From: Pleurocapsa sp. PCC 7319
Lineage (GTDB): Bacteria; Cyanobacteriota; Cyanobacteriia; Cyanobacteriales; Xenococcaceae
Assembly: GCF_000332195.1 (NCBI RefSeq)
Contig: NZ_KB235922.1
Coordinates: 6,297,322-6,361,321, forward strand
Reading direction: 5' to 3'
Length of the DNA: 64,000 bases
Shown one piece after another: positions 1 through 64,000 of the stretch; within the stretch, counting starts at the first letter, position 1; each line of letters opens with the position of its first letter. The notes beneath the pieces were generated by a model that saw only the letters and a program-made list of their open reading frames with translations, ran no database searches and had not been told where the DNA came from. The position numbers were made by a program, and so were the translations under genes.

Positions 1-235
1 GTACCCCTTCACGCAAGTAAAAAGCCAAAAGAAAGAAGTACTAATTTTCAAGCTGTTCAAAAATTTTAGTTAATGAACTTATGTTAATATACATTTGCCA
101 GCCACTTAAACTAATCAATTTAAGCGGAATCGTTGCTTATAGCTTATTGATATTTTGCTTAAGAGAATTATACTAACTAAACGCTTGAGCTACTTTTGAG
201 GTGACAATTTATTAGTAATTACATAAACATAAGAA

Positions 236-457
236 TCATGCTTTTTGTAATAATCCCGTAAAAGTATTTGCTTCTGGTAAAGAAGAGCCTTCAGCAATAG
301 AGGAACTAACCATTAACTGTAAAACTTCTTTAGCATTTTGTAGGGCTTCTTCGTAGGTATCTCCGTAAGTATGACATAACTCTCCCCACTCTGGAAGAGT
401 AACTACAAAGCAGTTATCTTTATGAGACCATTGAATGACCATACTATAATTCAGCAT
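236..457 (-). CDS. HicB-like antitoxin domain protein (orphan)
   Basis: This 73-residue protein looks like the HicB family, the antitoxin half of HicAB toxin-antitoxin pairs. It has a short beta-rich start (MVIQWSHKDNCFVVTLPEW), a G-D-T-Y-E-E-A turn and helix typical of the partial RNase H fold of HicB (about residues 32-45), and a short C-terminal tail. There is no C-terminal DNA-binding helix-turn-helix, as in many minimal cyanobacterial HicB proteins. No HicA-sized ORF (about 60-80 residues, with a conserved His) is visible on either side, so it appears to be an orphan; the window starts only 235 bases away. Function as an antitoxin is a family inference. Confidence 0.7.
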   Translation of the reverse strand: MLNYSMVIQWSHKDNCFVVTLPEWGELCHTYGDTYEEALQNAKEVLQLMVSSSIAEGSSLPEANTFTGLLQKA

Positions 458-677
458 TTTTTCTTTTTCTTGGTAATCTTATAGATAAAGGTAAATTGTG
501 ATAGTGGTATAAGTAACTGGAGTTAAAAATATAACAAAAGCTAGTAATTATAAGAGCTTCAGTACTTAATTTATTTTTCAAAACATCTATTAATCATATT
601 TTTAAGATTATTATTCAATCTTAAATAAAGATCGTCAGAACGTCATCTTCTAATATCAATTATCTTTAATAATGCAG

Positions 678-765
678 TATGGTCGTACAAAATTATGTTA
701 GGACATTAAAAGTGGTTGGTTCGGAAGTAATGAGTAATGAGTAATAATTTTTTAATAGACAGAAT
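678..765 (+). repeat. MITE-like repeat, decayed copy
   Basis: The left terminal 26 bases (678-703, ending ATGTTAGGA) match the left end of the element at 3295 at about 22 of 26 positions. It is followed by a TTGGTTCGGAAGTAATGAG stretch and three GTAATGA-like heptamers, the same order as in the copies at 3295 and 34036. The right end is only weakly recognisable (around 745-765), so its limit is approximate. Confidence 0.5.
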
Positions 766-891
766 AGTAGGTGGGTGTAATTAAATATAAAATGCCTAGG
801 GCAAGGAAATAGGGAACAGGGAATAGAGAAACAGCTTATTATCCACAAGCTTGTAAGCCCCGCTCAAGACCGCATGCGTCCGCTTCTAACT

Positions 892-1115
892 CAACTGTGA
901 CAAGTTAAGAAAAAAGATTGAGTGTCAACCACCATATATGGTGTTTAATTAAAACAAATACACAATATATGGATTTAGATATTTAGTGCGCACGGCGGTT
1001 TGATATTTAACTCTTGAGCAAAAAAAGTAATAACAGTACTTGTTACTTGTTACTCATTACTCGTTACTCAAAAACAATTTGACAAACGACGTAGACCCTT
1101 AACTTGTCAACAATG
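892..1115. repeat. Inverted-repeat-bounded element with heptamer array
   Basis: The two ends, 892-928 and 1079-1115, are inverted copies of one another: both contain TTGACA followed, after a variable 12-14 bases, by CTTAACTTGTCA. Between them lie heptamer tandem repeats (TTGTTAC/TCGTTAC, about 1040-1069). A third copy of the end sequence is at 17180-17216, again directly after a tract of short repeats. No coding sequence is visible inside, which fits a MITE-like or REP-like unit. Confidence 0.5.
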
Positions 1116-1239
1116 CTTCTAACTGGCTTATGGCTTATAGCCACGAGTTTTGCTCGTTTATCGAAAAGCTGACAGCCTAAAATAAGTCTTAAGCAGATAC
1201 TGCCCAACGCTTTAATTAAACCTGTAACGAGATACTAAT

Positions 1240-1443
1240 TTATTTCATTGGGTTTAGTTCAGTTTCTTGAAGCTGATAAATTGTTTCTGGCACTGATTGT
1301 GCATTGCTACTAAATGGTGTGTATGAAGCAATCATTATTAGAGGAAGAATCAAGGTTACTACCGCAACTCCTGTTCCTAAAATTCCTGCCCACCTATGAC
1401 CAGGAGAGTCTTCTGCTTTTCCTGGGTGTTTGCTAACTTCCAT
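1240..1443 (-). CDS. Small single-span membrane protein
   Basis: I do not recognise this family. Starting at the internal ATG (MEVSKHPGKAEDSPGHRW) it is 67 residues: a polar N-terminus, one hydrophobic span of about 20 residues (GILGTGVAVVTLILPLIMIA) and a polar tail. An in-frame ATG 16 codons upstream (1491) would add a basic, partly hydrophobic extension; neither start has a clear ribosome binding site. The composition suggests a small thylakoid or plasma membrane protein, of the kind cyanobacteria encode in large number, but no function can be assigned. It is flanked by repeats on one side and by the divergent rsmH on the other. Confidence 0.5.
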   Translation of the reverse strand: MEVSKHPGKAEDSPGHRWAGILGTGVAVVTLILPLIMIASYTPFSSNAQSVPETIYQLQETELNPMK

Positions 1444-1629
1444 ATATGGATATGATAAATTCAGCTTTATCTCGATCAACAGACGGTGCAATTAGAGAAA
1501 TAAAGCCAATATTATAACTTTCTTTTTCTAACTACATTACAATTGTAACTACAACATCCCATTAAATTGGTATCTTATCTAACTTAGGTTATAAAATCTT
1601 AATTAAGATTTTGGGGAAGGAGTAAATTA

Positions 1630-2526
1630 TTGAAAGCACAGGAAGCAACATCATTTAATCATTATTCTGTGCTAAGTCGAGAATTGATTGTCGGGTTGGA
1701 GATCTTGGCAGAAGGACAATATCTTGATGCTACTGTTGGCGGTGGCGGGCATAGTGAATTGATTTTAAATCAAGGGAAAAATATTAAGTTACTGGCAATA
1801 GATCGAGATCAAATTGCGATCGCCGCAGCTAAAAGTAGATTAGCCGATTACTATCCCCAGCAAATAGATTTTTGGCAAGGTAACTTTGCTGACTATCAAC
1901 CAGGCGATTTGTTATTTGACGGCATTATTGCCGATCTGGGGGTTAGTTCTCCGCAACTAGACATTCCCGAACGAGGCTTTAGTTTTCGTCATACTGCTCC
2001 TCTAGATATGCGAATGGATCGCTCTAAAGGAATTACAGCAGCAGAGATTGTCAACCACTGGAAAGAAGTTTCCTTAGCTGATTTGATCTATGAATATGGA
2101 GAAGAAAGATTTTCTCGGCGTATTGCTAAAAAAATTGTCCAACAACGTCCTTTCCTCACCACGATAGATTTAGCAAATGCGATCGCCTCCGCCGTACCAG
2201 GAAAATATCGTCACGGTAGAATTCATCCTGCTACTCGCACTTTTCAGGCCTTACGCATCGAAGTTAATCAGGAATTAATTTCTTTAGAAAAATTTATTGC
2301 TAATGCTCCCACTTGGCTTAAACCCGGGGGCAAAATTGGTATTATAAGTTTTCATAGCTTGGAAGATCGCATTGTTAAACATCGTTTCCGCGACAATGAG
2401 TTATTAGAAGTCATTACCAAGAAACCAATTACTGCTCAAAGAGACGAGCAACGAGAAAATCCGCGATCGCGATCGGCTAAATTAAGATTTGCTAGCAGAA
2501 AAATGGAGCGAGGAAAAATTGACTGA
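1630..2526 (+). CDS. rsmH: 16S rRNA (cytosine1402-N4)-methyltransferase RsmH
   Basis: RsmH (MraW) transfers a methyl group from S-adenosylmethionine to N4 of C1402 in 16S rRNA, in the decoding centre of the 30S subunit. The 298-residue length is normal. Family motifs are present: [13 protein letters not shown] at the start, the SAM loop [10 protein letters not shown] (about residues 35-44), the [10 protein letters not shown] motif, the [14 protein letters not shown] segment, and the C-terminal [21 protein letters not shown]. It starts with TTG preceded by a good GGAAGGAG at 1613-1620. In many bacteria rsmH heads the dcw cluster with ftsL and ftsI; here those genes lie about 28 kb away. It converges on the FeoA genes with no spacer. 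Confidence 0.96.
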
Positions 2527-2778
2527 TTAATCATCTTCAGCTAAGTCTTCGATACATAGAGCATTAGCCTCTGGCTTAGATAGGGTAATAATTTTTTCTT
2601 GCAGCATAATTTGTACTGCCCCCTCAGCCAAAGATAAATTCAGCAGGATAAAGGGAGTACCAGGTATCAGCCCTTTCGACATTAATCTTCCTACATAACC
2701 GCCATAAACTAGGCTATAGCCAGCAACAATTGCTACGGAACCTAAAGATAGTTCTCGAATACTGGTTGTTATTTTCAT
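2527..2778 (-). CDS. FeoA-domain protein
   Basis: An 83-residue protein made almost entirely of a FeoA (SH3-like) domain: the ELSLGSVAIVAGY opening, the YVGRLMSKGLIPGTPFILL core (R-L-x-x-x-G-L-x-P-G pattern, about residues 29-46) and a final beta strand. FeoA proteins are cytoplasmic partners of the ferrous iron permease FeoB. It lies 8 bases downstream of a second FeoA-domain gene on the same strand, so the two are probably one operon. No feoB is in the window. Its stop codon abuts that of rsmH directly. The domain call is fairly secure; a role in iron uptake is inferred from the family. Confidence 0.8.
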   Translation of the reverse strand: MKITTSIRELSLGSVAIVAGYSLVYGGYVGRLMSKGLIPGTPFILLNLSLAEGAVQIMLQEKIITLSKPEANALCIEDLAEDD

Positions 2779-2786
2779 TATCTCTA

Positions 2787-3152
2787 TTAACTAGCCAAAG
2801 TTACGATGATTTTTTGAGCAATTTCCGCTCCCATACCAATCAACTTTTCTTCCCAGCGAACTACTACCGAGCCATTACTAGTTCTACTGACTAATTGCAC
2901 TTTTCTTCCTGGCTTTAGGTGTAAATTTTGTAGCTGGCGAGTGATGCTCTTGGCAGTAAGAATCTGAGTAATCATCAGAAAATTTCCTGTAGGGGTTTGA
3001 CTCAAAAGCTTACTATTGGGAGGTAAATGCAACTGTTCTACTAAATCCGCTGATGATTTTGTAGAACTAGTACCAATAAAGATAAATTCTTGAAACTGTT
3101 TAATCCCTTTTGATTGTTTGTGCTTGAGATCTATGGCATGGGTCATGAGCAT
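2787..3152 (-). CDS. FeoA-domain protein
   Basis: A 121-residue protein with an N-terminal extension of about 40 residues and a FeoA/SH3-like region: LPPNSKLLSQTPTGNFLMI, ITRQLQNLHLKPGRKVQLV (the L-x-L-x-P-G turn) and the closing strand SVVVRWEEKLIGMGAEIA. It is the first gene of a probable two-gene FeoA operon. Paired FeoA genes next to feoB are common in cyanobacteria; here no feoB follows, so the pair is either remote from its permease or does another job. The start is the ATG at 3152; a second ATG two codons later is equally possible. Confidence 0.75.
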   Translation of the reverse strand: MLMTHAIDLKHKQSKGIKQFQEFIFIGTSSTKSSADLVEQLHLPPNSKLLSQTPTGNFLMITQILTAKSITRQLQNLHLKPGRKVQLVSRTSNGSVVVRWEEKLIGMGAEIAQKIIVTLAS

Positions 3153-3294
3153 TCAAAATTTTATTGATACTAATTTTTATTTAGTTGTTCTTAAATAGAT
3201 ATAGCGTGATTATAACTTGTTGACAATCATTTTTAAGTAGATTTAATTATTTGGTTCAAATATTATTGCTGATGACTAGTAGAGTTCGGAAAAG

Positions 3295-3557
3295 TATAGC
3301 CGTACAAAGTTACGTTAGGACAAGTTTATTTGATTGCTCGTAAGTGAAGGTGCGACCCCCTAAAGGATTCAGCAGTTGCTCATGGGGGAAACCCCCAAGA
3401 CCGCACTGCTTCACCGCGTCGACGTAAGGCGTTTACCCAGGAGCGTTATCTGGGCAAGGGAATGCGCGACCGAAGGAAGTCCTTTAGGGCACCTCCCGAA
3501 GGGTGAGTAACGAGTAACGAGTAATGAGTATCCTAATAAAAGTTCGTATTGCTATAA
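3295..3557 (+). repeat. MITE-like repeat with terminal inverted repeats
   Basis: The two 26-base ends (3295-3320 and 3532-3557) are imperfect inverted repeats, TATAGC...TTAGGA against TCCTAA...GCTATA, matching at about 19 of 26 positions. Inside are a GC-rich patch made of small palindromes (GGGGGAAACCCCC at 3383, CCAGGAGCGTTATCTGG at 3438, AGGTGCGACCCCCTAAAGG) and a run of GAGTAAC/GAGTAAT heptamers at 3505-3532. The same end sequences bracket the copy at 34036-34148. No protein is encoded. Confidence 0.65.
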
Positions 3558-3647
3558 ATTACACAAACAAGATATTGAACTAAAAACTCCGAACTAAAGC
3601 GAAGCGACCTTAAGGTTGAGAAGTTAAGACAGGCTTTAATTTTTAAC

Positions 3648-3718
3648 TGGGGTGCTAGGATTCGAACCTAGGAATGGCGATACCAAAAACCGCTGCCTTA
3701 CCGCTTGGCGACACCCCA
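3648..3718 (-). tRNA. tRNA-Gln (anticodon TTG)
   Basis: Read on the minus strand the 71 bases fold as a tRNA: acceptor TGGGGTG/CACCCCA, D arm GCC...GGC, anticodon stem GCGGT/ATCGC with loop TTTTGGT (anticodon TTG, glutamine), and T arm CTAGG-TTCGAAT-CCTAG. The 3' CCA is not encoded. It stands alone between a repeat and the hydrolase gene. Confidence 0.95.
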
Positions 3719-3799
3719 TTGATTTTCGACATAGACATCATAGCAAGTTTTTACCTCAGTTTGTCAAGCAATTTTCGTAAAAAAAATTCTGCTTAATCT

Positions 3800-4732
3800 C
3801 TAAGAGGCATATTGCCGAATTTCTTGGAGCGCTTTACGTAACCCCGAAGTGTGTATTAAACCCACGTATCCCGAATAAAGACACTGCATCTTGTCTCTGC
3901 TTAAGACATAAACATGATTTATCCCCAGAGGGCTATTCCAAGTATTGATCGTGGTTCCATCAGCTAAACTGACGACAATTTGCGATCGCTCCAGATGACG
4001 ACGATCTGCATCAGTCATTCCAGGTACTGAACGTAATCGACCAATAACTTCACTAGCAGAGTCTTCTTGGGGAGACGCTCCTAGTTGAGGATGTGACCAA
4101 AAATTTTGAATTAGAGGAATCATTTCAGGATGGCATTTCATCGCTGCATGGGGGATGCCTGATATCAGAGTCCAGTTAGCATGAGCAAACTTTGTATTTT
4201 CGACAGTTACCAAACCATCACTACCCAGATTGATATCACTAGCAACTGAGAGAGTTGGAATCTTTTGAGCAATCTTCTCTGCTATGCCACGGCGATTTTT
4301 GCCTAAATCCCTAGCCATACCGATACCGATACCCAAAGGATCGATGATCCGAGCGATGTTGGAACCACCAACTGGAGAACCTAATAAGATTAATGAGTGT
4401 ACTTTCTGCCACCATTGAGGATTGCGATTAAGCAGTTCTAAGCAGATTAAACCACCCATAGAATGTCCCATAATTTTGATTGGGGTATCGGGATAGCTAT
4501 TAATTACCTGAGTCGCAATCTGTTCTAATCGCTGAACTAGAGGTTCAATTCTGATGAAAGTATTGATTAACCCCAAATTAGGGGCAGTGATTACCGTCTG
4601 AGGATCGGCAGCAGCTTTCGCCAATTTACTGATATCACTAGCCGTATCTGCCCAGCCATGCTGAGCAAATAATAAGAATTTGGGATCATTATCATCTACT
4701 GCCATGAAAATCAGGGAAATTATACTCAACAC
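3800..4732 (-). CDS. Alpha/beta hydrolase (lipase-like)
   Basis: A 310-residue hydrolase of the alpha/beta fold. The nucleophile elbow G-H-S-M-G-G lies near residue 90 in IKIMGHSMGGLICLELL; the N-terminal FAQHGWAD supplies the oxyanion strand with its H-G motif; SGIPHAAMKCHPEM contains the likely catalytic His near residue 195, followed by the C-terminal segment. The protein lacks a signal peptide, so it should be cytoplasmic. The last 100 residues carry an extra domain (from about residue 210, containing EVIGRLRSVPGMTDADRRHLERSQ and a beta-rich tail) that I do not recognise. The listed start is GTG with a weak CTGGA; an ATG nine codons in (4705) is an alternative. The substrate is unknown. 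Confidence 0.8.
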   Translation of the reverse strand: MLSIISLIFMAVDDNDPKFLLFAQHGWADTASDISKLAKAAADPQTVITAPNLGLINTFIRIEPLVQRLEQIATQVINSYPDTPIKIMGHSMGGLICLELLNRNPQWWQKVHSLILLGSPVGGSNIARIIDPLGIGIGMARDLGKNRRGIAEKIAQKIPTLSVASDINLGSDGLVTVENTKFAHANWTLISGIPHAAMKCHPEMIPLIQNFWSHPQLGASPQEDSASEVIGRLRSVPGMTDADRRHLERSQIVVSLADGTTINTWNSPLGINHVYVLSRDKMQCLYSGYVGLIHTSGLRKALQEIRQYAS

Positions 4733-4774
4733 TCCAGTTGTAGCTTATTTATAAGACAAACTTCAAATAATAAG

Positions 4775-5443
4775 CTAATTAGCAGTAGTTTTTGCTCGCT
4801 GAGGTTGTAAAAGAGCGATCGCCTGCAACAATTCTTGGGGTTGATTTACCAACAAATCTGGTTGATATTTCTGTAAGATATCCGCTGAATTAAATCCCCA
4901 ACTTACGGCAATAACCCCTATTTTACTTTTCCTAGCCGATCTGATATCTCTAGTTTCATCGCCGATATAAGTCACATAGGATTTATGTAAATTGTTTTCT
5001 TTGATTACTTGATTAATTACGCGATGCTTACCAAAGATAGCTGTACTAGAGTAAATAAAACTGAATAAAGAACTTAGGCAATTATTAGCCAAAAATATTT
5101 CGACATTTTTTTTGATATTTGAGGTGACAATCCCTAAAATATAGCCTCTATTTTTTAATTCAAATAATACCTGGTGTAGATCGTTTATGGGTGGTAATTC
5201 AGCAATCTCTTTACTCAATTCAGCTCGAACTCTTCGAACCAAAAAAGGCAATTTAAATATAGATATTTCCGAACGTTTAACTATTTCACGAGAACTTAAA
5301 TTTTTTAAAAATAATAACTCATCTTGAGTTAAAGCCTTGTAACCAAATTCATCAGATAATTGATTAGTGATGTTAGCGATCGCTTGATAAGTATCAGCAA
5401 TCGTGCCATCAAAGTCAAATAAAATTACCCTAGCAGTCATCAA
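4775..5443 (-). CDS. HAD family hydrolase (phosphoglycolate phosphatase-like)
   Basis: A 222-residue haloacid dehalogenase superfamily phosphatase. Motif I is DFDGTIADT (nucleophile Asp9, general acid Asp11), motif II is GIVTSNIKKN (Thr/Ser near residue 110), motif III the KHRVINQVI lysine region, and motif IV YIGDETRDIRSARKS. The helical cap between motifs I and II (about residues 20-85) places it in subfamily IA, close to phosphoglycolate phosphatases (Gph/PgpB type). All catalytic residues are present. It may recycle 2-phosphoglycolate from photorespiration, but many HAD-IA enzymes of this shape act on other small phosphates, so the substrate is left open. Confidence 0.85.
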   Translation of the reverse strand: MMTARVILFDFDGTIADTYQAIANITNQLSDEFGYKALTQDELLFLKNLSSREIVKRSEISIFKLPFLVRRVRAELSKEIAELPPINDLHQVLFELKNRGYILGIVTSNIKKNVEIFLANNCLSSLFSFIYSSTAIFGKHRVINQVIKENNLHKSYVTYIGDETRDIRSARKSKIGVIAVSWGFNSADILQKYQPDLLVNQPQELLQAIALLQPQRAKTTAN

Positions 5444-5522
5444 ATTCTCGATATATTATATTAGGTGATTAATAAAGCAATTATAGTCAGCAAAAACTTT
5501 AATATCTGCCGGGGAAAAACAA

Positions 5523-6461
5523 TTACTTCTCTCTGTTTAGATTAGCATGGGCATTACGTTGCCACATACTGGGCTTGATTCTTCTTAGTGCAGAGGCTCG
5601 AAATCTTCGATCCCATTCTGCTTGAGAAATACTGGCTAGCTCTTCTAGTTGAGGCTGAATATTGACAGGATAGGGTTGAAAATCACTGACATCGGTTTCT
5701 TGAGCAAAACGTTGATTCCAGGGACAAACATCCTGACAAATATCACATCCTGCTACCCAACCTGATAATTGATTGGCAATTGCTTCAGGTAATTTTGGGC
5801 TGCGATTTTCAATCGTATGATAGGCAATACATCGATTAGCATCAACTACATAAGGTTTAACAATAGCATCGGTTGGGCAAGCTTCTAAACAACGAGTACA
5901 AGTTCCACAATGGCTAGTATGGGGGGCATCTGGAGTCAAGGTTAAATTTGTTAAAATCTCACCAATAAATACCCAACTACCGTATTTTCTGGTAATTACG
6001 TTACCATTTTTAGCAATCCAGCCAATTCCCGCCCTTTCTGCCCAGACCTTATCCTGCACAGGAGCAGTATCTACATAGTAACGAGTCAGAATCCCTTCAT
6101 CTTGCGATCGCAACCAATTACTGAGCTGTTTAAGTTTCTTGCCCATAACTTTGTGGTAGTCTCTGCCCCAACCATAACGAGAAATTTTGGCTATCTCGGG
6201 GTCATCGGAATGTTGATGGGGAGTATAGTAATTAAGGGCTACAGAAATCAGCGATCGCACTTCTGGCATACAGGTACGGATATCTTCTCTTTTGGGGCTT
6301 GCCATCCAGTTCATTTCAGCTTGATATCCCGAAGCCAGCCAGTTTTTTAGATGATCTACGGCGCGATCTTGGTGGTTATCTATCCCTGCAATACCCACTA
6401 AATGAAAGCCGATGTCCATCGCCGCCGCTTTAACTTGAGAGCTATTTAAAAGCATATTCAA
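5523..6461 (-). CDS. queG: Epoxyqueuosine reductase QueG
   Basis: QueG carries out the last step of queuosine synthesis, reducing epoxyqueuosine to queuosine in the wobble position of tRNAs, using a cobalamin and two [4Fe-4S] clusters. The two cluster motifs are visible: [16 protein letters not shown] (about residue 187) and [11 protein letters not shown] (about residue 240). The N-terminal half is the vitamin B12-binding part ([41 protein letters not shown]). At 312 residues it is the short form without the C-terminal HEAT repeats found in some QueG proteins. A PTPS/QueD-like gene of the same general pathway lies at 46637 and the B12 genes cbiD and cobB are also in the window, but none is in the same operon. 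Confidence 0.96.
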
Positions 6462-6546
6462 AGTTGAAGGATGAGGAACATACTGTAAGCAAGAAACATC
6501 TAGAACTCTACAATTAGCTGTTAAAAAATTGAACAGCTTATAGCTC

Positions 6547-6564
6547 AGGGCTTTGCCCTTTTAA
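6547..6564 (+). repeat. Mini-hairpin with TTT loop
   Basis: AGGGCTTTGCCCTTTT is a short perfect hairpin followed by T residues. Similar small hairpins with a CTTTG centre occur at 35498-35512 (AGGAGCTTTGCTCCT) and, less perfectly, near 33167. It lies in the spacer between queG and the small secreted protein, where no plus-strand transcript is expected to end, so it may be a dispersed repeat rather than a terminator. Confidence 0.35.
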
Positions 6565-6596
6565 TCGCAGCTTAACCAAATCATATCTTGATTACT

Positions 6597-6932
6597 ATGA
6601 AATATATTTACTTTGGTTTATTAACTTTAACTTTATTAGCTACGAGCAGTATGGCAGTTGCAGAAAGTTCAATTAGCACCAAAAAGAATAACCAATACCC
6701 TGCGGAATTTATGCAGGACTATGCCCAGGAATGTATCCAAACTTCTATGGGAGAGGGGTTAGATGAAGCAGAAGCTCAGAAATTATGTGACTGCACCATT
6801 AATGAATTTCAACAACAATATAGTTTGTCAGAATTCAAACAGTTAACGGCAGCTTCCGCTACAGATGAACAGGCAGAGACTGCTTTAGTTGAGGTGGGAC
6901 AAGTTTGTTTTGAACAAATTTTGTACGAGTAA
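6597..6932 (+). CDS. Secreted small cysteine-containing protein, unknown function
   Basis: I do not recognise the family. From the ATG at 6597 the protein is 111 residues. It has a clear Sec signal peptide (MKYIYFGLLTLTLLATSSMAVA, cleavage likely after AVA or VAE) and a small acidic mature domain rich in helix with four cysteines: QEC near residue 45, LCDC near residue 64 and VCFE near residue 103. Four cysteines in an exported protein suggest two disulfides. A TTG three codons upstream (6588) is in frame, but the ATG gives a normal signal peptide. It lies between the divergent queG and the convergent esterase gene. Confidence 0.65.
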   Translation: MKYIYFGLLTLTLLATSSMAVAESSISTKKNNQYPAEFMQDYAQECIQTSMGEGLDEAEAQKLCDCTINEFQQQYSLSEFKQLTAASATDEQAETALVEVGQVCFEQILYE

Positions 6933-6940
6933 TAAAAAAT

Positions 6941-7564
6941 TTACTCTAAAATATTTTCGGTGATAAATTGTTTAAATAAGGCGATCGCTGGTTCTTGAAC
7001 TTCGTGTCCCATATCAAATTCTTGATACTTAACTGAAACACCAACTTTGCTTAACTCGTCCCTGGCTTTGATAGCAGCTTTTAGAGGAACAACTGGATCT
7101 TGTCTACCATGAATAATTATAGTTGGTGGATAGATTTTATCTTCTTGAAATTGTGGTTGGTAATGAAGATAGCCGCTTAAGCTACACAAAGCAGCGAAGG
7201 GTAAAGTCAACCCCACATCCAGGGTCATTGCCCCACCCTGAGAAAAACCTGCCAGAACAGTTTTGTTGAGAGGTACACCTGTAGAAGATTCTAAGGAGAC
7301 TAGCCAATCAAGCAATATTTGTCTGCTGGTGGATAAACCATCAAATTCATTAGTTTCTAGAGCATACCAGGCCCTACCTCCGGGTACTTGAAAGTGTTCA
7401 AAAGGGGCATTAGGAAATATATAACCAAAACCAGGAAAGTTCAGGACTTTGGCAAAAGGAACAAAATCTTGGTAGTTAGCTCCCCAGCCATGGAGTACAA
7501 CTAGTAAATAGGTTGGCTTGCCGTTATTTGGCATGGCAGAAATAGCTTCAATTTGAGGATTCAT
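6941..7564 (-). CDS. Carboxylesterase/phospholipase family serine hydrolase
   Basis: A 207-residue alpha/beta hydrolase of the phospholipase/carboxylesterase family (YpfH, bacterial acyl-protein-thioesterase type). The opening VVLHGWGANYQDF gives the oxyanion hole, GFSQGGAMTLDVGL (about residue 100) the nucleophilic Ser, IIIHGRQDPVVPL (about residue 150) the acid Asp, and DMGHEV (about residue 185) the His. The length and order are normal for the family, whose members hydrolyse short acyl esters or lysophospholipids. It has no signal peptide. It ends 8 bases from the convergent secreted protein gene. Confidence 0.88.
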   Translation of the reverse strand: MNPQIEAISAMPNNGKPTYLLVVLHGWGANYQDFVPFAKVLNFPGFGYIFPNAPFEHFQVPGGRAWYALETNEFDGLSTSRQILLDWLVSLESSTGVPLNKTVLAGFSQGGAMTLDVGLTLPFAALCSLSGYLHYQPQFQEDKIYPPTIIIHGRQDPVVPLKAAIKARDELSKVGVSVKYQEFDMGHEVQEPAIALFKQFITENILE

Positions 7565-7652
7565 AGATAGTACTAATGACTTAATATTTTATTTTTGGGG
7601 AAATTCTCGAAATATTATTATTAATAACTGCTAATGTAGGCATAAATCAAAA

Positions 7653-7672
7653 CCCAGGTGATGACACCTGGG
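7653..7672 (-). terminator. Hairpin terminator
   Basis: CCCAGGTG-ATGA-CACCTGGG is a perfect 8-bp stem with a 4-base loop. On the minus strand it is followed by TTTTGATTT, so it probably ends the transcript of the 74-residue gene at 7721-7945. Confidence 0.7.
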
Positions 7673-7720
7673 ACAATACCTCTCAATAATATTCTGAACC
7701 TGTTTTAGTTGGTATTAAAA

Positions 7721-7945
7721 CTAATACAAGGTGCTAACCAAACTTTGCTGCTTAAGCTCATCAATTATTTTATTTAAATACCAGCTTTCAGCTTTGCCTG
7801 GATTTTTGTTTTTTTCCAAGTTGATCATACTTTGAGCAACTTCTTCGCAGTTATCTACCAGCCTGACCAATTGACGATAACGCTTACTAACTTGTACAAC
7901 TTCACGATAACTTTCCCACCACGTATTTGAGATTTTAGTAGCCAT
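7721..7945 (-). CDS. Small helical protein, unknown function
   Basis: A 74-residue, probably all-helical soluble protein with a Trp-Trp near the N-terminus (NTWWESYREVVQVSKRY) and alternating charged residues. No domain is recognised. It has its own spacer on both sides and is followed by a good hairpin terminator, and codon use looks like that of neighbouring genes, so it is likely real. The preceding gene on this strand encodes the prohibitin-like protein, but the roughly 95-base gap and the terminator suggest no fixed functional link can be inferred. Confidence 0.55.
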   Translation of the reverse strand: MATKISNTWWESYREVVQVSKRYRQLVRLVDNCEEVAQSMINLEKNKNPGKAESWYLNKIIDELKQQSLVSTLY

Positions 7946-8041
7946 CTAATTGTTCATGTAATAATTATCATCCACAATATAGCCAGAAATACTGAGAACG
8001 TCATGACCAAATTTCAAAATAGATTGAAATTTTTGTTCAAC

Positions 8042-8860
8042 TTACTGATTAATTTTTTGCGGATCGATGTTAATAAAGGGTAATGCACCATCGCCACCCA
8101 TGACCGTAGGAAATTTGCCATCCCATTTATTAATCGCTTCTTTCTGCAACAGTGCAGGGGTTAAAGTCAGCTTTTGTAATCTTTGAGCTTCTGCTTGTCC
8201 CTTAGCCCGATTAATTTCTGCTTGAGCGGTTTTTTCAGCTTTTAAAGCCTCAAAATCTGCTTGTTTAGCTTGTTGTTCGGCAATTTGTTTAGCTTCGATC
8301 GCCTTGGCAAATTCTGGGGAGAAAGAAACGTTAACCAAAGAAACATCGTCAACTAAAATTCCATAGTTGCTCAGTCTTTCCTTGAGCTCAACATCAATCT
8401 GTTTTTTGACCTCTGTACGCTTAGTAATAATTTCTTCCGCATTCTTTTGAGCGGTCGCTGCTTTGACAATTTCGGAAACTGCGGGGGTAATGATCCGAAA
8501 AATGATTTGTTCTTCATCACCAATGCGCTGATAGATATTATTTACTTTTTCTGGATCGATGTGCCAATTAAGAGCAACCTCAGTTTTGATATCTTGTAAA
8601 TCTTTAGAAGATGCCTCCGAACTGATGTCATTCTTTTGCACTCTGACACTAAGGGTTTTTACTGAAGTAACCACTGGAATAATGGCATGTAATCCTTCGT
8701 CCAGAATAGTATCCTGTACCTTACCAAAACGCATCACAACTCCTCTTTCGCCTGCTTTAACGATAGTGAAAGGTTTGAGAATACCCAGCGTCATAAATAG
8801 TAAGAAACCTAAACCAGCATAAGCAATTAATTTATAGGGAACATCTGTATTTCTCTTCAT
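8042..8860 (-). CDS. Prohibitin-family SPFH-domain membrane protein
   Basis: A 272-residue member of the SPFH/prohibitin superfamily, ring-forming membrane scaffolds. A single N-terminal span (about residues 9-30, LIAYAGLGFLLFMTLGIL) anchors the protein. It is followed by the SPFH core (VKAGERGVVMRFGKVQDTILDEGLH, about residues 34-58; VALNWHIDPEKVNNIYQ) and then a long coiled coil (about residues 185-235, AKAIEAKQIAEQQAKQADFE onward). Cyanobacterial homologues have been associated with the plasma or thylakoid membrane. The start is ATG, and the downstream flank holds only the 74-residue gene. I see no missing element. Confidence 0.9.
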   Translation of the reverse strand: MKRNTDVPYKLIAYAGLGFLLFMTLGILKPFTIVKAGERGVVMRFGKVQDTILDEGLHAIIPVVTSVKTLSVRVQKNDISSEASSKDLQDIKTEVALNWHIDPEKVNNIYQRIGDEEQIIFRIITPAVSEIVKAATAQKNAEEIITKRTEVKKQIDVELKERLSNYGILVDDVSLVNVSFSPEFAKAIEAKQIAEQQAKQADFEALKAEKTAQAEINRAKGQAEAQRLQKLTLTPALLQKEAINKWDGKFPTVMGGDGALPFINIDPQKINQ

Positions 8861-8976
8861 ATAATTATCCTTTACAAAACTCGGAAAATATTACCTTGTA
8901 AACCCAAATAGATTTGCCAATTTTATAGATATATCCTTCTTTCAAGAAACTCGCCAGATTATTGATATATATGAAC

Positions 8977-9274
8977 TTAAAAAGTTGAGTTTCTTAGGAG
9001 AGGGTTGACTTTTGGAGCCTCAAAACCCTGAATCTCAACGTTATCACGAACATTGACCGTCATGCTCTATCTTCAAACAAAATACTGCCAGCAGTAGTAT
9101 CGAAAAAAGACCCCCCAATATCTAACCTGGCATTGTTGCCAAAAAGAATTCCTGCGGGGTTAACTAACAAAATAAATTAGCACTGCCATTAGCACTAATT
9201 AAACCATCGATATTGGATATATTGCTCCCTGTGACTTTAGAAAGGATATTGCTTATGTCTATGGGGTTATTAAG
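8977..9274 (-). pseudogene. Remnant of a filamentous haemagglutinin (two-partner secretion) gene
   Basis: On the minus strand 9274-9170 reads PIDISNILSKVTGSNISNID then [12 protein letters not shown], the conserved start of the haemagglutination-activity (TpsA N-terminal) domain. A one-base frameshift near 9170 then moves the reading to [20 protein letters not shown] and [16 protein letters not shown], ending at a TGA at 9060. A further in-frame piece (9063-8977, TVNVRDNVEIQGF) looks like a segment from further along such adhesins. The secretion signal and more than 90 percent of a normal gene are gone, so this is a dead fragment. TpsA proteins are large surface adhesins or exoproteins exported by an outer membrane TpsB partner. 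Confidence 0.85.
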
Positions 9275-9289
9275 TGATGATATGTAAAT

Positions 9290-10072
9290 TTAAACCTTGA
9301 GAAATTTCTTACTATTTAACAGAAATTGATGAAATTTTGGATATTTTTTGATTCTATTTTTCCATCTTGTTATCCAAAGCTTTTTGCTCGCTGTTCTAAA
9401 ATACTCACTTTCGTCTATAGATAAAGTTTTGAGCTTTTCAGCATAAAAACTAATAGCTTCGTTAAGTAAAATGGCATAAACACTTCCGCCAAGCTTGATG
9501 CTTTGAAATTGAACTGAATTTTGGGATAAGTATTGCTTTATCTTGTTGATCCCCTGGAAAACGAAACCAGAGTCGTGAAAAGCTATAATTGCGTTGGGAT
9601 GACTAACCTTAAGACAAAACATGAAGTCGGAAATTACCGCTGTATTGGTATGCTCTCCGTCAATAAAGCAAAGGTTTGGCTTCTCGACTATCTCACTGGG
9701 ACTTAAATCCCTGGCATCACTGTCAAAATTAGTAATCTTCTGCTGGGCAATTGAGGGGAAAGCTTGAGCTAAATTGCTTAACATCCTTTCGGTGGAGTTA
9801 TTGTCATAGCGATACAATTTGCCTCGCTCATCAGGTTGCAATTCGGGACGTTTATCAATGGAATAGATTAGCTTGCAATGGTGATCTACAAAGTAAGGCT
9901 GAATAGTGCCACCTAGGTGAGAACCTATCTCTAAATATACATATTCATTACGCTCTCTGATACAGTCCTGAAGCAAGAGTAAAGACTTTCTGTCCTCCTC
10001 TGAAGTTTGGGATGGTATGGCAGCAAAAAGAGTGGTATCAAGAGAACTTATTCGTTCATCTAATGTAGTCAT
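9290..10072 (-). CDS. Class I SAM-dependent methyltransferase (Methyltransf_24/CmcI-like)
   Basis: About 260 residues from the chosen ATG at 10072 (MTTLDERISSL), which has GAAGGAAG just upstream; an in-frame start 29 codons earlier (10159) is less likely. The Rossmann SAM site is YVYLEIGSHLGGTIQP, with a following acidic IYSIDKRPE. The FIDGEHTNTAVISDFMFCLK segment and AIIAFHDSGF are typical of the Methyltransf_24 group, whose members often modify cell-surface sugars or small molecules. The C-terminal 60 residues are basic. The gene ends beside the haemagglutinin remnant, and the preceding hemW gene is transcribed in the same direction. The substrate is unknown. Confidence 0.75.
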   Translation of the reverse strand: MTTLDERISSLDTTLFAAIPSQTSEEDRKSLLLLQDCIRERNEYVYLEIGSHLGGTIQPYFVDHHCKLIYSIDKRPELQPDERGKLYRYDNNSTERMLSNLAQAFPSIAQQKITNFDSDARDLSPSEIVEKPNLCFIDGEHTNTAVISDFMFCLKVSHPNAIIAFHDSGFVFQGINKIKQYLSQNSVQFQSIKLGGSVYAILLNEAISFYAEKLKTLSIDESEYFRTASKKLWITRWKNRIKKYPKFHQFLLNSKKFLKV

Positions 10073-10170
10073 TATTCTTCCTTCAACAGATAATAAGCGG
10101 GAATTGTAAAGCATCTTAGTTAATTTTGAGACTAGGTTAAATGCTCCCAAATAGCACAATAAAAATTTAT

Positions 10171-11439
10171 TTACTCAAATGCCTGAAATAACCTAGATAA
10201 TATAGTGTTAGAAAAGAGAAAACCCTCTGGGTCTTGAAGACGTAATCTTGCTATTGATTTTAATGGTTCCTCTCGTTCTGTTAGATGAAAGAGTTTTCCA
10301 TCTTGGCTAATTACTTCTACCCAACCCTGACGATAATAGGGTTGTAAACAAGACCAAATTTTCTCTTTGGTGTCTAGATTAAATTGAGCCAAATCTATTC
10401 CTTCTGTTAGCCGTAAACCCAACATCAACGTTTCCAACAAATAGTCAGTAGATGATACTTGAGGTGCATCTACAATTGCACCAGCTTCTAGCCAGGCATA
10501 ATATTCTCGACGAGTGCGAGGACAAATAAATCTTTTTCCGTTTACGTAACTAGCTGCACCCATGCCAAAGCCGTAATAGGGTTTGTTCTCCCAATACACT
10601 CGGTTATGAAGACATTGATAACCTGGTTGAGCGTAATTAGATATTTCATAATGTTCATATCCAGCAGCAGTTAAGGTTTTTTGGGTCAGTCGATACATTT
10701 CAGCAGTATCATCATCGTTAGGAAGGGGAGTTTCTCCTGGCTGATATTGTTTACCAAAGGCAGTGACTGGTTCAAGGACTAGGTCGTAGCAAGAGAGATG
10801 CTTAGGAGCGATCGCGATCGCCTGAGCTAAAGATGATCGACAATGTTCGATGGTTTGATGGGGTAAGCCAGAAATTAAATCTAAGCTAAAATTTTCAACA
10901 TTAAGTTGTTTGATAATCGAAACTGCTTCCATGACATCTGCCAGAGTATGGGAACGTCCACAAACTTGAAGCAATTCTTCGTCAAAGGTTTGCACCCCCA
11001 GGCTAAAGCGATTAATTCCTATATCTATGTATCCAAGTAGCTTGTCGCGATCAAAAGTACCAGGATCGATTTCCATCGAGATTTCAGCATCGGTAGCAAG
11101 ACCAAAATGTAAGGCGATCGCTTGGAGAATTTTGCCTAATTGTTGAGAAGATAATAAAGAAGGGGTACCACCACCAAAAAACACGGTTTTTAGAGGATGT
11201 ATAGTTGATGTTGTTAGCTGAATATCTTTAATCAGGGCAGCAATATAATCTTCAACCATACTTTTAGCAGAATTGACCCCTTTATCTCCCACCACAGAGA
11301 TGGGAAAATCACAATAATAACAACGACGACGACAAAAAGGAATATGAATGTAAGCAGCAGTGGGAATTACCTTGATAGAAGATTCAGCTACTAATTTAGA
11401 ATAATGATTAGTTTTAGTTGAAGATATATTGTTGGTCAT
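10171..11439 (-). CDS. hemW: Radical SAM protein HemW (haem chaperone, formerly coproporphyrinogen oxidase-like)
   Basis: HemW proteins resemble HemN but act as haem chaperones that pass haem to respiratory enzymes, and are often annotated as oxygen-independent coproporphyrinogen III oxidase. The radical SAM cluster is in HIPFCRRRCYYCDFPIS (CxxxCxxC, about residue 35), followed by the GGGTPSLL SAM-binding loop, SLGVQTFDEELLQVCGR, and the GLPHQTIE segment. The C-terminal HemN domain (LETLMLGLRLTEGIDL) is present. The ATG at 11439 (MTNNISSTK) is preferred; TTG/GTG codons six residues earlier would extend it. HemN-specific N-terminal residues are absent, supporting HemW. Confidence 0.9.
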   Translation of the reverse strand: MTNNISSTKTNHYSKLVAESSIKVIPTAAYIHIPFCRRRCYYCDFPISVVGDKGVNSAKSMVEDYIAALIKDIQLTTSTIHPLKTVFFGGGTPSLLSSQQLGKILQAIALHFGLATDAEISMEIDPGTFDRDKLLGYIDIGINRFSLGVQTFDEELLQVCGRSHTLADVMEAVSIIKQLNVENFSLDLISGLPHQTIEHCRSSLAQAIAIAPKHLSCYDLVLEPVTAFGKQYQPGETPLPNDDDTAEMYRLTQKTLTAAGYEHYEISNYAQPGYQCLHNRVYWENKPYYGFGMGAASYVNGKRFICPRTRREYYAWLEAGAIVDAPQVSSTDYLLETLMLGLRLTEGIDLAQFNLDTKEKIWSCLQPYYRQGWVEVISQDGKLFHLTEREEPLKSIARLRLQDPEGFLFSNTILSRLFQAFE

Positions 11440-11682
11440 TACTAAATATTTCAACACCTGAATAATTGTGTTGAGTATGATTTTTCAACGATATTTTTAG
11501 GAGCTAATCTATAGCGCAAATGTATCTATAATAGTAATTCTAGATTTATGAGACAGATTTTATTTTAAAATTAATATTTCGGAGCAATATTAAGAACTCC
11601 CTCTTTTTGACTACACTCTTGCCAAGAATTTATTACAGTAAAGAGTGAATATATCCATTATTATTTTATTCAACTAAAAAAA

Positions 11683-12786
11683 ATGGTTGATGCCATCATA
11701 ATTATCATTTGCATTATCGCAGCCGTAAACATCGGATTTGATGGATTACAGTTGCTTCCTCCCGACATCTTGGAAGGAGTATCTAATATCTCAGCTTTGC
11801 GCTTCGTGATTGCTGGGTTTGCGACTATTATTGGTCTGGGAATTGGGGTTGCTGTACAAACCACTTATCGTCGCTTAGAACAGCAAATACGCCAAACTAA
11901 AATTGAGATTATCATCACTAGGGCGATCGGATTGGTTATGGGCTTATTAGTCGCTAATCTCATGCTGGCACCGATGTTTCTGCTACCCATACCTACAGAG
12001 TTAAGCTTTATAAAACCTGCCTTAGCGGTATTGGGTAGCGTAATGTTTTCTTATTTGGGTATTGGTTTAGCAGATACTCATGGACGTACCTTTCTGCGGC
12101 TAATTAATCCCAATAGTATTGAATCTATGCTGGTGGCAGAAGGAACTCTAGAAGCTATGTCTACTAAGATCATCGATACTAGCTGTATTATTGATGGTCG
12201 GGTTGAAGAGCTACTCAAAACTGGATTTTTGGAAGGTCAGATCTTGATTCCTAAATTTGTACTCCAAGAATTACAAAACCTAGCTGATGCCAGTAATTCC
12301 CAAAAACGGATTCGTGGTAGAAGAGGTTTGGATATTCTCAATCAAATGCAGGAAAATTTTCCTGACCGCATTGTGATTAATAAAGCTGACTATGAAGATA
12401 TTGAAACTGTTGATGCCAAATTAGTCCGTCTGGCGCAAGAAATCAGCGCAACCTTACTGACTAATGATTACAACCTAAGTAAAGTAGCAAACTTGCAAAA
12501 GGTACAAATTCTCAATATTAATGATCTTGCCAGGTCATTACGTCCTATCTACCTCCCTGGAGATCATCTTGAGCTTAAAATCCTCAAACAAGGTAAGGAA
12601 CCAGAACAAGGTATTGGCTATCTAGAGGACGGTACCATGGTTGTAGTAGAGGAAGGAAGCGATCGCGTTGGGGGAGAGATACAAGTAGTTGTTACCTCTT
12701 CTCTACAAACCTCGGCGGGGAGAATGATCTTCGCTAAGCCTAAATCTGAATCTGAATCCGAAAACTACTCAAATATCGTTAGTTGA
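11683..12786 (+). CDS. PIN/TRAM-domain membrane protein
   Basis: A 367-residue protein with three parts: an N-terminal membrane region of about four hydrophobic spans (residues 1-135, from MVDAIIIIICIIAAVNIGF to VLGSVMFSYLGIGL), a PIN ribonuclease-fold domain (residues about 165-280, with the acidic residues IIDTSCIIDGRVEEL, VDAKLVRLA and LLTNDYNLSKVA), and a C-terminal TRAM domain (about 295-350). This arrangement is the YacL type found in firmicutes, cyanobacteria and plastids. PIN catalytic acids (D...E...D...D) appear intact, so nuclease activity is possible. It overlaps cbiD by 4 bases (TTGA), implying translational coupling of two functionally unrelated genes. Confidence 0.9.
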   Translation: MVDAIIIIICIIAAVNIGFDGLQLLPPDILEGVSNISALRFVIAGFATIIGLGIGVAVQTTYRRLEQQIRQTKIEIIITRAIGLVMGLLVANLMLAPMFLLPIPTELSFIKPALAVLGSVMFSYLGIGLADTHGRTFLRLINPNSIESMLVAEGTLEAMSTKIIDTSCIIDGRVEELLKTGFLEGQILIPKFVLQELQNLADASNSQKRIRGRRGLDILNQMQENFPDRIVINKADYEDIETVDAKLVRLAQEISATLLTNDYNLSKVANLQKVQILNINDLARSLRPIYLPGDHLELKILKQGKEPEQGIGYLEDGTMVVVEEGSDRVGGEIQVVVTSSLQTSAGRMIFAKPKSESESENYSNIVS

Positions 12787-13916
12787 GTCAGAATAATTTG
12801 AGCCTGAACGCTGGATATACTTTACCTATTTTTGCTTGCGCCAGTGCGATCGCTGCCTTACGTCATTTACATCAAGATTTAACCCAAAACACGGTAACGG
12901 TCAATCTAATCAACCCCAATCAGCAAGCAGACATCACAGTAGAACAAGTAGCTAAAATAGATGAATTTTCGGCGATCGCCATTACCCGTAGCGATCCTGG
13001 AGACCATCTCGATCTAACTCGCAATACTCCCGTTTGGGCAAAGGTAAGTCTTACTAATTCCCGCTCAAGTAACCAAATTTCTATTGAGGGTGGTGAAGGA
13101 ATTGGTCGGCAAGTCAAGGAAGAAAATCAAGCAGCTATCTATAGCTATGCTCAGGAAGTAATCAGAGAAAATCTGCAGCCCCTATTGTATCCTCATGAAA
13201 GCATTGTCGTAACTATTATTTTGCCTGAAGGAATCAGACTAGCCAAACGTACCTCTAACGAAGCTTTTGGCGTAGTTGAAGGACTTTCTTTATTAGGAAC
13301 AACCGGAATTGTCCAACCCCTAATCGCACCCAGTCAATTAGAAGCATACCAAGCCCAGATTAAAGCCAAAGCCAAGTTGTTTGACACTTTAGTATTTTGC
13401 ATTGGCGAAAACGGTATCGACCTGGCACAAAAATCAGGTATCGACCCCTCAAGAATTGTCAAAACAGCTAACTGGTTAGGCTCTATGTTAGTAACGGCGG
13501 GATTAGCCCAAGTCAAATCAATTTTGCTATTTGGCTATCACGGCAAACTGATTAAACTGGCAGGGGGTATTTTTCATACTCACAATCACCTTGCCGATGG
13601 CAGACTGGAAATATTGACTGCCTACTGTGCCAAGCTAGGTTTCCCCAGAACTGAAGTTGAGAAAATTTTTAACTGTTCTACTACAGAATCTGCTCTCAAC
13701 CTGTTGCGTGAGCTAGATATTAATAATAAGGGTAATTTAAGCTGGGTAGAGCTGGTCTATGGACAAATTGCTGAAGCGATCGACCTCAAATCACAGGAAT
13801 ATATCAGCAAATATACTGAAGAAAAAATTTGTGTCGGGTCAGTATTATTTGATCGTAGTCGAAGAATCATCAAAAAAAGCAGCAATGCGACTCTTTTACT
13901 ATCTGAATTATGTTAA
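12783..13916 (+). CDS. cbiD: Cobalt-precorrin-5B (C1)-methyltransferase CbiD
   Basis: CbiD methylates C-1 of cobalt-precorrin-5B in the anaerobic cobalamin (B12, or pseudo-B12 in cyanobacteria) pathway. The 377-residue protein opens with the family pattern GYTLPIFACASAIAALRHL, followed by VTIILPEGIRLAKRTSNEAF, GVVEGLSLLGTTGIVQPL and the FGYHGKLIKLAGGIFHTHNHL motif. The start is TTG, overlapping the stop of the PIN/TRAM gene in TTGA. Other B12 genes are not adjacent; cobB lies at 42924. The last few residues become basic and low in complexity. A well-known family and a secure call. Confidence 0.95.
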   Translation: MSQNNLSLNAGYTLPIFACASAIAALRHLHQDLTQNTVTVNLINPNQQADITVEQVAKIDEFSAIAITRSDPGDHLDLTRNTPVWAKVSLTNSRSSNQISIEGGEGIGRQVKEENQAAIYSYAQEVIRENLQPLLYPHESIVVTIILPEGIRLAKRTSNEAFGVVEGLSLLGTTGIVQPLIAPSQLEAYQAQIKAKAKLFDTLVFCIGENGIDLAQKSGIDPSRIVKTANWLGSMLVTAGLAQVKSILLFGYHGKLIKLAGGIFHTHNHLADGRLEILTAYCAKLGFPRTEVEKIFNCSTTESALNLLRELDINNKGNLSWVELVYGQIAEAIDLKSQEYISKYTEEKICVGSVLFDRSRRIIKKSSNATLLLSELC

Positions 13917-14059
13917 TGTATTAAGAATATTTATAAGATACCCATTGTAGAGCAAGAATTCCATCAGAATCATAACCTGTTAGCTACAAAGTTGGTACAA
14001 AAGCTCAAGCTTCTTCACATTTTGTTACTTAATTACTTACACAGACTTTCTAGAAGATA

Positions 14060-15688
14060 GTGACTATTCAGACTGAATCAATCTCTCCCAGTAAACAGAC
14101 TTTATCCTCCAAGTCTTTAATAGATAGCATTAACCGCCAAAAAATTATTATCATCGATTTTGGTTCTCAATACTCCGAGTTAATTGCTCGTAGAATTCGA
14201 GAAACGCAAGTGTACTCAGAAGTTTTATCTTACCGAACTAGTGTTGAAGAGCTGCGTAAACTTAATCCCCAAGGTATTATTCTCTCTGGGGGACCAAATT
14301 CTGTATATGATGACAACGCGCCTAAATGCGATCCAGAAATTTGGAGTTTAGGTATTCCCGTCTTGGGTGTGTGTTACGGTATGCAGCTCATGGTCAAGCA
14401 GTTGGGGGGAACAGTAGAAAAAGTTAAGTTGGGGGAATACGGTAAAGCGCAACTATTTATTGAAGACCCGACAGACTTACTCACCAACGTCGAACATGGA
14501 TCGACCATGTGGATGAGTCATGGCGACTCCTGTATTAATTTACCTGAGGGATTTTCAGTTTTAGCCTACACCAAAAATACTCCCTGTGCCGCAATTTCCA
14601 ACCCCGAGAAAAAATTATTTGGGGTACAGTTTCACCCTGAAGTAGTTCATTCTGAGGGAGGTATTGCTCTCATTCGTAACTTTGTTTACCATGTCTGTGA
14701 ATGTGAGCCAACATGGACAACTGAAGCTTTTGTCGAGGAATCGATTCGAGAAATTAAAGCAAAAGTTGGTAATAAACGAGTATTATTGGCTCTTTCTGGG
14801 GGAGTAGACTCTTCTACTTTAGCTTTTCTTTTACATCGGGCAATTGGCGAACAGCTAACTTGTATGTTTATCGATCAAGGATTCATGCGCAAGGGTGAAC
14901 CAGAAAGACTGGTAGAAATTTTTAAGCATCAATTTCATATTCCAGTAGAATATGTTATGGCTCGCGATCGCTTCTTGAAACAAGTAGAAGGAGTGACCGA
15001 TCCTGAACTTAAACGTCGTCGTATTGGACACGAATTTATTAAAGTCTTTGAAGAAGAATCTAAGAAGCTAGGACCGTTTGATTACCTGGCACAAGGAACT
15101 CTATATCCAGATGTGATTGAGTCTGCGGACAGCAATGTTGACCCCAAAACTGGAGAAAGAGTTGCCGTCAAAATTAAAAGCCATCATAACGTGGGTGGTT
15201 TACCCAAAGATCTGCGTTTTAAATTGGTTGAACCTCTACGGAAATTATTCAAAGACGAGGTGCGTAACGTTGCTCGCGCCATTGGTTTACCCGAAGAAAT
15301 TGTCCGTCGCCATCCCTTTCCTGGTCCTGGTTTAGCTATTCGTATTGTCGGGGAAGTTACTGCAGAAAGATTGAATATTTTGCGAGATGCTGATTTTATA
15401 GTTCGTGATGAAATTAGCAAGCAAGGATTATACCACGACTATTGGCAAGCTTTTGCCGTATTGTTGCCAATTCGGAGTGTTGGAGTAATGGGAGACAAGC
15501 GCACTTATGCTCATCCAATTGTGCTGCGCTTTATCACCAGTGAAGACGGCATGACGGCAGATTGGGCAAGAGTTCCCTACGATTTATTGGAAATTATTTC
15601 TAACCGAATTGTAAATGAGGTTAAGGGAGTCAATCGTGTAGTTTATGACGTTACTTCTAAGCCTCCGGGAACGATTGAGTGGGAATAA
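14060..15688 (+). CDS. guaA: GMP synthase (glutamine-hydrolysing)
   Basis: GuaA converts XMP to GMP using ATP and the ammonia from glutamine. It is 542 residues. The class I amidotransferase domain (about residues 28-215) carries the GVCYGMQLM nucleophile Cys and FHPEVVHSE (His and Glu). The ATP pyrophosphatase domain follows with [18 protein letters not shown], and the C-terminal dimerisation domain runs through [15 protein letters not shown] and ends GTIEWE, the usual C-terminus. The start codon is GTG with weak AGAAG upstream. An N-terminal extension of about 25 polar residues precedes the amidotransferase fold, as in several cyanobacterial GuaA proteins. Confidence 0.97.
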
Positions 15689-15890
15689 GTTATGCACTGA
15701 CCTGGAAAATCTGCCTTAACAATCTATCTAGTTTTTTGGGCTGAAATTCTCCTGGCTTGTGAATGTAAAGAAGCGTGTAAATTCTCTCAGCCTTTAACCA
15801 TAAGGCATTAGGAGATATGGTAGGTTACTCCTAACTTGAATATTTACCAATGAACTAAATATTCAATCCATGTCAGGGGAGTGAGACAAA

Positions 15891-17027
15891 ATGGTAGCGA
15901 TTAATAATAATACTGAGGAGTCGTTGTCCATTGAACTGGCAGAACCAATAGATCCAGTAGGCAGACTGGATATTGTAACTTCTAGAACAGCTCTTTCAAT
16001 TCAATTTAACTTTGGTACAGCCACTTTAGTTAGCCCCAACAAAATTCTTACAGCGGCCCATGTAGTTGATCCTGATTTAGATGGTCAAATCGATATTACA
16101 GACCTCTCAGAATATTCATTTTTGCTAGGTGACAATCTAGAAACAGGCTCTGAGCAAGAACTAAAAATTTCTCAGGTTAATTTGCATCCATCTTGGGTTG
16201 CTTCGGAAGCTAATAGAATCAATGATGTTAATAATGGAGTTAGCTTTAATTCTCGATATGATTTAGCTGTATTGACTTTAGAGAGCAACGTTGAGAATAT
16301 TGCTCCGATCCCTGTCTCGCCTAATATTGCTGAATTAACAGATAGTGCATCTTTGTTAGGGCAAAAAGGGACCTTAATTGGCTATGGACAATTTGGTAGT
16401 CCCTCCGCAACTACTAATGGTGATGGTTTGCGCCGTGCAGCCGAAAATATTATTGATAGTATTGATAATGGATTAATTCGGTTTGACTACGACAGTACTT
16501 TTGAGTTTCAACAACAGGAAAATACGGGAATAAATCATCCTAATTTGGATGGCTCTTCACCAGAATTGATATCCGTACCAGATTCTTCGCCGATTCCGAT
16601 TCCTTTGGAAGGAGGAGTTGGTCAAGGTGACAGTGGTGGTCCATTGCTCGTTGAGTCAGATTTGGGGAATCCTGTTGTCGTAGGGGTTGCCAGTCAATTT
16701 ATTGATACGGAAGCTATAGGTGGTTTTGCTTCTTCAGGTTATGGATCGGTCTATGTATACTCAGCACTTAATGACCCAGCAACATTAGAATTTCTCGCTG
16801 CGGAAAATATAGTAAATCCAGAACCCGCCATTGCGACTAGTGCGGTTGTTGGTAGTGATTTTGAAGCTGTTGACACAGAGTTAAGTGGCAATGATATTTC
16901 AGCAACAATCCCTAATCTTGAATTCTCTGAAATTGATAGTAGTCCTTTAGAACAAGCTGATCTTCTTATTTCTCAAGACGAGTTGAATTTAAGTCCAAAT
17001 CACGATAGCTCAACAGACTTTATTTGA
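15891..17027 (+). CDS. Trypsin-like serine protease, copy 1
   Basis: A 378-residue S1-family serine protease. The triad motifs are TLVSPNKILTAAH (His57), RYDLAVLTLES (Asp, about 123) and GQGDSGGPLLV (Ser, about 246). Directly after the His is VDPDLDGQID, matching the Ca-binding DxDxDG loop, so it may bind calcium at the position where trypsins also bind it. No signal peptide or membrane span is seen, and the N-terminus begins with a short acidic leader (VAINNNTEESLSIELAEP), so it must stay inside or leave by an unusual route. The last 90 residues (from about 285) form a non-trypsin tail shared almost identically with copy 2. ATG start with AGGGGAG upstream. Confidence 0.85.
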   Translation: MVAINNNTEESLSIELAEPIDPVGRLDIVTSRTALSIQFNFGTATLVSPNKILTAAHVVDPDLDGQIDITDLSEYSFLLGDNLETGSEQELKISQVNLHPSWVASEANRINDVNNGVSFNSRYDLAVLTLESNVENIAPIPVSPNIAELTDSASLLGQKGTLIGYGQFGSPSATTNGDGLRRAAENIIDSIDNGLIRFDYDSTFEFQQQENTGINHPNLDGSSPELISVPDSSPIPIPLEGGVGQGDSGGPLLVESDLGNPVVVGVASQFIDTEAIGGFASSGYGSVYVYSALNDPATLEFLAAENIVNPEPAIATSAVVGSDFEAVDTELSGNDISATIPNLEFSEIDSSPLEQADLLISQDELNLSPNHDSSTDFI

Positions 17028-17368
17028 GAAAATTGTGATTGTCCAAAAATTTAACTTTAACCTCTGTGCCCTACGAGTAGTACTTTTTTTACCAAGCACA
17101 TTTATTTAGCGATCGCTTTAAATAAAGAAGGTTAACTTGAAAATGTCCCAAAAGCTAAAAGCTATTAGCTAAAAACCGATTGACAAACAATACACAGCCT
17201 TAACTTGTGATCAATGATGTTAACTAAATAACTTCTTAAGTTAAACGCTTTATTGTACAGTTATTACATCAATTCTTATACATAAAATCATTATATAACT
17301 TGAATTCTGAGAGCTGAGAGGTATCAAAACTAAATTTTTAAGCCATATTTTATGGAGTGGTAAACACC
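17028..17368. other. Spacer between the protease copies
   Basis: This 340-base stretch has no gene. It holds a GCGATCGC site near 17108, a run of AAAAGCTA-like units at 17151-17175, and a copy (17180-17216) of the TTGACA...CCTTAACTTGT repeat end that bounds the element at 892-1115. A promoter for the second protease gene is expected within the AT-rich last 120 bases. Confidence 0.5.
17180..17216 (+). repeat. Dispersed repeat end (copy of 1079-1115)
   Basis: This 37-base stretch matches 1079-1115 at most positions (shared TTGACAAAC and CCTTAACTTGT, then ATCAATG). As at 1079, it follows a short-repeat tract (AAAAGCTAAAAGCTATTAGC). An inverted partner is not clearly present here. Confidence 0.45.
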
Positions 17369-18508
17369 ATGGTAGCGATAAATAATGATGTTGAGGAGTC
17401 AATTTCCCTTGAATTAGCAGAACCAATAGATGCAGTTGGCAGGCTAGATATAGTAACTTCTCGATCAGCTTTTTTTGTTAGATATAACACTGGTACGGCT
17501 ACTTTAGTCAGCCCCAATAAAATTCTTACTGCGGCTCATATAATAGATCCCGATTTAGATGGTCAGATTGATGTTGAAGATCCCTCAGAATATTCATTTT
17601 TGCTAGGTGACGATTTAGACGATTTTGGAGAAGGTGCTGAACAGAATCTGCAAATTTCTCAGGTTAGTTTACATCCATCTTGGGTTGCCTCGGAAACTAA
17701 TAGAGTTCAGGAAATCGATGGCAAAGAGGTTATTAATTCTCAATACGATTTAGCTGTATTGACTTTAGAAACTAATGTTACTGATGTTCCCCCTATTCCT
17801 ATTGCGCCAAATATAGTTGAACTAGCAGATAGTGCTTCTTTATTAGGAAAAAAAGGAACTATTGTTGGCTATGGAAAATTTGGCAGTACCTCGGCAAATT
17901 CTGCTGGTGACGGTTCGCGCCGTGCTGCGGAGAACATTATTGATAGTGTTGAAAACGGATTAATTCGCTTTGATTATGATAGTCCTTATGAGTATCAACA
18001 AGATTTGGATACGGGAATAAATCATCCTAATTTGGATGGCTCTACGCCAGAATTGATACCCGTCCCCGATTCTTCACCAATTCCCATTCCTTTAGAAGGA
18101 GGAACTGGTCAAGGTGATAGTGGCGGTCCGTTGCTTGTTGCCTCGGATTTGGGAACTCCTGTTGTCGTGGGAGTTGCTAGTCAATTTATAGATACTGAGG
18201 TTATTATTTCTGCCTTATCAGGTTATGGATCGGTCTATGTATACTCAGCACTTAATGACCCAGCAACATTAGAATTTCTCGCTGCGGAAAATATAGTAAA
18301 TCTAGAACCTGCCATTGCAACTAGTGCGGTTGTTGGTAGTGATTTTGAAGCTGTTGACACAGAGTTAAGTGGCAATGATATTTCAGCAACAATCCCTAAT
18401 CTTGAATTCTCTGAAATTGATAGTAGTCCTTTAGAACAAGCTGATATTCTTATTGCTCAAGACGAGTTGAATTTAAGCCCAAATGATGACTCAATAGACT
18501 TTATCTAA
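17369..18508 (+). CDS. Trypsin-like serine protease, copy 2
   Basis: A 379-residue paralogue of the preceding gene, with the same triad motifs (ILTAAH; QYDLAVLTLET; GQGDSGGPLLV), the same Ca-loop-like DPDLDGQIDVED and the same acidic leader. The N-terminal two thirds differ at many positions from copy 1, but the last 267 bases are almost identical in the two genes. The start is taken at the ATG 12 bases after the GTG at 17357, because MVAINND aligns with MVAINNN of copy 1; GGAG lies just upstream. Again no signal peptide is present. The pair could be two isoforms with different specificity sharing a common tail. Confidence 0.85.
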   Translation: MVAINNDVEESISLELAEPIDAVGRLDIVTSRSAFFVRYNTGTATLVSPNKILTAAHIIDPDLDGQIDVEDPSEYSFLLGDDLDDFGEGAEQNLQISQVSLHPSWVASETNRVQEIDGKEVINSQYDLAVLTLETNVTDVPPIPIAPNIVELADSASLLGKKGTIVGYGKFGSTSANSAGDGSRRAAENIIDSVENGLIRFDYDSPYEYQQDLDTGINHPNLDGSTPELIPVPDSSPIPIPLEGGTGQGDSGGPLLVASDLGTPVVVGVASQFIDTEVIISALSGYGSVYVYSALNDPATLEFLAAENIVNLEPAIATSAVVGSDFEAVDTELSGNDISATIPNLEFSEIDSSPLEQADILIAQDELNLSPNDDSIDFI

Positions 18509-18565
18509 GGCAGAAGTGATCATGTAACTCCGAACTCCGAACTTTGAACTCCGAACTAAAATTAT

Positions 18566-19483
18566 CTACTGTTTTTCAGAGTTAGATTCTGTTCCTGACC
18601 ACTTAATCTTGTGAACACCATAGAACCGTTTCCAGAATTCGTCTCTTATCCAAGTTGGGAGAACTTTGTTCATGAGGAAGACTAAAATGTTGCCTCCTGT
18701 GGCTAAAATATAGCGAGGTTTGGGGTGAGGTTTAGAAATTACTTTAGCGATCGCTTTAGCTGTTTTTGCTGCACTCCAGCCTAGTAAATCGAGTTGAGCA
18801 TCAATGGCTTCAATATTTTTAAATATCGGAGCATAAGGAGTTTGGTCGTAGTTAGGGATAGTTTCTTGTACTTTTTGCCAAGCTACGCGAAAAAAGTCTG
18901 TAATAACTGGTCCTGGCTCGATAATACTAACCTGAATCTTAAAAGCTTTGAGTTCCATCCGCAGTACATCGCTAAGAGCTTCTAAAGCACATTTAGAACA
19001 GCTATACATCCCTGCTGCGGGGAAGGGCATTCTGCCCGCCAAAGAACTAACGTTAATAATTTTACCGCCACCCTGCGATCGCATTACAGGAATTAGAGCT
19101 TGAGTTAAAACGAAAGGAGCATGAAAGTTAACGGCTAGCTGTTCTTTGGCTGCTGCGGAAGGAATAAGTTCAACGGGTCCCATTAGCCCATAACCGGCAT
19201 TGTTAACCAAAACATCAACTCGTCCATAATGGGCGATGCTTTTCTCGGCTAAAGATTTTACCTGTTCCACTTGAGCTAAGTCGGTGGGGATTACTAAAAC
19301 ATCAGCATCATGTTTAAGGCATTTAGTTGCCACTGCCTCCAATTGCGATTGATTACGAGAAGCTAAAATGAGGCGAATACCAGTATATTGAATCGCTAAA
19401 GTTTCGGCTAAGGCTGCGCCGATGCCACTAGAAGCACCTGTAATTAAAATTACTTGTTTTGCTAGTGTGGTTTTTTGACTCAT
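18566..19483 (-). CDS. Short-chain dehydrogenase/reductase
   Basis: A 305-residue classical SDR. The cofactor site ILITGASSGIGAALAETL starts near residue 14, LVNNAGYGLMGPVE holds the NAG motif, and the catalytic elements are IINVSSLAG (Ser) and YSCSKCALE (Tyr-x-x-x-Lys). After the active site the protein has IEPGPVITDF, typical of SDRs that act on lipids or ketones. A C-terminal hydrophobic stretch (about residues 265-285, YILATGGNILVFLMNKVLP) may anchor it to a membrane. It is 10 bases from the downstream-read end of bciB and shares its direction, so the two may be cotranscribed. The substrate is unknown. Confidence 0.85.
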   Translation of the reverse strand: MSQKTTLAKQVILITGASSGIGAALAETLAIQYTGIRLILASRNQSQLEAVATKCLKHDADVLVIPTDLAQVEQVKSLAEKSIAHYGRVDVLVNNAGYGLMGPVELIPSAAAKEQLAVNFHAPFVLTQALIPVMRSQGGGKIINVSSLAGRMPFPAAGMYSCSKCALEALSDVLRMELKAFKIQVSIIEPGPVITDFFRVAWQKVQETIPNYDQTPYAPIFKNIEAIDAQLDLLGWSAAKTAKAIAKVISKPHPKPRYILATGGNILVFLMNKVLPTWIRDEFWKRFYGVHKIKWSGTESNSEKQ

Positions 19484-19493
19484 TCAACTAGAG

Positions 19494-20684
19494 CTATTCA
19501 GGTAGTTTATATTGTCCGACAATTTTTTGAGCATATTCAGGTACGTGCTGCTCTAGCTTCTGGGGATAGTTACGTTTTAAGTAAAGATAGTTGCGGGTAA
19601 AGTGAGAATCAATAGAAAAACGTGCATATTCTAATCCTTTGGGACCAATACGCTCGATGACTACTCCCATCATTTTGGCTGCCCACATGGGTAAGGTCAC
19701 GCCCTTGTCGTAAGCAGGAATACTCTGCTGTACTGCCTGTTGGCGATCGCCTTGAGACGCTACTGGTTGAGTGTTTAATTGGTCTCTTACCAAATCCAGC
19801 ATTTCTTTACCAGTTTCGTTGCGGACTACAATCCACTGCCAACCAAAAGGTGCACCCATGTAGCCAACTACTAAATCAGCGAGAGAATTAACGTAATCAA
19901 AGCAACTCATACAGGAAGGAGCAAACACATCTTTTAACTGATTGGTTTTTAAGCCAAAGAAAGGAACTTTTTCGATAGAGCCATCTTCATGTTTAAAGTG
20001 AATCCGAAAGTCCTGCATAAATTCGTAATGCACCACAGTTTCAGGAGATCTACTAGTAGTTTCCAGAAACTTCTGTAACCCTTCACGACTAACGTTATCG
20101 ACGCAGGGTGTACCCAATACATAGAGCTTTTCTAAGCCTAATTCCTGTTCTACAGCTCGCAATGCTTGTATTTGGCAGCCCACACCAATTACTAACAGGC
20201 GTTTCATCCCCGACTGTTCAATCTGTTCTAAGACATTTAAGTTAGGAGAAAGAGTAGGTTTATTCACCTTCGCAGCCAATACTTCTTCGGGTGTTCTAGC
20301 AATTACTGGCATAGGCTGAAAACGATCTTCAGCCGTGTTTTGGACGCATACTACTCCTTCTACCAAACCTTGTTCTAGCATTTCACAGGCGATCGTACTG
20401 ACAATTCCGGTCCACTGCGCACCTTCAATCGGCTTTTTCTTACGGGCAGCCATCATTTCTTGACTGACACCAAAATACCAATCATCTTCATTGTCTAAGT
20501 TACGGCTACGACCATGAGCGACTGTTTCTAATTCAGCTATTTGTTGATTGAGAAAAGCGCAAGCCTCTTTGACATAGTGAATATAGTAAGTGTCGCAAAG
20601 TCCACATTCACTGCACAATTCTTTAGCCGGGCGACGGCTGCCAGCTTTTAATGCCTTAGCTTTCTTGTGGGAAGAAACAGTCAT
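19494..20684 (-). CDS. bciB: Ferredoxin-dependent divinyl chlorophyllide 8-vinyl reductase (BciB type)
   Basis: Of 396 residues, this belongs to the coenzyme F420 hydrogenase beta-subunit (FrhB) family and matches the cyanobacterial BciB (slr1923 type), which reduces the 8-vinyl group of (proto)chlorophyllide with ferredoxin in chlorophyll synthesis. The N-terminal CSECGLCDTYYIHYVKEAC (residues about 22-40) and later cysteines (IGVGCQIQALRAVE, TPCVDNVSREGL, PSCMSCFDYVNSLADLV) are the expected [4Fe-4S] and flavin ligand regions. The 7-hydroxymethyl chlorophyll reductase of plants is a close relative, so a related tetrapyrrole role is the main alternative. A basic N-terminal stretch precedes the domain. 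Confidence 0.85.
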   Translation of the reverse strand: MTVSSHKKAKALKAGSRRPAKELCSECGLCDTYYIHYVKEACAFLNQQIAELETVAHGRSRNLDNEDDWYFGVSQEMMAARKKKPIEGAQWTGIVSTIACEMLEQGLVEGVVCVQNTAEDRFQPMPVIARTPEEVLAAKVNKPTLSPNLNVLEQIEQSGMKRLLVIGVGCQIQALRAVEQELGLEKLYVLGTPCVDNVSREGLQKFLETTSRSPETVVHYEFMQDFRIHFKHEDGSIEKVPFFGLKTNQLKDVFAPSCMSCFDYVNSLADLVVGYMGAPFGWQWIVVRNETGKEMLDLVRDQLNTQPVASQGDRQQAVQQSIPAYDKGVTLPMWAAKMMGVVIERIGPKGLEYARFSIDSHFTRNYLYLKRNYPQKLEQHVPEYAQKIVGQYKLPE

Positions 20685-20984
20685 ATATAAAAAAAATTTA
20701 TTATTGCAATTAGGTAATAACAGTCAGATTAAGACAAGAACCATTAGCATTACAAGACTTGCAAAGTTTTGTAATGAAAAAAACAGCCATAAATTATGGT
20801 GATCTCAAAAAAAATTGATGACAGGTTAAAAATTGCCACAATAGTATTTTTTTTGGCTAATTTCTCCGGCAAAATGTGAAGATATATTAATATACCAGAG
20901 TATAGATGTTTATCAGGAATATTGAATAATTGGTAGCCCAATTTTAAATTTATTTACAATCGATATCTCTGTGATAGTATCTGG

Positions 20985-22133
20985 GTGATTCAGCAGGAAT
21001 GTAAAAATTCAGACCTACTGTATCAATTTTATTGGTGGAGGAGTTTATCTAGTATAGTGCAATCAAATTTTTCTCAGCAACAGCAAAATGGCGGAGCTAG
21101 GAACCTTTCTAAACCTCTGAAGATTGGGGTGATTGGGGTAGGGAATATGGGACAACATCATGCTCGTATTCTCAGTTTGCTTAAAGATATTGAGTTGGTA
21201 GGAGTATCTGATGCCAATTTGGCAAGAGGTATCGAAATCGCCAGCCAATATCAAACTCATTTCTATGAAAATTACCAAGAATTATTACCTCATATAGATG
21301 CAGTCTGTATTGCTGTTCCCACAAAAATTCATCATCAGGTAGGAGTTGATTGCCTTAAAGCTGGCGTTCATACTTTAATTGAAAAACCGATAGCTGCTTC
21401 CATTGCTGAAGCAGAATCATTGGTCAATTTAGCTGCCGAAACTGGTTGTATTTTGCAGGTAGGTCATATTGAAAGATTTAATCCTGCATTTCAGGAATTA
21501 AGCAAAGTTATCCAGACCGAAAATATCCTCGCCCTGGAAGCACGTCGTCAAAGTCCCTACTCTAATCGAGCTAATGATGTTTCAGTCGTCTTAGATTTAA
21601 TGATTCACGACATCGATTTGTTGTTGGAGTTGTCTGCTTCACCAGTAGTTAAGCTAACTGCTAGTGGTAGTACGTCCAGTGATTCGGGCAATTTGGATTA
21701 TGTGACTGCTACTCTGGGTTTTGCCAGCGGAGTAGTAGCAACTCTCACTGCTTCCAAAGTTACTCATCGTAAGATTCGTTGTCTGGCGGCACATTGCCAA
21801 AATTCCTTAATTGAGACTGATTTTCTCAAAAATGAAATTTTAATTCATCGTCATCAACAGCAAAACTTGCAGCCGGAACAAAAGCCAATGCTATATAGAC
21901 AAGATGGTATTACAGAAAAGGTTTATACCAGCAATGTCGAACCAATATATGCTGAAATTGAGCATTTTGTGAGCTGTATTAGTGGTGGGGAACGCCCTTC
22001 TGTTGGTGGAGAACAAGCCCTCAAGGCACTGCGTTTGGCCAGCTTAGTTGAGCAAATGGCATTAGATGGTCAAATTTGGCATTCATTAGAAGAGCAGCAA
22101 AAAATTGATTCCCCTGCTATCTCAATTTCTTAA
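20985..22133 (+). CDS. Gfo/Idh/MocA family oxidoreductase
   Basis: A 382-residue NAD(P)-dependent oxidoreductase of the Gfo/Idh/MocA superfamily. The dinucleotide motif is IGVIGVGNMGQHHARIL (G-x-G-x-x-G, about residue 48), followed by the conserved C-A-V-P-T segment and HTLIEKPIAAS (about residue 133; catalytic EKP), and VLDLMIHDIDLLLEL. The N-terminal 45 residues before the fold look unfolded and poorly conserved. The listed start is GTG; another GTG at 21057 (VQSNFSQQQQ) is just as plausible, so the N-terminus is uncertain. Such enzymes often act on sugars in cell-surface polysaccharide routes. The gene stands alone on this strand. Confidence 0.8.
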   Translation: MIQQECKNSDLLYQFYWWRSLSSIVQSNFSQQQQNGGARNLSKPLKIGVIGVGNMGQHHARILSLLKDIELVGVSDANLARGIEIASQYQTHFYENYQELLPHIDAVCIAVPTKIHHQVGVDCLKAGVHTLIEKPIAASIAEAESLVNLAAETGCILQVGHIERFNPAFQELSKVIQTENILALEARRQSPYSNRANDVSVVLDLMIHDIDLLLELSASPVVKLTASGSTSSDSGNLDYVTATLGFASGVVATLTASKVTHRKIRCLAAHCQNSLIETDFLKNEILIHRHQQQNLQPEQKPMLYRQDGITEKVYTSNVEPIYAEIEHFVSCISGGERPSVGGEQALKALRLASLVEQMALDGQIWHSLEEQQKIDSPAISIS

Positions 22134-22307
22134 GTGTATAAATTTAATTGCAGTTTAAGCATTTAATAAATTCTTAAACTGCATAGTAACCGTTGACTTG
22201 GTATTTAAATTGACAAAAAAAATTTTCCTTAAGTACAAGAATAATTTGACTACAGAGCTAATTTAATCTGTATTTGAGTTTTATTTTAGGTGTGAGGAAA
22301 ATTTAAC

Positions 22308-24008
22308 ATGATTAAGATCAAGCACCCCGCTTTGATCGGTACCGTAGCATTATTGCACACAGTTTTGTTTTCTGGTAATTCTACCGTCTCGGCTCAAGAG
22401 GTTGATCTATCTAATCCAGATGCGATCGCCAATTATGCAGATTTAGCCGATCCCCTACAGAGTGATGCCAATGTCGAGAGTTCAGCTGACAATTCTCTGG
22501 GTCAGGTTACTAACGTAAATCAATTACGAGATGTTGCTCCCACAGATTGGGCTTATGAGGCTTTAAGGAGTTTAGTAGATCGTTATGGCTGTATTGCTGG
22601 TTTTCCCAACCAAACCTATCGAGGTAGTCAAGCCCTAACACGATATGAATTTGCAGCAGGTTTGAATAGCTGTTTGAATCAAATCGAGCGTCTGATAGCC
22701 TCCAGCGAATCTGTGAGTCAGGAAGATTTAGATGCTATACAACGATTGACTCAGGAATTTGAGGCAGAATTAGCTACTCTAGGGGGGAAAGTTGACGAGC
22801 TGGAAAGCCGAACAGCTTTTCTCGAAGATAATCAGTTTTCGACAACTACCCAACTTCAAGGAGAAGTGGTGTTCAACTTGGCAGAAGCTTTTGGGGATGA
22901 CATAGACTCAGAAACAACTTTCAGCGAAAGAGTCCGTCTCCAGCTAGTTAGTAGTTTTACAGGTAAAGATAAGCTATTTACTCGTTTAACTACCGGAAAT
23001 ATTGGCAATTCTTTCCAGGATGAAACAGGTACGCGGGAAGGTCGCTTTGCCTTTGATGGTCCTGGCGATAATAGTATTACTATTGACCGTCTCCACTACA
23101 ATTTTCCATTACTTAATGACAATCTGAAGGTCACTGCCATGGCAGGCTTGGCTGCTCATCACTTCTATGCTGAAACCTTCAACTCCGGTTTAGACGTTGG
23201 TGGTGGTGCTAATGGTGCGTTAACTCGTTTTGGTGAGCGTAACCCTATATATCGTCAGGGAATTGCCAATTCATCCGCTGGTATTGGTGCGACTTATTCC
23301 TTTGGAGACTTTGTAGAAGTTTCTGGGGGATACATCTCTCCTACTGCATCCGATCCTAATGATGCTAACGGTCTTTTTAACGGTAGTTTCTCTGCTCTGG
23401 GTCAAATCGCTGTTACTCCCATTGAACCTCTGAAAATTGGTTTTACCTATGTTCGAGGTTATGATAACGAGCAAGCGGGACTGGATGATGCCGGAGATCC
23501 TGCTGGATTTCGCGGTTCTTTCTTATGGGGTGCTACTGGTACTAACTTTGCCAATTTCCGAGGCGTAGGTGTTACGAATGAACCGATAGCAACAAACTCT
23601 TTTGGTGCGCAATTCCAGTTTGATATTACCCCAACAATTAGTGTTCGTGGCTGGGGTGGCTTTACTGATGCCAACATTATCAATAGCGGTGGTAATGATG
23701 ATAATGGCGATGCCGATATTTGGAACTACGCTGGTGCATTGGTAGTATCAGACCTGATCAAAGAAGGTAGTATGGCAGCCTTAATTGTTGGTGCTGAACC
23801 CTATTTAACATCAATTGATGCTGATGGTGATGGTAACGATGAAACTATTACTAATGATGTTCCTATTCACCTTGAAGCTTTATATAAGTATCAGCTAAAC
23901 GATAACATTTCGATCACTCCTGGTCTTATTTGGCTTGCTACTCCCAACCAAGATAGCAACAATGATGATATCTTTATCGGTGCTTTGAGAACTACATTTA
24001 CTTTCTAG
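22308..24008 (+). CDS. SLH-domain iron-uptake-type outer membrane porin
   Basis: A 566-residue outer membrane protein with a signal peptide (residues 1-30, ending STVSAQ), a surface-layer-homology domain (LRDVAPTDWAYEALRSLVDR to ALTRYEFAAGLN, about residues 73-125), a coiled-coil segment (about 130-175) and a C-terminal carbohydrate-selective porin-type beta barrel ending in an aromatic residue (TTFTF). This is the cyanobacterial Som/iron uptake porin family (Slr1841-like). The SLH domain anchors the barrel to peptidoglycan-linked polysaccharide. A paralogue with the same layout is at 58295. ATG start; the transcript ends at a good hairpin near 24059. Confidence 0.9.
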   Translation: MIKIKHPALIGTVALLHTVLFSGNSTVSAQEVDLSNPDAIANYADLADPLQSDANVESSADNSLGQVTNVNQLRDVAPTDWAYEALRSLVDRYGCIAGFPNQTYRGSQALTRYEFAAGLNSCLNQIERLIASSESVSQEDLDAIQRLTQEFEAELATLGGKVDELESRTAFLEDNQFSTTTQLQGEVVFNLAEAFGDDIDSETTFSERVRLQLVSSFTGKDKLFTRLTTGNIGNSFQDETGTREGRFAFDGPGDNSITIDRLHYNFPLLNDNLKVTAMAGLAAHHFYAETFNSGLDVGGGANGALTRFGERNPIYRQGIANSSAGIGATYSFGDFVEVSGGYISPTASDPNDANGLFNGSFSALGQIAVTPIEPLKIGFTYVRGYDNEQAGLDDAGDPAGFRGSFLWGATGTNFANFRGVGVTNEPIATNSFGAQFQFDITPTISVRGWGGFTDANIINSGGNDDNGDADIWNYAGALVVSDLIKEGSMAALIVGAEPYLTSIDADGDGNDETITNDVPIHLEALYKYQLNDNISITPGLIWLATPNQDSNNDDIFIGALRTTFTF

Positions 24009-24058
24009 AATTTGCGAAACCGTTTGGTAGGGCAATAATCAAACGAAAAATAATTTGA

Positions 24059-24104
24059 GGGTTAAAGACTGAGTATATTCAAGCTCGGCTTTAATCCTTT
24101 TTTT
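24059..24104 (+). terminator. Rho-independent terminator of the porin gene
   Basis: GGGTTAAAG at 24059-24067 pairs with CTTTAATCC at 24089-24097 across a 21-base loop, and a run of seven T follows at 24098. It lies 50 bases after the porin stop. Confidence 0.75.
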
Positions 24105-24116
24105 GTCTCACCTTTA

Positions 24117-24159
24117 ACTAGCTATTAGCTATTAGCCGTTAGCTCTTAGCTAATAGCTG
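24117..24159. repeat. TTAGCTA-type heptamer tract
   Basis: A run of degenerate seven-base units (CTATTAG/CCGTTAG/CTCTTAG) sits between the terminator and the NADH dehydrogenase gene. Related tracts occur at 33171-33214, 45716-45774 and 62411-62510. Confidence 0.6.
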
Positions 24160-24249
24160 ACCGCGAAGCGGTTTTAAAATTCAGACTTAGCTAGAATTAA
24201 CATAAGTTAATCAAAATAGTCGGCTCGTTGGTGCGAGCTCTACATTCTT

Positions 24250-25440
24250 ATGAGCGAAAAATCCCGTATTTGTATCATTGGCGGAGGCTTTGGTGGGTTG
24301 TATACTGCTTTGCGTCTTAGCGAATTTCCTTGGGAAAGCGAACAAAAACCAGAAATAACTTTAATTGATAAAAGCGATCGCTTTTTGTTTTCGCCCTTGC
24401 TATATGAACTAGTTACCGAAGAGATGCAAAGTTGGGAAATCGCTCCCCCGTTTGCTGAACTATTGACAAATACAGGTATTATTTTTCATCAAGGCTGCGT
24501 TACTGATATTAATATTGAAGCCAAACAAGTCACCGTAAAGGACAAGGGAATAATTGAGTACGATAAATTAGTTCTCTCAACGGGAGGTAAAACTCCTGTA
24601 GACATTGTGACTGGAGCCAAAGAATATGCTATTCCTTTTCGTTCTCTTGATGATGCCTATCGTCTTCAGGAGGAATTAAGACTACTAGAAGAGGCAAACC
24701 CAGATAAGATTAGGGTGGCAGTAGTTGGTGGGGGCTATAGTGGAGTAGAGTTAGCCTGCAAACTAGCAGATCGTTTGGGTGAAAAGGGCAGAATTCGAAT
24801 TATAGACCGTGGCGATCAAATTCTGAAAGATAGTTCGGATTTTAATCGGGAAACCGCGATCAAAGCTTTAGAGAAAAATCACATTTGGCAGGATTTAGAA
24901 ACAGAAGTCGCCCAAGTTGATGCTGATAGTATTTCCCTCGTCTACAAAGGACAAACCGATACAATCCCTGTTGATTTGGTGTTGTGGACAGTGGGTAATC
25001 AAGTACCAGAGTTGATCACAAAGCTTCCTCTAGAGCAGAATGACCGGGGATTACTCGAAATTGAGCCTACCCTACAAGTAAAAGGTCGGGAGGATATCTA
25101 TGCCCTTGGAGATGTGGCAGACTGTTACGATACTGACGGAAAATTACTTCCCGCTACGGCACAAGTAGCTTTTCAGCAGTCTGACTATTGTGCCTGGAAC
25201 CTCTGGGCAGATGCGACTAATCGCCCTTTATTATCCTTTCGTTATCAGCCTTTGGGAGAAATGATGACTTTGGGAATAGACAATGCCACTATTAATGGTT
25301 TAGGTCTCAAATTAGATGGACCCTTCGCCTATGTCGCTCGTCGATTAATTTATCTCTATCGTCTGCCAACTTTGAAACATCAGCTCACGGTAGGACTAAA
25401 CTGGATTACACAACCCATAGTTGAGTTGTTGTCGTCTTAG
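24250..25440 (+). CDS. Type II NADH dehydrogenase-like FAD/NAD(P) oxidoreductase
   Basis: A 396-residue two-Rossmann-fold flavoprotein. The FAD site CIIGGGFGGLYTALRL starts at residue 8, and the second dinucleotide site VAVVGGGYSGVELACKL is near residue 157, with the closing GD motif in YALGDVADC near residue 285. This architecture is that of NDH-2, which passes electrons from NAD(P)H to quinones without pumping protons. Length and relatedness resemble cyanobacterial NdbB, whose Synechocystis version is linked to phylloquinone synthesis, but I do not assign that symbol from sequence alone. The C-terminal amphipathic part (RRLIYLYRLPTLKHQLTVGL) fits peripheral membrane attachment. Confidence 0.85.
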   Translation: MSEKSRICIIGGGFGGLYTALRLSEFPWESEQKPEITLIDKSDRFLFSPLLYELVTEEMQSWEIAPPFAELLTNTGIIFHQGCVTDINIEAKQVTVKDKGIIEYDKLVLSTGGKTPVDIVTGAKEYAIPFRSLDDAYRLQEELRLLEEANPDKIRVAVVGGGYSGVELACKLADRLGEKGRIRIIDRGDQILKDSSDFNRETAIKALEKNHIWQDLETEVAQVDADSISLVYKGQTDTIPVDLVLWTVGNQVPELITKLPLEQNDRGLLEIEPTLQVKGREDIYALGDVADCYDTDGKLLPATAQVAFQQSDYCAWNLWADATNRPLLSFRYQPLGEMMTLGIDNATINGLGLKLDGPFAYVARRLIYLYRLPTLKHQLTVGLNWITQPIVELLSS

Positions 25441-25586
25441 GTGGAGTCTTTGAGTTGACTAAGACAGAAATAAAAGTATTTTATATTACAATTACTTCGA
25501 TTAGTAGTATACTTTGTTGACGGGAATAGTGTTTTACCTCTCTAATCCTTAATCTCAAAAATACATTAAATTTGCACAGATATTTT

Positions 25587-26888
25587 ATGTCCCACGTTTA
25601 TCAGTCTGATGCCAAATTTTTACCACCACAGCAAAATCCTTTGCTTACTCGTTTGATTCAAAGTATTTTCTATATAGTCGTATACTTTGTTTATCGAATT
25701 AGGATCGTCGTTGATGATCGCGATGTTGCCAAGTTAAAGGCGATCGCCGATCAGCGAGTAGTTTATCTGCCTAATCATTCCACGTTGGATGATGGACTAG
25801 TGGTATTTCTCTTGTCAGCACGTCTAGGTCAACTCTTTCATTATGTTGTAGCTTACGAAGCTTTTCAGGGTTTAGTTGGAAAATTAATGCAAACGGTAGG
25901 AGCCTACTCAATTCGGCGAGGAGTTGGCGATCGCCAAAGCATTATGCAAACCTTAAAAATACTTCAACAACCCCAATGTAAGCTGGTCATTTTTCCCGAA
26001 GGAGGTTGTTCCTATCAAAATGATACAGTGATGCCTTTTAGGTCAGGAGCGGTAGAGCTATCTTTTAAAGCGCTCAAGAAACTATACCAACATGAAAGTA
26101 AGATCCCCGATTTTTATCTAGTCCCTGTCAGCTTAAAATACCAATACCCTGATGCCACAGATGATCAAATAGATCGGGCTCTAAGTCGTTTAGAAGTTGC
26201 TTTGGCACTGAAGACTACGGAAGATGATTTATATTTACGGTTGCGAGCCATATCAGCTAGGGTATTAACCAATATCGAAACTGAATATCATCTAACTCCC
26301 GTGGTAGAAGCAGACTGGAATCAGCGAATTCGTTTTCTGAGAAAGCACCTGTTGAATTATTGCGAAGAAAAACTACAAATAGTTCCTGTTACCGAATATC
26401 CAGATCGAGAAAGAGTCTACAAAATTCAATCAGTTTTAGCTGCCATTCCAGAATCAGCTAAACAAGGAGAAATAGATTATGAGCATATTTATCAAACTAC
26501 GGTTCGCCTACTTAATTTTGATGCCATTTATGATGGTTACGTTGCTGCTAAACCAACGCCAGAAAGGTTTTTTGCTACTTTAGATAGACTGGAGCGAGAA
26601 GTATTTCAAATTGATCGACCCAAATTTAAAGGGCAACGAAGAGTCGTAGTCAAAATAGGTACGCCCATTAATCTCAAAGAATATTGGTCAGACTATCAAA
26701 GCGATAGCCTCTGGCGGTGGGCGGAGCCCAATCGCGGAGCCTGGACGGAGTCCAATCGCTTTGCCAACCATCAGGATAATCGCAATTGCGTTCAGCAACT
26801 TGATCAAAGACCGATAATTGATACTATTACTCAAGCCCTACAACAGGAAGTTCAAGTCTCTTTAATTGACAATAATACATACCATTAA
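25587..26888 (+). CDS. PlsC-domain acyltransferase with insertion-bearing C-terminus
   Basis: From the ATG at 25587 the protein has 433 residues. The 1-acyl-glycerol-3-phosphate acyltransferase motifs are present: LPNHSTLDD (motif I, NHxxxxD), the VGAYSIRRG block, and VIFPEGGCSYQ (motif III, EGG). A hydrophobic stretch (about residues 22-40) precedes them. The C-terminal 200 residues form an additional region, and within it, at 26716-26770, there is a sequence of GC-rich, internally repeated character coding for WAEPNRGAWTESNR. It is in frame but unlike the rest in base use. It abuts the HAD gene with a 2-base gap. Phospholipid synthesis is the likely role. Confidence 0.8.
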   Translation: MSHVYQSDAKFLPPQQNPLLTRLIQSIFYIVVYFVYRIRIVVDDRDVAKLKAIADQRVVYLPNHSTLDDGLVVFLLSARLGQLFHYVVAYEAFQGLVGKLMQTVGAYSIRRGVGDRQSIMQTLKILQQPQCKLVIFPEGGCSYQNDTVMPFRSGAVELSFKALKKLYQHESKIPDFYLVPVSLKYQYPDATDDQIDRALSRLEVALALKTTEDDLYLRLRAISARVLTNIETEYHLTPVVEADWNQRIRFLRKHLLNYCEEKLQIVPVTEYPDRERVYKIQSVLAAIPESAKQGEIDYEHIYQTTVRLLNFDAIYDGYVAAKPTPERFFATLDRLEREVFQIDRPKFKGQRRVVVKIGTPINLKEYWSDYQSDSLWRWAEPNRGAWTESNRFANHQDNRNCVQQLDQRPIIDTITQALQQEVQVSLIDNNTYH

Positions 26889-26890
26889 TA

Positions 26891-27607
26891 ATGACACCTC
26901 AATCATCAGCTAATACTTTACCCAAAGTTATTTTTTTAGATGCTATGGGTACGTTATTTGATCTTAAAAGCAGTGTTGGCGAAATATATCAACAATATGC
27001 GCTTAAATATGGTGTAAAAGCAGATGCTCAATTACTTAATAATGCTTTTATCAATAGCTTTAAATCTGCTCCGAAACTAGCATTTACTGCAACTAAACAA
27101 AAGCCAATCGAAGAGCAAGAGTTTGACTGGTGGAAAAATGTTGTTCAAACAACTTTTTTCCAACTTGGTCTTCTAAAACAATTCAGTGATTTTACTGATT
27201 TTTTTAGGGAAATTTATACTTATTTTGCTACAGAAGACCCGTGGTATGTTTTTCCTGATGTATTTCCTATGCTTCAAAAATGGAAATATCAAAAAGTTCA
27301 ATTAGGAGTTATTTCTAACTTTGATAGCCGCTTACATGAGGTACTAACAGTCTTAAATTTAGAACATTTCTTTACTACTATTACAATTTCTTCGATGGAG
27401 GGATTTGCTAAACCTGACCAAAAAATTTTTAATATTGCTTTAAAAAAACATCAGTTAATTCCTCAACAAGCATGGCATATTGGAGACAGTCTTATTGAAG
27501 ATTATCAAGGAGCAAAAAACGTGGGGATTAGAGCATTTTGGTTAAACCGTTCTTTATCTTCACGGAAGAACGAAAATCAGCTACCCAATTTAAGTAGTCT
27601 GGGATAA
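26891..27607 (+). CDS. HAD-IA protein of the HDHD3-like group
   Basis: A 238-residue HAD-fold protein. Motif I is FLDAMGTLFDL: Asp17 is the nucleophile but the usual Asp at +2 is Met19. Motif II is GVISNFDSRLHE, motif III is GFAKPDQKIFN, and motif IV is HIGDSLIEDYQGAKN. The segment order and spacing resemble the HDHD3 group, in which the +2 acid is also often absent, so this is more likely a family trait than a loss. Without that general acid, phosphatase turnover should be slow. It lies 2 bases after the acyltransferase gene and may be cotranscribed. The substrate is unknown. Confidence 0.75.
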   Translation: MTPQSSANTLPKVIFLDAMGTLFDLKSSVGEIYQQYALKYGVKADAQLLNNAFINSFKSAPKLAFTATKQKPIEEQEFDWWKNVVQTTFFQLGLLKQFSDFTDFFREIYTYFATEDPWYVFPDVFPMLQKWKYQKVQLGVISNFDSRLHEVLTVLNLEHFFTTITISSMEGFAKPDQKIFNIALKKHQLIPQQAWHIGDSLIEDYQGAKNVGIRAFWLNRSLSSRKNENQLPNLSSLG

Positions 27608-27672
27608 ACTTGTGTTTATATATTGCTTTATAGATATACTTTTACAAACTAAAAAATGGGGGGATACGGGCT

Positions 27673-28557
27673 TTGGATACAGCTAATCAGCAAAGAATAC
27701 TGGGATATTTTATAGAAGAAGCGAAAGAGCATCTCCAAACTCTTGAGCAAGGTATCTTGCAGCTATCTACAGCTGTTCGTGATGCAGAAACTGTCAATGA
27801 AATGTTCCGAGCGGCTCATTCGGTCAAGGGTGGGGCAGCAATGTTAGGTTACACTAGCATCCAAAAAACTGCTCACCGTTTGGAAGATTCATTTAAGATT
27901 CTTAAGGATAATCCAGTTGATGTCGATCACAAATTAGAGACACTGTTTCTCAACGGATACGATCACCTCCAAGATTTAATTGAACGCTTAGAAAGTTCTG
28001 CCGATTTTAGTGATAATGATGCTGTAGAAATCCTACAGCAAGCAGAATCTAACTTTGCTCTATTAGATCAATATCTACAGCAGCTATTGTCAGGGGGGGG
28101 CTCAGATAGCGTCAGTATTAGCCAGCAAGTAACAACAATCCTGAAACAAATGCTGCAATTATTTAAGCAGCCTGACAGTCCAGAAAGTCGTCAAAAATTG
28201 CATATTTCCTGTCAACATCTCAGTGAGATAGCTCCAGAAGAAACCAATTGGCAACAATTAGTAACTACTACCCAAAAGGCAATCACTAACAAAAAATATC
28301 CCTATGGAACTATTGCCAAAGTAGTTATTCAAGAGATCAAACAAGCTGGTGATTATTTAAATTCTGGACAAATAGATAAGCTGGTTCCCAGTAGAAATCT
28401 ACAGCAACTTGCGGCAACTGCGGTCGAAACTTCAGGTGCTATTAGTGCTACTGTGACTATACCCACTGATCCTCAAGGAGCAGCATTAGCCCTGATTAAG
28501 ACTTTTAACAAACAACAAATTTCTCAGATATTCCAGATTATTAAAAGCCGTATATAG
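27673..28557 (+). CDS. Free-standing Hpt-domain protein
   Basis: A 294-residue protein with one histidine phosphotransfer (Hpt) domain at the N-terminus: EEAKEHLQTLEQGILQL and the phosphorylation helix FRAAHSVKGGAAMLG (H near residue 51). The remaining 170 residues are helical and lack a response-regulator or kinase fold; the middle contains a run of glycine (SGGGSD). Such soluble Hpt proteins pass phosphate between hybrid kinases and response regulators. The CheA-like kinase at 35552 is a possible partner in this window, but only because it is nearby. The start is TTG, with the G-rich GGGGGGATACGGG upstream as the possible ribosome binding site. Confidence 0.8.
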   Translation: MDTANQQRILGYFIEEAKEHLQTLEQGILQLSTAVRDAETVNEMFRAAHSVKGGAAMLGYTSIQKTAHRLEDSFKILKDNPVDVDHKLETLFLNGYDHLQDLIERLESSADFSDNDAVEILQQAESNFALLDQYLQQLLSGGGSDSVSISQQVTTILKQMLQLFKQPDSPESRQKLHISCQHLSEIAPEETNWQQLVTTTQKAITNKKYPYGTIAKVVIQEIKQAGDYLNSGQIDKLVPSRNLQQLAATAVETSGAISATVTIPTDPQGAALALIKTFNKQQISQIFQIIKSRI

Positions 28558-28649
28558 TTAACATTTCATCATCTGTATTGAGATTAAGTCGATTAATATA
28601 TGTCATAATAAATACTTATAAACTTAAGTGCGTTAATCATTAATTAGCT

Positions 28650-28931
28650 GTGTTTCAATTTGCGATTGATGCAGTCGGTGTATTTAAACCCGTTTTACTT
28701 CAACTGCGTTTTGTTGGTGCCTGTTCCCTGTTAGTTCTTTGCGGTTGGAGTTTGGCTAGTTTTGCTATAGATGCAGTAGCACGAGGGAAAAAAATGCATC
28801 AAATACCTTGTACAAAATGTCGTTTTTTTACTGGAGATTACCGTCTCAAATGTACGGTGAATCCAAATATTGCTAACTCAGAACAAGCTATTGATTGTTC
28901 TGATTTTCAGCCAAAACATCTCTACGAATAG
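28650..28931 (+). CDS. Small membrane protein with a four-cysteine motif
   Basis: A 93-residue protein, start GTG. It has one transmembrane span (about residues 14-34, LRFVGACSLLVLCGWSLASF) and a C-terminal tail with cysteines spaced IPCTKCRFFTGDYRLKCTV...IDCSDF: a CxxC pair, then two more. The four cysteines could hold zinc or an iron-sulfur cluster or form disulfides. I recognise it only as a conserved-looking small cyanobacterial protein and do not assign a function. The following 320 bases are gene-free. Confidence 0.55.
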   Translation: MFQFAIDAVGVFKPVLLQLRFVGACSLLVLCGWSLASFAIDAVARGKKMHQIPCTKCRFFTGDYRLKCTVNPNIANSEQAIDCSDFQPKHLYE

Positions 28932-29252
28932 AGTGTTTCTGAAGTTGGGAGTCGCCTCTTTGGTCAACTGATTTGATATGTCGCCAGTTTTAATGCTTTC
29001 AGCTTAGGGGAAATTTTGTCCTAACTCCAGTCAATTTTAGCAGCCTAGTTTTATTTGTCCTGATCGAATAAGTGGATCTAAATTAGTTTAGATATTTCGT
29101 TTAATTATTACTGAATCAGTTAAACTCAATTAGCTTCTAATTCGGTTATTTTTGTAATTTAATATTAATATTTTTTCTGCTCCTCTTATCAAATTCTAAA
29201 AATTGAGTTAAAATTCGCCCAACGACTTCTCAAAAATATCGGAGTTTACTCA
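28932..29252. other. Gene-free spacer
   Basis: I see no ORF, RNA gene or clear repeat in this 320-base stretch. It is AT-rich, and its last 60 bases should contain the promoter for the FtsL-like gene. Confidence 0.5.
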
Positions 29253-29768
29253 ATGTCTGCCCTTCGTCAACCTGATTTTCCTAATGAATACTATGCCTTA
29301 AGTCACTCCATTAAGAAGGCAAGCAATCTAAAGCAAGCAGTAGTTGTAAATTCCTCTCCAAGGTCGTCTAAAACATTACATTCTACTACTTTTCCCCAGA
29401 CAAATAATCTTCCTCGTCACCTACAAGTTTTGTCATTACTACAAAAAGGTTCTTTTGGGTTAGCCTTAGTTTCAATGGCTACAAGTATTAGTCTCTATAT
29501 ATCGACTGTTCAAATTCCCAAACTTTGGAGTCAAGAATATCAAAATCTTGAAAACCTTCAACGTCAAGAGCGACAATTAATAGCAATTAACGAAACTATT
29601 AAATATCAGATTGCCCAAGAAGCTGGAAAAAATAGTAACTTGACAGTATCTACACCAGAGTCAGCTTTATTTATTTCTCCAGCCCAAGTAAGTATTAAAA
29701 CTATGCCTGAGCAAACCAGAAATCAGCAAAAAAGAGTTGAGCTAAAATATAATAATTTAGGATATTAA
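29253..29768 (+). CDS. FtsL-like bitopic coiled-coil protein (candidate)
   Basis: A 171-residue protein with a basic, probably disordered N-terminus of about 65 residues, a single transmembrane span (about 68-87, GSFGLALVSMATSISLYIST), a following helical coiled-coil segment (SQEYQNLENLQRQERQLIAI) and a short polar tail. This layout, and the position directly upstream of ftsI, match FtsL, the bitopic divisome protein that binds FtsB and FtsQ; in many bacteria the order is rsmH-ftsL-ftsI. Sequence similarity to FtsL cannot be judged by eye because the family evolves fast. FtsI starts 200 bases downstream. The call is by context and topology. Confidence 0.5.
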   Translation: MSALRQPDFPNEYYALSHSIKKASNLKQAVVVNSSPRSSKTLHSTTFPQTNNLPRHLQVLSLLQKGSFGLALVSMATSISLYISTVQIPKLWSQEYQNLENLQRQERQLIAINETIKYQIAQEAGKNSNLTVSTPESALFISPAQVSIKTMPEQTRNQQKRVELKYNNLGY

Positions 29769-29969
29769 TCTTAATTTATCTAAAAAAATTCTGGAAAAAG
29801 TGATTGAAAAATCGAGTATAGTTACTGCATAAAATTATTGGCAATCTAGGTAAAAGTTTTTTTATATAATTAATAATCAAAATAGTAGTTGGCAATCAAG
29901 AATTATTGGTTTTTATACTCAATTATTGATAAATTCATTTTATTGCCCGACTACATTAATTGCTTGATT

Positions 29970-31910
29970 ATGACTAAATCTAAGTTTAAACTGCCTCTAA
30001 GATTATCCAAAAATTCCAATTCTCAAGTCAGACAAAAAACTAACCATTCATTCTCTCGAATTCATTCTCAAGCATCAAATCAAAATAGGTTATATTCATC
30101 CAATCAATATGTATTGCGATTGTTTCTAGTGTGGGGAGTATTGATCACAGGGTCAATTGGTTTAACAGCCAGACTTTACCATCTACAGATTGTCGATCCT
30201 GTTATTAAATATGAACAAGCACCCAAGGGGAAAAGATTGACTCAGATCGCCCAAGATCAGCAAACTACACAACTGCGTTTTTATATTCCTCGTCGTCAAA
30301 TTGTAGACCGTCAACAAAATGTTCTGGCAACCGATCACATAATCTATACCCTTTATGTCCATCCCTACTTATTTAAGAGAAATTCACAATCAGTACCGGC
30401 AGAAGAAATTGCCGAAAGCTTAGCAGAGATTCTAGGCGACAAAACTCCTGATGAATTACTAGCGATTTTTAATCAGCAAGATTGGGGAATTCGTTTAGCG
30501 GGAAATTTACCAGAATCTGTCAAGGAAAAAATTCTCGCTCTACAAATTGATGGTTTAGATTTAAGACAAAACTATTCTCGTTTTTATCCTCATCAGGAAA
30601 TGGCAGCCGAAGTTACAGGTTATGTTAATCAAGATAGCAGCCGTGCTCCCCAAGCTGGTGTGGAGTATACTCAAAACAAATTATTAGAACGTCAGCCGAT
30701 TAGCTGGAAAATGAGACGTAGCTTTAGCAACAACGAAGCTATATTTCATCCAGGAGATTTAGAGCGATCGCAACAGATGTTTAATTTCGACGATCTGCGA
30801 CTACAGTTAACCATCGATCTCCGTTTGCAACAAATAGCCCGCAATGCCTTAAACCAGCAGATGAAGAAATACAAGGCAAAACGGGGTACAGTAATTGTCA
30901 TGGATGTGAGAGATGGTGCCATTTCAGCATTGGTATCCGAACCAACTTACGATCCCAACGCCTACTATAAATACGACATTGGACTATTTAAAAACTGGGC
31001 AATTACCGATCTCTATGAACCAGGCTCGACCTTTAAACCAATAAATATTGCTCTTGCCCTAGACGCTGGGGTTATTTCTCCCCAAGATACTTTTGACGAT
31101 ACGGGAAAAATTCAAATCAAGGACGCTCTAATACGCAACCACGACTACGATAAAAAAGGTGCGCGAGGCAAAGTAACCCTGCCAGAAATTCTTCAGTATT
31201 CCAGTAATGTGGGCATGATCAAGGTGATGCAACGGATGAAACCGATTGATTACTATCAAGATTTACAGGAATTGGGAATTGAGGACGAAGTGGAATTTGA
31301 TATTCCTGGATACACTACTGGAAGATTAAAGAATGAGGTAGAATTTACTGTTAGAGAAATTGAACCCGCTACCACCGCTTTTGGTCAGGGTTTTTCTCTA
31401 ACTCCTTTAAAATTAATTCAAATTCATGCAGCATTGGCTAACGAAGGTAAGTTAATCACCCCCCATGTAGTTAGGGGTTTATCAGACTATGAAGGCTATT
31501 TACACTACTCTCTGCCACCCACTAGTAAGCAAGTTTTCTCGCCTGAAACTGCCCGTACTGTTCTCAAAATGATGGAAAAAGTGGTGGAAGATGGGAGCGG
31601 TTATGCAGCCAAAATTCCTGGTTACAGGATCGCGGGAAAAACAGGAACTTCACAAAAAGCGATCAATAAAGGAGGGTACGATGAAACAGCTAAGATTACT
31701 AGTTTTGTCGGCTTGTTCCCTGTCGAAGCACCTCGTTATGCTGTGTTAGCAGTAGTAGATGAACCCCAAGGAATGCATACCTATGGCTCTACTGTTGCCG
31801 CACCAATAGTCGGCTCAGTGATTCAAGGAATTATTAATATCGAAGGAATACCACCGAACAAAGAGGCATCGTCGGCAAACTCCGAAGAATCAACTCAGGG
31901 TAATCAATAA
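29970..31910 (+). CDS. ftsI: Penicillin-binding protein 2-type transpeptidase FtsI
   Basis: A monofunctional class B penicillin-binding protein, the transpeptidase of the division septum. From the ATG at 29970 (MTKSKFKL) it has 646 residues. It has a basic cytoplasmic N-terminus, one membrane span (about residues 48-66, FLVWGVLITGSIGLTARLY), the dimerisation region, and the three active-site motifs: S-x-x-K in YEPGSTFKPINIA, S-x-N in YSSNVGMIK, and K-T-G in AGKTGTSQ. An in-frame TTG 81 bases upstream would add a hydrophobic extension but looks poor. It is preceded by the FtsL-like gene on the same strand. Confidence 0.93.
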   Translation: MTKSKFKLPLRLSKNSNSQVRQKTNHSFSRIHSQASNQNRLYSSNQYVLRLFLVWGVLITGSIGLTARLYHLQIVDPVIKYEQAPKGKRLTQIAQDQQTTQLRFYIPRRQIVDRQQNVLATDHIIYTLYVHPYLFKRNSQSVPAEEIAESLAEILGDKTPDELLAIFNQQDWGIRLAGNLPESVKEKILALQIDGLDLRQNYSRFYPHQEMAAEVTGYVNQDSSRAPQAGVEYTQNKLLERQPISWKMRRSFSNNEAIFHPGDLERSQQMFNFDDLRLQLTIDLRLQQIARNALNQQMKKYKAKRGTVIVMDVRDGAISALVSEPTYDPNAYYKYDIGLFKNWAITDLYEPGSTFKPINIALALDAGVISPQDTFDDTGKIQIKDALIRNHDYDKKGARGKVTLPEILQYSSNVGMIKVMQRMKPIDYYQDLQELGIEDEVEFDIPGYTTGRLKNEVEFTVREIEPATTAFGQGFSLTPLKLIQIHAALANEGKLITPHVVRGLSDYEGYLHYSLPPTSKQVFSPETARTVLKMMEKVVEDGSGYAAKIPGYRIAGKTGTSQKAINKGGYDETAKITSFVGLFPVEAPRYAVLAVVDEPQGMHTYGSTVAAPIVGSVIQGIINIEGIPPNKEASSANSEESTQGNQ

Positions 31911-32211
31911 TTTCAATTAACCATTAAGTCGTTCTAATGTCGCTTTACATCATCCTGGGAAAGAGTTAAAACCACTATTGTAATACTTAAGTTTGGAGTT
32001 AAAAATACTCGCTATTTTCTTCGGAAACGTCGAGTGAGCGCGAGAAGCTACCCAACGAAGTTTGGAGTTATTTTTTTAGGAAAATAATCAGAAATTCAGA
32101 TGTCTAAAAACTGATAAATTCTACTCAATTTCTGAGTTTTTAGCTTTGTCGAACTCACTTTGTTGTTAAATCGTCAAAATCAAATAAGTTAAGTGGTAAT
32201 TGCAATACCCA
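31911..32211. other. Gene-free spacer with a direct repeat
   Basis: No gene is visible. AAGTTTGGAGTTA occurs twice, at about 31988 and 32058, flanking a 57-base segment with small inverted pieces (TCTTCGGAAACGTCGAGTGAGCG). This looks like a dispersed repeat unit. Confidence 0.4.
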
Positions 32212-33159
32212 ATGCAGAATAATTCTTTGCTTGATAATCTTAGTCAGAAGATAGATGAAATCGTTATTGGTCAGTCAGATCTGGTAAAACAGCTATTAGT
32301 AGCATTGCTCACTGGTGGTCATGTCATTATTCAGGGGGTACCAGGAACAGGAAAAACTTTATTAGTGAAGGTTTTATCTCGGCTGATCTCAGCGGATTTT
32401 CGCCGTATACAGTTAACCCCCGATATCCTTCCCTCAGATATCTTAGGAACCAATATTTTTGACCTCAACAGTCGTGAATTTATCCTTAAAAAAGGACCTG
32501 TTTTTACAGAAATCCTGCTAGCTGACGAAATTAATCGCACCCCCCCTAAAACTCAAGCAGCGTTACTCGAATCTATGGAGGAACAACAGATCACCCTCGA
32601 CGGGGAAACTATGCTTTTACCTCCTTTGTTTTGGGTCGTTGCTACCCAGAACTCTCTAGAGTTTGAAGGTACATATCCCCTACCTGAAGCACAACTCGAT
32701 CGCTTTTTGTTTCAGCTATTAGTAGATTATCCAACCAAGGATGCCGAAAAGAAAATGCTGCTCAATGCCCAGTCAGGATTCAAGGCGAAAAAACTAGATC
32801 TAGATTTGATTAAAGCGATCGCCACTGTAGATGATATTTTGGCATTGAGACAACAGGCGCAAACTATTCAGGTAGCAGATAACATTCTGGATTATGTACT
32901 TAATTTAGTTGAACGTACCCGCCAGCATCCCGATTTGTTTTTAGGAGCATCACCACGAGCTGCTGTAGCTTGGCTAAATGCCACTAAAGCAAATGCTTGT
33001 TTGTCAGGGAGAGATTTTGTCACCCCCGATGATGTTAAAGAAATAGCTAAACCTCTATTACGTCATCGACTAATACTTAAACCTGAGGCACAACTTGATA
33101 ATGTCAAAATAGACGAAGTGATTGAGTCATTGCTGAAGCAGATATCAGTTCCCAGATAA
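32212..33159 (+). CDS. MoxR-family AAA+ ATPase
   Basis: A 315-residue MoxR AAA+ ATPase, from the ATG at 32212 (a TTG 12 bases upstream is an alternative). Walker A is GVPGTGKTLL (about residue 42), Walker B is EILLADEINRTPPKTQAAL, sensor 1 is VVATQNSLEFEGT and the arginine finger region is LDRFLFQL. The C-terminal AAA lid is present. MoxR proteins work as chaperones in the assembly of protein complexes, usually next to a DUF58 (and von Willebrand factor) protein, and a DUF58 protein is encoded downstream at 34189. A methyltransferase gene lies between them. Confidence 0.92.
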   Translation: MQNNSLLDNLSQKIDEIVIGQSDLVKQLLVALLTGGHVIIQGVPGTGKTLLVKVLSRLISADFRRIQLTPDILPSDILGTNIFDLNSREFILKKGPVFTEILLADEINRTPPKTQAALLESMEEQQITLDGETMLLPPLFWVVATQNSLEFEGTYPLPEAQLDRFLFQLLVDYPTKDAEKKMLLNAQSGFKAKKLDLDLIKAIATVDDILALRQQAQTIQVADNILDYVLNLVERTRQHPDLFLGASPRAAVAWLNATKANACLSGRDFVTPDDVKEIAKPLLRHRLILKPEAQLDNVKIDEVIESLLKQISVPR

Positions 33160-33170
33160 AGGGCTTTGCC

Positions 33171-33214
33171 TGTTAGTTATTAGTTATTAGTTATTAGCTA
33201 CTAGCTATTAGCTC
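33171..33214 (+). repeat. TTAGTTA-type heptamer tract
   Basis: GTTATTAGTTATTAGTTATTAG is followed by CTACTAG and CTATTAG units, between the moxR and methyltransferase genes. The spacing unit is seven bases, as in the tract at 45716-45774. Confidence 0.65.
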
Positions 33215-33232
33215 CAATATCCTTTAAAAGTT

Positions 33233-34036
33233 ATGGATTATATTCACGGTTATTCCCATCAAGAACAAGAAAGATTACTTCAACAGGCGGAATACTTGAG
33301 AGAAAAGTTAATCTTGAAGGATCTTGATTACCAAGCAGGAGAAAGTTTATTAGAGATTGGCTGTGGGGCGGGAGCGGTATTAGGCATTTTAGGACAAGCT
33401 TTTCCTAGTTTAAAGCTGGCGGGCATTGATTTAGAAGAGAAGCAAATAGAATATGCGACTAACCATTTAAAAACTCTCAATTTCGCAAATGTCGATCTAC
33501 GAATAGGTGATGCCGCAAATTTACCTTGGCAAGACAACCAGTTTAATTACGTTTATGCAATTTGGTTTATGGAACATCTCAATAATCCTCAGCAAGTATT
33601 AGCAGAGGCAAAAAGAGTTCTTCGACCAGGAGGAACAATTACTCTAACGGAAACTGATTACCGTACAATCTTGATTTCACCAGAATCTGCCGATTATCGC
33701 TATCTTATGGATACTCTCTGTGAATTATTACTACAAGCTCAGGGAAACCCCTATATCGGGCAATCTTTGGGAACGTTGCTGAATCAGACTGGGTTTAATG
33801 AGATAAGTAATCAACCAATTTCTTTCCATTATGCTAACAGTTTAAATAGCCAAGAATTACAAGACTTTATTGAATATGTAGACTCTTGGTTAGCACCAAC
33901 GATCAATTTGGCGATCGCCAGATTGGGCAAAGATCCTCAAAGGCTTAACGCTGGCTTGAACTGGTTTCGGAGCATTCCTGAGCGTGACAATGGCGCAGTT
34001 TCAGTTACTATCTATCGTGCTATTGCCACTGGTTAA
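33233..34036 (+). CDS. Class I SAM-dependent methyltransferase
   Basis: A 267-residue methyltransferase with a standard Rossmann SAM fold: LLEIGCGAGAVLGIL (motif I, about residue 42), AGIDLEEKQIEYA (acidic end of beta 2), FNYVYAIWFMEHL (about residue 105) and LRPGGTITLTETDYRT. It belongs to the UbiE/Methyltransf_11/25 group. No specific substrate is suggested by the sequence. The gene sits between moxR and DUF58 genes in the same direction but is separated from both by repeats, so it may not be part of their unit. ATG start; preceded by a heptamer repeat tract and followed directly by a MITE-like repeat. Confidence 0.85.
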   Translation: MDYIHGYSHQEQERLLQQAEYLREKLILKDLDYQAGESLLEIGCGAGAVLGILGQAFPSLKLAGIDLEEKQIEYATNHLKTLNFANVDLRIGDAANLPWQDNQFNYVYAIWFMEHLNNPQQVLAEAKRVLRPGGTITLTETDYRTILISPESADYRYLMDTLCELLLQAQGNPYIGQSLGTLLNQTGFNEISNQPISFHYANSLNSQELQDFIEYVDSWLAPTINLAIARLGKDPQRLNAGLNWFRSIPERDNGAVSVTIYRAIATG

Positions 34037-34148
34037 TATCGCAGTACGTTATTGGTTAGGACAACTTTAATTAACTGCTCGAAAGTAATCAGTAATCAGT
34101 AATCAGTAATCAGTAATCAGTTTTCTAATATAAGTCAGTATCGCTATA
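34036..34148 (+). repeat. MITE-like repeat with heptamer array, second copy
   Basis: The left end (34036-34061, ...CAGTACGTTATTGGTTAGGA) and right end (34123-34148, CTAATATAAGTCAGTATCGC...) are the same family as 3295-3557. The centre is a clean array of GTAATCA heptamers (34085-34120), five to six copies. Total length is only 113 bases because the GC-rich insert of the 3295 copy is missing. It overlaps the last base of the methyltransferase stop region. Confidence 0.65.
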
Positions 34149-34188
34149 TTTTTTCCATCCTTTCCATTATCCCTTATCTTTCTACATC

Positions 34189-35496
34189 ATGATTCCATCC
34201 CGAAGATGTTACGTTCTTTTAGCCATAGGTGGTTTGGGTGCTGCGCTTTTAGATATCCTGATTGATCGTCAGGTAAGTCTCAATTTTTTGCGAATTTATG
34301 ATTTTACCCTGTTAGTTGGAACTATTGTGGATGCATCTCAGGTTAAAGAAAGTGCTATTGAAGTAACACGCCAGAAAATAGAACGCATCTCCGTAGGTCG
34401 GGAGAACCTGATTGAATTAAAGATTAAATCAGGTAAGGCAAGGGCGATCGCTCTTATTCGTGATTCTTTTCCTCAGCAGTTTGCAGTTAATATCGATTCC
34501 TTAGAAGTGAATTTACCTCCTAACAGCTCTAAAGAATTAACTTACACGATAAATCCTGATAGTCGTGGAGAATATCAATGGGGTGATATCCAAGTACGTC
34601 AGTTAGGTAAGTTTGGTTTGGCTTGGCGAGATTGGAAAATCCCAGCTAGCCAAAAAGTAACAATCTATCCCGATTTGATTAGCTTAAAGGAACTTTCGAT
34701 TCGTTTAACCCTGGAAAATGCTGGTGCCATGCGTCAGGCGAGAAGATTAGGTAACGGTACAGAATTTGCTGAATTGCGAGAATATCGAACAGGAGAAGAT
34801 ATCCGTTTGATTGATTGGAAAGCTACGGCTCGCCGCGATCGCCCTGTTGTCAGGGTATTGGAACCAGAACAGGAACAAACTTTGTTGATCTTGCTAGACC
34901 GAGGACGTTTGATGACGGCAAGAGTTAGTGGGTTAAAACGATTTGATTGGGGTTTAAACGCCACTTTATCTCTGGCATTGGCGGGATTGAGTCGTGGAGA
35001 TAAAGTTGGCGTAGCAGTATTCGATCGCGATGTTACCACCTGGATATCTCCAGAAAGAGGCAATCATCACCTATCAAAATTAGTTGATCGCCTAACACCA
35101 ATCCAGCCCATATTATTAGAACCAGACTACCTCGGAGCAGTAACCAAAGTAATTACGCAACAAACTCGTCGCGCTTTAGTAATGGTAATCACAGATATCG
35201 TAGACGCGACTGCCTCTAGTGAGTTACTAGGTGCGATGATCCGTCTAACACCACGTTATCTTCCCTTCTGCGTCACCCTGCGCGATCCTCTGGTAGATCG
35301 GATTGCCCATTCCCCGACGGATAATACCAGAGATACTTATTCTCGTGCAGTGGCATTAGATTTACTCGCCCAACGTCAGGTAGCCTTTGCCCAATTAAGA
35401 CAACGAGGTGTTTTAGTACTGGATGCTCCCTGCGATCGCATTAGCGAAGAATTAGTTGATCGCTATCTGCAACTAAAAGCTCGTAATTTATTATAA
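34189..35496 (+). CDS. DUF58-domain protein
   Basis: A 435-residue protein of the DUF58 family, usually partnered with MoxR. Two hydrophobic segments in the first 45 residues (LAIGGLGAALLDILI, LRIYDFTLLVGTIVDA) anchor it to the membrane. A beta-rich part follows, then the diagnostic EYRTGEDIRLIDWKATARRD segment (about residue 196) and a von Willebrand factor A-like part with LLILLDRG and ALVMVITDIVDATASS (metal-site-like). MoxR-DUF58 pairs are thought to assemble or activate envelope complexes, but their cyanobacterial targets are unknown. Confidence 0.88.
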   Translation: MIPSRRCYVLLAIGGLGAALLDILIDRQVSLNFLRIYDFTLLVGTIVDASQVKESAIEVTRQKIERISVGRENLIELKIKSGKARAIALIRDSFPQQFAVNIDSLEVNLPPNSSKELTYTINPDSRGEYQWGDIQVRQLGKFGLAWRDWKIPASQKVTIYPDLISLKELSIRLTLENAGAMRQARRLGNGTEFAELREYRTGEDIRLIDWKATARRDRPVVRVLEPEQEQTLLILLDRGRLMTARVSGLKRFDWGLNATLSLALAGLSRGDKVGVAVFDRDVTTWISPERGNHHLSKLVDRLTPIQPILLEPDYLGAVTKVITQQTRRALVMVITDIVDATASSELLGAMIRLTPRYLPFCVTLRDPLVDRIAHSPTDNTRDTYSRAVALDLLAQRQVAFAQLRQRGVLVLDAPCDRISEELVDRYLQLKARNLL

Positions 35497-35497
35497 A

Positions 35498-35512
35498 GGA
35501 GCTTTGCTCCTA
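35498..35512 (+). terminator. Small hairpin after the DUF58 gene
   Basis: AGGAGCTTTGCTCCT is a perfect 6-bp stem with a 3-base loop, directly after the DUF58 stop. There is no clear T tract on the plus strand, so termination is plausible but not certain. It may belong to the group of CTTTG mini-hairpins seen near 6547. Confidence 0.4.
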
Positions 35513-35551
35513 GCTATCAGCTTTAGAGGATAATTTTAATTATAATCAACA

Positions 35552-38500
35552 TTATTTTTTAGCTAATAAAGCTGCGACAACATCAACTAATTCTTGTGGT
35601 TGAACTGGTTTACCGAGATAGTCTGTAGCTCCTAATCGTTTAGCTTCTTGTTTATGGCGATCGCCTGTGCGAGAAGTTGCCATAACTATGGGTGTATTTT
35701 TAAATGCAGGTTTGACTCTAACTTGCTCTAGCAGCTCAAAACCATTAAGTCTAGGCATTTCAATATCAGAAACAATGAGATCGATTCTACCCTTATATTG
35801 ATCGATCTGCTCTAAAGCTTCTTGTCCATCACGACAAACAATAACCTGATAGCCTGAAGCAATTAGGATTTTTTCGAGCATTCTTCTGGTGGCAACAGAA
35901 TCTTCAGCGATGAGAACGGTAGAAGTGCCGCTAACAATAGTAACGGCAGAATCTTTAGCTGATACTTCTGCAACAGCATCCTGTTCTAGACCTTGAGGAA
36001 GAATTACAGGAATTACCTCCCCTGTACCCAAGACAGTACAGCCTGCTATATAAGGTGGAACGGGAATAGTTTCATCAAATGGCTTAATAATTAACTTTTC
36101 TTCTTTTACTATGTCATCAACTAAAATTACTAAAGGTTCAAAAGCAGTTTTCAGCACCATAGCAACTTTACCTTGACTCAATTTAAGAGTTTTTCTCGGA
36201 CAAGGAAATAAACTGGATACGGAAGCAAGGGCAATTACCTGACCCTGCCAATTAAGATGCTGTTTGTGTTTATCGGTAAAATCTAATTCTCGTTCAGGTA
36301 ACATTTCCAGGATGCTAGTGTGAGGAAAAGCCACCAGGCGATCGTGCAACTGAACCAATAACAATGATTGTAAACTGAGGTTTAAAGGTAGGTTGATCGT
36401 AAAGATTGAACCAAGACCAGCATCAGTTTGTACCCGTAGTTGTCCTTTTAATTGTCTAATTAAGTTGAGAACAATATCTAGTCCCATTCCTCGACCTGAG
36501 ATGTCACTAACTTGGGCTGCGGTAGAAAAATCAGGCTCAAAAATCCAGTTGAGAATTGTCTCGGGCTTAAAATCCTTAATTGATTTGTTAGCAGGGCAAA
36601 TTCCTCTTTGCACTGCTCGATTGTAAACTTTTTCAATGTTTATCCCCGAACCATCATCTTGAATCGTAATAACTAGCTGATTGTTTTGGAGTTTTGCAGT
36701 TAACAAAATAGTCGCTGTTTCCGATTTACCAGCCGCAATCCGGTCATATTTCGCTTCGATTCCATGATCGAAAGCATTATTAAGTAGATGAGTTAGAGGA
36801 GTTTGGAGTTGTTCGAGTAATATTTGATCGACTAGGGTATTTTTGCCCTCAATCTCTAAGTTGACTGGTTTATCAAAACGCTGGCTTAAACCTTTAATTT
36901 GGGGGACAAATCGTTTAGCTAACGTATCAAAAGTAACTAATCGGGAGTCAGTAATCTTAGAATATAAGGTATCGAGATTTTTTTGATTTAGTTCTAGATC
37001 ATCGACTAACTCTCGCTCAACAAAATCTATGTCGGTGCGGGTTTCTTGAATTTGTAACATCAATTCTTGGAAAGATTGCAGACTGGTATGCAAGTCGGTG
37101 TAACGATCCATTTCCAAAGTATCAAAACTATCGTTAGATAAGACACGATCATCACCAGTGGTATTAGCTGCTGTATCTCCTGGTTGAGACATATCTGTAG
37201 ACCGGACAGCTAGTTGATCGTATAAATTTTGGATCTGCTCGCGAATAGGTTCAAATTGGCGAGTTAAAGAACGTAGACGATGATTAGCTTGATTTAATAT
37301 TTGTTGTTGGCGACTTATACGAGATTGACTTAAGATTAGCTCTTCTACATTATTAGTCATTTCCTCTAGTCTTTTGAGAGGAATTTTTAACTGATTAACA
37401 GCTGGTTTTTTGGATTTTTCGGCTACTGTAGCTATTATTTTAGATTCCGATTTGGATACCACAGGAGGAGCAAACATAACTGTTGATAGCTCTTCTCCCT
37501 CATCATCATCAGGAAAATCGAAAAATCCTTCGACATCTTCTACTTCCCCTAATTCCTCATACTCGTTATCTAGCTCACTGATAGCAAAAGCCTCAGAATC
37601 TGAAGCATCTTCTAAATTAGTATCTTCTAAATTGATATTCTCTGATTGGAGATTTTCCAAATAAAGGTTGCGGCGCTGACGAATTTCCTGAACTAATTCC
37701 TGACTTACTAACAAAGCTTCTATAGGATCGGCTTCAGTTAAAATAGTTTCAATTGGAGCTACTGCTTCTGCTAGCCAGGGTAACTCCAAGGTTTCACCCA
37801 TAAAAGTACATTCATCGGCAAAGCCAGTTAAAGCTTCAGTGATCACTTCTTCTGGGGTGTCTAAAGCCAAATCAGCGATCGCCTGCAAAATAGCCTCTAA
37901 ATCTTCGTTTAAAGTATTAACAACTAAAACATTAATTCCTTCCGGTTGACCTTCCTGTTCTTCTTCGGATTCATCCGAGGCTAGGTGACTGAGATAGTTT
38001 TGAATCTCATCACGGAGATGATGAATAATTTCCTTAGTTAATAGTAATACCTCTACTGTCTCAGAATTTTCTAAAGCCTCAGTAATAGGCTCCATAGCTT
38101 CACCTAACCAAGGTAAATCGAGAGTTTCTGCCATAAAAATACATTCATCGGCAAAATCCGCTAACAAAGGTTGAATTACCTCATCTGGGGCATCTAACTC
38201 TAATTCTTCAATGACAATAAAGCTATTTTCTAGCTCTACTGTTAGAGTGTTCCAGACTAAATGATTGTTTTGGCTAGTGCCGCCATCATCATCGGTTGTA
38301 GAACACTCTTCAGTTTCTGAACTAGTTCCAACCAAAGCTTCTAAAGCAGTAATTAATTCTGGATTGGCGATCGCATCATCCACAGTACGAGCCTGACTTA
38401 AAACAAATCCTACTTCATCAATTCCTTTTTCAATCAAAGCCCAGGCTAATTCTCGTTCAGCAATTTGTTCTCCCTGAATACCCACCAGCACATCTTCAAG

Positions 38501-38719
38501 CCGATGAGCCAGATGTTGCAGACTAGTTAGAGATGCTAAACCTGCCCCACCCTTAAGAGAATGGGCTGCTCGCAATAAGGCTGTAAAATCAGGACTGTCA
38601 GGATCTTTGATGCCCTCTTCTAGCATTTGAAGATACTCTGGGGCATCTTCGTCTAAAAAGCATTGACGTGCTTCAGCGGTAATAGCAGCGAGAATTTCAG
38701 GATCTAACTGGGAACTCAT
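35552..38719 (-). CDS. CheA-like hybrid histidine kinase of a Pix/Pil phototaxis system
   Basis: A 1055-residue hybrid CheA. The order is: Hpt (about residues 1-120, with LRAAHSLKGGAGLASL), two tandem helical segments of about 90 residues (150-240 and 260-345, both with DEC-F-M-ETL-LPWL-EA), an acidic linker, the P3 dimerisation helix (NQLKIPLKRLEEMTNNVEEL), the ATP-binding domain (HLLNNAFDHG, QDDGSGINIE, GRGMGLDIV), a CheW-like domain and a C-terminal receiver (VLIAEDSVATRR, DLIVSDIEMPRLNGF, GKPVQP). It is the last gene of the five-gene minus-strand operon that starts at 42797. It should receive signals from the MCP at 38821 and pass phosphate to the response regulators. Confidence 0.93.
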   Translation of the reverse strand: MSSQLDPEILAAITAEARQCFLDEDAPEYLQMLEEGIKDPDSPDFTALLRAAHSLKGGAGLASLTSLQHLAHRLEDVLVGIQGEQIAERELAWALIEKGIDEVGFVLSQARTVDDAIANPELITALEALVGTSSETEECSTTDDDGGTSQNNHLVWNTLTVELENSFIVIEELELDAPDEVIQPLLADFADECIFMAETLDLPWLGEAMEPITEALENSETVEVLLLTKEIIHHLRDEIQNYLSHLASDESEEEQEGQPEGINVLVVNTLNEDLEAILQAIADLALDTPEEVITEALTGFADECTFMGETLELPWLAEAVAPIETILTEADPIEALLVSQELVQEIRQRRNLYLENLQSENINLEDTNLEDASDSEAFAISELDNEYEELGEVEDVEGFFDFPDDDEGEELSTVMFAPPVVSKSESKIIATVAEKSKKPAVNQLKIPLKRLEEMTNNVEELILSQSRISRQQQILNQANHRLRSLTRQFEPIREQIQNLYDQLAVRSTDMSQPGDTAANTTGDDRVLSNDSFDTLEMDRYTDLHTSLQSFQELMLQIQETRTDIDFVERELVDDLELNQKNLDTLYSKITDSRLVTFDTLAKRFVPQIKGLSQRFDKPVNLEIEGKNTLVDQILLEQLQTPLTHLLNNAFDHGIEAKYDRIAAGKSETATILLTAKLQNNQLVITIQDDGSGINIEKVYNRAVQRGICPANKSIKDFKPETILNWIFEPDFSTAAQVSDISGRGMGLDIVLNLIRQLKGQLRVQTDAGLGSIFTINLPLNLSLQSLLLVQLHDRLVAFPHTSILEMLPERELDFTDKHKQHLNWQGQVIALASVSSLFPCPRKTLKLSQGKVAMVLKTAFEPLVILVDDIVKEEKLIIKPFDETIPVPPYIAGCTVLGTGEVIPVILPQGLEQDAVAEVSAKDSAVTIVSGTSTVLIAEDSVATRRMLEKILIASGYQVIVCRDGQEALEQIDQYKGRIDLIVSDIEMPRLNGFELLEQVRVKPAFKNTPIVMATSRTGDRHKQEAKRLGATDYLGKPVQPQELVDVVAALLAKK

Positions 38720-38820
38720 TTTGGATAAGACTGTGTCTTGGTAATAGTTAGTTAGCTAGTAGTTCAAGGAGAAAAAAATAAATCATAGATCTTACCGATC
38801 ATTCAGTTAAAGTTCTTAAA

Positions 38821-40479
38821 CTATTGCTGAAGTTTAAATTGTGATACTGATGACTGGAGGTTTTCGGCTTCACTTACCAGAGTACGTAGAGATTGGACTA
38901 CGTTTTGTGCTTCAGTGGAGTTGGTTTTAGCAATGGTCGCAATCCCATTGATTTTTTCGTTTACTTCTTTAGAAGTATTTGTTTGATCGCTGGTATTTTC
39001 GGAGATATATTTCAGATATTCATCAATCTGTTTACTGGTTTCGGCTAAACTCCGCAGGTTAATTTTGGTCATGCGTACCAGTTCACTACCATTAACTACA
39101 TCAGCTGTACTGATTTCCATTCCTTGTAATACCGAGGTGGTATCTTGGCGAATTTTTGTTACTAACTGTTGAATGTCTTTCGTTGCTTCTGTAATCCGAT
39201 CCGCCAGACGACGAACCTCTTCGGCAACGATTCTAAAACCTTCCCCATGTTCTCCTGCACGAGCAGCCTCTACAGAAGCGTTAAACGCCAATAGGTTGGT
39301 TTTTTCAGAGATACCGGAAATAATTTCCACAATTTGAGCAATTTCTTGCGAAGATTCCGCTAATTGTTTGACTTTTTTGGATGTGCTAGCAACAGTAGTC
39401 CGAATTTTTTCCATGCTGTTAACCGTCTCTTCCATAGCCAAATCACCTTCTTTGGCTTGAATTGAACCTTGGCGGGCAATTTGGGCAGCTTCTTGAGCGT
39501 AGTTAGCAACCGTTGCTATGGACTTATTAATGTCATCAATATTGCTTAAGGTCTGATTAATTTCTTCCGCCTGACTTAAAGCCGATTCCGAAAGTTGACT
39601 TACCGAATTTTCTCCTGCGAAAGACAGTTGACCTACTTCAGTAGAAACAACTTGTACCTCCTGTAATAATCCCTGTAATTTATTCATAGTGGCGTTAAAG
39701 GCATCGGCAATTGAGCCCACCGCACCATCAGTCATCGCAGCTCTAACAGTTAAGTCTCCTTGTTTAGCATCTTCAACGTCTAAGAGTAGGTTCATTACAC
39801 CTTGTTGTAAGGTCTCTTTTTCTTTTTGTTGACGTTGAGCTTCTGCCTCTTGAGTCAGGAGTAGGCCTTGAATTTGTTCTGCCATGTTGTTGATGCTAGA
39901 ACCCAAATCGGCTAATTCATCTTGTCCTAAAATGGGTATATGAATGTCGAACTTTCCACTTCCTAATCTTTTGATAGCGCCAGTAGCTTGCACAATTGGT
40001 TGAATTAACTTGTCTACTAATATAGAAACAATTCCCGCGACTAAAATTGTTGACACAGCACTAACTAGAGCTAAAGTTAACACTAATTTTTGTTGTACCT
40101 GGGATTTTTTTACCTCTAATATTTCCTGGGTGAGTGCCTTGTTGGCAACATAATATGTTGTTGAGCCAACTATTGTAATGGGAATAATAGTTAAGGCGAT
40201 CGCTATAAGAGTGACTTTAAATTTTAGACTAGGATGCTCCACCAATAAACCCTGAGAAATAGGTTTAGGTTCGGTGATCTGAGGGGGGGCAGAGATGGGA
40301 GTAGGCTCAGATTGATTTAAATTGGCAAGAGCTTCTTTGGCGACATTACCGTAATTACCATCTGGATCTACTTGGATAATTTCTTGGTAAAGAGCGATCG
40401 CTTGTTCAACTTCTCCAGCGCTTTCTAAGGCGTTTGCCTGGACGATTTTATTGACGATATCACCTGTGTTATCAGACAT
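38821..40479 (-). CDS. Methyl-accepting chemotaxis protein (PilJ/PixJ-type)
   Basis: A 552-residue chemoreceptor. It has an N-terminal TPR-like stretch (about residues 14-55), then two membrane spans (about 87-110, [17 protein letters not shown], and 130-155) separated by only about 20 residues, so there is almost no outside sensing domain and no GAF domain. A HAMP domain (about 160-215) and a long signalling coiled coil follow, with the MA hairpin tip [19 protein letters not shown]. The lack of a GAF domain makes it closer to PilJ than to the phytochrome-like PixJ. It should couple through CheW (40517) to the CheA at 35552. Confidence 0.93.
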
Positions 40480-40516
40480 AAAATTTTTCCTAATAATTCA
40501 ATATAGGCAATTTAAT

Positions 40517-40993
40517 TTAGACAGATACCAGAGTTGATTTCTGATGTAGTAGCTGTAGTAAATTAGCAGAGTTTAAAATATAAGTACTTCTAGTTTCTAT
40601 TTCGACAAAGGCAGTACAACAATCTCGTAACCCAGACGGCGCGGTATCCGTTAGCTGTTGCAGATGATTAGTTTCTGGAGATATAATTCCCACCAGTTTT
40701 GGCGTCACTAATCCTATCTGTCTTTGGCTTTCCCCTAGCTGATGTTTTAAGATTACGGCAGTCAGCTTTTTGCTCAGGGGCGAGCGCTTGTGTACCAGAT
40801 TAAAGAAGCGATCGCTATCTAAAACCCAGAGCAGAGAACCTTTATAGTTAACTACCCCGTACCAGAAATCAGCTACTCCTGGAACCGTGCAGATATGATT
40901 AGTTTCAAATTGAACTACTGTTCCCATATCCGATAGAGGTATTCCCAAGTTTATTTCTGGCGATAGTTCAACGCTAAAATATTCTGAAACCAT
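40517..40993 (-). CDS. CheW-like adaptor (PixI/PilI type)
   Basis: A 158-residue CheW-domain adaptor that should link the chemoreceptor to the CheA kinase. The beta-rich fold is visible: GIPLSDMGTVVQFETNHICTVPGV, NYKGSLLWVLDSDRFF, VILKHQLGESQRQIGLVTP and TRSTYILNSANLLQLL. The arrangement of the strand with ALL-VVNYRG-like sequence (here VVNYKG) is the usual CheW signature. Third gene of the operon, 38 bases upstream of the MCP gene. Confidence 0.88.
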   Translation of the reverse strand: MVSEYFSVELSPEINLGIPLSDMGTVVQFETNHICTVPGVADFWYGVVNYKGSLLWVLDSDRFFNLVHKRSPLSKKLTAVILKHQLGESQRQIGLVTPKLVGIISPETNHLQQLTDTAPSGLRDCCTAFVEIETRSTYILNSANLLQLLHQKSTLVSV

Positions 40994-41085
40994 AAAAATA
41001 AAGTAAATTTGAATTTACTAATTGAGAAGAAAGACATAAGATAAATAGCCTTTTAATTTCTAGTCTCTAATTATTGAACTTTTAT

Positions 41086-41451
41086 TTAGTTAGCAAATTG
41101 AATAACCTTATCTACTAAATTTTGGGGTGCATAAGGTTTGGTAATGTATGCATTACCCCCCTGACGCATGGCCCAAAAACGATCAAATTCTTCAGCTTTG
41201 GAACTACAGAATAAAATGGGAATATCTTTCCAGGAGCTATGCTCACGAATCTTACGACAAAGATCTAAACCACTTTCCCCTGGCATAACAATATCTAACA
41301 AAATTAAATTAGGTGTTGGATTGGTGTTAAGCCACTCCCAAGCCGATTCTGCATTTTCAGTGACAGCAACATTAAAACCAGCATGAGACAGTAAAGCAGA
41401 ACTCATTTGCCTTTCAGCATGAGTATCTTCAACAATCAATATTGTTTTCAT
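41086..41451 (-). CDS. CheY-like response regulator (PixH/PilH type)
   Basis: A 121-residue single receiver domain. Key residues are present: the acidic pair in IVEDTHAE, the phosphoacceptor Asp in LILLDIVMPGESG (about residue 52), the SSKAEEF Thr/Ser position and the Lys in ITKPYAP. It has no output domain, so it acts by docking, as PixH/PilH do. It is the second gene of the operon, with about 110 bases after the first. Confidence 0.92.
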   Translation of the reverse strand: MKTILIVEDTHAERQMSSALLSHAGFNVAVTENAESAWEWLNTNPTPNLILLDIVMPGESGLDLCRKIREHSSWKDIPILFCSSKAEEFDRFWAMRQGGNAYITKPYAPQNLVDKVIQFAN

Positions 41452-41564
41452 AATAATTAATTACTTCTTTTGGTGATGTATCTTAAAAGCAAATAATTTT
41501 GGTTAATACTATAATTCCCAAAAATTTAGTCTAAGTATCATTAATTTATTAGAAACCATCGATA

Positions 41565-42797
41565 CTAATGGGCATTTACGACCAATGTTTCTAATGATTT
41601 GGTTAATGCAATTAACTTATTGGGATCGCAAGGTTTAGTTAAATAGTCAGTTGCACCAGCCAATTTAGCTCTAACTCGATCAATCATACCGTCCCTGCCA
41701 GTTAGCATGACAATCGGAACTTCTTTGAATTTTATTGATTTCCTGAGAACACCACATAATTCATAACCATTAATATTGGGCATATTAATATCCATCAGAA
41801 TTACTGCTGGTTTTTGCCTTGACAATTGCTTTAAAGCGGTAGTGGGTTCAGTAATACTCATGACTTGGTATCCAGCAGCTTCTAAAGTCATTTTTACTTG
41901 TTTTTGTACTGTCTTACTATCATCAATACAAACAATCAAAGTTTGGGTACCATCAACAGATTTAGATGCTGGTTTTGATGGTAGCTTACTATAAGTATTA
42001 CTTGTGTTTTTATTTTGGTTATTGACTTGACTAGTAATACTTTTATCTAGTTTACTTGCTATTTCTTCGTTATATGGTAAGAGATCGACAACATTTTCTT
42101 CTATCGATTGTTTAAGATTTTTTGCCAAAAGATATGTATTTACTCTGGCTTTTATGGCTAACTCATACAAAGAGCTTTTAGCAACAAATAAGCTGACAAA
42201 TGAAGATAGTCTTTGCTCATTTGCCAAGGAAGCTAATTCGGGATAAGTGTAAAGATTTTTCCAGATTTTATAAAATTGCAAAGCATTTTTTTGTTCTAAA
42301 TATAAACGACTAAAAGGAGAACCAAAATAGCTTCTGATCTGCTTCCAAGCATGTATTTGCTCTTGTAACTCTAGTTGTTCTAGTTTAAAACTAATAATTG
42401 ATTTGGTGATTCTTTTTGTCGGAATTAACTTGATGCTAGTTTTTTGAATACTTAAGACATGAGTTAAACCCTCTTTAATAAAGCTAAACAAATGCTTTTT
42501 GATTTCTTTATCTGTTAGCTGCTTATTAGATAGACTTTGACATAATTGCGTATATTCTGAAATTTTTTGCTTTTCTAACTCAGGACAACCAGAACCTAAC
42601 TTAAACCGCTGCCAGAGATAGTTTAATCGTATTTGTTGACCAACCGTAGTGCTAACGTACTGTATTTTTCCCTGCAGCAAATATACATGCCAACTGATAG
42701 AGGCATCTTGAGGCTCTGAAAATTCTATACAACCAGACCAAGCTTCTTGAGATTTGGCTTTGAGAACCTGGGAAGGATTCTGAAGACTGTTGTTCAT
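41565..42797 (-). CDS. PATAN-domain response regulator (PixG/PilG type)
   Basis: A 410-residue response regulator, first gene of the operon. The N-terminal two thirds form a PATAN-like domain (DUF4388 region: SGCIEFSEPQDASISWHVY and LQGKIQYVSTTVGQQ), an element found in cyanobacterial phototaxis regulators such as PixG, TaxP1 and PatA. The C-terminal receiver (about residues 287-405) has CIDDSKTVQKQ, VILMDINMPNINGYE (phosphoacceptor Asp), VMLTGRDG and TKPCDP. PATAN-type regulators in Synechocystis bind the type IV pilus motor PilB or related partners to set direction of movement; that role is inferred here from the family and the operon layout. Confidence 0.9.
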   Translation of the reverse strand: MNNSLQNPSQVLKAKSQEAWSGCIEFSEPQDASISWHVYLLQGKIQYVSTTVGQQIRLNYLWQRFKLGSGCPELEKQKISEYTQLCQSLSNKQLTDKEIKKHLFSFIKEGLTHVLSIQKTSIKLIPTKRITKSIISFKLEQLELQEQIHAWKQIRSYFGSPFSRLYLEQKNALQFYKIWKNLYTYPELASLANEQRLSSFVSLFVAKSSLYELAIKARVNTYLLAKNLKQSIEENVVDLLPYNEEIASKLDKSITSQVNNQNKNTSNTYSKLPSKPASKSVDGTQTLIVCIDDSKTVQKQVKMTLEAAGYQVMSITEPTTALKQLSRQKPAVILMDINMPNINGYELCGVLRKSIKFKEVPIVMLTGRDGMIDRVRAKLAGATDYLTKPCDPNKLIALTKSLETLVVNAH

Positions 42798-42923
42798 GAT
42801 ATTGCTGAGAAATGCTGTGGACCTAAGAATTTAACTCTTTAACTTTCGATATATCTATAGTTCCCAGAAATAGCCTGGAAATTCATGTTTAAATTATTTG
42901 CATTCCTCAACCAGAAATTTTAC

Positions 42924-44315
42924 ATGGCTTTAATCATTGCGGGCGATCGCTCTGGAGTAGGCAAAACAACTATCACCCTTGCCATACTTGCCTACCTCTC
43001 GAAGCAAAGTAATAAAGTACAGTCATTCAAAGTAGGACCGGATTATATCGATCCGATGTTCCATGGGGCAGTGACAGATAGACCCTGTCGTAATTTAGAT
43101 CCAGTTTTAACTTCTGCCAGTTATGTTCAATCTTGTTTTCGGTATCATGCTCAATATGCTGACTGGGTAGTAGTAGAAGGAGTGATGGGACTATTTGACG
43201 GTATTCGTAATCTAAATGTCGATGACCAACAATCTTTGAATGACTATGGTAGTACTGCCCACATTGCCAGATTATTAGACTTACCTGTAGCCTTGGTTTT
43301 AGACTGTTCTAGCTTGTCTAGCTCCATCGCCGCGATCGCTTTTGGTTATGCCAACCTCGATCCTCAAGTCAAAATCGCTGGCGTAATTTTGAATAAAGTA
43401 GCCAGCGATCGCCATTTAGAATTATTAGAAACAGCATTAAATACAATTGGGATGCCTATATTGGGAGTTTTAAAACGTAATGCTACAGTAACTATTCCCG
43501 ATCGCCACTTAGGATTGATTCCCTCAGCAGAACTGACTCAGATTAATAGTATTTTTCAGCAACTAGCCCATCTGGCAAAAATATCATTTAACTGGGACAA
43601 ACTCTTCCCCCTTCTTCGGCATTCTCAATCCCCAGTCCCCAATCCCCAAGTCCCTAATTCCCAAGTCTCCAATCCTCAGTCTCCAATTAGAATTGCGATC
43701 GCTCAAGATTTAGCTTTCAATTTCTACTATCAAGATAATTTCGATATTCTGGAAAAACATGGGGCTGAATTAGTTTTTTGGAGTCCGCTTACAGCTCAGA
43801 ATATTCCTAAAGATATTCAGGGATTATATTTCGGTGGTGGTTTCCCCGAGATTTTTGCCGAACAACTCGCAGTAAATAAATCGGTACGGCAACAGCTCAA
43901 GCAACTAATTCAAACTGGCATCCCTACCTATGCCGAATGCGGTGGTCTAATGTATTTATGTAAACAGCTAACGGATCTTGAGCAAAAAACTTGGTCAATG
44001 GTGGGGGTGATTCCTAGCACTGTCACTATGCAAACTAAATTAACCTTGGGTTATAGACAGGCTGAGGCTCTCCAAGATAGTCCACTTATTCAAGCCCGGC
44101 AAACTGTCAGGGGACACGAATTTCACCGCTCCCAACTCACTGCCCTTCCCTCCACTCCACAGTGGCAATTACAGGGTTTTCATCAATTTAGTTCTCCATT
44201 AACAGAGGGATGGCGAATCGCCAAATTACACGCTTCTTATTTACATCTTCATTGGGGAGCATCGCAATTTTTAGCCCAAAGATTTATCCGACATTGCCGA
44301 AATTATCAAATTTAG
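42924..44315 (+). CDS. cobB: Cobyrinic acid a,c-diamide synthase
   Basis: CobB/CbiA amidates the a and c side chains of cobyrinic acid (or hydrogenobyrinic acid), using ATP and glutamine, in cobalamin synthesis. From ATG 42924 it has 463 residues (a further ATG 13 codons upstream gives an N-terminal extension MFKLFAFLNQKFY without a better ribosome site). The N-terminal ATP domain begins GDRSGVGKTTITLAIL, with KVGPDYIDPMFHG and VEGVMGLFDG. The C-terminal type I amidotransferase-like domain has LYFGGGFPEIFAEQLA and AECGGLMYL (nucleophile Cys). The interdomain linker (residues about 235-256) is built of a tandem heptamer repeat, at 43629-43687. Confidence 0.93.
   Translation: MALIIAGDRSGVGKTTITLAILAYLSKQSNKVQSFKVGPDYIDPMFHGAVTDRPCRNLDPVLTSASYVQSCFRYHAQYADWVVVEGVMGLFDGIRNLNVDDQQSLNDYGSTAHIARLLDLPVALVLDCSSLSSSIAAIAFGYANLDPQVKIAGVILNKVASDRHLELLETALNTIGMPILGVLKRNATVTIPDRHLGLIPSAELTQINSIFQQLAHLAKISFNWDKLFPLLRHSQSPVPNPQVPNSQVSNPQSPIRIAIAQDLAFNFYYQDNFDILEKHGAELVFWSPLTAQNIPKDIQGLYFGGGFPEIFAEQLAVNKSVRQQLKQLIQTGIPTYAECGGLMYLCKQLTDLEQKTWSMVGVIPSTVTMQTKLTLGYRQAEALQDSPLIQARQTVRGHEFHRSQLTALPSTPQWQLQGFHQFSSPLTEGWRIAKLHASYLHLHWGASQFLAQRFIRHCRNYQI
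43629..43687 (+). repeat. Tandem heptamer repeat inside the cobB coding sequence
   Basis: About eight degenerate seven-base units of the CCCCAGT / CCCCAAT / CCCAAGT type run in frame through the linker of CobB and encode SPVPNPQVPNSQVSNPQSPI. The same unit type is a familiar intergenic heptamer (STRR) in cyanobacteria. It adds about 20 proline- and asparagine-rich residues between the ATPase and amidotransferase domains. Confidence 0.75.
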
Positions 44316-44377
44316 CTATATTAACTTCAGATAGAAAATTATTAAATAACCATTTAGGGATATAGGAGGTGATGCCC

Positions 44378-44449
44378 ATGACAGAACACAGTACTATGAT
44401 GGGTCTCCTAGTTGATGATAGCCAGCTGTGTGCTGGGGCTGTTCTCTAA
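44378..44449 (+). CDS. 23-codon leader-like ORF within the structured element
   Basis: The ORF reads MTEHSTMMGLLVDDSQLCAG with a final AVL and TAA stop. It is preceded at 44364-44373 by AGGAGGTGAT, an essentially complete match to the 3' end of 16S rRNA and much stronger than the sites of the real genes around it; the spacing to ATG is short (about 5 bases). Ribosomes on this ORF would cross the 5' strand of the outer stem (44401-44414) and the first hairpins, so translation could remodel the RNA. It contains a single Cys codon and no run of any amino acid, so a classical cysteine attenuator is not evident. It is too short to identify by homology. Confidence 0.35.
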   Translation: MTEHSTMMGLLVDDSQLCAGAVL

Positions 44450-44540
44450 ACAGTCATCTCAAATCTTCTTCGGAAGTAGCTAGGTAGACATTGTTGGAGT
44501 TCCTTCCAGCAGTTAGGTTTCAACTTAGAGACCCTCTAGA

Positions 44541-44616
44541 CCGCCCCCATGAGTAATAGCTACAGCAACAATAGCCGTTGTTGGATGCTGTCTACTCGTG
44601 GGGGCGGATAGTTTTT
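44541..44616 (+). terminator. Long hairpin terminator of the structured element
   Basis: CCGCCCCCATGAGTA (44541-44555) pairs with TACTCGTGGGGGCGG (44593-44607), 15 bp with one G-U. Inside, ACAGC/GCTGT and AACAA/TTGTT extend the hairpin. ATAG and five T residues follow. The stem ends about 146 bases before cysK. Confidence 0.75.
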
Positions 44617-44761
44617 AGACCAAAACAGACAAGATTGCTCTTTCCTTAAACTCTACAAACGGAATTAAAGCTGAGAAATATAAACTATTGAAAATATAGA
44701 TAGATAGAGTAGTTAATAAACAAGCAAAATTAAAGAACTAGTTATTAACCTGTTGTATCTT

Positions 44762-45715
44762 ATGAAAATTGCCAAAAACGTTACGGAACTGGTCGGAAAG
44801 ACTCCCCTTGTGGAGCTTAATCGTATCCCCCAACAAGAAGGATGTGTTGCTCAAATAGTTGTCAAACTAGAAGGAATGAACCCAGCTGCATCAGTAAAAG
44901 ATCGTATTGGGGTCAATATGATTAATGCTGCTGAAGCGGCAGGTACAATTACACCTGGCAAAACGCTCCTCGTTGAGCCAACATCAGGAAACACAGGAAT
45001 TGCTTTAGCAATGGCAGCAGCAGCAAAAGGTTATAAGTTGATTTTAACCATGCCTGAAACTATGAGTAAAGAACGGCGGGCAATGTTAAAAGCTTATGGC
45101 GCTCAATTAGAACTAACTCCTGGTAGCGAAGGGATGGGAGGCTGCATCAGAAAAGCTCAGGAAATAACTGAGAATATTCCTAATGCCTATATGTTGCAAC
45201 AATTTAATAATCCTGCCAATCCCGAAGTCCATAAAAGTACTACTGCTGAAGAAATTTGGGCAGATACAGAAGGTAAGGTAGATATGATTGTGGCAGGAGT
45301 TGGTACCGGAGGAACCATTACAGGGACGGCTGAAGTCTTAAAAAGATATAAACCAGAATTAAAAGCGATCGCCGTTGAGCCAACAGGTAGCCCAGTACTT
45401 TCAGGGGGAACACCAGGATCGCACAAAATTCAAGGAATTGGAGCAGGTTTTATCCCAGAAGTATTAAAGGTAGATTTGATTGACGAGGTTGTTACTGTGA
45501 CTGACGAGGAAGCGATCGATTTTGGTCGCCGTTTAGCTCGCGAAGAAGGTCTGTTGTCCGGTATTTCTACTGGCGCTGCCCTAGCAGCAGCAATAAAGCT
45601 GGCAAAAAAGGCAGAAAATAAAGACAAGCTAATTGTCATGATTCAGCCTAGCTTTGGTGAGCGCTATCTGAGCACACCTTTGTTCGCTGATTTAGAACAG
45701 CCTGTATTTAATTGA
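44762..45715 (+). CDS. cysK: Cysteine synthase A
   Basis: O-acetylserine (thiol)-lyase, forming cysteine from O-acetylserine and sulfide. From the ATG at 44762 ([20 protein letters not shown]) it has 317 residues. The PLP lysine is in [14 protein letters not shown] (about residue 43), the phosphate-binding loop is [15 protein letters not shown], and [19 protein letters not shown] is the substrate loop. It ends DLEQPVFN, a normal C-terminus. The 146-base leader after the upstream terminator stem contains an AT-rich stretch suitable for its own promoter. A TTG three codons earlier is the other start candidate. Confidence 0.95.
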
Positions 45716-45774
45716 GCTATTAATTCTTAGCTATTAGTTATTAGTTATTAGTTATTAGCTATTAACTCTTAGCT
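45716..45774 (+). repeat. TTAGTTA-type heptamer tract after cysK
   Basis: Seven-base units of the GTTATTA/GCTATTA kind (CTATTAGTTATTAGTTATTA and further) run for about 55 bases directly after the cysK stop. The same units are at 24117, 33171 and 62411. Confidence 0.65.
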
Positions 45775-45841
45775 ACATTCTCCTTACTTCCTTAACCGCT
45801 TAACTTTCTCTAGCAAAACCTACCCATGATCATCAAGAGCC

Positions 45842-46528
45842 GTGAATCACTATCAAACTCTCCAAGTCAATCCTAAAGCTACCCAAAAAGAGATCAAACA
45901 GGCCTATCGGCGATTAGCTAAGCAATTTCATCCAGATAGCCAAACAGAAGCTCAAGGCTGTAGCCAGATTATTGCTCTTAATGCCGCTTATGAGGTGTTA
46001 AAAAATAGCCACAGCAGACGCTTATATGACCGAGAACAACTAGGTTATAGTAACGATTTTTATGCTTGCAGACAAGCAAGAAACTCAGCTGCCCAGAGAC
46101 ATTACAAGCAACAACGAGAGGCTGCCTGCTCCGAAATTAATTATCTTAAGTGGCTACAGGAAGTTTATCTGCCAATTGATTCTTTGATTGCTAAAATCAT
46201 TGATCCTATAGAGACAGAAATTGATCGCTTAGCGGCAGATCCTTTTGATGATAGTTTAATGGAAAATTTTCAGGATTATTTGGATACCTGTAACGAATAC
46301 TGGCAAAATGCACAACAAAAACTATCATCTCAGCCTAATCCAGCTCAATTAGCCGGGGTTGCAGTCAATCTTTATTATTGTCTAAATCACATCGGGGATG
46401 GGATCAAAGAATTGGAGTGGTTTACTCTGAACTACAACGATCACTATCTCCATACTGGGCAAGAAATATTTAGAATTGCGACCAAGTTACACGATCAAGC
46501 TCAAGAAAAAGTTGCCTTTGTTCTTTAG
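45842..46528 (+). CDS. J-domain protein
   Basis: A 228-residue protein whose first 60 residues are a J domain: HYQTLQVNPKATQKEIKQAY with the diagnostic HPD in KQFHPDSQTE (about residue 31). This should stimulate a DnaK-type Hsp70. The remaining 165 residues are helical and lack the Gly/Phe, zinc and C-terminal substrate domains of DnaJ proper, so it is a type III J-protein with unknown client specificity. The start codon is GTG (GTGAATCAC). Confidence 0.85.
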   Translation: MNHYQTLQVNPKATQKEIKQAYRRLAKQFHPDSQTEAQGCSQIIALNAAYEVLKNSHSRRLYDREQLGYSNDFYACRQARNSAAQRHYKQQREAACSEINYLKWLQEVYLPIDSLIAKIIDPIETEIDRLAADPFDDSLMENFQDYLDTCNEYWQNAQQKLSSQPNPAQLAGVAVNLYYCLNHIGDGIKELEWFTLNYNDHYLHTGQEIFRIATKLHDQAQEKVAFVL

Positions 46529-46636
46529 ATTCTCAAGTTTTTCTCAAATTGCTTTCAAAATTAGTTTATCCTAGTAAAAGAAAGTAGTTTACTTAACTTT
46601 ACATATCCAAAGTATCAACTTAAATAAGCCCAATAT

Positions 46637-47509
46637 ATGAAATGCACTATTAATCGTCGCGCTCAGTTTTCCGCGAGTCATCGCTACTGGTTGCCAGAAT
46701 TAGACGCAGCAGAAAACCAACGCCTTTTTGGCGCTTGTAGTCGTTTCCCTGGACACGGACATAATTATGTCTTGTATGTATCTCTAGAAGGCGATTTAGA
46801 TCAATATGGAATGGTAGAAAACTTGTCTGTAGTCAAACAAGTAATCAAACAACAAGTCACTAGCCAACTAAACTATTCTCATCTCAACGATACTTGGTCA
46901 GAATTTCAGCAGACTCTACCTACTACAGAAAATATTGCTAGGGTAATTTGGGATAAACTAGCACCTCATTTACCCTTGGTTAACATTAAATTATTTGAAC
47001 ATCCCGAACTTTGGGCAGATTATCAAGGAAATAACATGGAAGCAACTCTAACTGTCAAAACTCACTTTAGTGCGGCTCATCGCTTAGCCATTCCTAGTCT
47101 GAGTTTTGAGAAAAATCAAGAAATTTACGGTAAATGCGCTCGCCCTAATGGTCACGGACACAATTATCATCTAGAAGTTACGGTGGCGGGAACTATAGAT
47201 AAGCGTACAGGTATGTTGGTAGATCTAGGCGCACTGCAAAATGTGATTGACGAATATGTCGTTGAACCTTTCGATCATACATTTTTGAATAAAGATATTG
47301 CTTATTTTGCTGAGGTTGTTCCCACTGCCGAGAATATTGCGGTTCGGATAGCTGATTTATTGCGATCGCCAATTAGAGAATTAGGTGGAGAACTAGACAA
47401 AGTAAAATTAATCGAAAGTCCTAACAACTCCTGCGAAATCAATTGCCGTTCCACTCAATCGGCTAATCAAAAAGCTACATTACAAGAGCCTGCGGCGATT
47501 TCTCAGTAA
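46637..47509 (+). CDS. Tandem-domain 6-carboxytetrahydropterin synthase (QueD/PTPS family)
   Basis: A 290-residue protein with two consecutive PTPS/QueD folds. The N-terminal copy has FSASHRYWLPELDAAENQRL, GACSRFPGHGHNYVLYV and PTTENIARVIW; the C-terminal copy has FSAAHRLAIPSLSFEKNQEI, GKCARPNGHGHNYHLEV, FDHTFLN and PTAENIAVRI. Each copy keeps the zinc His residues (SxxHR and GHGHNY) and the active-site Cys, so both may be active, or the first may be structural. Members convert dihydroneopterin triphosphate to 6-carboxytetrahydropterin for queuosine (QueD) or to 6-pyruvoyltetrahydropterin for pterins. Single-domain proteins are the normal size. Confidence 0.88.
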   Translation: MKCTINRRAQFSASHRYWLPELDAAENQRLFGACSRFPGHGHNYVLYVSLEGDLDQYGMVENLSVVKQVIKQQVTSQLNYSHLNDTWSEFQQTLPTTENIARVIWDKLAPHLPLVNIKLFEHPELWADYQGNNMEATLTVKTHFSAAHRLAIPSLSFEKNQEIYGKCARPNGHGHNYHLEVTVAGTIDKRTGMLVDLGALQNVIDEYVVEPFDHTFLNKDIAYFAEVVPTAENIAVRIADLLRSPIRELGGELDKVKLIESPNNSCEINCRSTQSANQKATLQEPAAISQ

Positions 47510-47576
47510 CAGTATGGCGTAGTTTTGTTGAAAATCTTCTAAATCTGCTTTTATGACTAATTTAATCGCCAAGTTG

Positions 47577-47617
47577 ATAGGATGTTTTGCTTTTCATCAG
47601 TAAAGTATCCTATTTTA
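47577..47617 (+). terminator. Hairpin terminator after the PTPS gene
   Basis: ATAGGAT (47577-47583) pairs with ATCCTAT (47607-47613), followed by TTT. The 23-base loop is large, so this is a moderate call for the end of the PTPS transcript. Confidence 0.45.
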
Positions 47618-47716
47618 GTGAAGTCCCAAAAAATGGTAATGGCTAAGTAATTATAAGTTTAATATAAAGCGAAAATTAAGATTAACAGAGCTGCCTAAGT
47701 CAATTAAAGGCAAATA

Positions 47717-47899
47717 ATGGGCAAATTCTGGTTAAAAGCAGGAATATACTGCAATAATGCTGACAATTTGTCTTATATGGGGCATTATACTGTGAGAGGA
47801 TATTCAGGACTGTTAAAAGTTGCTGTAGTAATTAGATCAACACCAGAAAGTGTTTGGTACTATGAGCAAAAGTATAGTCATCATAGTAAATCAGAGTAA
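47717..47899 (+). CDS. Possible 60-residue protein
   Basis: An ATG-started ORF ending near the curT gene. The sequence (MGKFWLKAGIYCNNADNLSY onward) shows no domain, signal or membrane span. Placed 42 bases before CurT, it could be a chance ORF in a 430-base spacer. I rate it doubtful but list it because it is on the strand of both neighbours and begins with a normal ATG. Confidence 0.25.
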   Translation: MGKFWLKAGIYCNNADNLSYMGHYTVRGYSGLLKVAVVIRSTPESVWYYEQKYSHHSKSE

Positions 47900-47941
47900 T
47901 AGCAGACTAATACTCATTTAAACCATAGGAGAGCATAAAAT

Positions 47942-48367
47942 ATGGAATCTAACACTCCAGAAGTAACCGAAACCCAAGCAACCACTACAGGTTTAAGTAG
48001 CGATTATCCTGGTCAGATAACAGCACCCAAATCATCACCAGCAGATAACCAAGTTCAAGAATATTTGAATATTGGTACAAACTTCCTATCTAAAATCTTT
48101 GACTATATCAAAGAATTTGTTGACGATAATCAAAAACTCCTAGTTAATTTGCTGCTATTTTTCTTGGCTATAGTTGCAGTCAAACTTACGTTGGCGATTA
48201 TTGCAGCAATCAACGATATCCCTCTACTCGCACCTATGTTTGAGCTGGTAGGCTTAGGTTATACTGGCTGGTTTGTCTATCGTTATCTACTAACTAAATC
48301 TTCTCGTCAAGAATTAGTTCAGGAGTTTGAATCCCTCAAAACCCAGGTTGTTGGTAAAGATAACTAA
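47942..48367 (+). CDS. CurT-like (CAAD-domain) thylakoid protein
   Basis: A 141-residue membrane protein of the CAAD family: an acidic, Pro-rich N-terminus of about 40 residues, an amphipathic helix (FLSKIFDYIKEFVDDNQK), two close transmembrane spans (about residues 73-92 and 97-118) and a final helix. Related proteins are the cyanobacterial CurT and plant CURT1, which bend thylakoid membranes, and the CAAD domains appended to aminoacyl-tRNA synthetases. The stand-alone form favours CurT. AGGAG lies upstream of the ATG. It ends at a strong bidirectional hairpin. Confidence 0.75.
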   Translation: MESNTPEVTETQATTTGLSSDYPGQITAPKSSPADNQVQEYLNIGTNFLSKIFDYIKEFVDDNQKLLVNLLLFFLAIVAVKLTLAIIAAINDIPLLAPMFELVGLGYTGWFVYRYLLTKSSRQELVQEFESLKTQVVGKDN

Positions 48368-48405
48368 AAACTTGTGAGCTAAGTTAATCTTGTTGGCTCA
48401 ATTCT

Positions 48406-48439
48406 AAAAATCCCCAGGAGCTAAATTCTGGGGATTTTT
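48406..48439. terminator. Bidirectional terminator between convergent genes
   Basis: AAAAATCCCCAG (48406-48417) and CTGGGGATTTTT (48428-48439) are perfect complements with a 10-base loop, and the A and T runs give U tracts on both strands. It serves curT on the plus strand and the gene at 48438-49805 on the minus strand. Confidence 0.9.
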
Positions 48440-49805
48440 ATTGGGATAGTATTTCTATTTGATGGTTAATTCTACTTTGAACAGTTTGTAATTCATTCAG
48501 GTTAGTAAAATCAGCAGAATCAAAACAAGTCTGGATTTTTCTCAGAGTTTTTTCTAGTTCCTGCGCCAAGCTCAAAGCCTGTTCACTGATTTTATCCATT
48601 TGTCTTTGTTCATAGATCTTAACAGCCTCATCTCTTAAGATTTGAACTATTATCATGTCCTTCTGTTCTATATCTTCTATTGTGTCTTGAAGCATAAACT
48701 CCAAACGGAGCAAGATTCGCTCATGGTCATATAGTTTTTCAAATACTACTTTTCTGGGATGGGTCTTAGAATCGCGAGGAAGTCTTGCCATACCTTTAAT
48801 TTCATCAATCACAGAACAGAAAACTGTTAAAGGCACTTGATCGAGAGCAGATTGAATTACATCATTTTGGCTCGCAATAATACTTCCATAATCGCTATAT
48901 TGAATTAAATTAAGTCGATCAATTCGATGTTTAAGAGCTTGTTCTAATAACTTGTGCCATGACAACTGAGGCTGTAACTCCGCCAAAAAATTAACTACTG
49001 CTGCTGTAGATACTTCTAGAATTTCCTGAGAATTAACCGGAGTTTCGGCGACTAAGTTCGAGATTTGCGGTTCTGGAAAAGATTGTTCTGGGGCTGAAAG
49101 CTCGGATAAGTCAGTATGATCAATAATCGTTAGCCGATCATCTGGATTATTTGACTGCTGTTTTTCCCTCAATGCAGCAGAATTTTCAGAAAGAGTTGCT
49201 AAACTATCTGTTGGTTTATTTTGACGGGGTTGAGGTTGCTCTCTCAAATCCCAATCTTGGAACAAGTCTAAATCTGAAGGTAAATCTTGTAATACTTCCA
49301 AGCTATTGAGTTGAGCTTGAAGGGATGGTGACTCTGGTTGGGAAATAATTGTTGGGGCGGAATCTGCCAGGTTTCTTGTTTGAGAATTTTTAGGAGTTAA
49401 TGATGCATCAGGATTCAAACTATCATCAATTATAGTCTTATCGTATATAGTTTTGTCATAATCTCCTTTTTGTCGATTAGGCTGCTGCTTATTCTGAGGA
49501 TAACTAGCAAGTATTATTTGATGCGTTTGAGTATCAATTAATTTGAGCTCTACATTGTATTTAAATGCTTTGGCGATCGAGTCGATCAACTTTAAAGATT
49601 CTTGGTTATTTGGATCTATCAAACCCAGGGTCAAATCATTCCCTGACAACTTTAATGGTAACACTTGGTATTGATGACATAAATCTAAAGGAAAAACTGC
49701 ATCAATTAACTGAAAAATTTCTTTGCTATTGGCAAGACAATCGGCAAACATTGCTGCTTGAATATTATCATCAGAGTCAGAACTATTCTTTATTTGAGAC
49801 ATCAT
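48438..49805 (-). CDS. GspE-N (MshEN)-like domain protein of unknown function
   Basis: A 455-residue protein whose first 100 residues resemble the N-terminal domain of type II secretion / type IV pilus ATPases (GspE-N, MshEN): FQLIDAVFPLDLCHQYQVLP and LTLGLIDPNNQESLKLIDSI. The MshEN c-di-GMP motif is not clearly present. The middle (about 110-240) is acidic and probably disordered (with repeated PD/NQ-rich segments), and the C-terminal 200 residues are helical with coiled-coil character (HLLQ-like repeats and QRQMDKISEQALSLAQELE). There is no ATPase domain, so this is an accessory or regulatory protein, not a motor. Function unknown. Confidence 0.65.
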   Translation of the reverse strand: MMSQIKNSSDSDDNIQAAMFADCLANSKEIFQLIDAVFPLDLCHQYQVLPLKLSGNDLTLGLIDPNNQESLKLIDSIAKAFKYNVELKLIDTQTHQIILASYPQNKQQPNRQKGDYDKTIYDKTIIDDSLNPDASLTPKNSQTRNLADSAPTIISQPESPSLQAQLNSLEVLQDLPSDLDLFQDWDLREQPQPRQNKPTDSLATLSENSAALREKQQSNNPDDRLTIIDHTDLSELSAPEQSFPEPQISNLVAETPVNSQEILEVSTAAVVNFLAELQPQLSWHKLLEQALKHRIDRLNLIQYSDYGSIIASQNDVIQSALDQVPLTVFCSVIDEIKGMARLPRDSKTHPRKVVFEKLYDHERILLRLEFMLQDTIEDIEQKDMIIVQILRDEAVKIYEQRQMDKISEQALSLAQELEKTLRKIQTCFDSADFTNLNELQTVQSRINHQIEILSQ

Positions 49806-50062
49806 GTCTATTTTTATATTTTAAAATGATTCACTTGTTTACTAATTCATCTATCAGAGGGTAATAATTGATTTGAATGCCGGGGCATAATTGACTATTG
49901 ACCACAGAATACAATGCTGTAGATCAATGGAGTAGATGTAGTAATGTGTGAATAGGAAATATTAATAACCTTAAGTTACCCAAATTAGATAGTAAGATCG
50001 GCATCATCAATTGTTGATTTTTGTAGCTGTGACTAATTGTCAACAATTTACTGTGCCAAAGT

Positions 50063-51022
50063 CTATTCTGGTTTCCCCATCAGCTCATAGTATTTTTCTC
50101 GTCCTTGATTGTATTTATTGCTTGGATAACCCATAACCTTGTGGATGATCCATTTTTGGGGTTTACCGTCTTTGAGTAATAAAGCGATCGCCTGTTGCAT
50201 AATCGCATCATCATCAATAAATTGTTCGGCAAAAAAGCTGCTGGTTTGGCGAAAACTACTCTTACTATTGTCGCGATCAAACTGGAGATATACTTGTGCC
50301 AACAGAATGGTAAAAGATTTCGGCTTACTTTCTAGGTCAGCAATTTCCAGACATTTTTCTTTTGATAACTGTTTTAAATACTTACTTTGGCTATCCTTAG
50401 CAGTTAACTTTCTGACTAAAGGTTTTAATTTGCTGGGATTTGCTTGCAGAATCTGACGATATAAATAATCTGCTACTATTCCATCTAATAAATTCTCCCC
50501 TAAGAATTGTAGCTGTTTATCTGAGGCTGAATGTTCTAAATCAGGTTTTAAATAGCGTTTGAGCAAGGGCACAATCAAATGTTTGTCCAACCAGTTACGT
50601 GTCTGGGAAAAACCCCGATCGAGATAAATTGCACCAACTAAAGCCTTAAATGCTTTCTCAAAAGGATTGCTGGGCTTGACTCGGAGGCGATGTCGCTCTT
50701 CTTTCAAGCCGAGAAAAGGATAAGCTTCTCCTAGTTGAAGATCGTACCAAAGCTTAGTTAGTCTATCCGTCTCGGTTATTTTGTCTCGCAATGCTTTAAG
50801 CTTGCCAATTTGAAAGTGAGAAAAATGCTTAAATAGATAATCAACTACTACCAATTCAAGTATTGCTTTCCCGAGAAATTCTAAACGCTGATTATCTATT
50901 TCTGGTTCGTGAATTTGTTTCGCATAGGAAGGATGGATTAATGCTAGGCGAAGGGTTTGGTCGTGTTTAAAATTGATGCCAATTTTGCTTTCAACCCGCG
51001 ACGGTTCCCAATTATTACTCAT
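50063..51022 (-). CDS. Double RNase III-fold protein lacking catalytic residues (RNC1-like)
   Basis: A 319-residue protein with two consecutive RNase III-like folds and no dsRNA-binding domain. The first (about 1-160) contains NQRLEFLGKAILELVV and NPFEKAFKALVGAIYLDRGF. Where active RNase III has NERLEFLGD and D...E, this has Gln45, Lys52, Lys123 and Lys126 in the acid positions (only Glu48 remains), so metal-dependent cleavage should be lost. The second (about 165-270) has KQLQFLGENLLDGIVADYLY and FTILLAQVYLQFDRD, also without the full acid set. This resembles chloroplast RNC1, an RNA-binding protein needed for intron splicing. It overlaps gghA by 8 bases. Confidence 0.7.
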   Translation of the reverse strand: MSNNWEPSRVESKIGINFKHDQTLRLALIHPSYAKQIHEPEIDNQRLEFLGKAILELVVVDYLFKHFSHFQIGKLKALRDKITETDRLTKLWYDLQLGEAYPFLGLKEERHRLRVKPSNPFEKAFKALVGAIYLDRGFSQTRNWLDKHLIVPLLKRYLKPDLEHSASDKQLQFLGENLLDGIVADYLYRQILQANPSKLKPLVRKLTAKDSQSKYLKQLSKEKCLEIADLESKPKSFTILLAQVYLQFDRDNSKSSFRQTSSFFAEQFIDDDAIMQQAIALLLKDGKPQKWIIHKVMGYPSNKYNQGREKYYELMGKPE

Positions 51023-53489
51023 TACTGCTGCTAGGCTTTGAAGACCTTGTTAATAATATACCTTGACTATTACTCAGGGTAAGCTCAGTCAGATCTTCTA
51101 AATCTTCAACATTAAGATCGGGAGTCGCGATCGCAACTTGCCATTCTGCTAAATCAAGTTTCAAGATCTCGGCGACATTTAGCTTAATCGGTTCTCCTTC
51201 AAAATTAGCAATAATCGCTACTGCCTGTTCACAATCAAGATTATGGCGTATGCCATAGATCACAGTTCTTGCTTCCTCGTTAATTTTATCAAAAGTATCT
51301 TTTTCTAGGATGTTGTGAGCTAACCAAGGGTTGAGATGGCGAAACTCTCTGGTAGTCAAATTAAATTTAACTCGTAGAGGATCAACCTGCGATTCATAAT
51401 TGGAAATATTGCAAACTTGATAGCAATCTTCCATAAACATTAGAGCAAAGCTTTTTAAACGATCTTCGTCTAATTTTTTCAGAAAACGAACCATACCTCC
51501 CCGCATTAATTCCACCAGAGGAGACAATTCCTCAATGCAGTGGGTATCAGGAGCGGTACAAGCGCGTAAGACTTCTACTACTTCAGCCAGGTTATAATCC
51601 TGCTGGATCATAGCATGGTGTAATGCTTTACCAAACTGCTTTAATTGTTTGAGTTGCTTAAATCCCAGAGACTTGAGACGAGGAAAACAATGAGACCGAC
51701 GATATAAATTAGGACTAATTTGCCAGTCCAAAAACCCCACCTCTTCAGAAACCACCTTGACTCCATACTGTTCATCCGTGTTCCTAAAGAATAACCAAGG
51801 AGCGTGCATGGTGGCATTAATAAAATCCATTGGCAAACCAGGACTAAAGCAATTTACCCAAAGAGTAACTCCAGGATTATCGTAAGCATTTCGTATTACT
51901 TCGGGAAGCGTCTTGCCCAGATTCCAATTGATTTGTTCCTGAGGATTAATCTGATTCCCCCGTCTGACCGTATCGTGGTTCCCGCAGCCAGTAATCCAAT
52001 GATCGCCCATGGTCATAACTTCCATAACTCGCGACCATTTCTTCTCCCAAAACCCTTTAACACTGGGGGTATTATGAGCAAAAATCAAAGAACCCCATTG
52101 ATATGACTCTGGTTTAAGTTCGATTAATTCACGATAAGTAGACTTTTCCTCCCAGCCTTCTTCAGGCCACGGACGACCATCCTCAAAAATGGTAAATAAA
52201 AGTCGCTTATGTTCGTTAACTTCTTGGACAATATTGCTCATCTCCAAAAGATAAGCGTCATCTTGCTCTACTCTGCCAGAAAGAGGATTGAAAAAACGAA
52301 AATCCTGACCGCCATCAATTCGGATTCCATCAGCTCCCGTATTAATTTTACGCCGTTGCATTTCTAAGAGAATTGACCTCACCATTGGTAACTGGTGGTT
52401 AAGATCCTGACCATACATATTCGGTCCTTTAAGAAATTCGCGGGCAATCAATAATTCGCTTTGGTTATCAGCGTGTCCGTAAACTAAGTCATAGATTAGT
52501 TGGATGGGATGGGTAGGAAAGTTATGCAGTGTCGCAATAAAGTCTATTACTTCATCGGGTCGTAAAGTACTAAGTAAGGCAGGGTTAGTAGTGCTAGAAC
52601 CTAAAATTGGTACATCATAACCCCAATCTTGGGTATTAGGTTTGAATAATTCAACCTCGACCAGATCTTCTTCCTCACTAACAAAAGCAAAAAATTCGCT
52701 TTCTGGACTATACTCATCGCGATATTCAATTGTTGGTTCAGTAGGCAGCAGTTCGATCGCATCATAACCACTATAGTTCTGTTCGCTGGGGGTTAAGGGT
52801 TGTCTGGCGATGATCTTGGCGGCAATATCTTGGTATATACGAGTTAAGCCTTCAATGGTTCCTTCAGGAGAAGCAGTACCCACATGAATCTGCAAAATAT
52901 TTTTGGGATTGCCCACGCGGGGAATTTTAACTTTGGGGTCAAGAGATTTGGCTGTACGCCGAAAATATTTTAAATCTGCCCTGTTAGCCTGGAGGCTATC
53001 TATATCGTATAGTTCTGCGGGAGCGAAAATACCGTAGGGAAGAGAATGGGGTACTAAGTCGCGAATTGTCCGCAGTTTTTCGGCACGGTCGATGTAGCGT
53101 AACCAGTAAAAAGAACCTGCTTGGAGACGATTTCCTGGCTGCATTCCTGCTACTACACCCCAGATATACTCACCTTGCTGCTCTAGATGGACGCGATCAC
53201 GTCTAAATTTAATAGTTTGTTCTTTTTCTTGCCAGTCAATTGGTTCGACAGGAGTAAAAACTTCTAAATAAATTTCCCTCTCATGCAACACATCTCTAAT
53301 TAGTCCTGGTACCCAGAAACCAATTTCTGTCAGTCCATCAGGTCGGTAATAAGCACCTAATTTACGGGCTAAAGCCTTAGTCTGTTCTAAGTAAGTATTG
53401 GTCGAACTTTCTAATCCTGATGCCCAAGCCAACAATTTTCCTGTAGCCTCGGGAACTAACCTAATTGATGTATTTACTTCTACTTTCAC
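51015..53489 (-). CDS. gghA: Glucosylglycerol hydrolase
   Basis: An 824-residue glycoside hydrolase of the GH13-like glucosylglycerol hydrolase family (Slr1670/GghA type), which breaks down the compatible solute glucosylglycerol. Catalytic-barrel elements are visible: GADGIRIDGGQDF (nucleophile Asp region, about residue 400), FTIFEDGRPWPEEGW (acid/base Glu region, about residue 440) and GCGNHDTVRRGNQ (about residue 510). The N-terminal 330 residues are a family-specific module. It lies divergent from ggpS across a 710-base spacer, so synthesis and degradation of the solute are side by side. The RNase III-fold gene starts within its last codons. Confidence 0.85.
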   Translation of the reverse strand: MKVEVNTSIRLVPEATGKLLAWASGLESSTNTYLEQTKALARKLGAYYRPDGLTEIGFWVPGLIRDVLHEREIYLEVFTPVEPIDWQEKEQTIKFRRDRVHLEQQGEYIWGVVAGMQPGNRLQAGSFYWLRYIDRAEKLRTIRDLVPHSLPYGIFAPAELYDIDSLQANRADLKYFRRTAKSLDPKVKIPRVGNPKNILQIHVGTASPEGTIEGLTRIYQDIAAKIIARQPLTPSEQNYSGYDAIELLPTEPTIEYRDEYSPESEFFAFVSEEEDLVEVELFKPNTQDWGYDVPILGSSTTNPALLSTLRPDEVIDFIATLHNFPTHPIQLIYDLVYGHADNQSELLIAREFLKGPNMYGQDLNHQLPMVRSILLEMQRRKINTGADGIRIDGGQDFRFFNPLSGRVEQDDAYLLEMSNIVQEVNEHKRLLFTIFEDGRPWPEEGWEEKSTYRELIELKPESYQWGSLIFAHNTPSVKGFWEKKWSRVMEVMTMGDHWITGCGNHDTVRRGNQINPQEQINWNLGKTLPEVIRNAYDNPGVTLWVNCFSPGLPMDFINATMHAPWLFFRNTDEQYGVKVVSEEVGFLDWQISPNLYRRSHCFPRLKSLGFKQLKQLKQFGKALHHAMIQQDYNLAEVVEVLRACTAPDTHCIEELSPLVELMRGGMVRFLKKLDEDRLKSFALMFMEDCYQVCNISNYESQVDPLRVKFNLTTREFRHLNPWLAHNILEKDTFDKINEEARTVIYGIRHNLDCEQAVAIIANFEGEPIKLNVAEILKLDLAEWQVAIATPDLNVEDLEDLTELTLSNSQGILLTRSSKPSSSNE

Positions 53490-54200
53490 GCAATTTTCTC
53501 TGGTCTATGGATAGTTTGAATTATTCCCTTAACTCATTCTGATGTATGAAAGACAACACGGCAACTCTTTACTTTAAGTTTTTAAAGTTCTTTAAACTAG
53601 AGTTGTTCAAATACAAGCTAATTATGGGATTTAAGCAATCTAAACAATTCTAGATTTGGGTTCAGTACAGCAATTAGTGTAGGATTCAAATATATTGGAC
53701 TGTTTTTTGTTAGCTGAAAAAAATTTTAAGTTAGCAGCCTAATGCCCAATGTATATTTAGAAATTGTTGTCATTTTTTGACTCAGTTAGGTAGTCACAAC
53801 CAAAGTTAGAGATGAAATTTTAGTTAGGTAAAATAAAAATAGCTAGTTTACACAAGTTATAACCAGCAATGATAGTAGTCAAACAATTGATACTAATTTT
53901 ACAGCGTTTGTCAATCATAAAAGTTTAGTTAAAACAAATAATATTGTAGAAAAAGCAGAAAAATGAACAAAAATTTTATTATACGGTAAATAACAACTGT
54001 ATCTTCTAGTATAGAGACCAGAAAGCTCCAAGAATAACCCAAAAACCTTTAATTTTTTTTAGTTTGACATTTCACGAAAAAATCGATTAGTCAATTAAAC
54101 CATAGCTATTTTATCTCTAGAAGCAAATTTCATTTGATTGGTATTACTCCATTAGTGCTTGAAGATTCCTTTATTTAATAGTTAATCAATAACAAAAATT
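53490..54200. other. Divergent regulatory region between gghA and ggpS
   Basis: This 711-base stretch has no credible gene. It is strongly AT-rich and must contain the promoters for gghA (minus) and ggpS (plus). No ORF of the ggpR kind, known upstream of ggpS in Synechocystis, is recognised. Confidence 0.5.
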
Positions 54201-55691
54201 ATGAAATCATCTTTAGTTATCCTCTATCATCGCGAACCTCACGACGAAATAATCAAAGATGGCAAGATTCATTATGTACCGAAAAAAAGTCCCAATGGAA
54301 TTGTTCCTACCCTCAAAAGTTTCTTTGCTGACGTTAATCAAGGTACGTGGATTGCTTGGAAACAAGTGAGCCCAGAGCAGAAAGATAGCTTTGAAGAAAG
54401 AGTTAACATTGAGGGAGAAGCTAACTATAATGTGCGACGTATTCCTCTAGATGACGAACAAGTTAAGCAGTTTTATCACATCACTTCAAAAGAAGCTTTT
54501 TGGCCAATTCTTCATTCTTTTCCCTATCATTTCACCTCGGAAACTGCAGAATGGGAAAATTTTAAGAATATTAATCGTCTATTTGCCGAGGCTGCTTGTG
54601 AAGAAGCTGCCGAAGACGCTCTAATTTGGATTCATGACTATAATCTGTGGCTGGCACCACAATATATTCGGGAACTAAAACCTGATGCTCGAATTGCTTT
54701 TTTCCATCACACTCCTTTCCCTTCAGTGGATGTATTCAACATTTTGCCTTGGCGTAATGAGATCGTTGAAAGTCTCCTCTGCTGTGATATCGTTGGTTTT
54801 CATGTCCCTCGCTATTCAGAAAACTTTGTTAACGTTGCCCGCAGCTTGAAGCCAGTGCAAGTAACAAAGCAGGAGGCTGTAGATGGACACATGACTCCTG
54901 TAGGTATGGCTTTGGCAGAACCTGAAATGACAACCCAGTTAAGCTATAAGGGACAAATAGTTAACATTGATGCTTTCCCTGTAGGGACAAATCCTCAGCA
55001 TATTGAATCAGTTTTAGAAAAGACAGAAACTAAGAATCGACTTTATCAGATTAAAGAAGAACTCGGAGGCAAAAAACTAATTATTGCCGCAGGTCGAGTC
55101 GATTATGTTAAAGGCAATGAAGAAAAATTAGCTGCTTATGGTCGTTTGTTGGAACGTCGTCCCGACTTACACGGCAAAGTTAGCTTTGTGATGACTTGTG
55201 TGCAATCTGCTCCAGGAATGCGAGTTTATAAAACGGCTCAAAGTACAATCGAACAGCTAGTTGGTCAAATTAACGGACGTTACGGTAAATTAGACTGGAT
55301 GCCAATTCGTCTTTTTACTCAGCCCATACCAATACCTCATTTGATTGCTTACTACAAAGCTGCTGATATCTGTTGGACAACTCCCCTAAGGGATGGTCTA
55401 AACCTAGTAGCCAAGGAATATATTGTGGCTCACGGTGGAGAAGACGGTGTTTTAGTCTTGTCTGAATTTGTCGGTGCTGCCGTGGAATTACCCGAGGCAA
55501 TTTTAACTAATCCTTATTCTCTTGATGGTATGGATCGAGCCATTGAAAGAGCTTTAGTGATGTCTCCAGAGGAACAAAAAGAACGGATGTCGAAAATGTA
55601 CAAAACCGTAACTACCTATGATGTCAAGTATTGGGCAGATCGTCTTTTAGATAAATTTAAAGACCTGAAGCACGAAACTGTAGCGGTATAA
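54201..55691 (+). CDS. ggpS: Glucosylglycerol-phosphate synthase
   Basis: GgpS joins ADP-glucose and glycerol-3-phosphate to make glucosylglycerol-phosphate, the first step in salt-stress solute synthesis. The 496-residue protein is a GT20-family glycosyltransferase related to trehalose-6-phosphate synthase. Features include LIWIHDYNLWLAPQYIRELK, FFHHTPFPSVDVFNILPW, GRVDYVKGNEEKL (donor-binding) and TPLRDGLNLVAKEYI. The start SSLVILYHREPHDE is characteristic of GgpS rather than OtsA. Expression should be salt-induced, but I see no named operator. It is followed by an IS605-type remnant. Confidence 0.94.
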   Translation: MKSSLVILYHREPHDEIIKDGKIHYVPKKSPNGIVPTLKSFFADVNQGTWIAWKQVSPEQKDSFEERVNIEGEANYNVRRIPLDDEQVKQFYHITSKEAFWPILHSFPYHFTSETAEWENFKNINRLFAEAACEEAAEDALIWIHDYNLWLAPQYIRELKPDARIAFFHHTPFPSVDVFNILPWRNEIVESLLCCDIVGFHVPRYSENFVNVARSLKPVQVTKQEAVDGHMTPVGMALAEPEMTTQLSYKGQIVNIDAFPVGTNPQHIESVLEKTETKNRLYQIKEELGGKKLIIAAGRVDYVKGNEEKLAAYGRLLERRPDLHGKVSFVMTCVQSAPGMRVYKTAQSTIEQLVGQINGRYGKLDWMPIRLFTQPIPIPHLIAYYKAADICWTTPLRDGLNLVAKEYIVAHGGEDGVLVLSEFVGAAVELPEAILTNPYSLDGMDRAIERALVMSPEEQKERMSKMYKTVTTYDVKYWADRLLDKFKDLKHETVAV

Positions 55692-55776
55692 CTTAGAGCT
55701 TGCATCTACTACGTAATATATCTGTGCTAATAGGGAAAGGGGTAAAGGTTAAAGGGAAAAGGAGAATAAATATTTC

Positions 55777-55804
55777 GTAAGGGAGAACAGCTGTTCGTCC
55801 TTAC
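55777..55804. repeat. 28-base near-perfect palindrome
   Basis: GTAAGGGAGAACAGCTGTTC (55777-55796) continues GTCCTTAC, giving a palindrome with only one mismatched pair. Similar GTAAGG(G/A)CGAAC...CCTTAC palindromes are common dispersed repeats in cyanobacteria. It lies between ggpS and the IS605 remnant. Confidence 0.6.
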
Positions 55805-55910
55805 AAATAATCTGTCTTCCCCAAAAATTAAAATAATATTACGTGACTTGTGGCAGTTACCAAAAAACTCCTTATGATTGGAAGGTAGGGTGATCGCGTA
55901 ATTGGATACA

Positions 55911-56060
55911 TTGACACTCCCATCGCTAAAAGCGAGGGATTCTTGTATCATCCCAAGTTAACTAGATGAGAACACCAGTGGTGCAGACACATCTCCGTCA
56001 GAGCTTGATCCTCAAGCTTTTTACTACCGTTACAGGTAGTCCGTTCCCGATTGTCCCTCG
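55911..56060 (-). mobile_element. IS200/IS605-type right end / omegaRNA-like remnant
   Basis: Read on the minus strand this segment ends GAATCCCTCGC-TTTT-AGCGATGGGAGTGTCAA, the hairpin and GGGAGTGTCAA end typical of TnpB-carrying elements of the IS605 family, where the omegaRNA scaffold is followed by the guide. Upstream it has small hairpins (AAAGCTTGAGGATCAAGCTC; ACTACC-TGTAACG-GTAGT), consistent with an omegaRNA scaffold. No tnpA or tnpB ORF is present nearby, so it is a solitary end. The limit at 56060 is approximate. Confidence 0.55.
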
Positions 56061-56330
56061 GTACGCCATTAGATCGAAATCATCTTACGAAAGTTGCTCC
56101 TCAACGGGAACCGCCAAGACCGCACTTTCGCGCAACTTAACTTCGTGGTTTGAATATTTTACCTGCTCAAACTCTTGTGAGCAGAACCTTATATATTCAC
56201 TTGTCGAGGTACTGATTAAGAACTTTGTTTTCGTTCTTAAGACAATTATACAACGGCTGAAAGTATTGGTACATGAAAATTGTATGTCTAAAGTGTTAAC
56301 TCTCAATCCTTCTTTGTTGAGGAGGACGCG

Positions 56331-56450
56331 ATTTCTGAAGCTTCTTCAGAAATTTAAGCCGTCCGTTTCGATTCATGAGGGGCTGTGGTCGTAATCGTAT
56401 TGCGCCCACAGCCCCGTCCCATCGTTGAAAGCGAGAGTCTTCTCTCACAA
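56331..56450 (-). mobile_element. Second hairpin and right-end-like segment
   Basis: A perfect stem GGGGCTGTGG / CCACAGCCCC (56379-56388 with 56406-56415) follows the palindrome ATTTCTGAAG...CTTCAGAAAT at 56331-56353. It is followed by CCCATCGTTGAAAGCGAGAG, resembling CCCATCGCTAAAAGCGAGGG of the end at 55919. The segment looks like a second, more decayed end of the same element family, with the sdhC start just beyond. Confidence 0.4.
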
Positions 56451-56482
56451 AAAAGATAAATCATACGGATTATTTTGTTGTC

Positions 56483-57181
56483 ATGACGATAAGTAGCGAT
56501 CGCCCGAAACTAATTAGCTTTTATACCTCTCCTATCGGTAAAAAAATAATTTCAGGTGTTACAGGATTGGGCTTATCTTTATTTGTCTTAGTCCACATGA
56601 TTGATAACTTGACCTTATTTGCTGGTTCCACAGCATACAATCAGCTAGCGCATTCTATTAATAGTTGGGGCATTTTACTCTATGCGGTGGAGTTGACTCT
56701 ATTAATATTGGTTATGTTTCATGCGGCGATCGGCATCTCGATTAAACTTAATACTATGCAAGCTAGACCGATCAACTACAGTCAAATCAAAAGTGTTGGG
56801 GAACCTAGCAAGCAATCGATTAGTTCCCGCACGATGATTTTTACAGGATTGGTATTGCTAGGGTTTTTAGTCTGGCATCTGGCAACTTTTAAATTTGGCA
56901 TATATTATTCCACCGTAATTAATGGGGTAGAGATGCGAGATCTATCCAAATTAGTTATCGAAAAATTTCAGCATCCAATCTATGCTTTTGGTTATGCAGG
57001 AGTAATGATTATGCTGGGGTTTCATCTGCGTCACGGTATCTGGAGTGCCTGGCAATCAATTGGACTACTTAATTCTAAAATTAGTCCCTTAGTATATGCG
57101 ATCGCTCTTATCTTAGGCATTTTGATTGCAGTTGGTTTTATTGTTCTTCCCCTAGCTATCTACTTCGGCTTGATTAATTGA
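56483..57181 (+). CDS. sdhC: Succinate dehydrogenase cytochrome b subunit (SdhC type)
   Basis: A 232-residue five-span membrane protein of the succinate dehydrogenase/fumarate reductase cytochrome b558 family, which anchors the catalytic subunits and carries two haems. The spans run about residues 20-40, 60-85, 110-130, 160-185 and 205-230. Conserved histidines for haem ligation are in FVLVHMIDN, MFHAAIG, VWHLATF and GFHLRHGIW. The flavoprotein and iron-sulfur genes are not adjacent, as is usual in cyanobacteria. It lies directly after the decayed IS605-like segment, so its promoter region has been invaded. Confidence 0.88.
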   Translation: MTISSDRPKLISFYTSPIGKKIISGVTGLGLSLFVLVHMIDNLTLFAGSTAYNQLAHSINSWGILLYAVELTLLILVMFHAAIGISIKLNTMQARPINYSQIKSVGEPSKQSISSRTMIFTGLVLLGFLVWHLATFKFGIYYSTVINGVEMRDLSKLVIEKFQHPIYAFGYAGVMIMLGFHLRHGIWSAWQSIGLLNSKISPLVYAIALILGILIAVGFIVLPLAIYFGLIN

Positions 57182-57199
57182 AGATCGATTGTCTATAAC

Positions 57200-57856
57200 T
57201 TACCGCTTTTGTAAAATTGCTTTCATAACGGCTTTAGATTTTTCAATCTCTTCTGGAGAAGGTACAGTTTGTTGCCAACTAGGACGTTGTCTGAGATTTT
57301 CGACCCATTTAGTCACTTGGGGATATGGTTCTAGGCTGATTCCCAGGTTAGGAAGGGCATCAACCGCTGTTCCAGCAACAATATCAGCATAGGTTAATTG
57401 TTCGCCCAGAAAATAGAGACTATTCTCAGTTAAGTTATTATCAAAATATTTTAATACTGTTGCCATAGTTTGCTTGGCTTGCTCAATCTTTTTATCTTCA
57501 ACGGTTACATCTAGCATCTCTTTCATCAGCACAATAGAAGCAGGGGGAAATTCATTTACGGTTACTAATTCAATCATGCGAACTTTGGCAATATCTTGAG
57601 CAGCGGTAGGCATAAAAGAAGGACTGGGATATTTAGCCTCAAGGTAATCGAGAATCGCCAAGGATTCAAAGATTTTAAAGTCTTCGTCTACTAAGACAGG
57701 AATATGATGAAAAGGGTTTAACTTTAAAAAATCTGGTTGAAATTGATCGCCATTAAGTTTTAGCAGGATTGGCTCAAACTCTAATTTTTTTTCTAAAAGA
57801 GTTACCCACACACGACGCGCATTAATCGAAAGACGAGAATAGTAGAATTGCAACAT
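57200..57856 (-). CDS. Glutathione S-transferase
   Basis: A 218-residue cytosolic GST. The N-terminal thioredoxin-like half (MLQFYYSRLSINARRVWVTL) begins with a serine-containing motif and has the cis-Pro segment HHIPVLVDEDFKIFESLAIL with E-S for glutathione. The helical C-terminal half has the GEQLTYADIVAGTAVDAL motif with the N-cap Asp. It conjugates or reduces organic hydroperoxides; the cofactor-binding residue (Ser rather than Cys) suggests the standard transferase/peroxidase type. It converges on sdhC with a 19-base spacer. Confidence 0.88.
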   Translation of the reverse strand: MLQFYYSRLSINARRVWVTLLEKKLEFEPILLKLNGDQFQPDFLKLNPFHHIPVLVDEDFKIFESLAILDYLEAKYPSPSFMPTAAQDIAKVRMIELVTVNEFPPASIVLMKEMLDVTVEDKKIEQAKQTMATVLKYFDNNLTENSLYFLGEQLTYADIVAGTAVDALPNLGISLEPYPQVTKWVENLRQRPSWQQTVPSPEEIEKSKAVMKAILQKR

Positions 57857-58002
57857 GATTAATTTCCTGAATCGCAGATATTATCAGTAAATAAGCAAAA
57901 TGACAATAAACAGTTTAAGATCGAAAATTATTTCTCTGAACAATATTTATGATATCGCTGACTAACTTAATCCATGTTTGTGTTCAAGACTAATTCAATC
58001 AT

Positions 58003-58269
58003 ATGTCCTTAGAACCTTGTAAAGTTTGCGGAACTCTTAACGCGGCGGAAACCGAAATTTGTCTTAGCTGTGGCTATCCTACTCAAGGAAGAAAAAGACC
58101 TGCTATATTTCGCTGGGCAGCGATCGCTGTAATTATTTGTTTTATTCTACCCATGTTATCGGGAGTTATTAATTGGCTTTTGCTACAGCTAAAGCCCAAG
58201 TCACCGAGTCCAACTCAAACAAAAGTATCCCTGGTGCAATCAGCAAAAACCTATAACCATAAACAATAA
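58003..58269 (+). CDS. Zinc-ribbon membrane protein
   Basis: An 88-residue protein with an N-terminal double-CxxC zinc ribbon (CKVCGTLNAAETEICLSCGY, residues 6-25), one membrane span (about residues 35-58, AAIAVIICFILPMLSGVINW) and a basic tail. I do not recognise a specific family. Such zinc-ribbon/membrane proteins are frequent in cyanobacteria and of unknown function. It converges on the second porin gene, which ends 26 bases away. Confidence 0.6.
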   Translation: MSLEPCKVCGTLNAAETEICLSCGYPTQGRKRPAIFRWAAIAVIICFILPMLSGVINWLLLQLKPKSPSPTQTKVSLVQSAKTYNHKQ

Positions 58270-58294
58270 ATATAAATTAAATATAAATTTACCA

Positions 58295-59950
58295 CTAAAA
58301 ACTAAAAGTAGTGCGAATAGTACCGATCACTAGATCATCAGAATTTTGCGGATCACTATCAGGTTTCGTAATCCAAACTACCCCAGGAGTAACGGCAATA
58401 TTGTCATTGACTTGATATTGATAAAATGCCTCTAGATGTAAAGAGCGATCGCTGTCTTCATCTAGATTCTCTGTATTGATCGTGGAATTAGTCACAGTGG
58501 GTTCCATGCCCACAACTATTCCTCCTAGGCTTCCTTCTTTGCCTAAATCAGGTAGTGCTAAGGTTGCTGCCCAATTCCAGATATCTTGGGTACCACGATC
58601 AATCTGCTGATTGAGAGTAGACAAATTACTGACCTTACTTAATCCACCCCAACCGCCTAGTACGATGCGATCGCTGATTGCCCAAGACATTTCCAAGCCA
58701 TAGGAATTACTAACGGTAGATACCTCTTCATCAAATAACTCGGCGGTTAGCGACTGTAAATTTGCGCGATTAGTTCCGGTTTCGAGATCGCTTTGATTGT
58801 AACTATGAATATAGGTAGCAGCCAAACTAAAGTTTTCTCTGGGACTAATCGTAATTTGCCCTAACGCACTGTAAGGACCATCAAATAGACCACTTCCCAA
58901 ACTTGATTCATTAGCATTAGAAGCCAAATAACCAGCACTAATCTTAATTTGGTCTACGGGACGATGGATAATTCCTAACCCTGCATCCCCTGGAGGATAG
59001 TAAATCGGGTTACGGGTACCAAAAAGTGAAATAGATCCTGAGCCTCCTTCTCCATCCAGAACGCTTATGGTTTCAGCAATATCATCAGCAGTTGTTCCTG
59101 TTGCCCCGACAATGAAATCGACCTTACTGCCCACATTAAAAATATACTGCAACACTTCTAGCTGCAGATCGTTGTTTTCCGGTTCTGCAAACGCCAAATT
59201 ACCCTGTAAAGTTCCTAGCTCTTCGGAAAAACCTGAAAAATCAGAGCGAGATAACCTGGTAAATAGTAAATCTTGACCACTAAAGCTCGTTTCCAGCTCC
59301 AGTCTTAATCTGCTGCCCAAAACAGTGTTACTTTCTGACTTACTAGATAAAACACTGCCTAAACCAAAGATAACTTCCCCTTGAAGCTTGCTGGTAGTAG
59401 AAAATTGAGTTGCTTCTAAGTCTTCTAATCGTGCTTGCGAGCCATCTGTTCTCCCTTGGAGTATAGCCAAATCTGACTGAAACTCCTGCGATAATCGTAT
59501 AATAGTATCAATATCTGTTTGCGGAATACGATCGGAATTGGCAATAATAGCTTCAATTGTATTGAGACAAGCATTTAAACCGGCAACAAATTCTGCGCGA
59601 GAAATTGTTTGTTCCCCGCGAAAAGATTGATCGGGAAACCCACTAATGCAACCATAACGTTCAATCAAAACTTGTAATGCGTCATAAGACCAATCGGTTG
59701 GCTTTACGTCTTGCAATTCTTGAACACTATTTATCTGAGACAAAAAATATTTTATGGGCGTTGTTTGAAGCAGAAAACTGTTACCAAAAATTTCTTGTCT
59801 CTGCAAAACATATGGTGGGGATTTATCTTGCCGATTAAAATTATGGGTCTTGACTGCTGGTAATGCGATCGCTTCTAAGCTTGACATTAAACAGAAATGT
59901 ATAGCAAATACAGGCATTATTTGCTTGAATTTCCCCAAAATTTTGGGCAT
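58295..59950 (-). CDS. SLH-domain iron-uptake-type outer membrane porin, second copy
   Basis: A 551-residue paralogue of the porin at 22308 with the same layout: signal peptide (residues 1-33, hydrophobic IMPVFAIHFCLMSSLEAIA), SLH domain (LQDVKPTDWSYDALQVLIER to ISRAEFVAGLNAC, about residues 78-130), coiled coil (about 135-180) and a porin barrel ending FSF. The barrel and linker sequences differ widely from the first copy, so this is an old duplication. Many cyanobacteria have several such porins, some iron-regulated. A region upstream lies next to sodN. Confidence 0.9.
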   Translation of the reverse strand: MPKILGKFKQIMPVFAIHFCLMSSLEAIALPAVKTHNFNRQDKSPPYVLQRQEIFGNSFLLQTTPIKYFLSQINSVQELQDVKPTDWSYDALQVLIERYGCISGFPDQSFRGEQTISRAEFVAGLNACLNTIEAIIANSDRIPQTDIDTIIRLSQEFQSDLAILQGRTDGSQARLEDLEATQFSTTSKLQGEVIFGLGSVLSSKSESNTVLGSRLRLELETSFSGQDLLFTRLSRSDFSGFSEELGTLQGNLAFAEPENNDLQLEVLQYIFNVGSKVDFIVGATGTTADDIAETISVLDGEGGSGSISLFGTRNPIYYPPGDAGLGIIHRPVDQIKISAGYLASNANESSLGSGLFDGPYSALGQITISPRENFSLAATYIHSYNQSDLETGTNRANLQSLTAELFDEEVSTVSNSYGLEMSWAISDRIVLGGWGGLSKVSNLSTLNQQIDRGTQDIWNWAATLALPDLGKEGSLGGIVVGMEPTVTNSTINTENLDEDSDRSLHLEAFYQYQVNDNIAVTPGVVWITKPDSDPQNSDDLVIGTIRTTFSF

Positions 59951-60144
59951 TATTCACAATCCTCACTCACACCAATATATAGATTACTATTATCCTATGA
60001 ATCTTTTGCTATTTTGACATTGCTAAAAATCGATTGGTACAAAAGTTTCAATTTATAAAATGTAGTAAAGTAATTGAAACTTGTTGCATCAATTAATTAT
60101 AAATTCCCATAATTTTTAATATTTTTTCAATTGACCAATAAAAA

Positions 60145-60174
60145 AAGGTGAGCTAACCTCAACCAACTCACCTT
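60145..60174 (-). terminator. Terminator of sodN
   Basis: AAGGTGAG (60145-60152) and CTCACCTT (60167-60174) form a perfect 8-bp stem. On the minus strand a U-rich run (from the A tract at 60141-60146) follows, which places it at the end of sodN. Confidence 0.85.
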
Positions 60175-60203
60175 AAAAATCATTGGCGTTAAATTTTTTT
60201 CAG

Positions 60204-60680
60204 TTAGCTAGCTTTGTACCAGTTAACATCACGTCCTTTAGTTGCCCAGAACATTTCATGAATTTTTTGTACTGCATCCATTAATTCATTTGCGTGTTGA
60301 GAACTAACTTCTACTTTACAGGCAGAACAAAGTTTAGCCGCTTTCCAAAAAGTATCGTGAAGATCGGGATATTGTTCAAGATGGACAGGTTTAAAATAGT
60401 CTGTCCATAGAATTAAAAGCTCATCTTTAGTGATTTGCGCTTGCTCTTCTTTAATAGCGACAAAGCGAGATAAAGTATTATGATATCCAATCATCGCTGA
60501 CTTGTTGCCAATGTCTGGATGCTCTAGTTCAAGAATCTTTTTAGTCATCGAAACTACAGCTTCAGCAGCAATACGAGCCGAAGAGGGATCGTAAACACCG
60601 CAAGGACCATCACAATGTGCATGAACTTTTGGTGCAGGAAAGAAATTTTTGATCTGGGTAATAATTTGTTTCAGCATCAT
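60204..60680 (-). CDS. sodN: Nickel superoxide dismutase
   Basis: SodN dismutes superoxide with a nickel site made from the N-terminal residues. The 158-residue precursor has a 21-residue leader (MMLKQIITQIKNFFPAPKVHA) followed by HCDGPCGVYDP: His22, Cys23 and Cys27 form the Ni hook after cleavage. The remaining four-helix bundle (SARIAAEAVVSMTKKILEL and onward) is as in the family. The processing peptidase SodX is usually next to sodN; none is seen here. Ni-SOD is common in marine cyanobacteria, where it replaces Fe-SOD. The gene has its own terminator. Confidence 0.95.
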   Translation of the reverse strand: MMLKQIITQIKNFFPAPKVHAHCDGPCGVYDPSSARIAAEAVVSMTKKILELEHPDIGNKSAMIGYHNTLSRFVAIKEEQAQITKDELLILWTDYFKPVHLEQYPDLHDTFWKAAKLCSACKVEVSSQHANELMDAVQKIHEMFWATKGRDVNWYKAS

Positions 60681-61036
60681 AATTTATGGTTTTCGTTTTC
60701 TAGAATGCTTAACTCCAAGGGGATATGGGGAAATTAAAACAAGATGAGAGTTACTAAAAACAGCAATAATTTTAGATTAAGTTTTAGATTGGGGTCGCAA
60801 AATGCACACAAGATGTAGGCAAATTATTGATAGAACGTGATTATATATCACTATTCTCTATCCTTAGATTCCCGATCTTTGTTTAGCTTAGTTTGATTTA
60901 TGGTCAGTTTGCAACCAATAGAACTTTTGAGCTTTTGTTTCCCTCAAAGTAATCATTTTGTCAGCTTTGGATATTGAAGTACAGCTAATGAGACAAAGCA
61001 ACAGCTAGCTCAAATAGTCTTGATTATTATTGAAGC
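60681..61036. other. Gene-free spacer upstream of sodN
   Basis: I see no gene or RNA in this 356-base stretch. It must hold the sodN promoter. No nickel- or Fur-type operator is recognised by eye. Confidence 0.45.
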
Positions 61037-62383
61037 TTAATTTGCACCTGTAGGACTGACGTTATCAATCACGCTTAAAGTACCATCTTCGCCTACTTGC
61101 CATACATCATAACTACCGACAACATCGCCATTTTCATCAATATCTACATTCCCACTCGCTCCCTGAAAATTAATATCCTCTCCCTTACGGACTAGCTCCA
61201 TTGCCTGACAAGCGTCAGTGACTTCTGTACCTGGAGCATTTGCTACTTCTAAAATTTTACTTTTAATCCCTTCTCCTGTATTGGCATCGCTAGCTTCTGC
61301 CGCCAACATCATTAATACTGTGGCATCCCAATTGTGAGGAACATAGGCAGTTAATTCCTTCTTAACCTTTTCGTTCCACAGAGCCGTAAAATCTGCTAAT
61401 GCCTTTCCGTTTGCTCCAGGAACAGTCCCCAAGGCTCCGGCAATAATTGATTTACCATCAGCAGTTTTGCCTACTTGTCTCACAAAATCATCGGAGTAAA
61501 CGCCGTCCGTTAATAAAACGGTCACGTTATCGGTTAGTCCTTGCTCAAAGGCAGATTTTAACAGAACACTACCAGTCTCCGCATATAAAACCGCTGCCAC
61601 TGCATCGGGCTTACTACCAAAAGCTGCTTTAGCCTCACTATCTAGAGTTGCTGCTTTGGGATCGTGACGGACTGGTTTACCAACAATATTTCCCCCTTGA
61701 TCTTTAAATGCTGTTACGAACTGTTTTTCAAATCCCACCCCATAATCGTTGTTGATCGCTACAGTAGAGACTTTGTTAAATCCTTGCTTTTTTGCCAGGG
61801 TTGCTAATGCCTGAGATTGATAGGTATCTGGTGGCGCAGTACGCGCCCAATAACCATTAAATTCATCATTTTGCGCTCGTTCGGTAAATACTGGGCTAGT
61901 GCTACCAGGAGACACCATCATCACTTTGTTACGTACTGCTACGTCTACGGCAGCCCCAGAAACACTACTGGCAAAAGCTCCTACTACCCCTGCAACTCGA
62001 TCCACTTCTGCTAGTTTAGTCATCGCACTACTACCTGCACTGGGTTCAGTCTGGCTATCTTCGCTAATCAGGCTGACAGGAGCTTCATTAACGCCACCAC
62101 ATTCATTAATCGTATCTACGGCAAGCTTAACAGCGGCAGGCCAATTTTGACCAATTGAAGAAAGATCACCTGTGGTTGGAGCTAAAGTACCTAATTTAAG
62201 TCCTTTTCCTGAACCTGCATTTGATTGTTCATTACCTCCAGTTTGCTCTCCTGAAGGATCTCCACCTTGACAAGCTACTAGAAATAAACTTGTACTTAAA
62301 CAAGCTATGGTCAATATAATGCTAGAAGAAAGACGATTAGCTTTATTATTGAGCAAGGGGCGATCGCTTTTAAGATATTTCAT
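61037..62383 (-). CDS. ABC transporter substrate-binding lipoprotein (branched-chain amino acid/urea type)
   Basis: A 448-residue periplasmic binding protein of the LivJ/UrtA type. It has a lipoprotein signal (SSSIILTIACLSTSLFLVAC with the lipobox LVAC, Cys about residue 38), a Ser/Gly-rich linker (QGGDPSGEQTGGNEQSNAGS), and the two-lobe type I fold: KLGTLAPTTGDLSSIGQNW, LAEVDRVAGVVGAFASSV, MMVSPGSTSPVF and VSTVAINNDYGVGFEKQFV. Permease and ATPase genes are not adjacent in this window. The ligand could be an amino acid, urea or an amide; the fold cannot decide. ATG start, followed upstream by repeats. Confidence 0.88.
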   Translation of the reverse strand: MKYLKSDRPLLNNKANRLSSSIILTIACLSTSLFLVACQGGDPSGEQTGGNEQSNAGSGKGLKLGTLAPTTGDLSSIGQNWPAAVKLAVDTINECGGVNEAPVSLISEDSQTEPSAGSSAMTKLAEVDRVAGVVGAFASSVSGAAVDVAVRNKVMMVSPGSTSPVFTERAQNDEFNGYWARTAPPDTYQSQALATLAKKQGFNKVSTVAINNDYGVGFEKQFVTAFKDQGGNIVGKPVRHDPKAATLDSEAKAAFGSKPDAVAAVLYAETGSVLLKSAFEQGLTDNVTVLLTDGVYSDDFVRQVGKTADGKSIIAGALGTVPGANGKALADFTALWNEKVKKELTAYVPHNWDATVLMMLAAEASDANTGEGIKSKILEVANAPGTEVTDACQAMELVRKGEDINFQGASGNVDIDENGDVVGSYDVWQVGEDGTLSVIDNVSPTGAN

Positions 62384-62410
62384 ATTTAAGACATCAATCT
62401 AGTTTTAATA

Positions 62411-62510
62411 ATAGCTTTTAGCTTTTAGCTTCTAGCTCTTAGCTTCTACAACGAGAAAGGTTTGAATTCTTTTTTGTGATGGCTAATAGCTAATGACTAA
62501 TGACTAATTG
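62411..62510. repeat. TTAGCTT/TAATGAC heptamer tracts
   Basis: Two runs lie in the spacer between the binding-protein gene and tRNA-Ser: TTTTAGCTTTTAGCTTCTAG (62416-62435, extending to 62448) and TAATGACTAATGACTAATTG (62491-62510). The unit is seven bases, related to the tracts at 24117, 33171 and 45716. Confidence 0.6.
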
Positions 62511-62595
62511 CTCGTTTAATAGACTGGAATTGTACTCGATATCTTGTAAAGTATCAGCTCTATAAGCTTAAGAAAATATGTATCTTGTATTAACA

Positions 62596-62684
62596 CGGAG
62601 AGGGGGGGATTCGAACCCCCGATGAAGTTTACACCCCATAACTCCTTAGCAGGGAGCCGCTTTCAACCGCTCAGCCACCTCTCC
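62596..62684 (-). tRNA. tRNA-Ser (anticodon GCT)
   Basis: The minus strand folds as a long-variable-arm tRNA: acceptor GGAGAGG/CCTCTCC with discriminator G, D arm GGCTGAGCGGTTGAAAGC, anticodon stem GCTCC/GGAGT with loop CTGCTAA (anticodon GCT, serine), a variable arm of about 19 bases, and T arm GGGGG-TTCGAAT-CCCCC. The 3' CCA is not encoded. Confidence 0.95.
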
Positions 62685-62776
62685 TTAGGCTTACCGATTT
62701 AGCATTATAACAGATTTATTTGGGCTGGGGAGATAATTTTTGATTAAATCCGCAAACAGCTGCGAGCTTTACTCGT

Positions 62777-63556
62777 TTAATCATGATAGTCTTGACAAAT
62801 TTGTCTGATTGATTTGACCCAAGCTGAAATAAAATCAGTTTGCCAGTCTTGGTTTTTCGGAACATCGACTAAAGTTAGCGTATCTAAAGCCTCTGCTACA
62901 TTTCCATCTATCTGACCTAAACCAACGGGAGTGAGTTTATCCTGGGAGACGGTTTGATAATTCTGGATTAACCACTGTACTGCTTTTTTGGGGTCTGCCC
63001 CTTGACCCATGATTAAGGATAATCTGTCGCCAAATATTATTTTGAAACCATATTCAGTGGCTACTTGTCGTAGTTCTTGAATTGCAATTCGATTGGGGGT
63101 TAAAAAATACTCACTAAATTCTCTAGCTTTAGCTCGACGGGCCATAGCTAATGATGAGCCAATTAATGGTTGAATATCCTCTTCATCCAGATCGCCAAAA
63201 CCACGCAAGATTTTGCCTATTTCTTCCTGTACAGCTTTCAAAGCTGCCCTGGCTTCAGTATAGGTGCATCCCAGCTGATAAAGATGATAATCATCTACTT
63301 TAGTAGTTTCTGAAGTTATAAGAAGATGGTTATCTTGAGGAATAAAAATACCGCTACCTTGCTCTACTATTAAAGGGTCATTTAAACCAATTTTCTGCGA
63401 TAAGCTGGTTATTTCTGCACGAGTGTTATCAGTTATAAGAATTAAAGGAATATTTTTGTGCTTCAATTCTTGAATCACTGAGATAACTGACTCATAATTT
63501 TGCTCTTCCAGTGGCGGTAGTAGTATATCAAGATTAGTAAAAATAATTAAAGACAT
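62777..63556 (-). CDS. HAD-IIB protein of the mannosyl-3-phosphoglycerate phosphatase type, altered active site
   Basis: A 259-residue HAD-fold protein with the domain order of MPGP/sucrose-phosphatase-like enzymes. Motif I reads FTNLDILL where F-T-D-L-D-G-T is expected: the nucleophile Asp is Asn8, with Asp10 kept. Motif II is ITDNTRAEI, motif III is in GADPKKAVQW, and motif IV reads GLGQIDGNVAEAL instead of GLGDSxND. The fold and length are intact but the nucleophile and metal-binding acids are changed, so it is probably not an active phosphatase. It lies 50 bases after hisD on the same strand. Confidence 0.75.
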   Translation of the reverse strand: MSLIIFTNLDILLPPLEEQNYESVISVIQELKHKNIPLILITDNTRAEITSLSQKIGLNDPLIVEQGSGIFIPQDNHLLITSETTKVDDYHLYQLGCTYTEARAALKAVQEEIGKILRGFGDLDEEDIQPLIGSSLAMARRAKAREFSEYFLTPNRIAIQELRQVATEYGFKIIFGDRLSLIMGQGADPKKAVQWLIQNYQTVSQDKLTPVGLGQIDGNVAEALDTLTLVDVPKNQDWQTDFISAWVKSIRQICQDYHD

Positions 63557-63607
63557 TATTTTTGTGTATCAATCAAATATTAACTATTGACAGTCAACTA
63601 CTACCAA

Positions 63608-64000
63608 CTATTCGGTTCTAAATTTCACAGAATCAGCGTGAGAAGGTAAACCTTCAGCTTGAGCCAAAATTTGAATAGTGCTAGACATCTTTTTCAGGGC
63701 TGTTGCCGAGTACTGAATTAGGCTTGAGTGTTTCATAAAGGTTTCTACTCCTAATGCAGAAGCATAGCGAGCAGCTCCTGACGTCGGTAAAGTATGATTA
63801 GGTCCTGCTAGATAGTCTCCTGTAGCCTCTGGTGTAGAATTACCAATAAAAATAGCCCCAGCGTGACGAATTTGTGCAATTAAATCCCAAGGGTCTGCTA
63901 TTTCTAACTCTAGATGTTCTGGTGCAAATAAATTGGAAAGTTCTGCTGCATCCTCCAACGAATCTACCACCACAATCAAACCGTAGTGAGCGATCGCTTT
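63608..64000 (-). CDS. hisD: Histidinol dehydrogenase, C-terminal part (cut by window edge)
   Basis: HisD oxidises histidinol to histidine, the last step of histidine synthesis. The segment contains the C-terminal catalytic region: NLFAPEHLELEIADPWDLIA, FIGNSTPEATGDYLAGPNHT (zinc and substrate region), LPTSGAARYASALGVETFMK and the closing helices. The reading frame stays open up to base 64000 (AHYGLIVVVDS upstream of the first Met), so the gene continues beyond the window. About 130 of some 430 residues are visible. Confidence 0.93.
   Translation of the reverse strand, partial: KAIAHYGLIVVVDSLEDAAELSNLFAPEHLELEIADPWDLIAQIRHAGAIFIGNSTPEATGDYLAGPNHTLPTSGAARYASALGVETFMKHSSLIQYSATALKKMSSTIQILAQAEGLPSHADSVKFRTE

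Follow-up and report, generated by a model that had tools for sequence, protein, structure and literature searches.

Positions 44364-44616 of the window, by which we mean the whole 64,000-nucleotide stretch of Pleurocapsa sp. PCC 7319 DNA that was analysed, very probably constitute a conserved structured RNA gene with its own tiny ORF and terminator. Genome comparison indicates that this RNA occurs in most of the cyanobacteria examined and is ancient, yet it has no Rfam entry and no function for it was found in the literature searched. The explanation we favour, and to which we give an even chance, is that the locus is a small-RNA gene of cyanobacteria, ancient and autonomous, that works as a translation-gated riboregulator. 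We infer the gated function; what the comparison of relatives supports is a promoter-like element, a Shine-Dalgarno (SD) sequence, an in-frame ORF, a covarying rod and a terminator. The covarying overlap of ORF and rod yields a direct prediction, that translation opens the rod, and the pterin dehydratase gene PCD, which lies directly behind the RNA in many genomes, is a first lead toward a physiological role. The original prediction was of a translated leader or regulatory small RNA that might regulate cysK; what we found supports a small RNA that is translated, has a terminator and has an outer stem sensitive to ribosomes, and gives no support to regulation of cysK as the general role.

Table 1. 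Features of the RNA locus, in window coordinates.
Feature	Position	Strand	Basis or detail
Candidate -10 promoter element TATATT (likely)	44317..44322	+	Sequence; immediately after the cobB stop codon
Very strong SD sequence AGGAGGTGAT	44364..44373	+	GGAGGTG invariant among 79 aligned relatives
23-codon ORF, MTEHSTMMGLLVDDSQLCAGAVL then stop	44378..44449	+	ATG 44378-44380, TAA 44447-44449
Rod 5' arm, ORF codons 8-23	44401..44446	+	Covariation, helices 1-5
Rod 3' (distal) arm	44497..44534	+	Partner of 44401-44446; 29 rod pairs, both-sided changes in 17
Competing local hairpin within the ORF, CCAGC / GCTGG	44422..44436	+	98.0% of cells paired
Intrinsic terminator, CTA-GA-CCGCCCCCAT ... GTGGGGGCGG-A-TAG then T5	44536..44616	+	Helix 6 covariation

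The elements of the locus (Table 1) follow one another in the order AGGAGGTGAT, ATG, 22 codons, TAA, a variable hairpin, the distal arm, the terminator and five T residues. A check against the sequence confirmed the predicted positions of the ORF, the outer stem and the terminator, and the SD site does stand ahead of a 23-codon ORF that runs into the outer stem. We take AGGAGGTGAT to be complementary to the 3' end of 16S rRNA. It is common in the genome (15 sites, compared with 12 for a reversed control), and what is notable about it is its conservation ahead of the ORF rather than its rarity. Judging from the candidate -10 element, transcription likely starts at about 44329, and the RNA between cobB and cysK is most likely transcribed on its own, with a length of about 285-290 nt.

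A 256-base core of the RNA, present in one full copy in its own genome, was used to query related genomes and matched 96 of 100, its own included, at E 0.1 or better; one of the 96 matches, that in G068, covers 21 bases and may be chance. The region was analysed from 95 related genomes, 87 of them with a recognisable terminator, and 79 of those 87 were aligned (alignment A1), leaving out L052, whose terminator is doubtful, and L070, L076, L083, L088, L091, L092 and L094, which are near-duplicates of rows that were kept. With a threshold of E 0.01, a covariance model built from 33 relatives has matches in 180 of 214 class genomes, and 7 of these matches, all in family f41, are weak (E 0.0005-0.004); among the 20 genomes listed of the 34 that the model misses, 14 fall in families f41 and f39. 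It had been suggested at the outset that such a model be built and compensatory base changes sought, and the comparison gave both the homologues in these 180 genomes and stems that covary. An exact pattern found at least 117 named stretches, and all 80 shown among the matches listed carry cyanobacterial names. We considered a mobile element unlikely, given one genomic copy and no match in plasmid or phage collections. Among the matches listed there is one full-length model match per genome except in G467, which has two (contigs C112 and C329).

Covariation supports the structure beyond what chance would give. An RNAalifold consensus consists of a rod, with codons 8-23 as its 5' arm and a distal stretch as its 3' arm, and then the terminator. 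Across the 79-row alignment the 43 pairs of rod and terminator are paired in 97.8% of cells, compared with 90.9% in shuffles and at most 49.3% when partner columns are slid, a comparison that favours the counted structure because it was derived from the same alignment. Changes on both sides occur in 25 of the 43 pairs (14.9 in shuffles), with 285 both-changed cells (91.9 in shuffles), and kinship among the sequences inflates this shuffle test; the both-sided changes in 25 pairs are stronger evidence than the paired-cell percentages. The terminator (helix 6) accounts for 14 pairs, 8 of them with both-sided changes, and is paired in 97.1% of cells. What had been described as a terminator-like stem followed by T residues is thus confirmed as a covarying intrinsic terminator, with 44541-44550 paired to 44598-44607 and T5 at 44612-44616. 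Likewise, the long-range stem 44401-44414 with 44521-44534, 12 of whose 14 positions pair, is the base of the longer covarying rod. Since codons 8-23 form one arm of that rod, translation and the rod exclude each other, which supports the earlier suggestion that ribosomes on the ORF would break the outer stem. The local hairpin within the ORF also excludes the rod; it has 17 both-changed cells (3.9 in shuffles) and 2 pairs with both-sided change, the same as in shuffles. A helix that would sequester the SD, CCCAT/ATGGG, is paired in 96.7% of cells with zero both-sided changes. Another local hairpin, 254-258 with 273-277, was rejected because its support is no better than in shuffles.

Folding of the RNA as it stands in the window agrees that this strand is structured: its minimum energy is -108.3 kcal/mol against a mean of -83.3 (sd 5.0) for 200 dinucleotide shuffles (z -5.0), none of which is as low, compared with z -2.7 and 1 of 200 as low for the opposite strand. 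The original prediction was of five hairpins enclosed by the outer stem. The hairpins are present in the window's minimum-energy fold, but their enclosure is by another 7-bp helix; the outer stem, which competes with two of the five, is absent from this fold, where its 5' arm is paired to the SD. Forcing the rod in the window costs 4.9 kcal/mol (-102.3, compared with -107.2 for the local hairpins), which makes the rod a less likely resting state there, and mean rod pair probability is 0.02 in the window compared with a median of 0.63 over the 79 sequences. Relative to the best fold without pairing between ORF and distal arm, the forced rod is lower by a median of 2.6 kcal/mol (-2.6); it is the lower-energy fold in 54 of the 79 sequences and not in the other 25.

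The ORF is very probably translated, to judge from how closely its geometry is kept. Its length is 23 codons in 178 of 195 distinct loci, 24 in 14 and 17 in 2, so that 192 have 23 or 24 codons; in one of the 195, L039, it is shifted by one base. Stop codons are TAA in 113, TAG in 80 and TGA in 2, the latter being L158 (named Acaryochloris) and L180. Between the ATG and the rod, 179 of these loci have a distance of 20 and 12 a distance of 23; L096 and L097, at 24, both still have a 23-codon ORF, and values are lacking for the frame-shifted L039 and for L088. In the named loci, at least 117, found with a pattern that permitted 3-9 bases ahead of TGGG, this spacing is 6 in 114 and 9 in 3. Of 203 distinct ORFs, 199 have no stop within the first 22 codons in frame 0; the corresponding numbers for frames 1 and 2 are 41 and 1. 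All 20 deep loci, those with weak or distant model matches, have an ORF of 16-26 codons behind a GGAGGTG-like site, in a search that itself required this kind of site, allowing 2 mismatches at most.

Conservation of frame, start and length would also be expected of an ordinary small mRNA that encodes a functional micropeptide and in which the rod and hairpins merely tune translation or stability, an alternative that we regard as doubtful overall but that several observations favour. Codons 2-7, which stand outside the rod, keep their amino acids beyond shuffles (similarity 1.99, compared with 1.75 in column shuffles, 0 of 200), as do codons 8-23 (2.87 compared with 2.77, 0 of 200), both for 173 distinct 23-codon ORFs and in tests that kinship inflates. 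In L260, Ser-Ser-Lys is kept as AGT TCT AAA in place of AGT AGT AAA. Residues 17 and 19-23 are near-constant, with L at residue 17 in 79 of 79 sequences, A, G and A at 19-21 in 78, 73 and 77, and V and L at 22-23 in 70 and 78. The rod arm, however, contains most of the C-terminal codons, whose conservation is in large part explained by RNA pairing alone. Moreover, codon 18 varies (Cys 54, Arg 18, Trp 5, Ser 2 of 79), and in six loci (L104, L153, L257, L259, L264 and L265) the ORF stops already after codon 16 or 17 while the remainder of the RNA fits the model, suggesting that the C-terminus of the peptide is not needed there. Translation of the first two thirds of the ORF looks more constant than the C-terminus. 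Finally, the conserved distal arm is more than an mRNA requires.

The second alternative we considered, and think unlikely, is that the RNA is a leader controlling the downstream gene in cis by transcription attenuation, that gene being PCD ancestrally and cysK in the window. PCD is downstream in at least 107 of 238 distinct loci, co-oriented with the RNA in all 107, and psbD and cobB are upstream in at least 105 and at least 38; these counts are lower bounds because many flanks are short. The copy in L023 was identified as PCD by PF01329. The PCD ATG stands 10 nt after the T-run in L110 and 16 nt after it in L040, which implies transcription through the terminator unless there is a promoter inside the RNA, and in L061, where the T-run is lost, PCD follows directly after the hairpin. 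Three relatives (L019, L024 and L025) have the order RNA-PCD-cysK, so the RNA-cysK order of the window may reflect loss of PCD, and the link to cysK looks historical. Two genes of the PCD family are found at other places in the window's genome.

Against a general attenuation leader, the genes downstream differ, including PCD, a porin, cysK, a DnaJ-like gene and others; among the 196 loci with at least 1500 bases downstream, PCD is found in 96, an SLH/OprB porin in 109 and cysK in 17, and regulation of cysK, which the original prediction had raised as a possible role, is as a general role unsupported. The first ORF of at least 90 aa after the RNA has the opposite orientation in 22 of 178 loci, a count from mechanically called ORFs, a few perhaps spurious, after 25 further loci were dropped for a short flank. 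The RNA is thus not tied, as a leader, to any single downstream gene. The cysK ATG of the window comes 145 bases after the T-run, which leaves room for cysK to have its own promoter. Nor did we find a covarying antiterminator in a scan of the dense alignment columns for runs of 4 or more, so regulated read-through would be without a visible switch. Against the 5' arm, the longest run in that scan spans 5 columns (96-100 with 290-294) and has 1 both-changed cell. Two longer G-U rich runs, of 10 columns (96-105 with 372-381) and 7 columns (100-106 with 367-373), touch the 3' side of the terminator and have 1 and 0 both-changed cells, respectively.

Several flanking features deserve mention in their own right. 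In L044, PCD is separated from the RNA by an apparent transposase ORF of ~370 aa, about 400-1515 bases downstream of the SD, and the usual terminator is unrecognisable there. In L031 and L048, another short hairpin with a T-rich tail replaces the standard terminator, ahead of cysK. Directly after cysK in the window, TTAGTTAT-like units are repeated across an AT-rich tract at 45716-45770. Contigs often end 250-640 bases ahead of the RNA. An upstream rRNA operon, suspected from these ends, was rejected after no Rfam match was found in 20 loci, and the repeat at the contig ends is perhaps psbD.

To the last alternative, that the sRNA is non-coding and its ORF incidental, we give almost no credence: the strong structure and the conservation of AGTAGTA at the nucleotide level in a stretch outside the rod would suit it, but not the ATG-to-rod distance of 20 or 23 in nearly all distinct loci, nor the preference for frame 0 over the other two frames.

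We therefore return to the translation-gated riboregulator. That the RNA gene is autonomous is suggested by the opposite-strand neighbours together with a promoter-like motif: of 202 upstream regions, 105 carry the extended -10 motif TGNTANNNT at 30-75 nt ahead of the SD, compared with 10 and 7 of 202 in two control windows. Its positions scatter among relatives, and the -10 site of the window lacks the TG; TATAAT with one mismatch is mildly enriched upstream (85, compared with 55 and 44 in the control windows). We propose that ribosomes load on the strong SD, traverse the ORF and strip the 5' arm from the rod, which would free the distal 3' arm, and that the rod would close when ribosomes are absent. 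Competition from local hairpins of similar computed stability could make this a two-state switch. The output would be a freed or hidden distal arm, the peptide, or both, acting in trans. If termination is incomplete, the same RNA could also be the 5' leader of the next gene, and the best reading of the gene order is that in many genomes it is also the leader of PCD. Going further, we speculate, with low confidence, that this near-universal cyanobacterial RNA senses the translation state of the cell, ribosome traffic alone opening the helix and so switching the distal arm and the PCD leader. If so, the ORF would be selected at once as a peptide, as a ribosome track and as a helix strand.

Among known RNA families, Rfam (release 15) has none that reaches its gathering score over the RNA, and 20 relatives likewise gave no match at the RNA. 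The interval 44300-44770 has four matches below threshold (E 0.048-9.3). One of these, at 44671-44707, is to the CRISPR repeat family RF01360 (23.6 bits, gathering score 39, E 0.048) and is probably chance in AT-rich DNA. 6S RNA is rod-like, and the RNA described here is similar to it in length and in its rod-like shape. We nonetheless rejected this identity, since the genome's sole match to RF00013 is a separate locus; RF00013 was found in 40 of 40 related genomes searched.

The original prediction that the RNA matches no known family therefore holds for Rfam, but the RNA has very likely been reported already, as ncl0160, a predicted cyanobacterial sRNA (Brenes-Alvarez et al., 2016; PMC4734099). 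The passages on ncl0160 in that paper give a putative peptide of 23-25 aa with a ribosome-binding site, 83 homologues in 89 genomes, stop codons TAA in 47, TAG in 34 and TGA in 2, and also GTG starts among the homologues. Our RNA has an ORF of this length behind such a site (24-26 or 16-17 codons in some deep lineages), a spread across most cyanobacteria (180 of 214 genomes of the class, 7 of them weak) and stops that are chiefly TAA or TAG and seldom TGA. It is this agreement with the published description, rather than an alignment, that makes the identity very likely. Those passages describe no function, mechanism, link to PCD or covariation between ORF and distal arm. Within the literature collection searched, no other paper names ncl0160; our wider literature searches, mostly judged from listings, found no further report of the RNA, and peptide strings matched nothing.

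With ribosome-mediated attenuators, our RNA shares a leader ORF followed by an intrinsic terminator, but neither a conserved antiterminator that competes with the terminator nor a conserved, regulated downstream gene was found. The Sinorhizobium attenuator RNA reportedly combines a short translated ORF, alternative pairings and a terminator; in our RNA we found no tryptophan-like run of codons, fixed downstream operon or antiterminator. The Sinorhizobium leader peptide peTrpL is described as acting in trans (PMC7298713). The possible read-through into PCD fits the concept of the Synechocystis actuaton, a discrete sRNA that by read-through also becomes the 5' part of a downstream gene without its own start site (Kopf et al., 2015; PMC5386190). 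In L110 and L040 PCD begins directly after the T-run, where read-through of this kind might occur; the window does not have this arrangement, and the passages on the actuaton describe no conserved ORF inside the sRNA. Lastly, SgrS/SgrT and SR1/SR1P are described as dual-function sRNAs, in which an independent RNA encodes a peptide (PMC5126843). In SgrS, according to the same source, the ORF in the 5' region and the base-pairing domain in the 3' region are separate, whereas in our RNA the ORF is itself one strand of the conserved rod.
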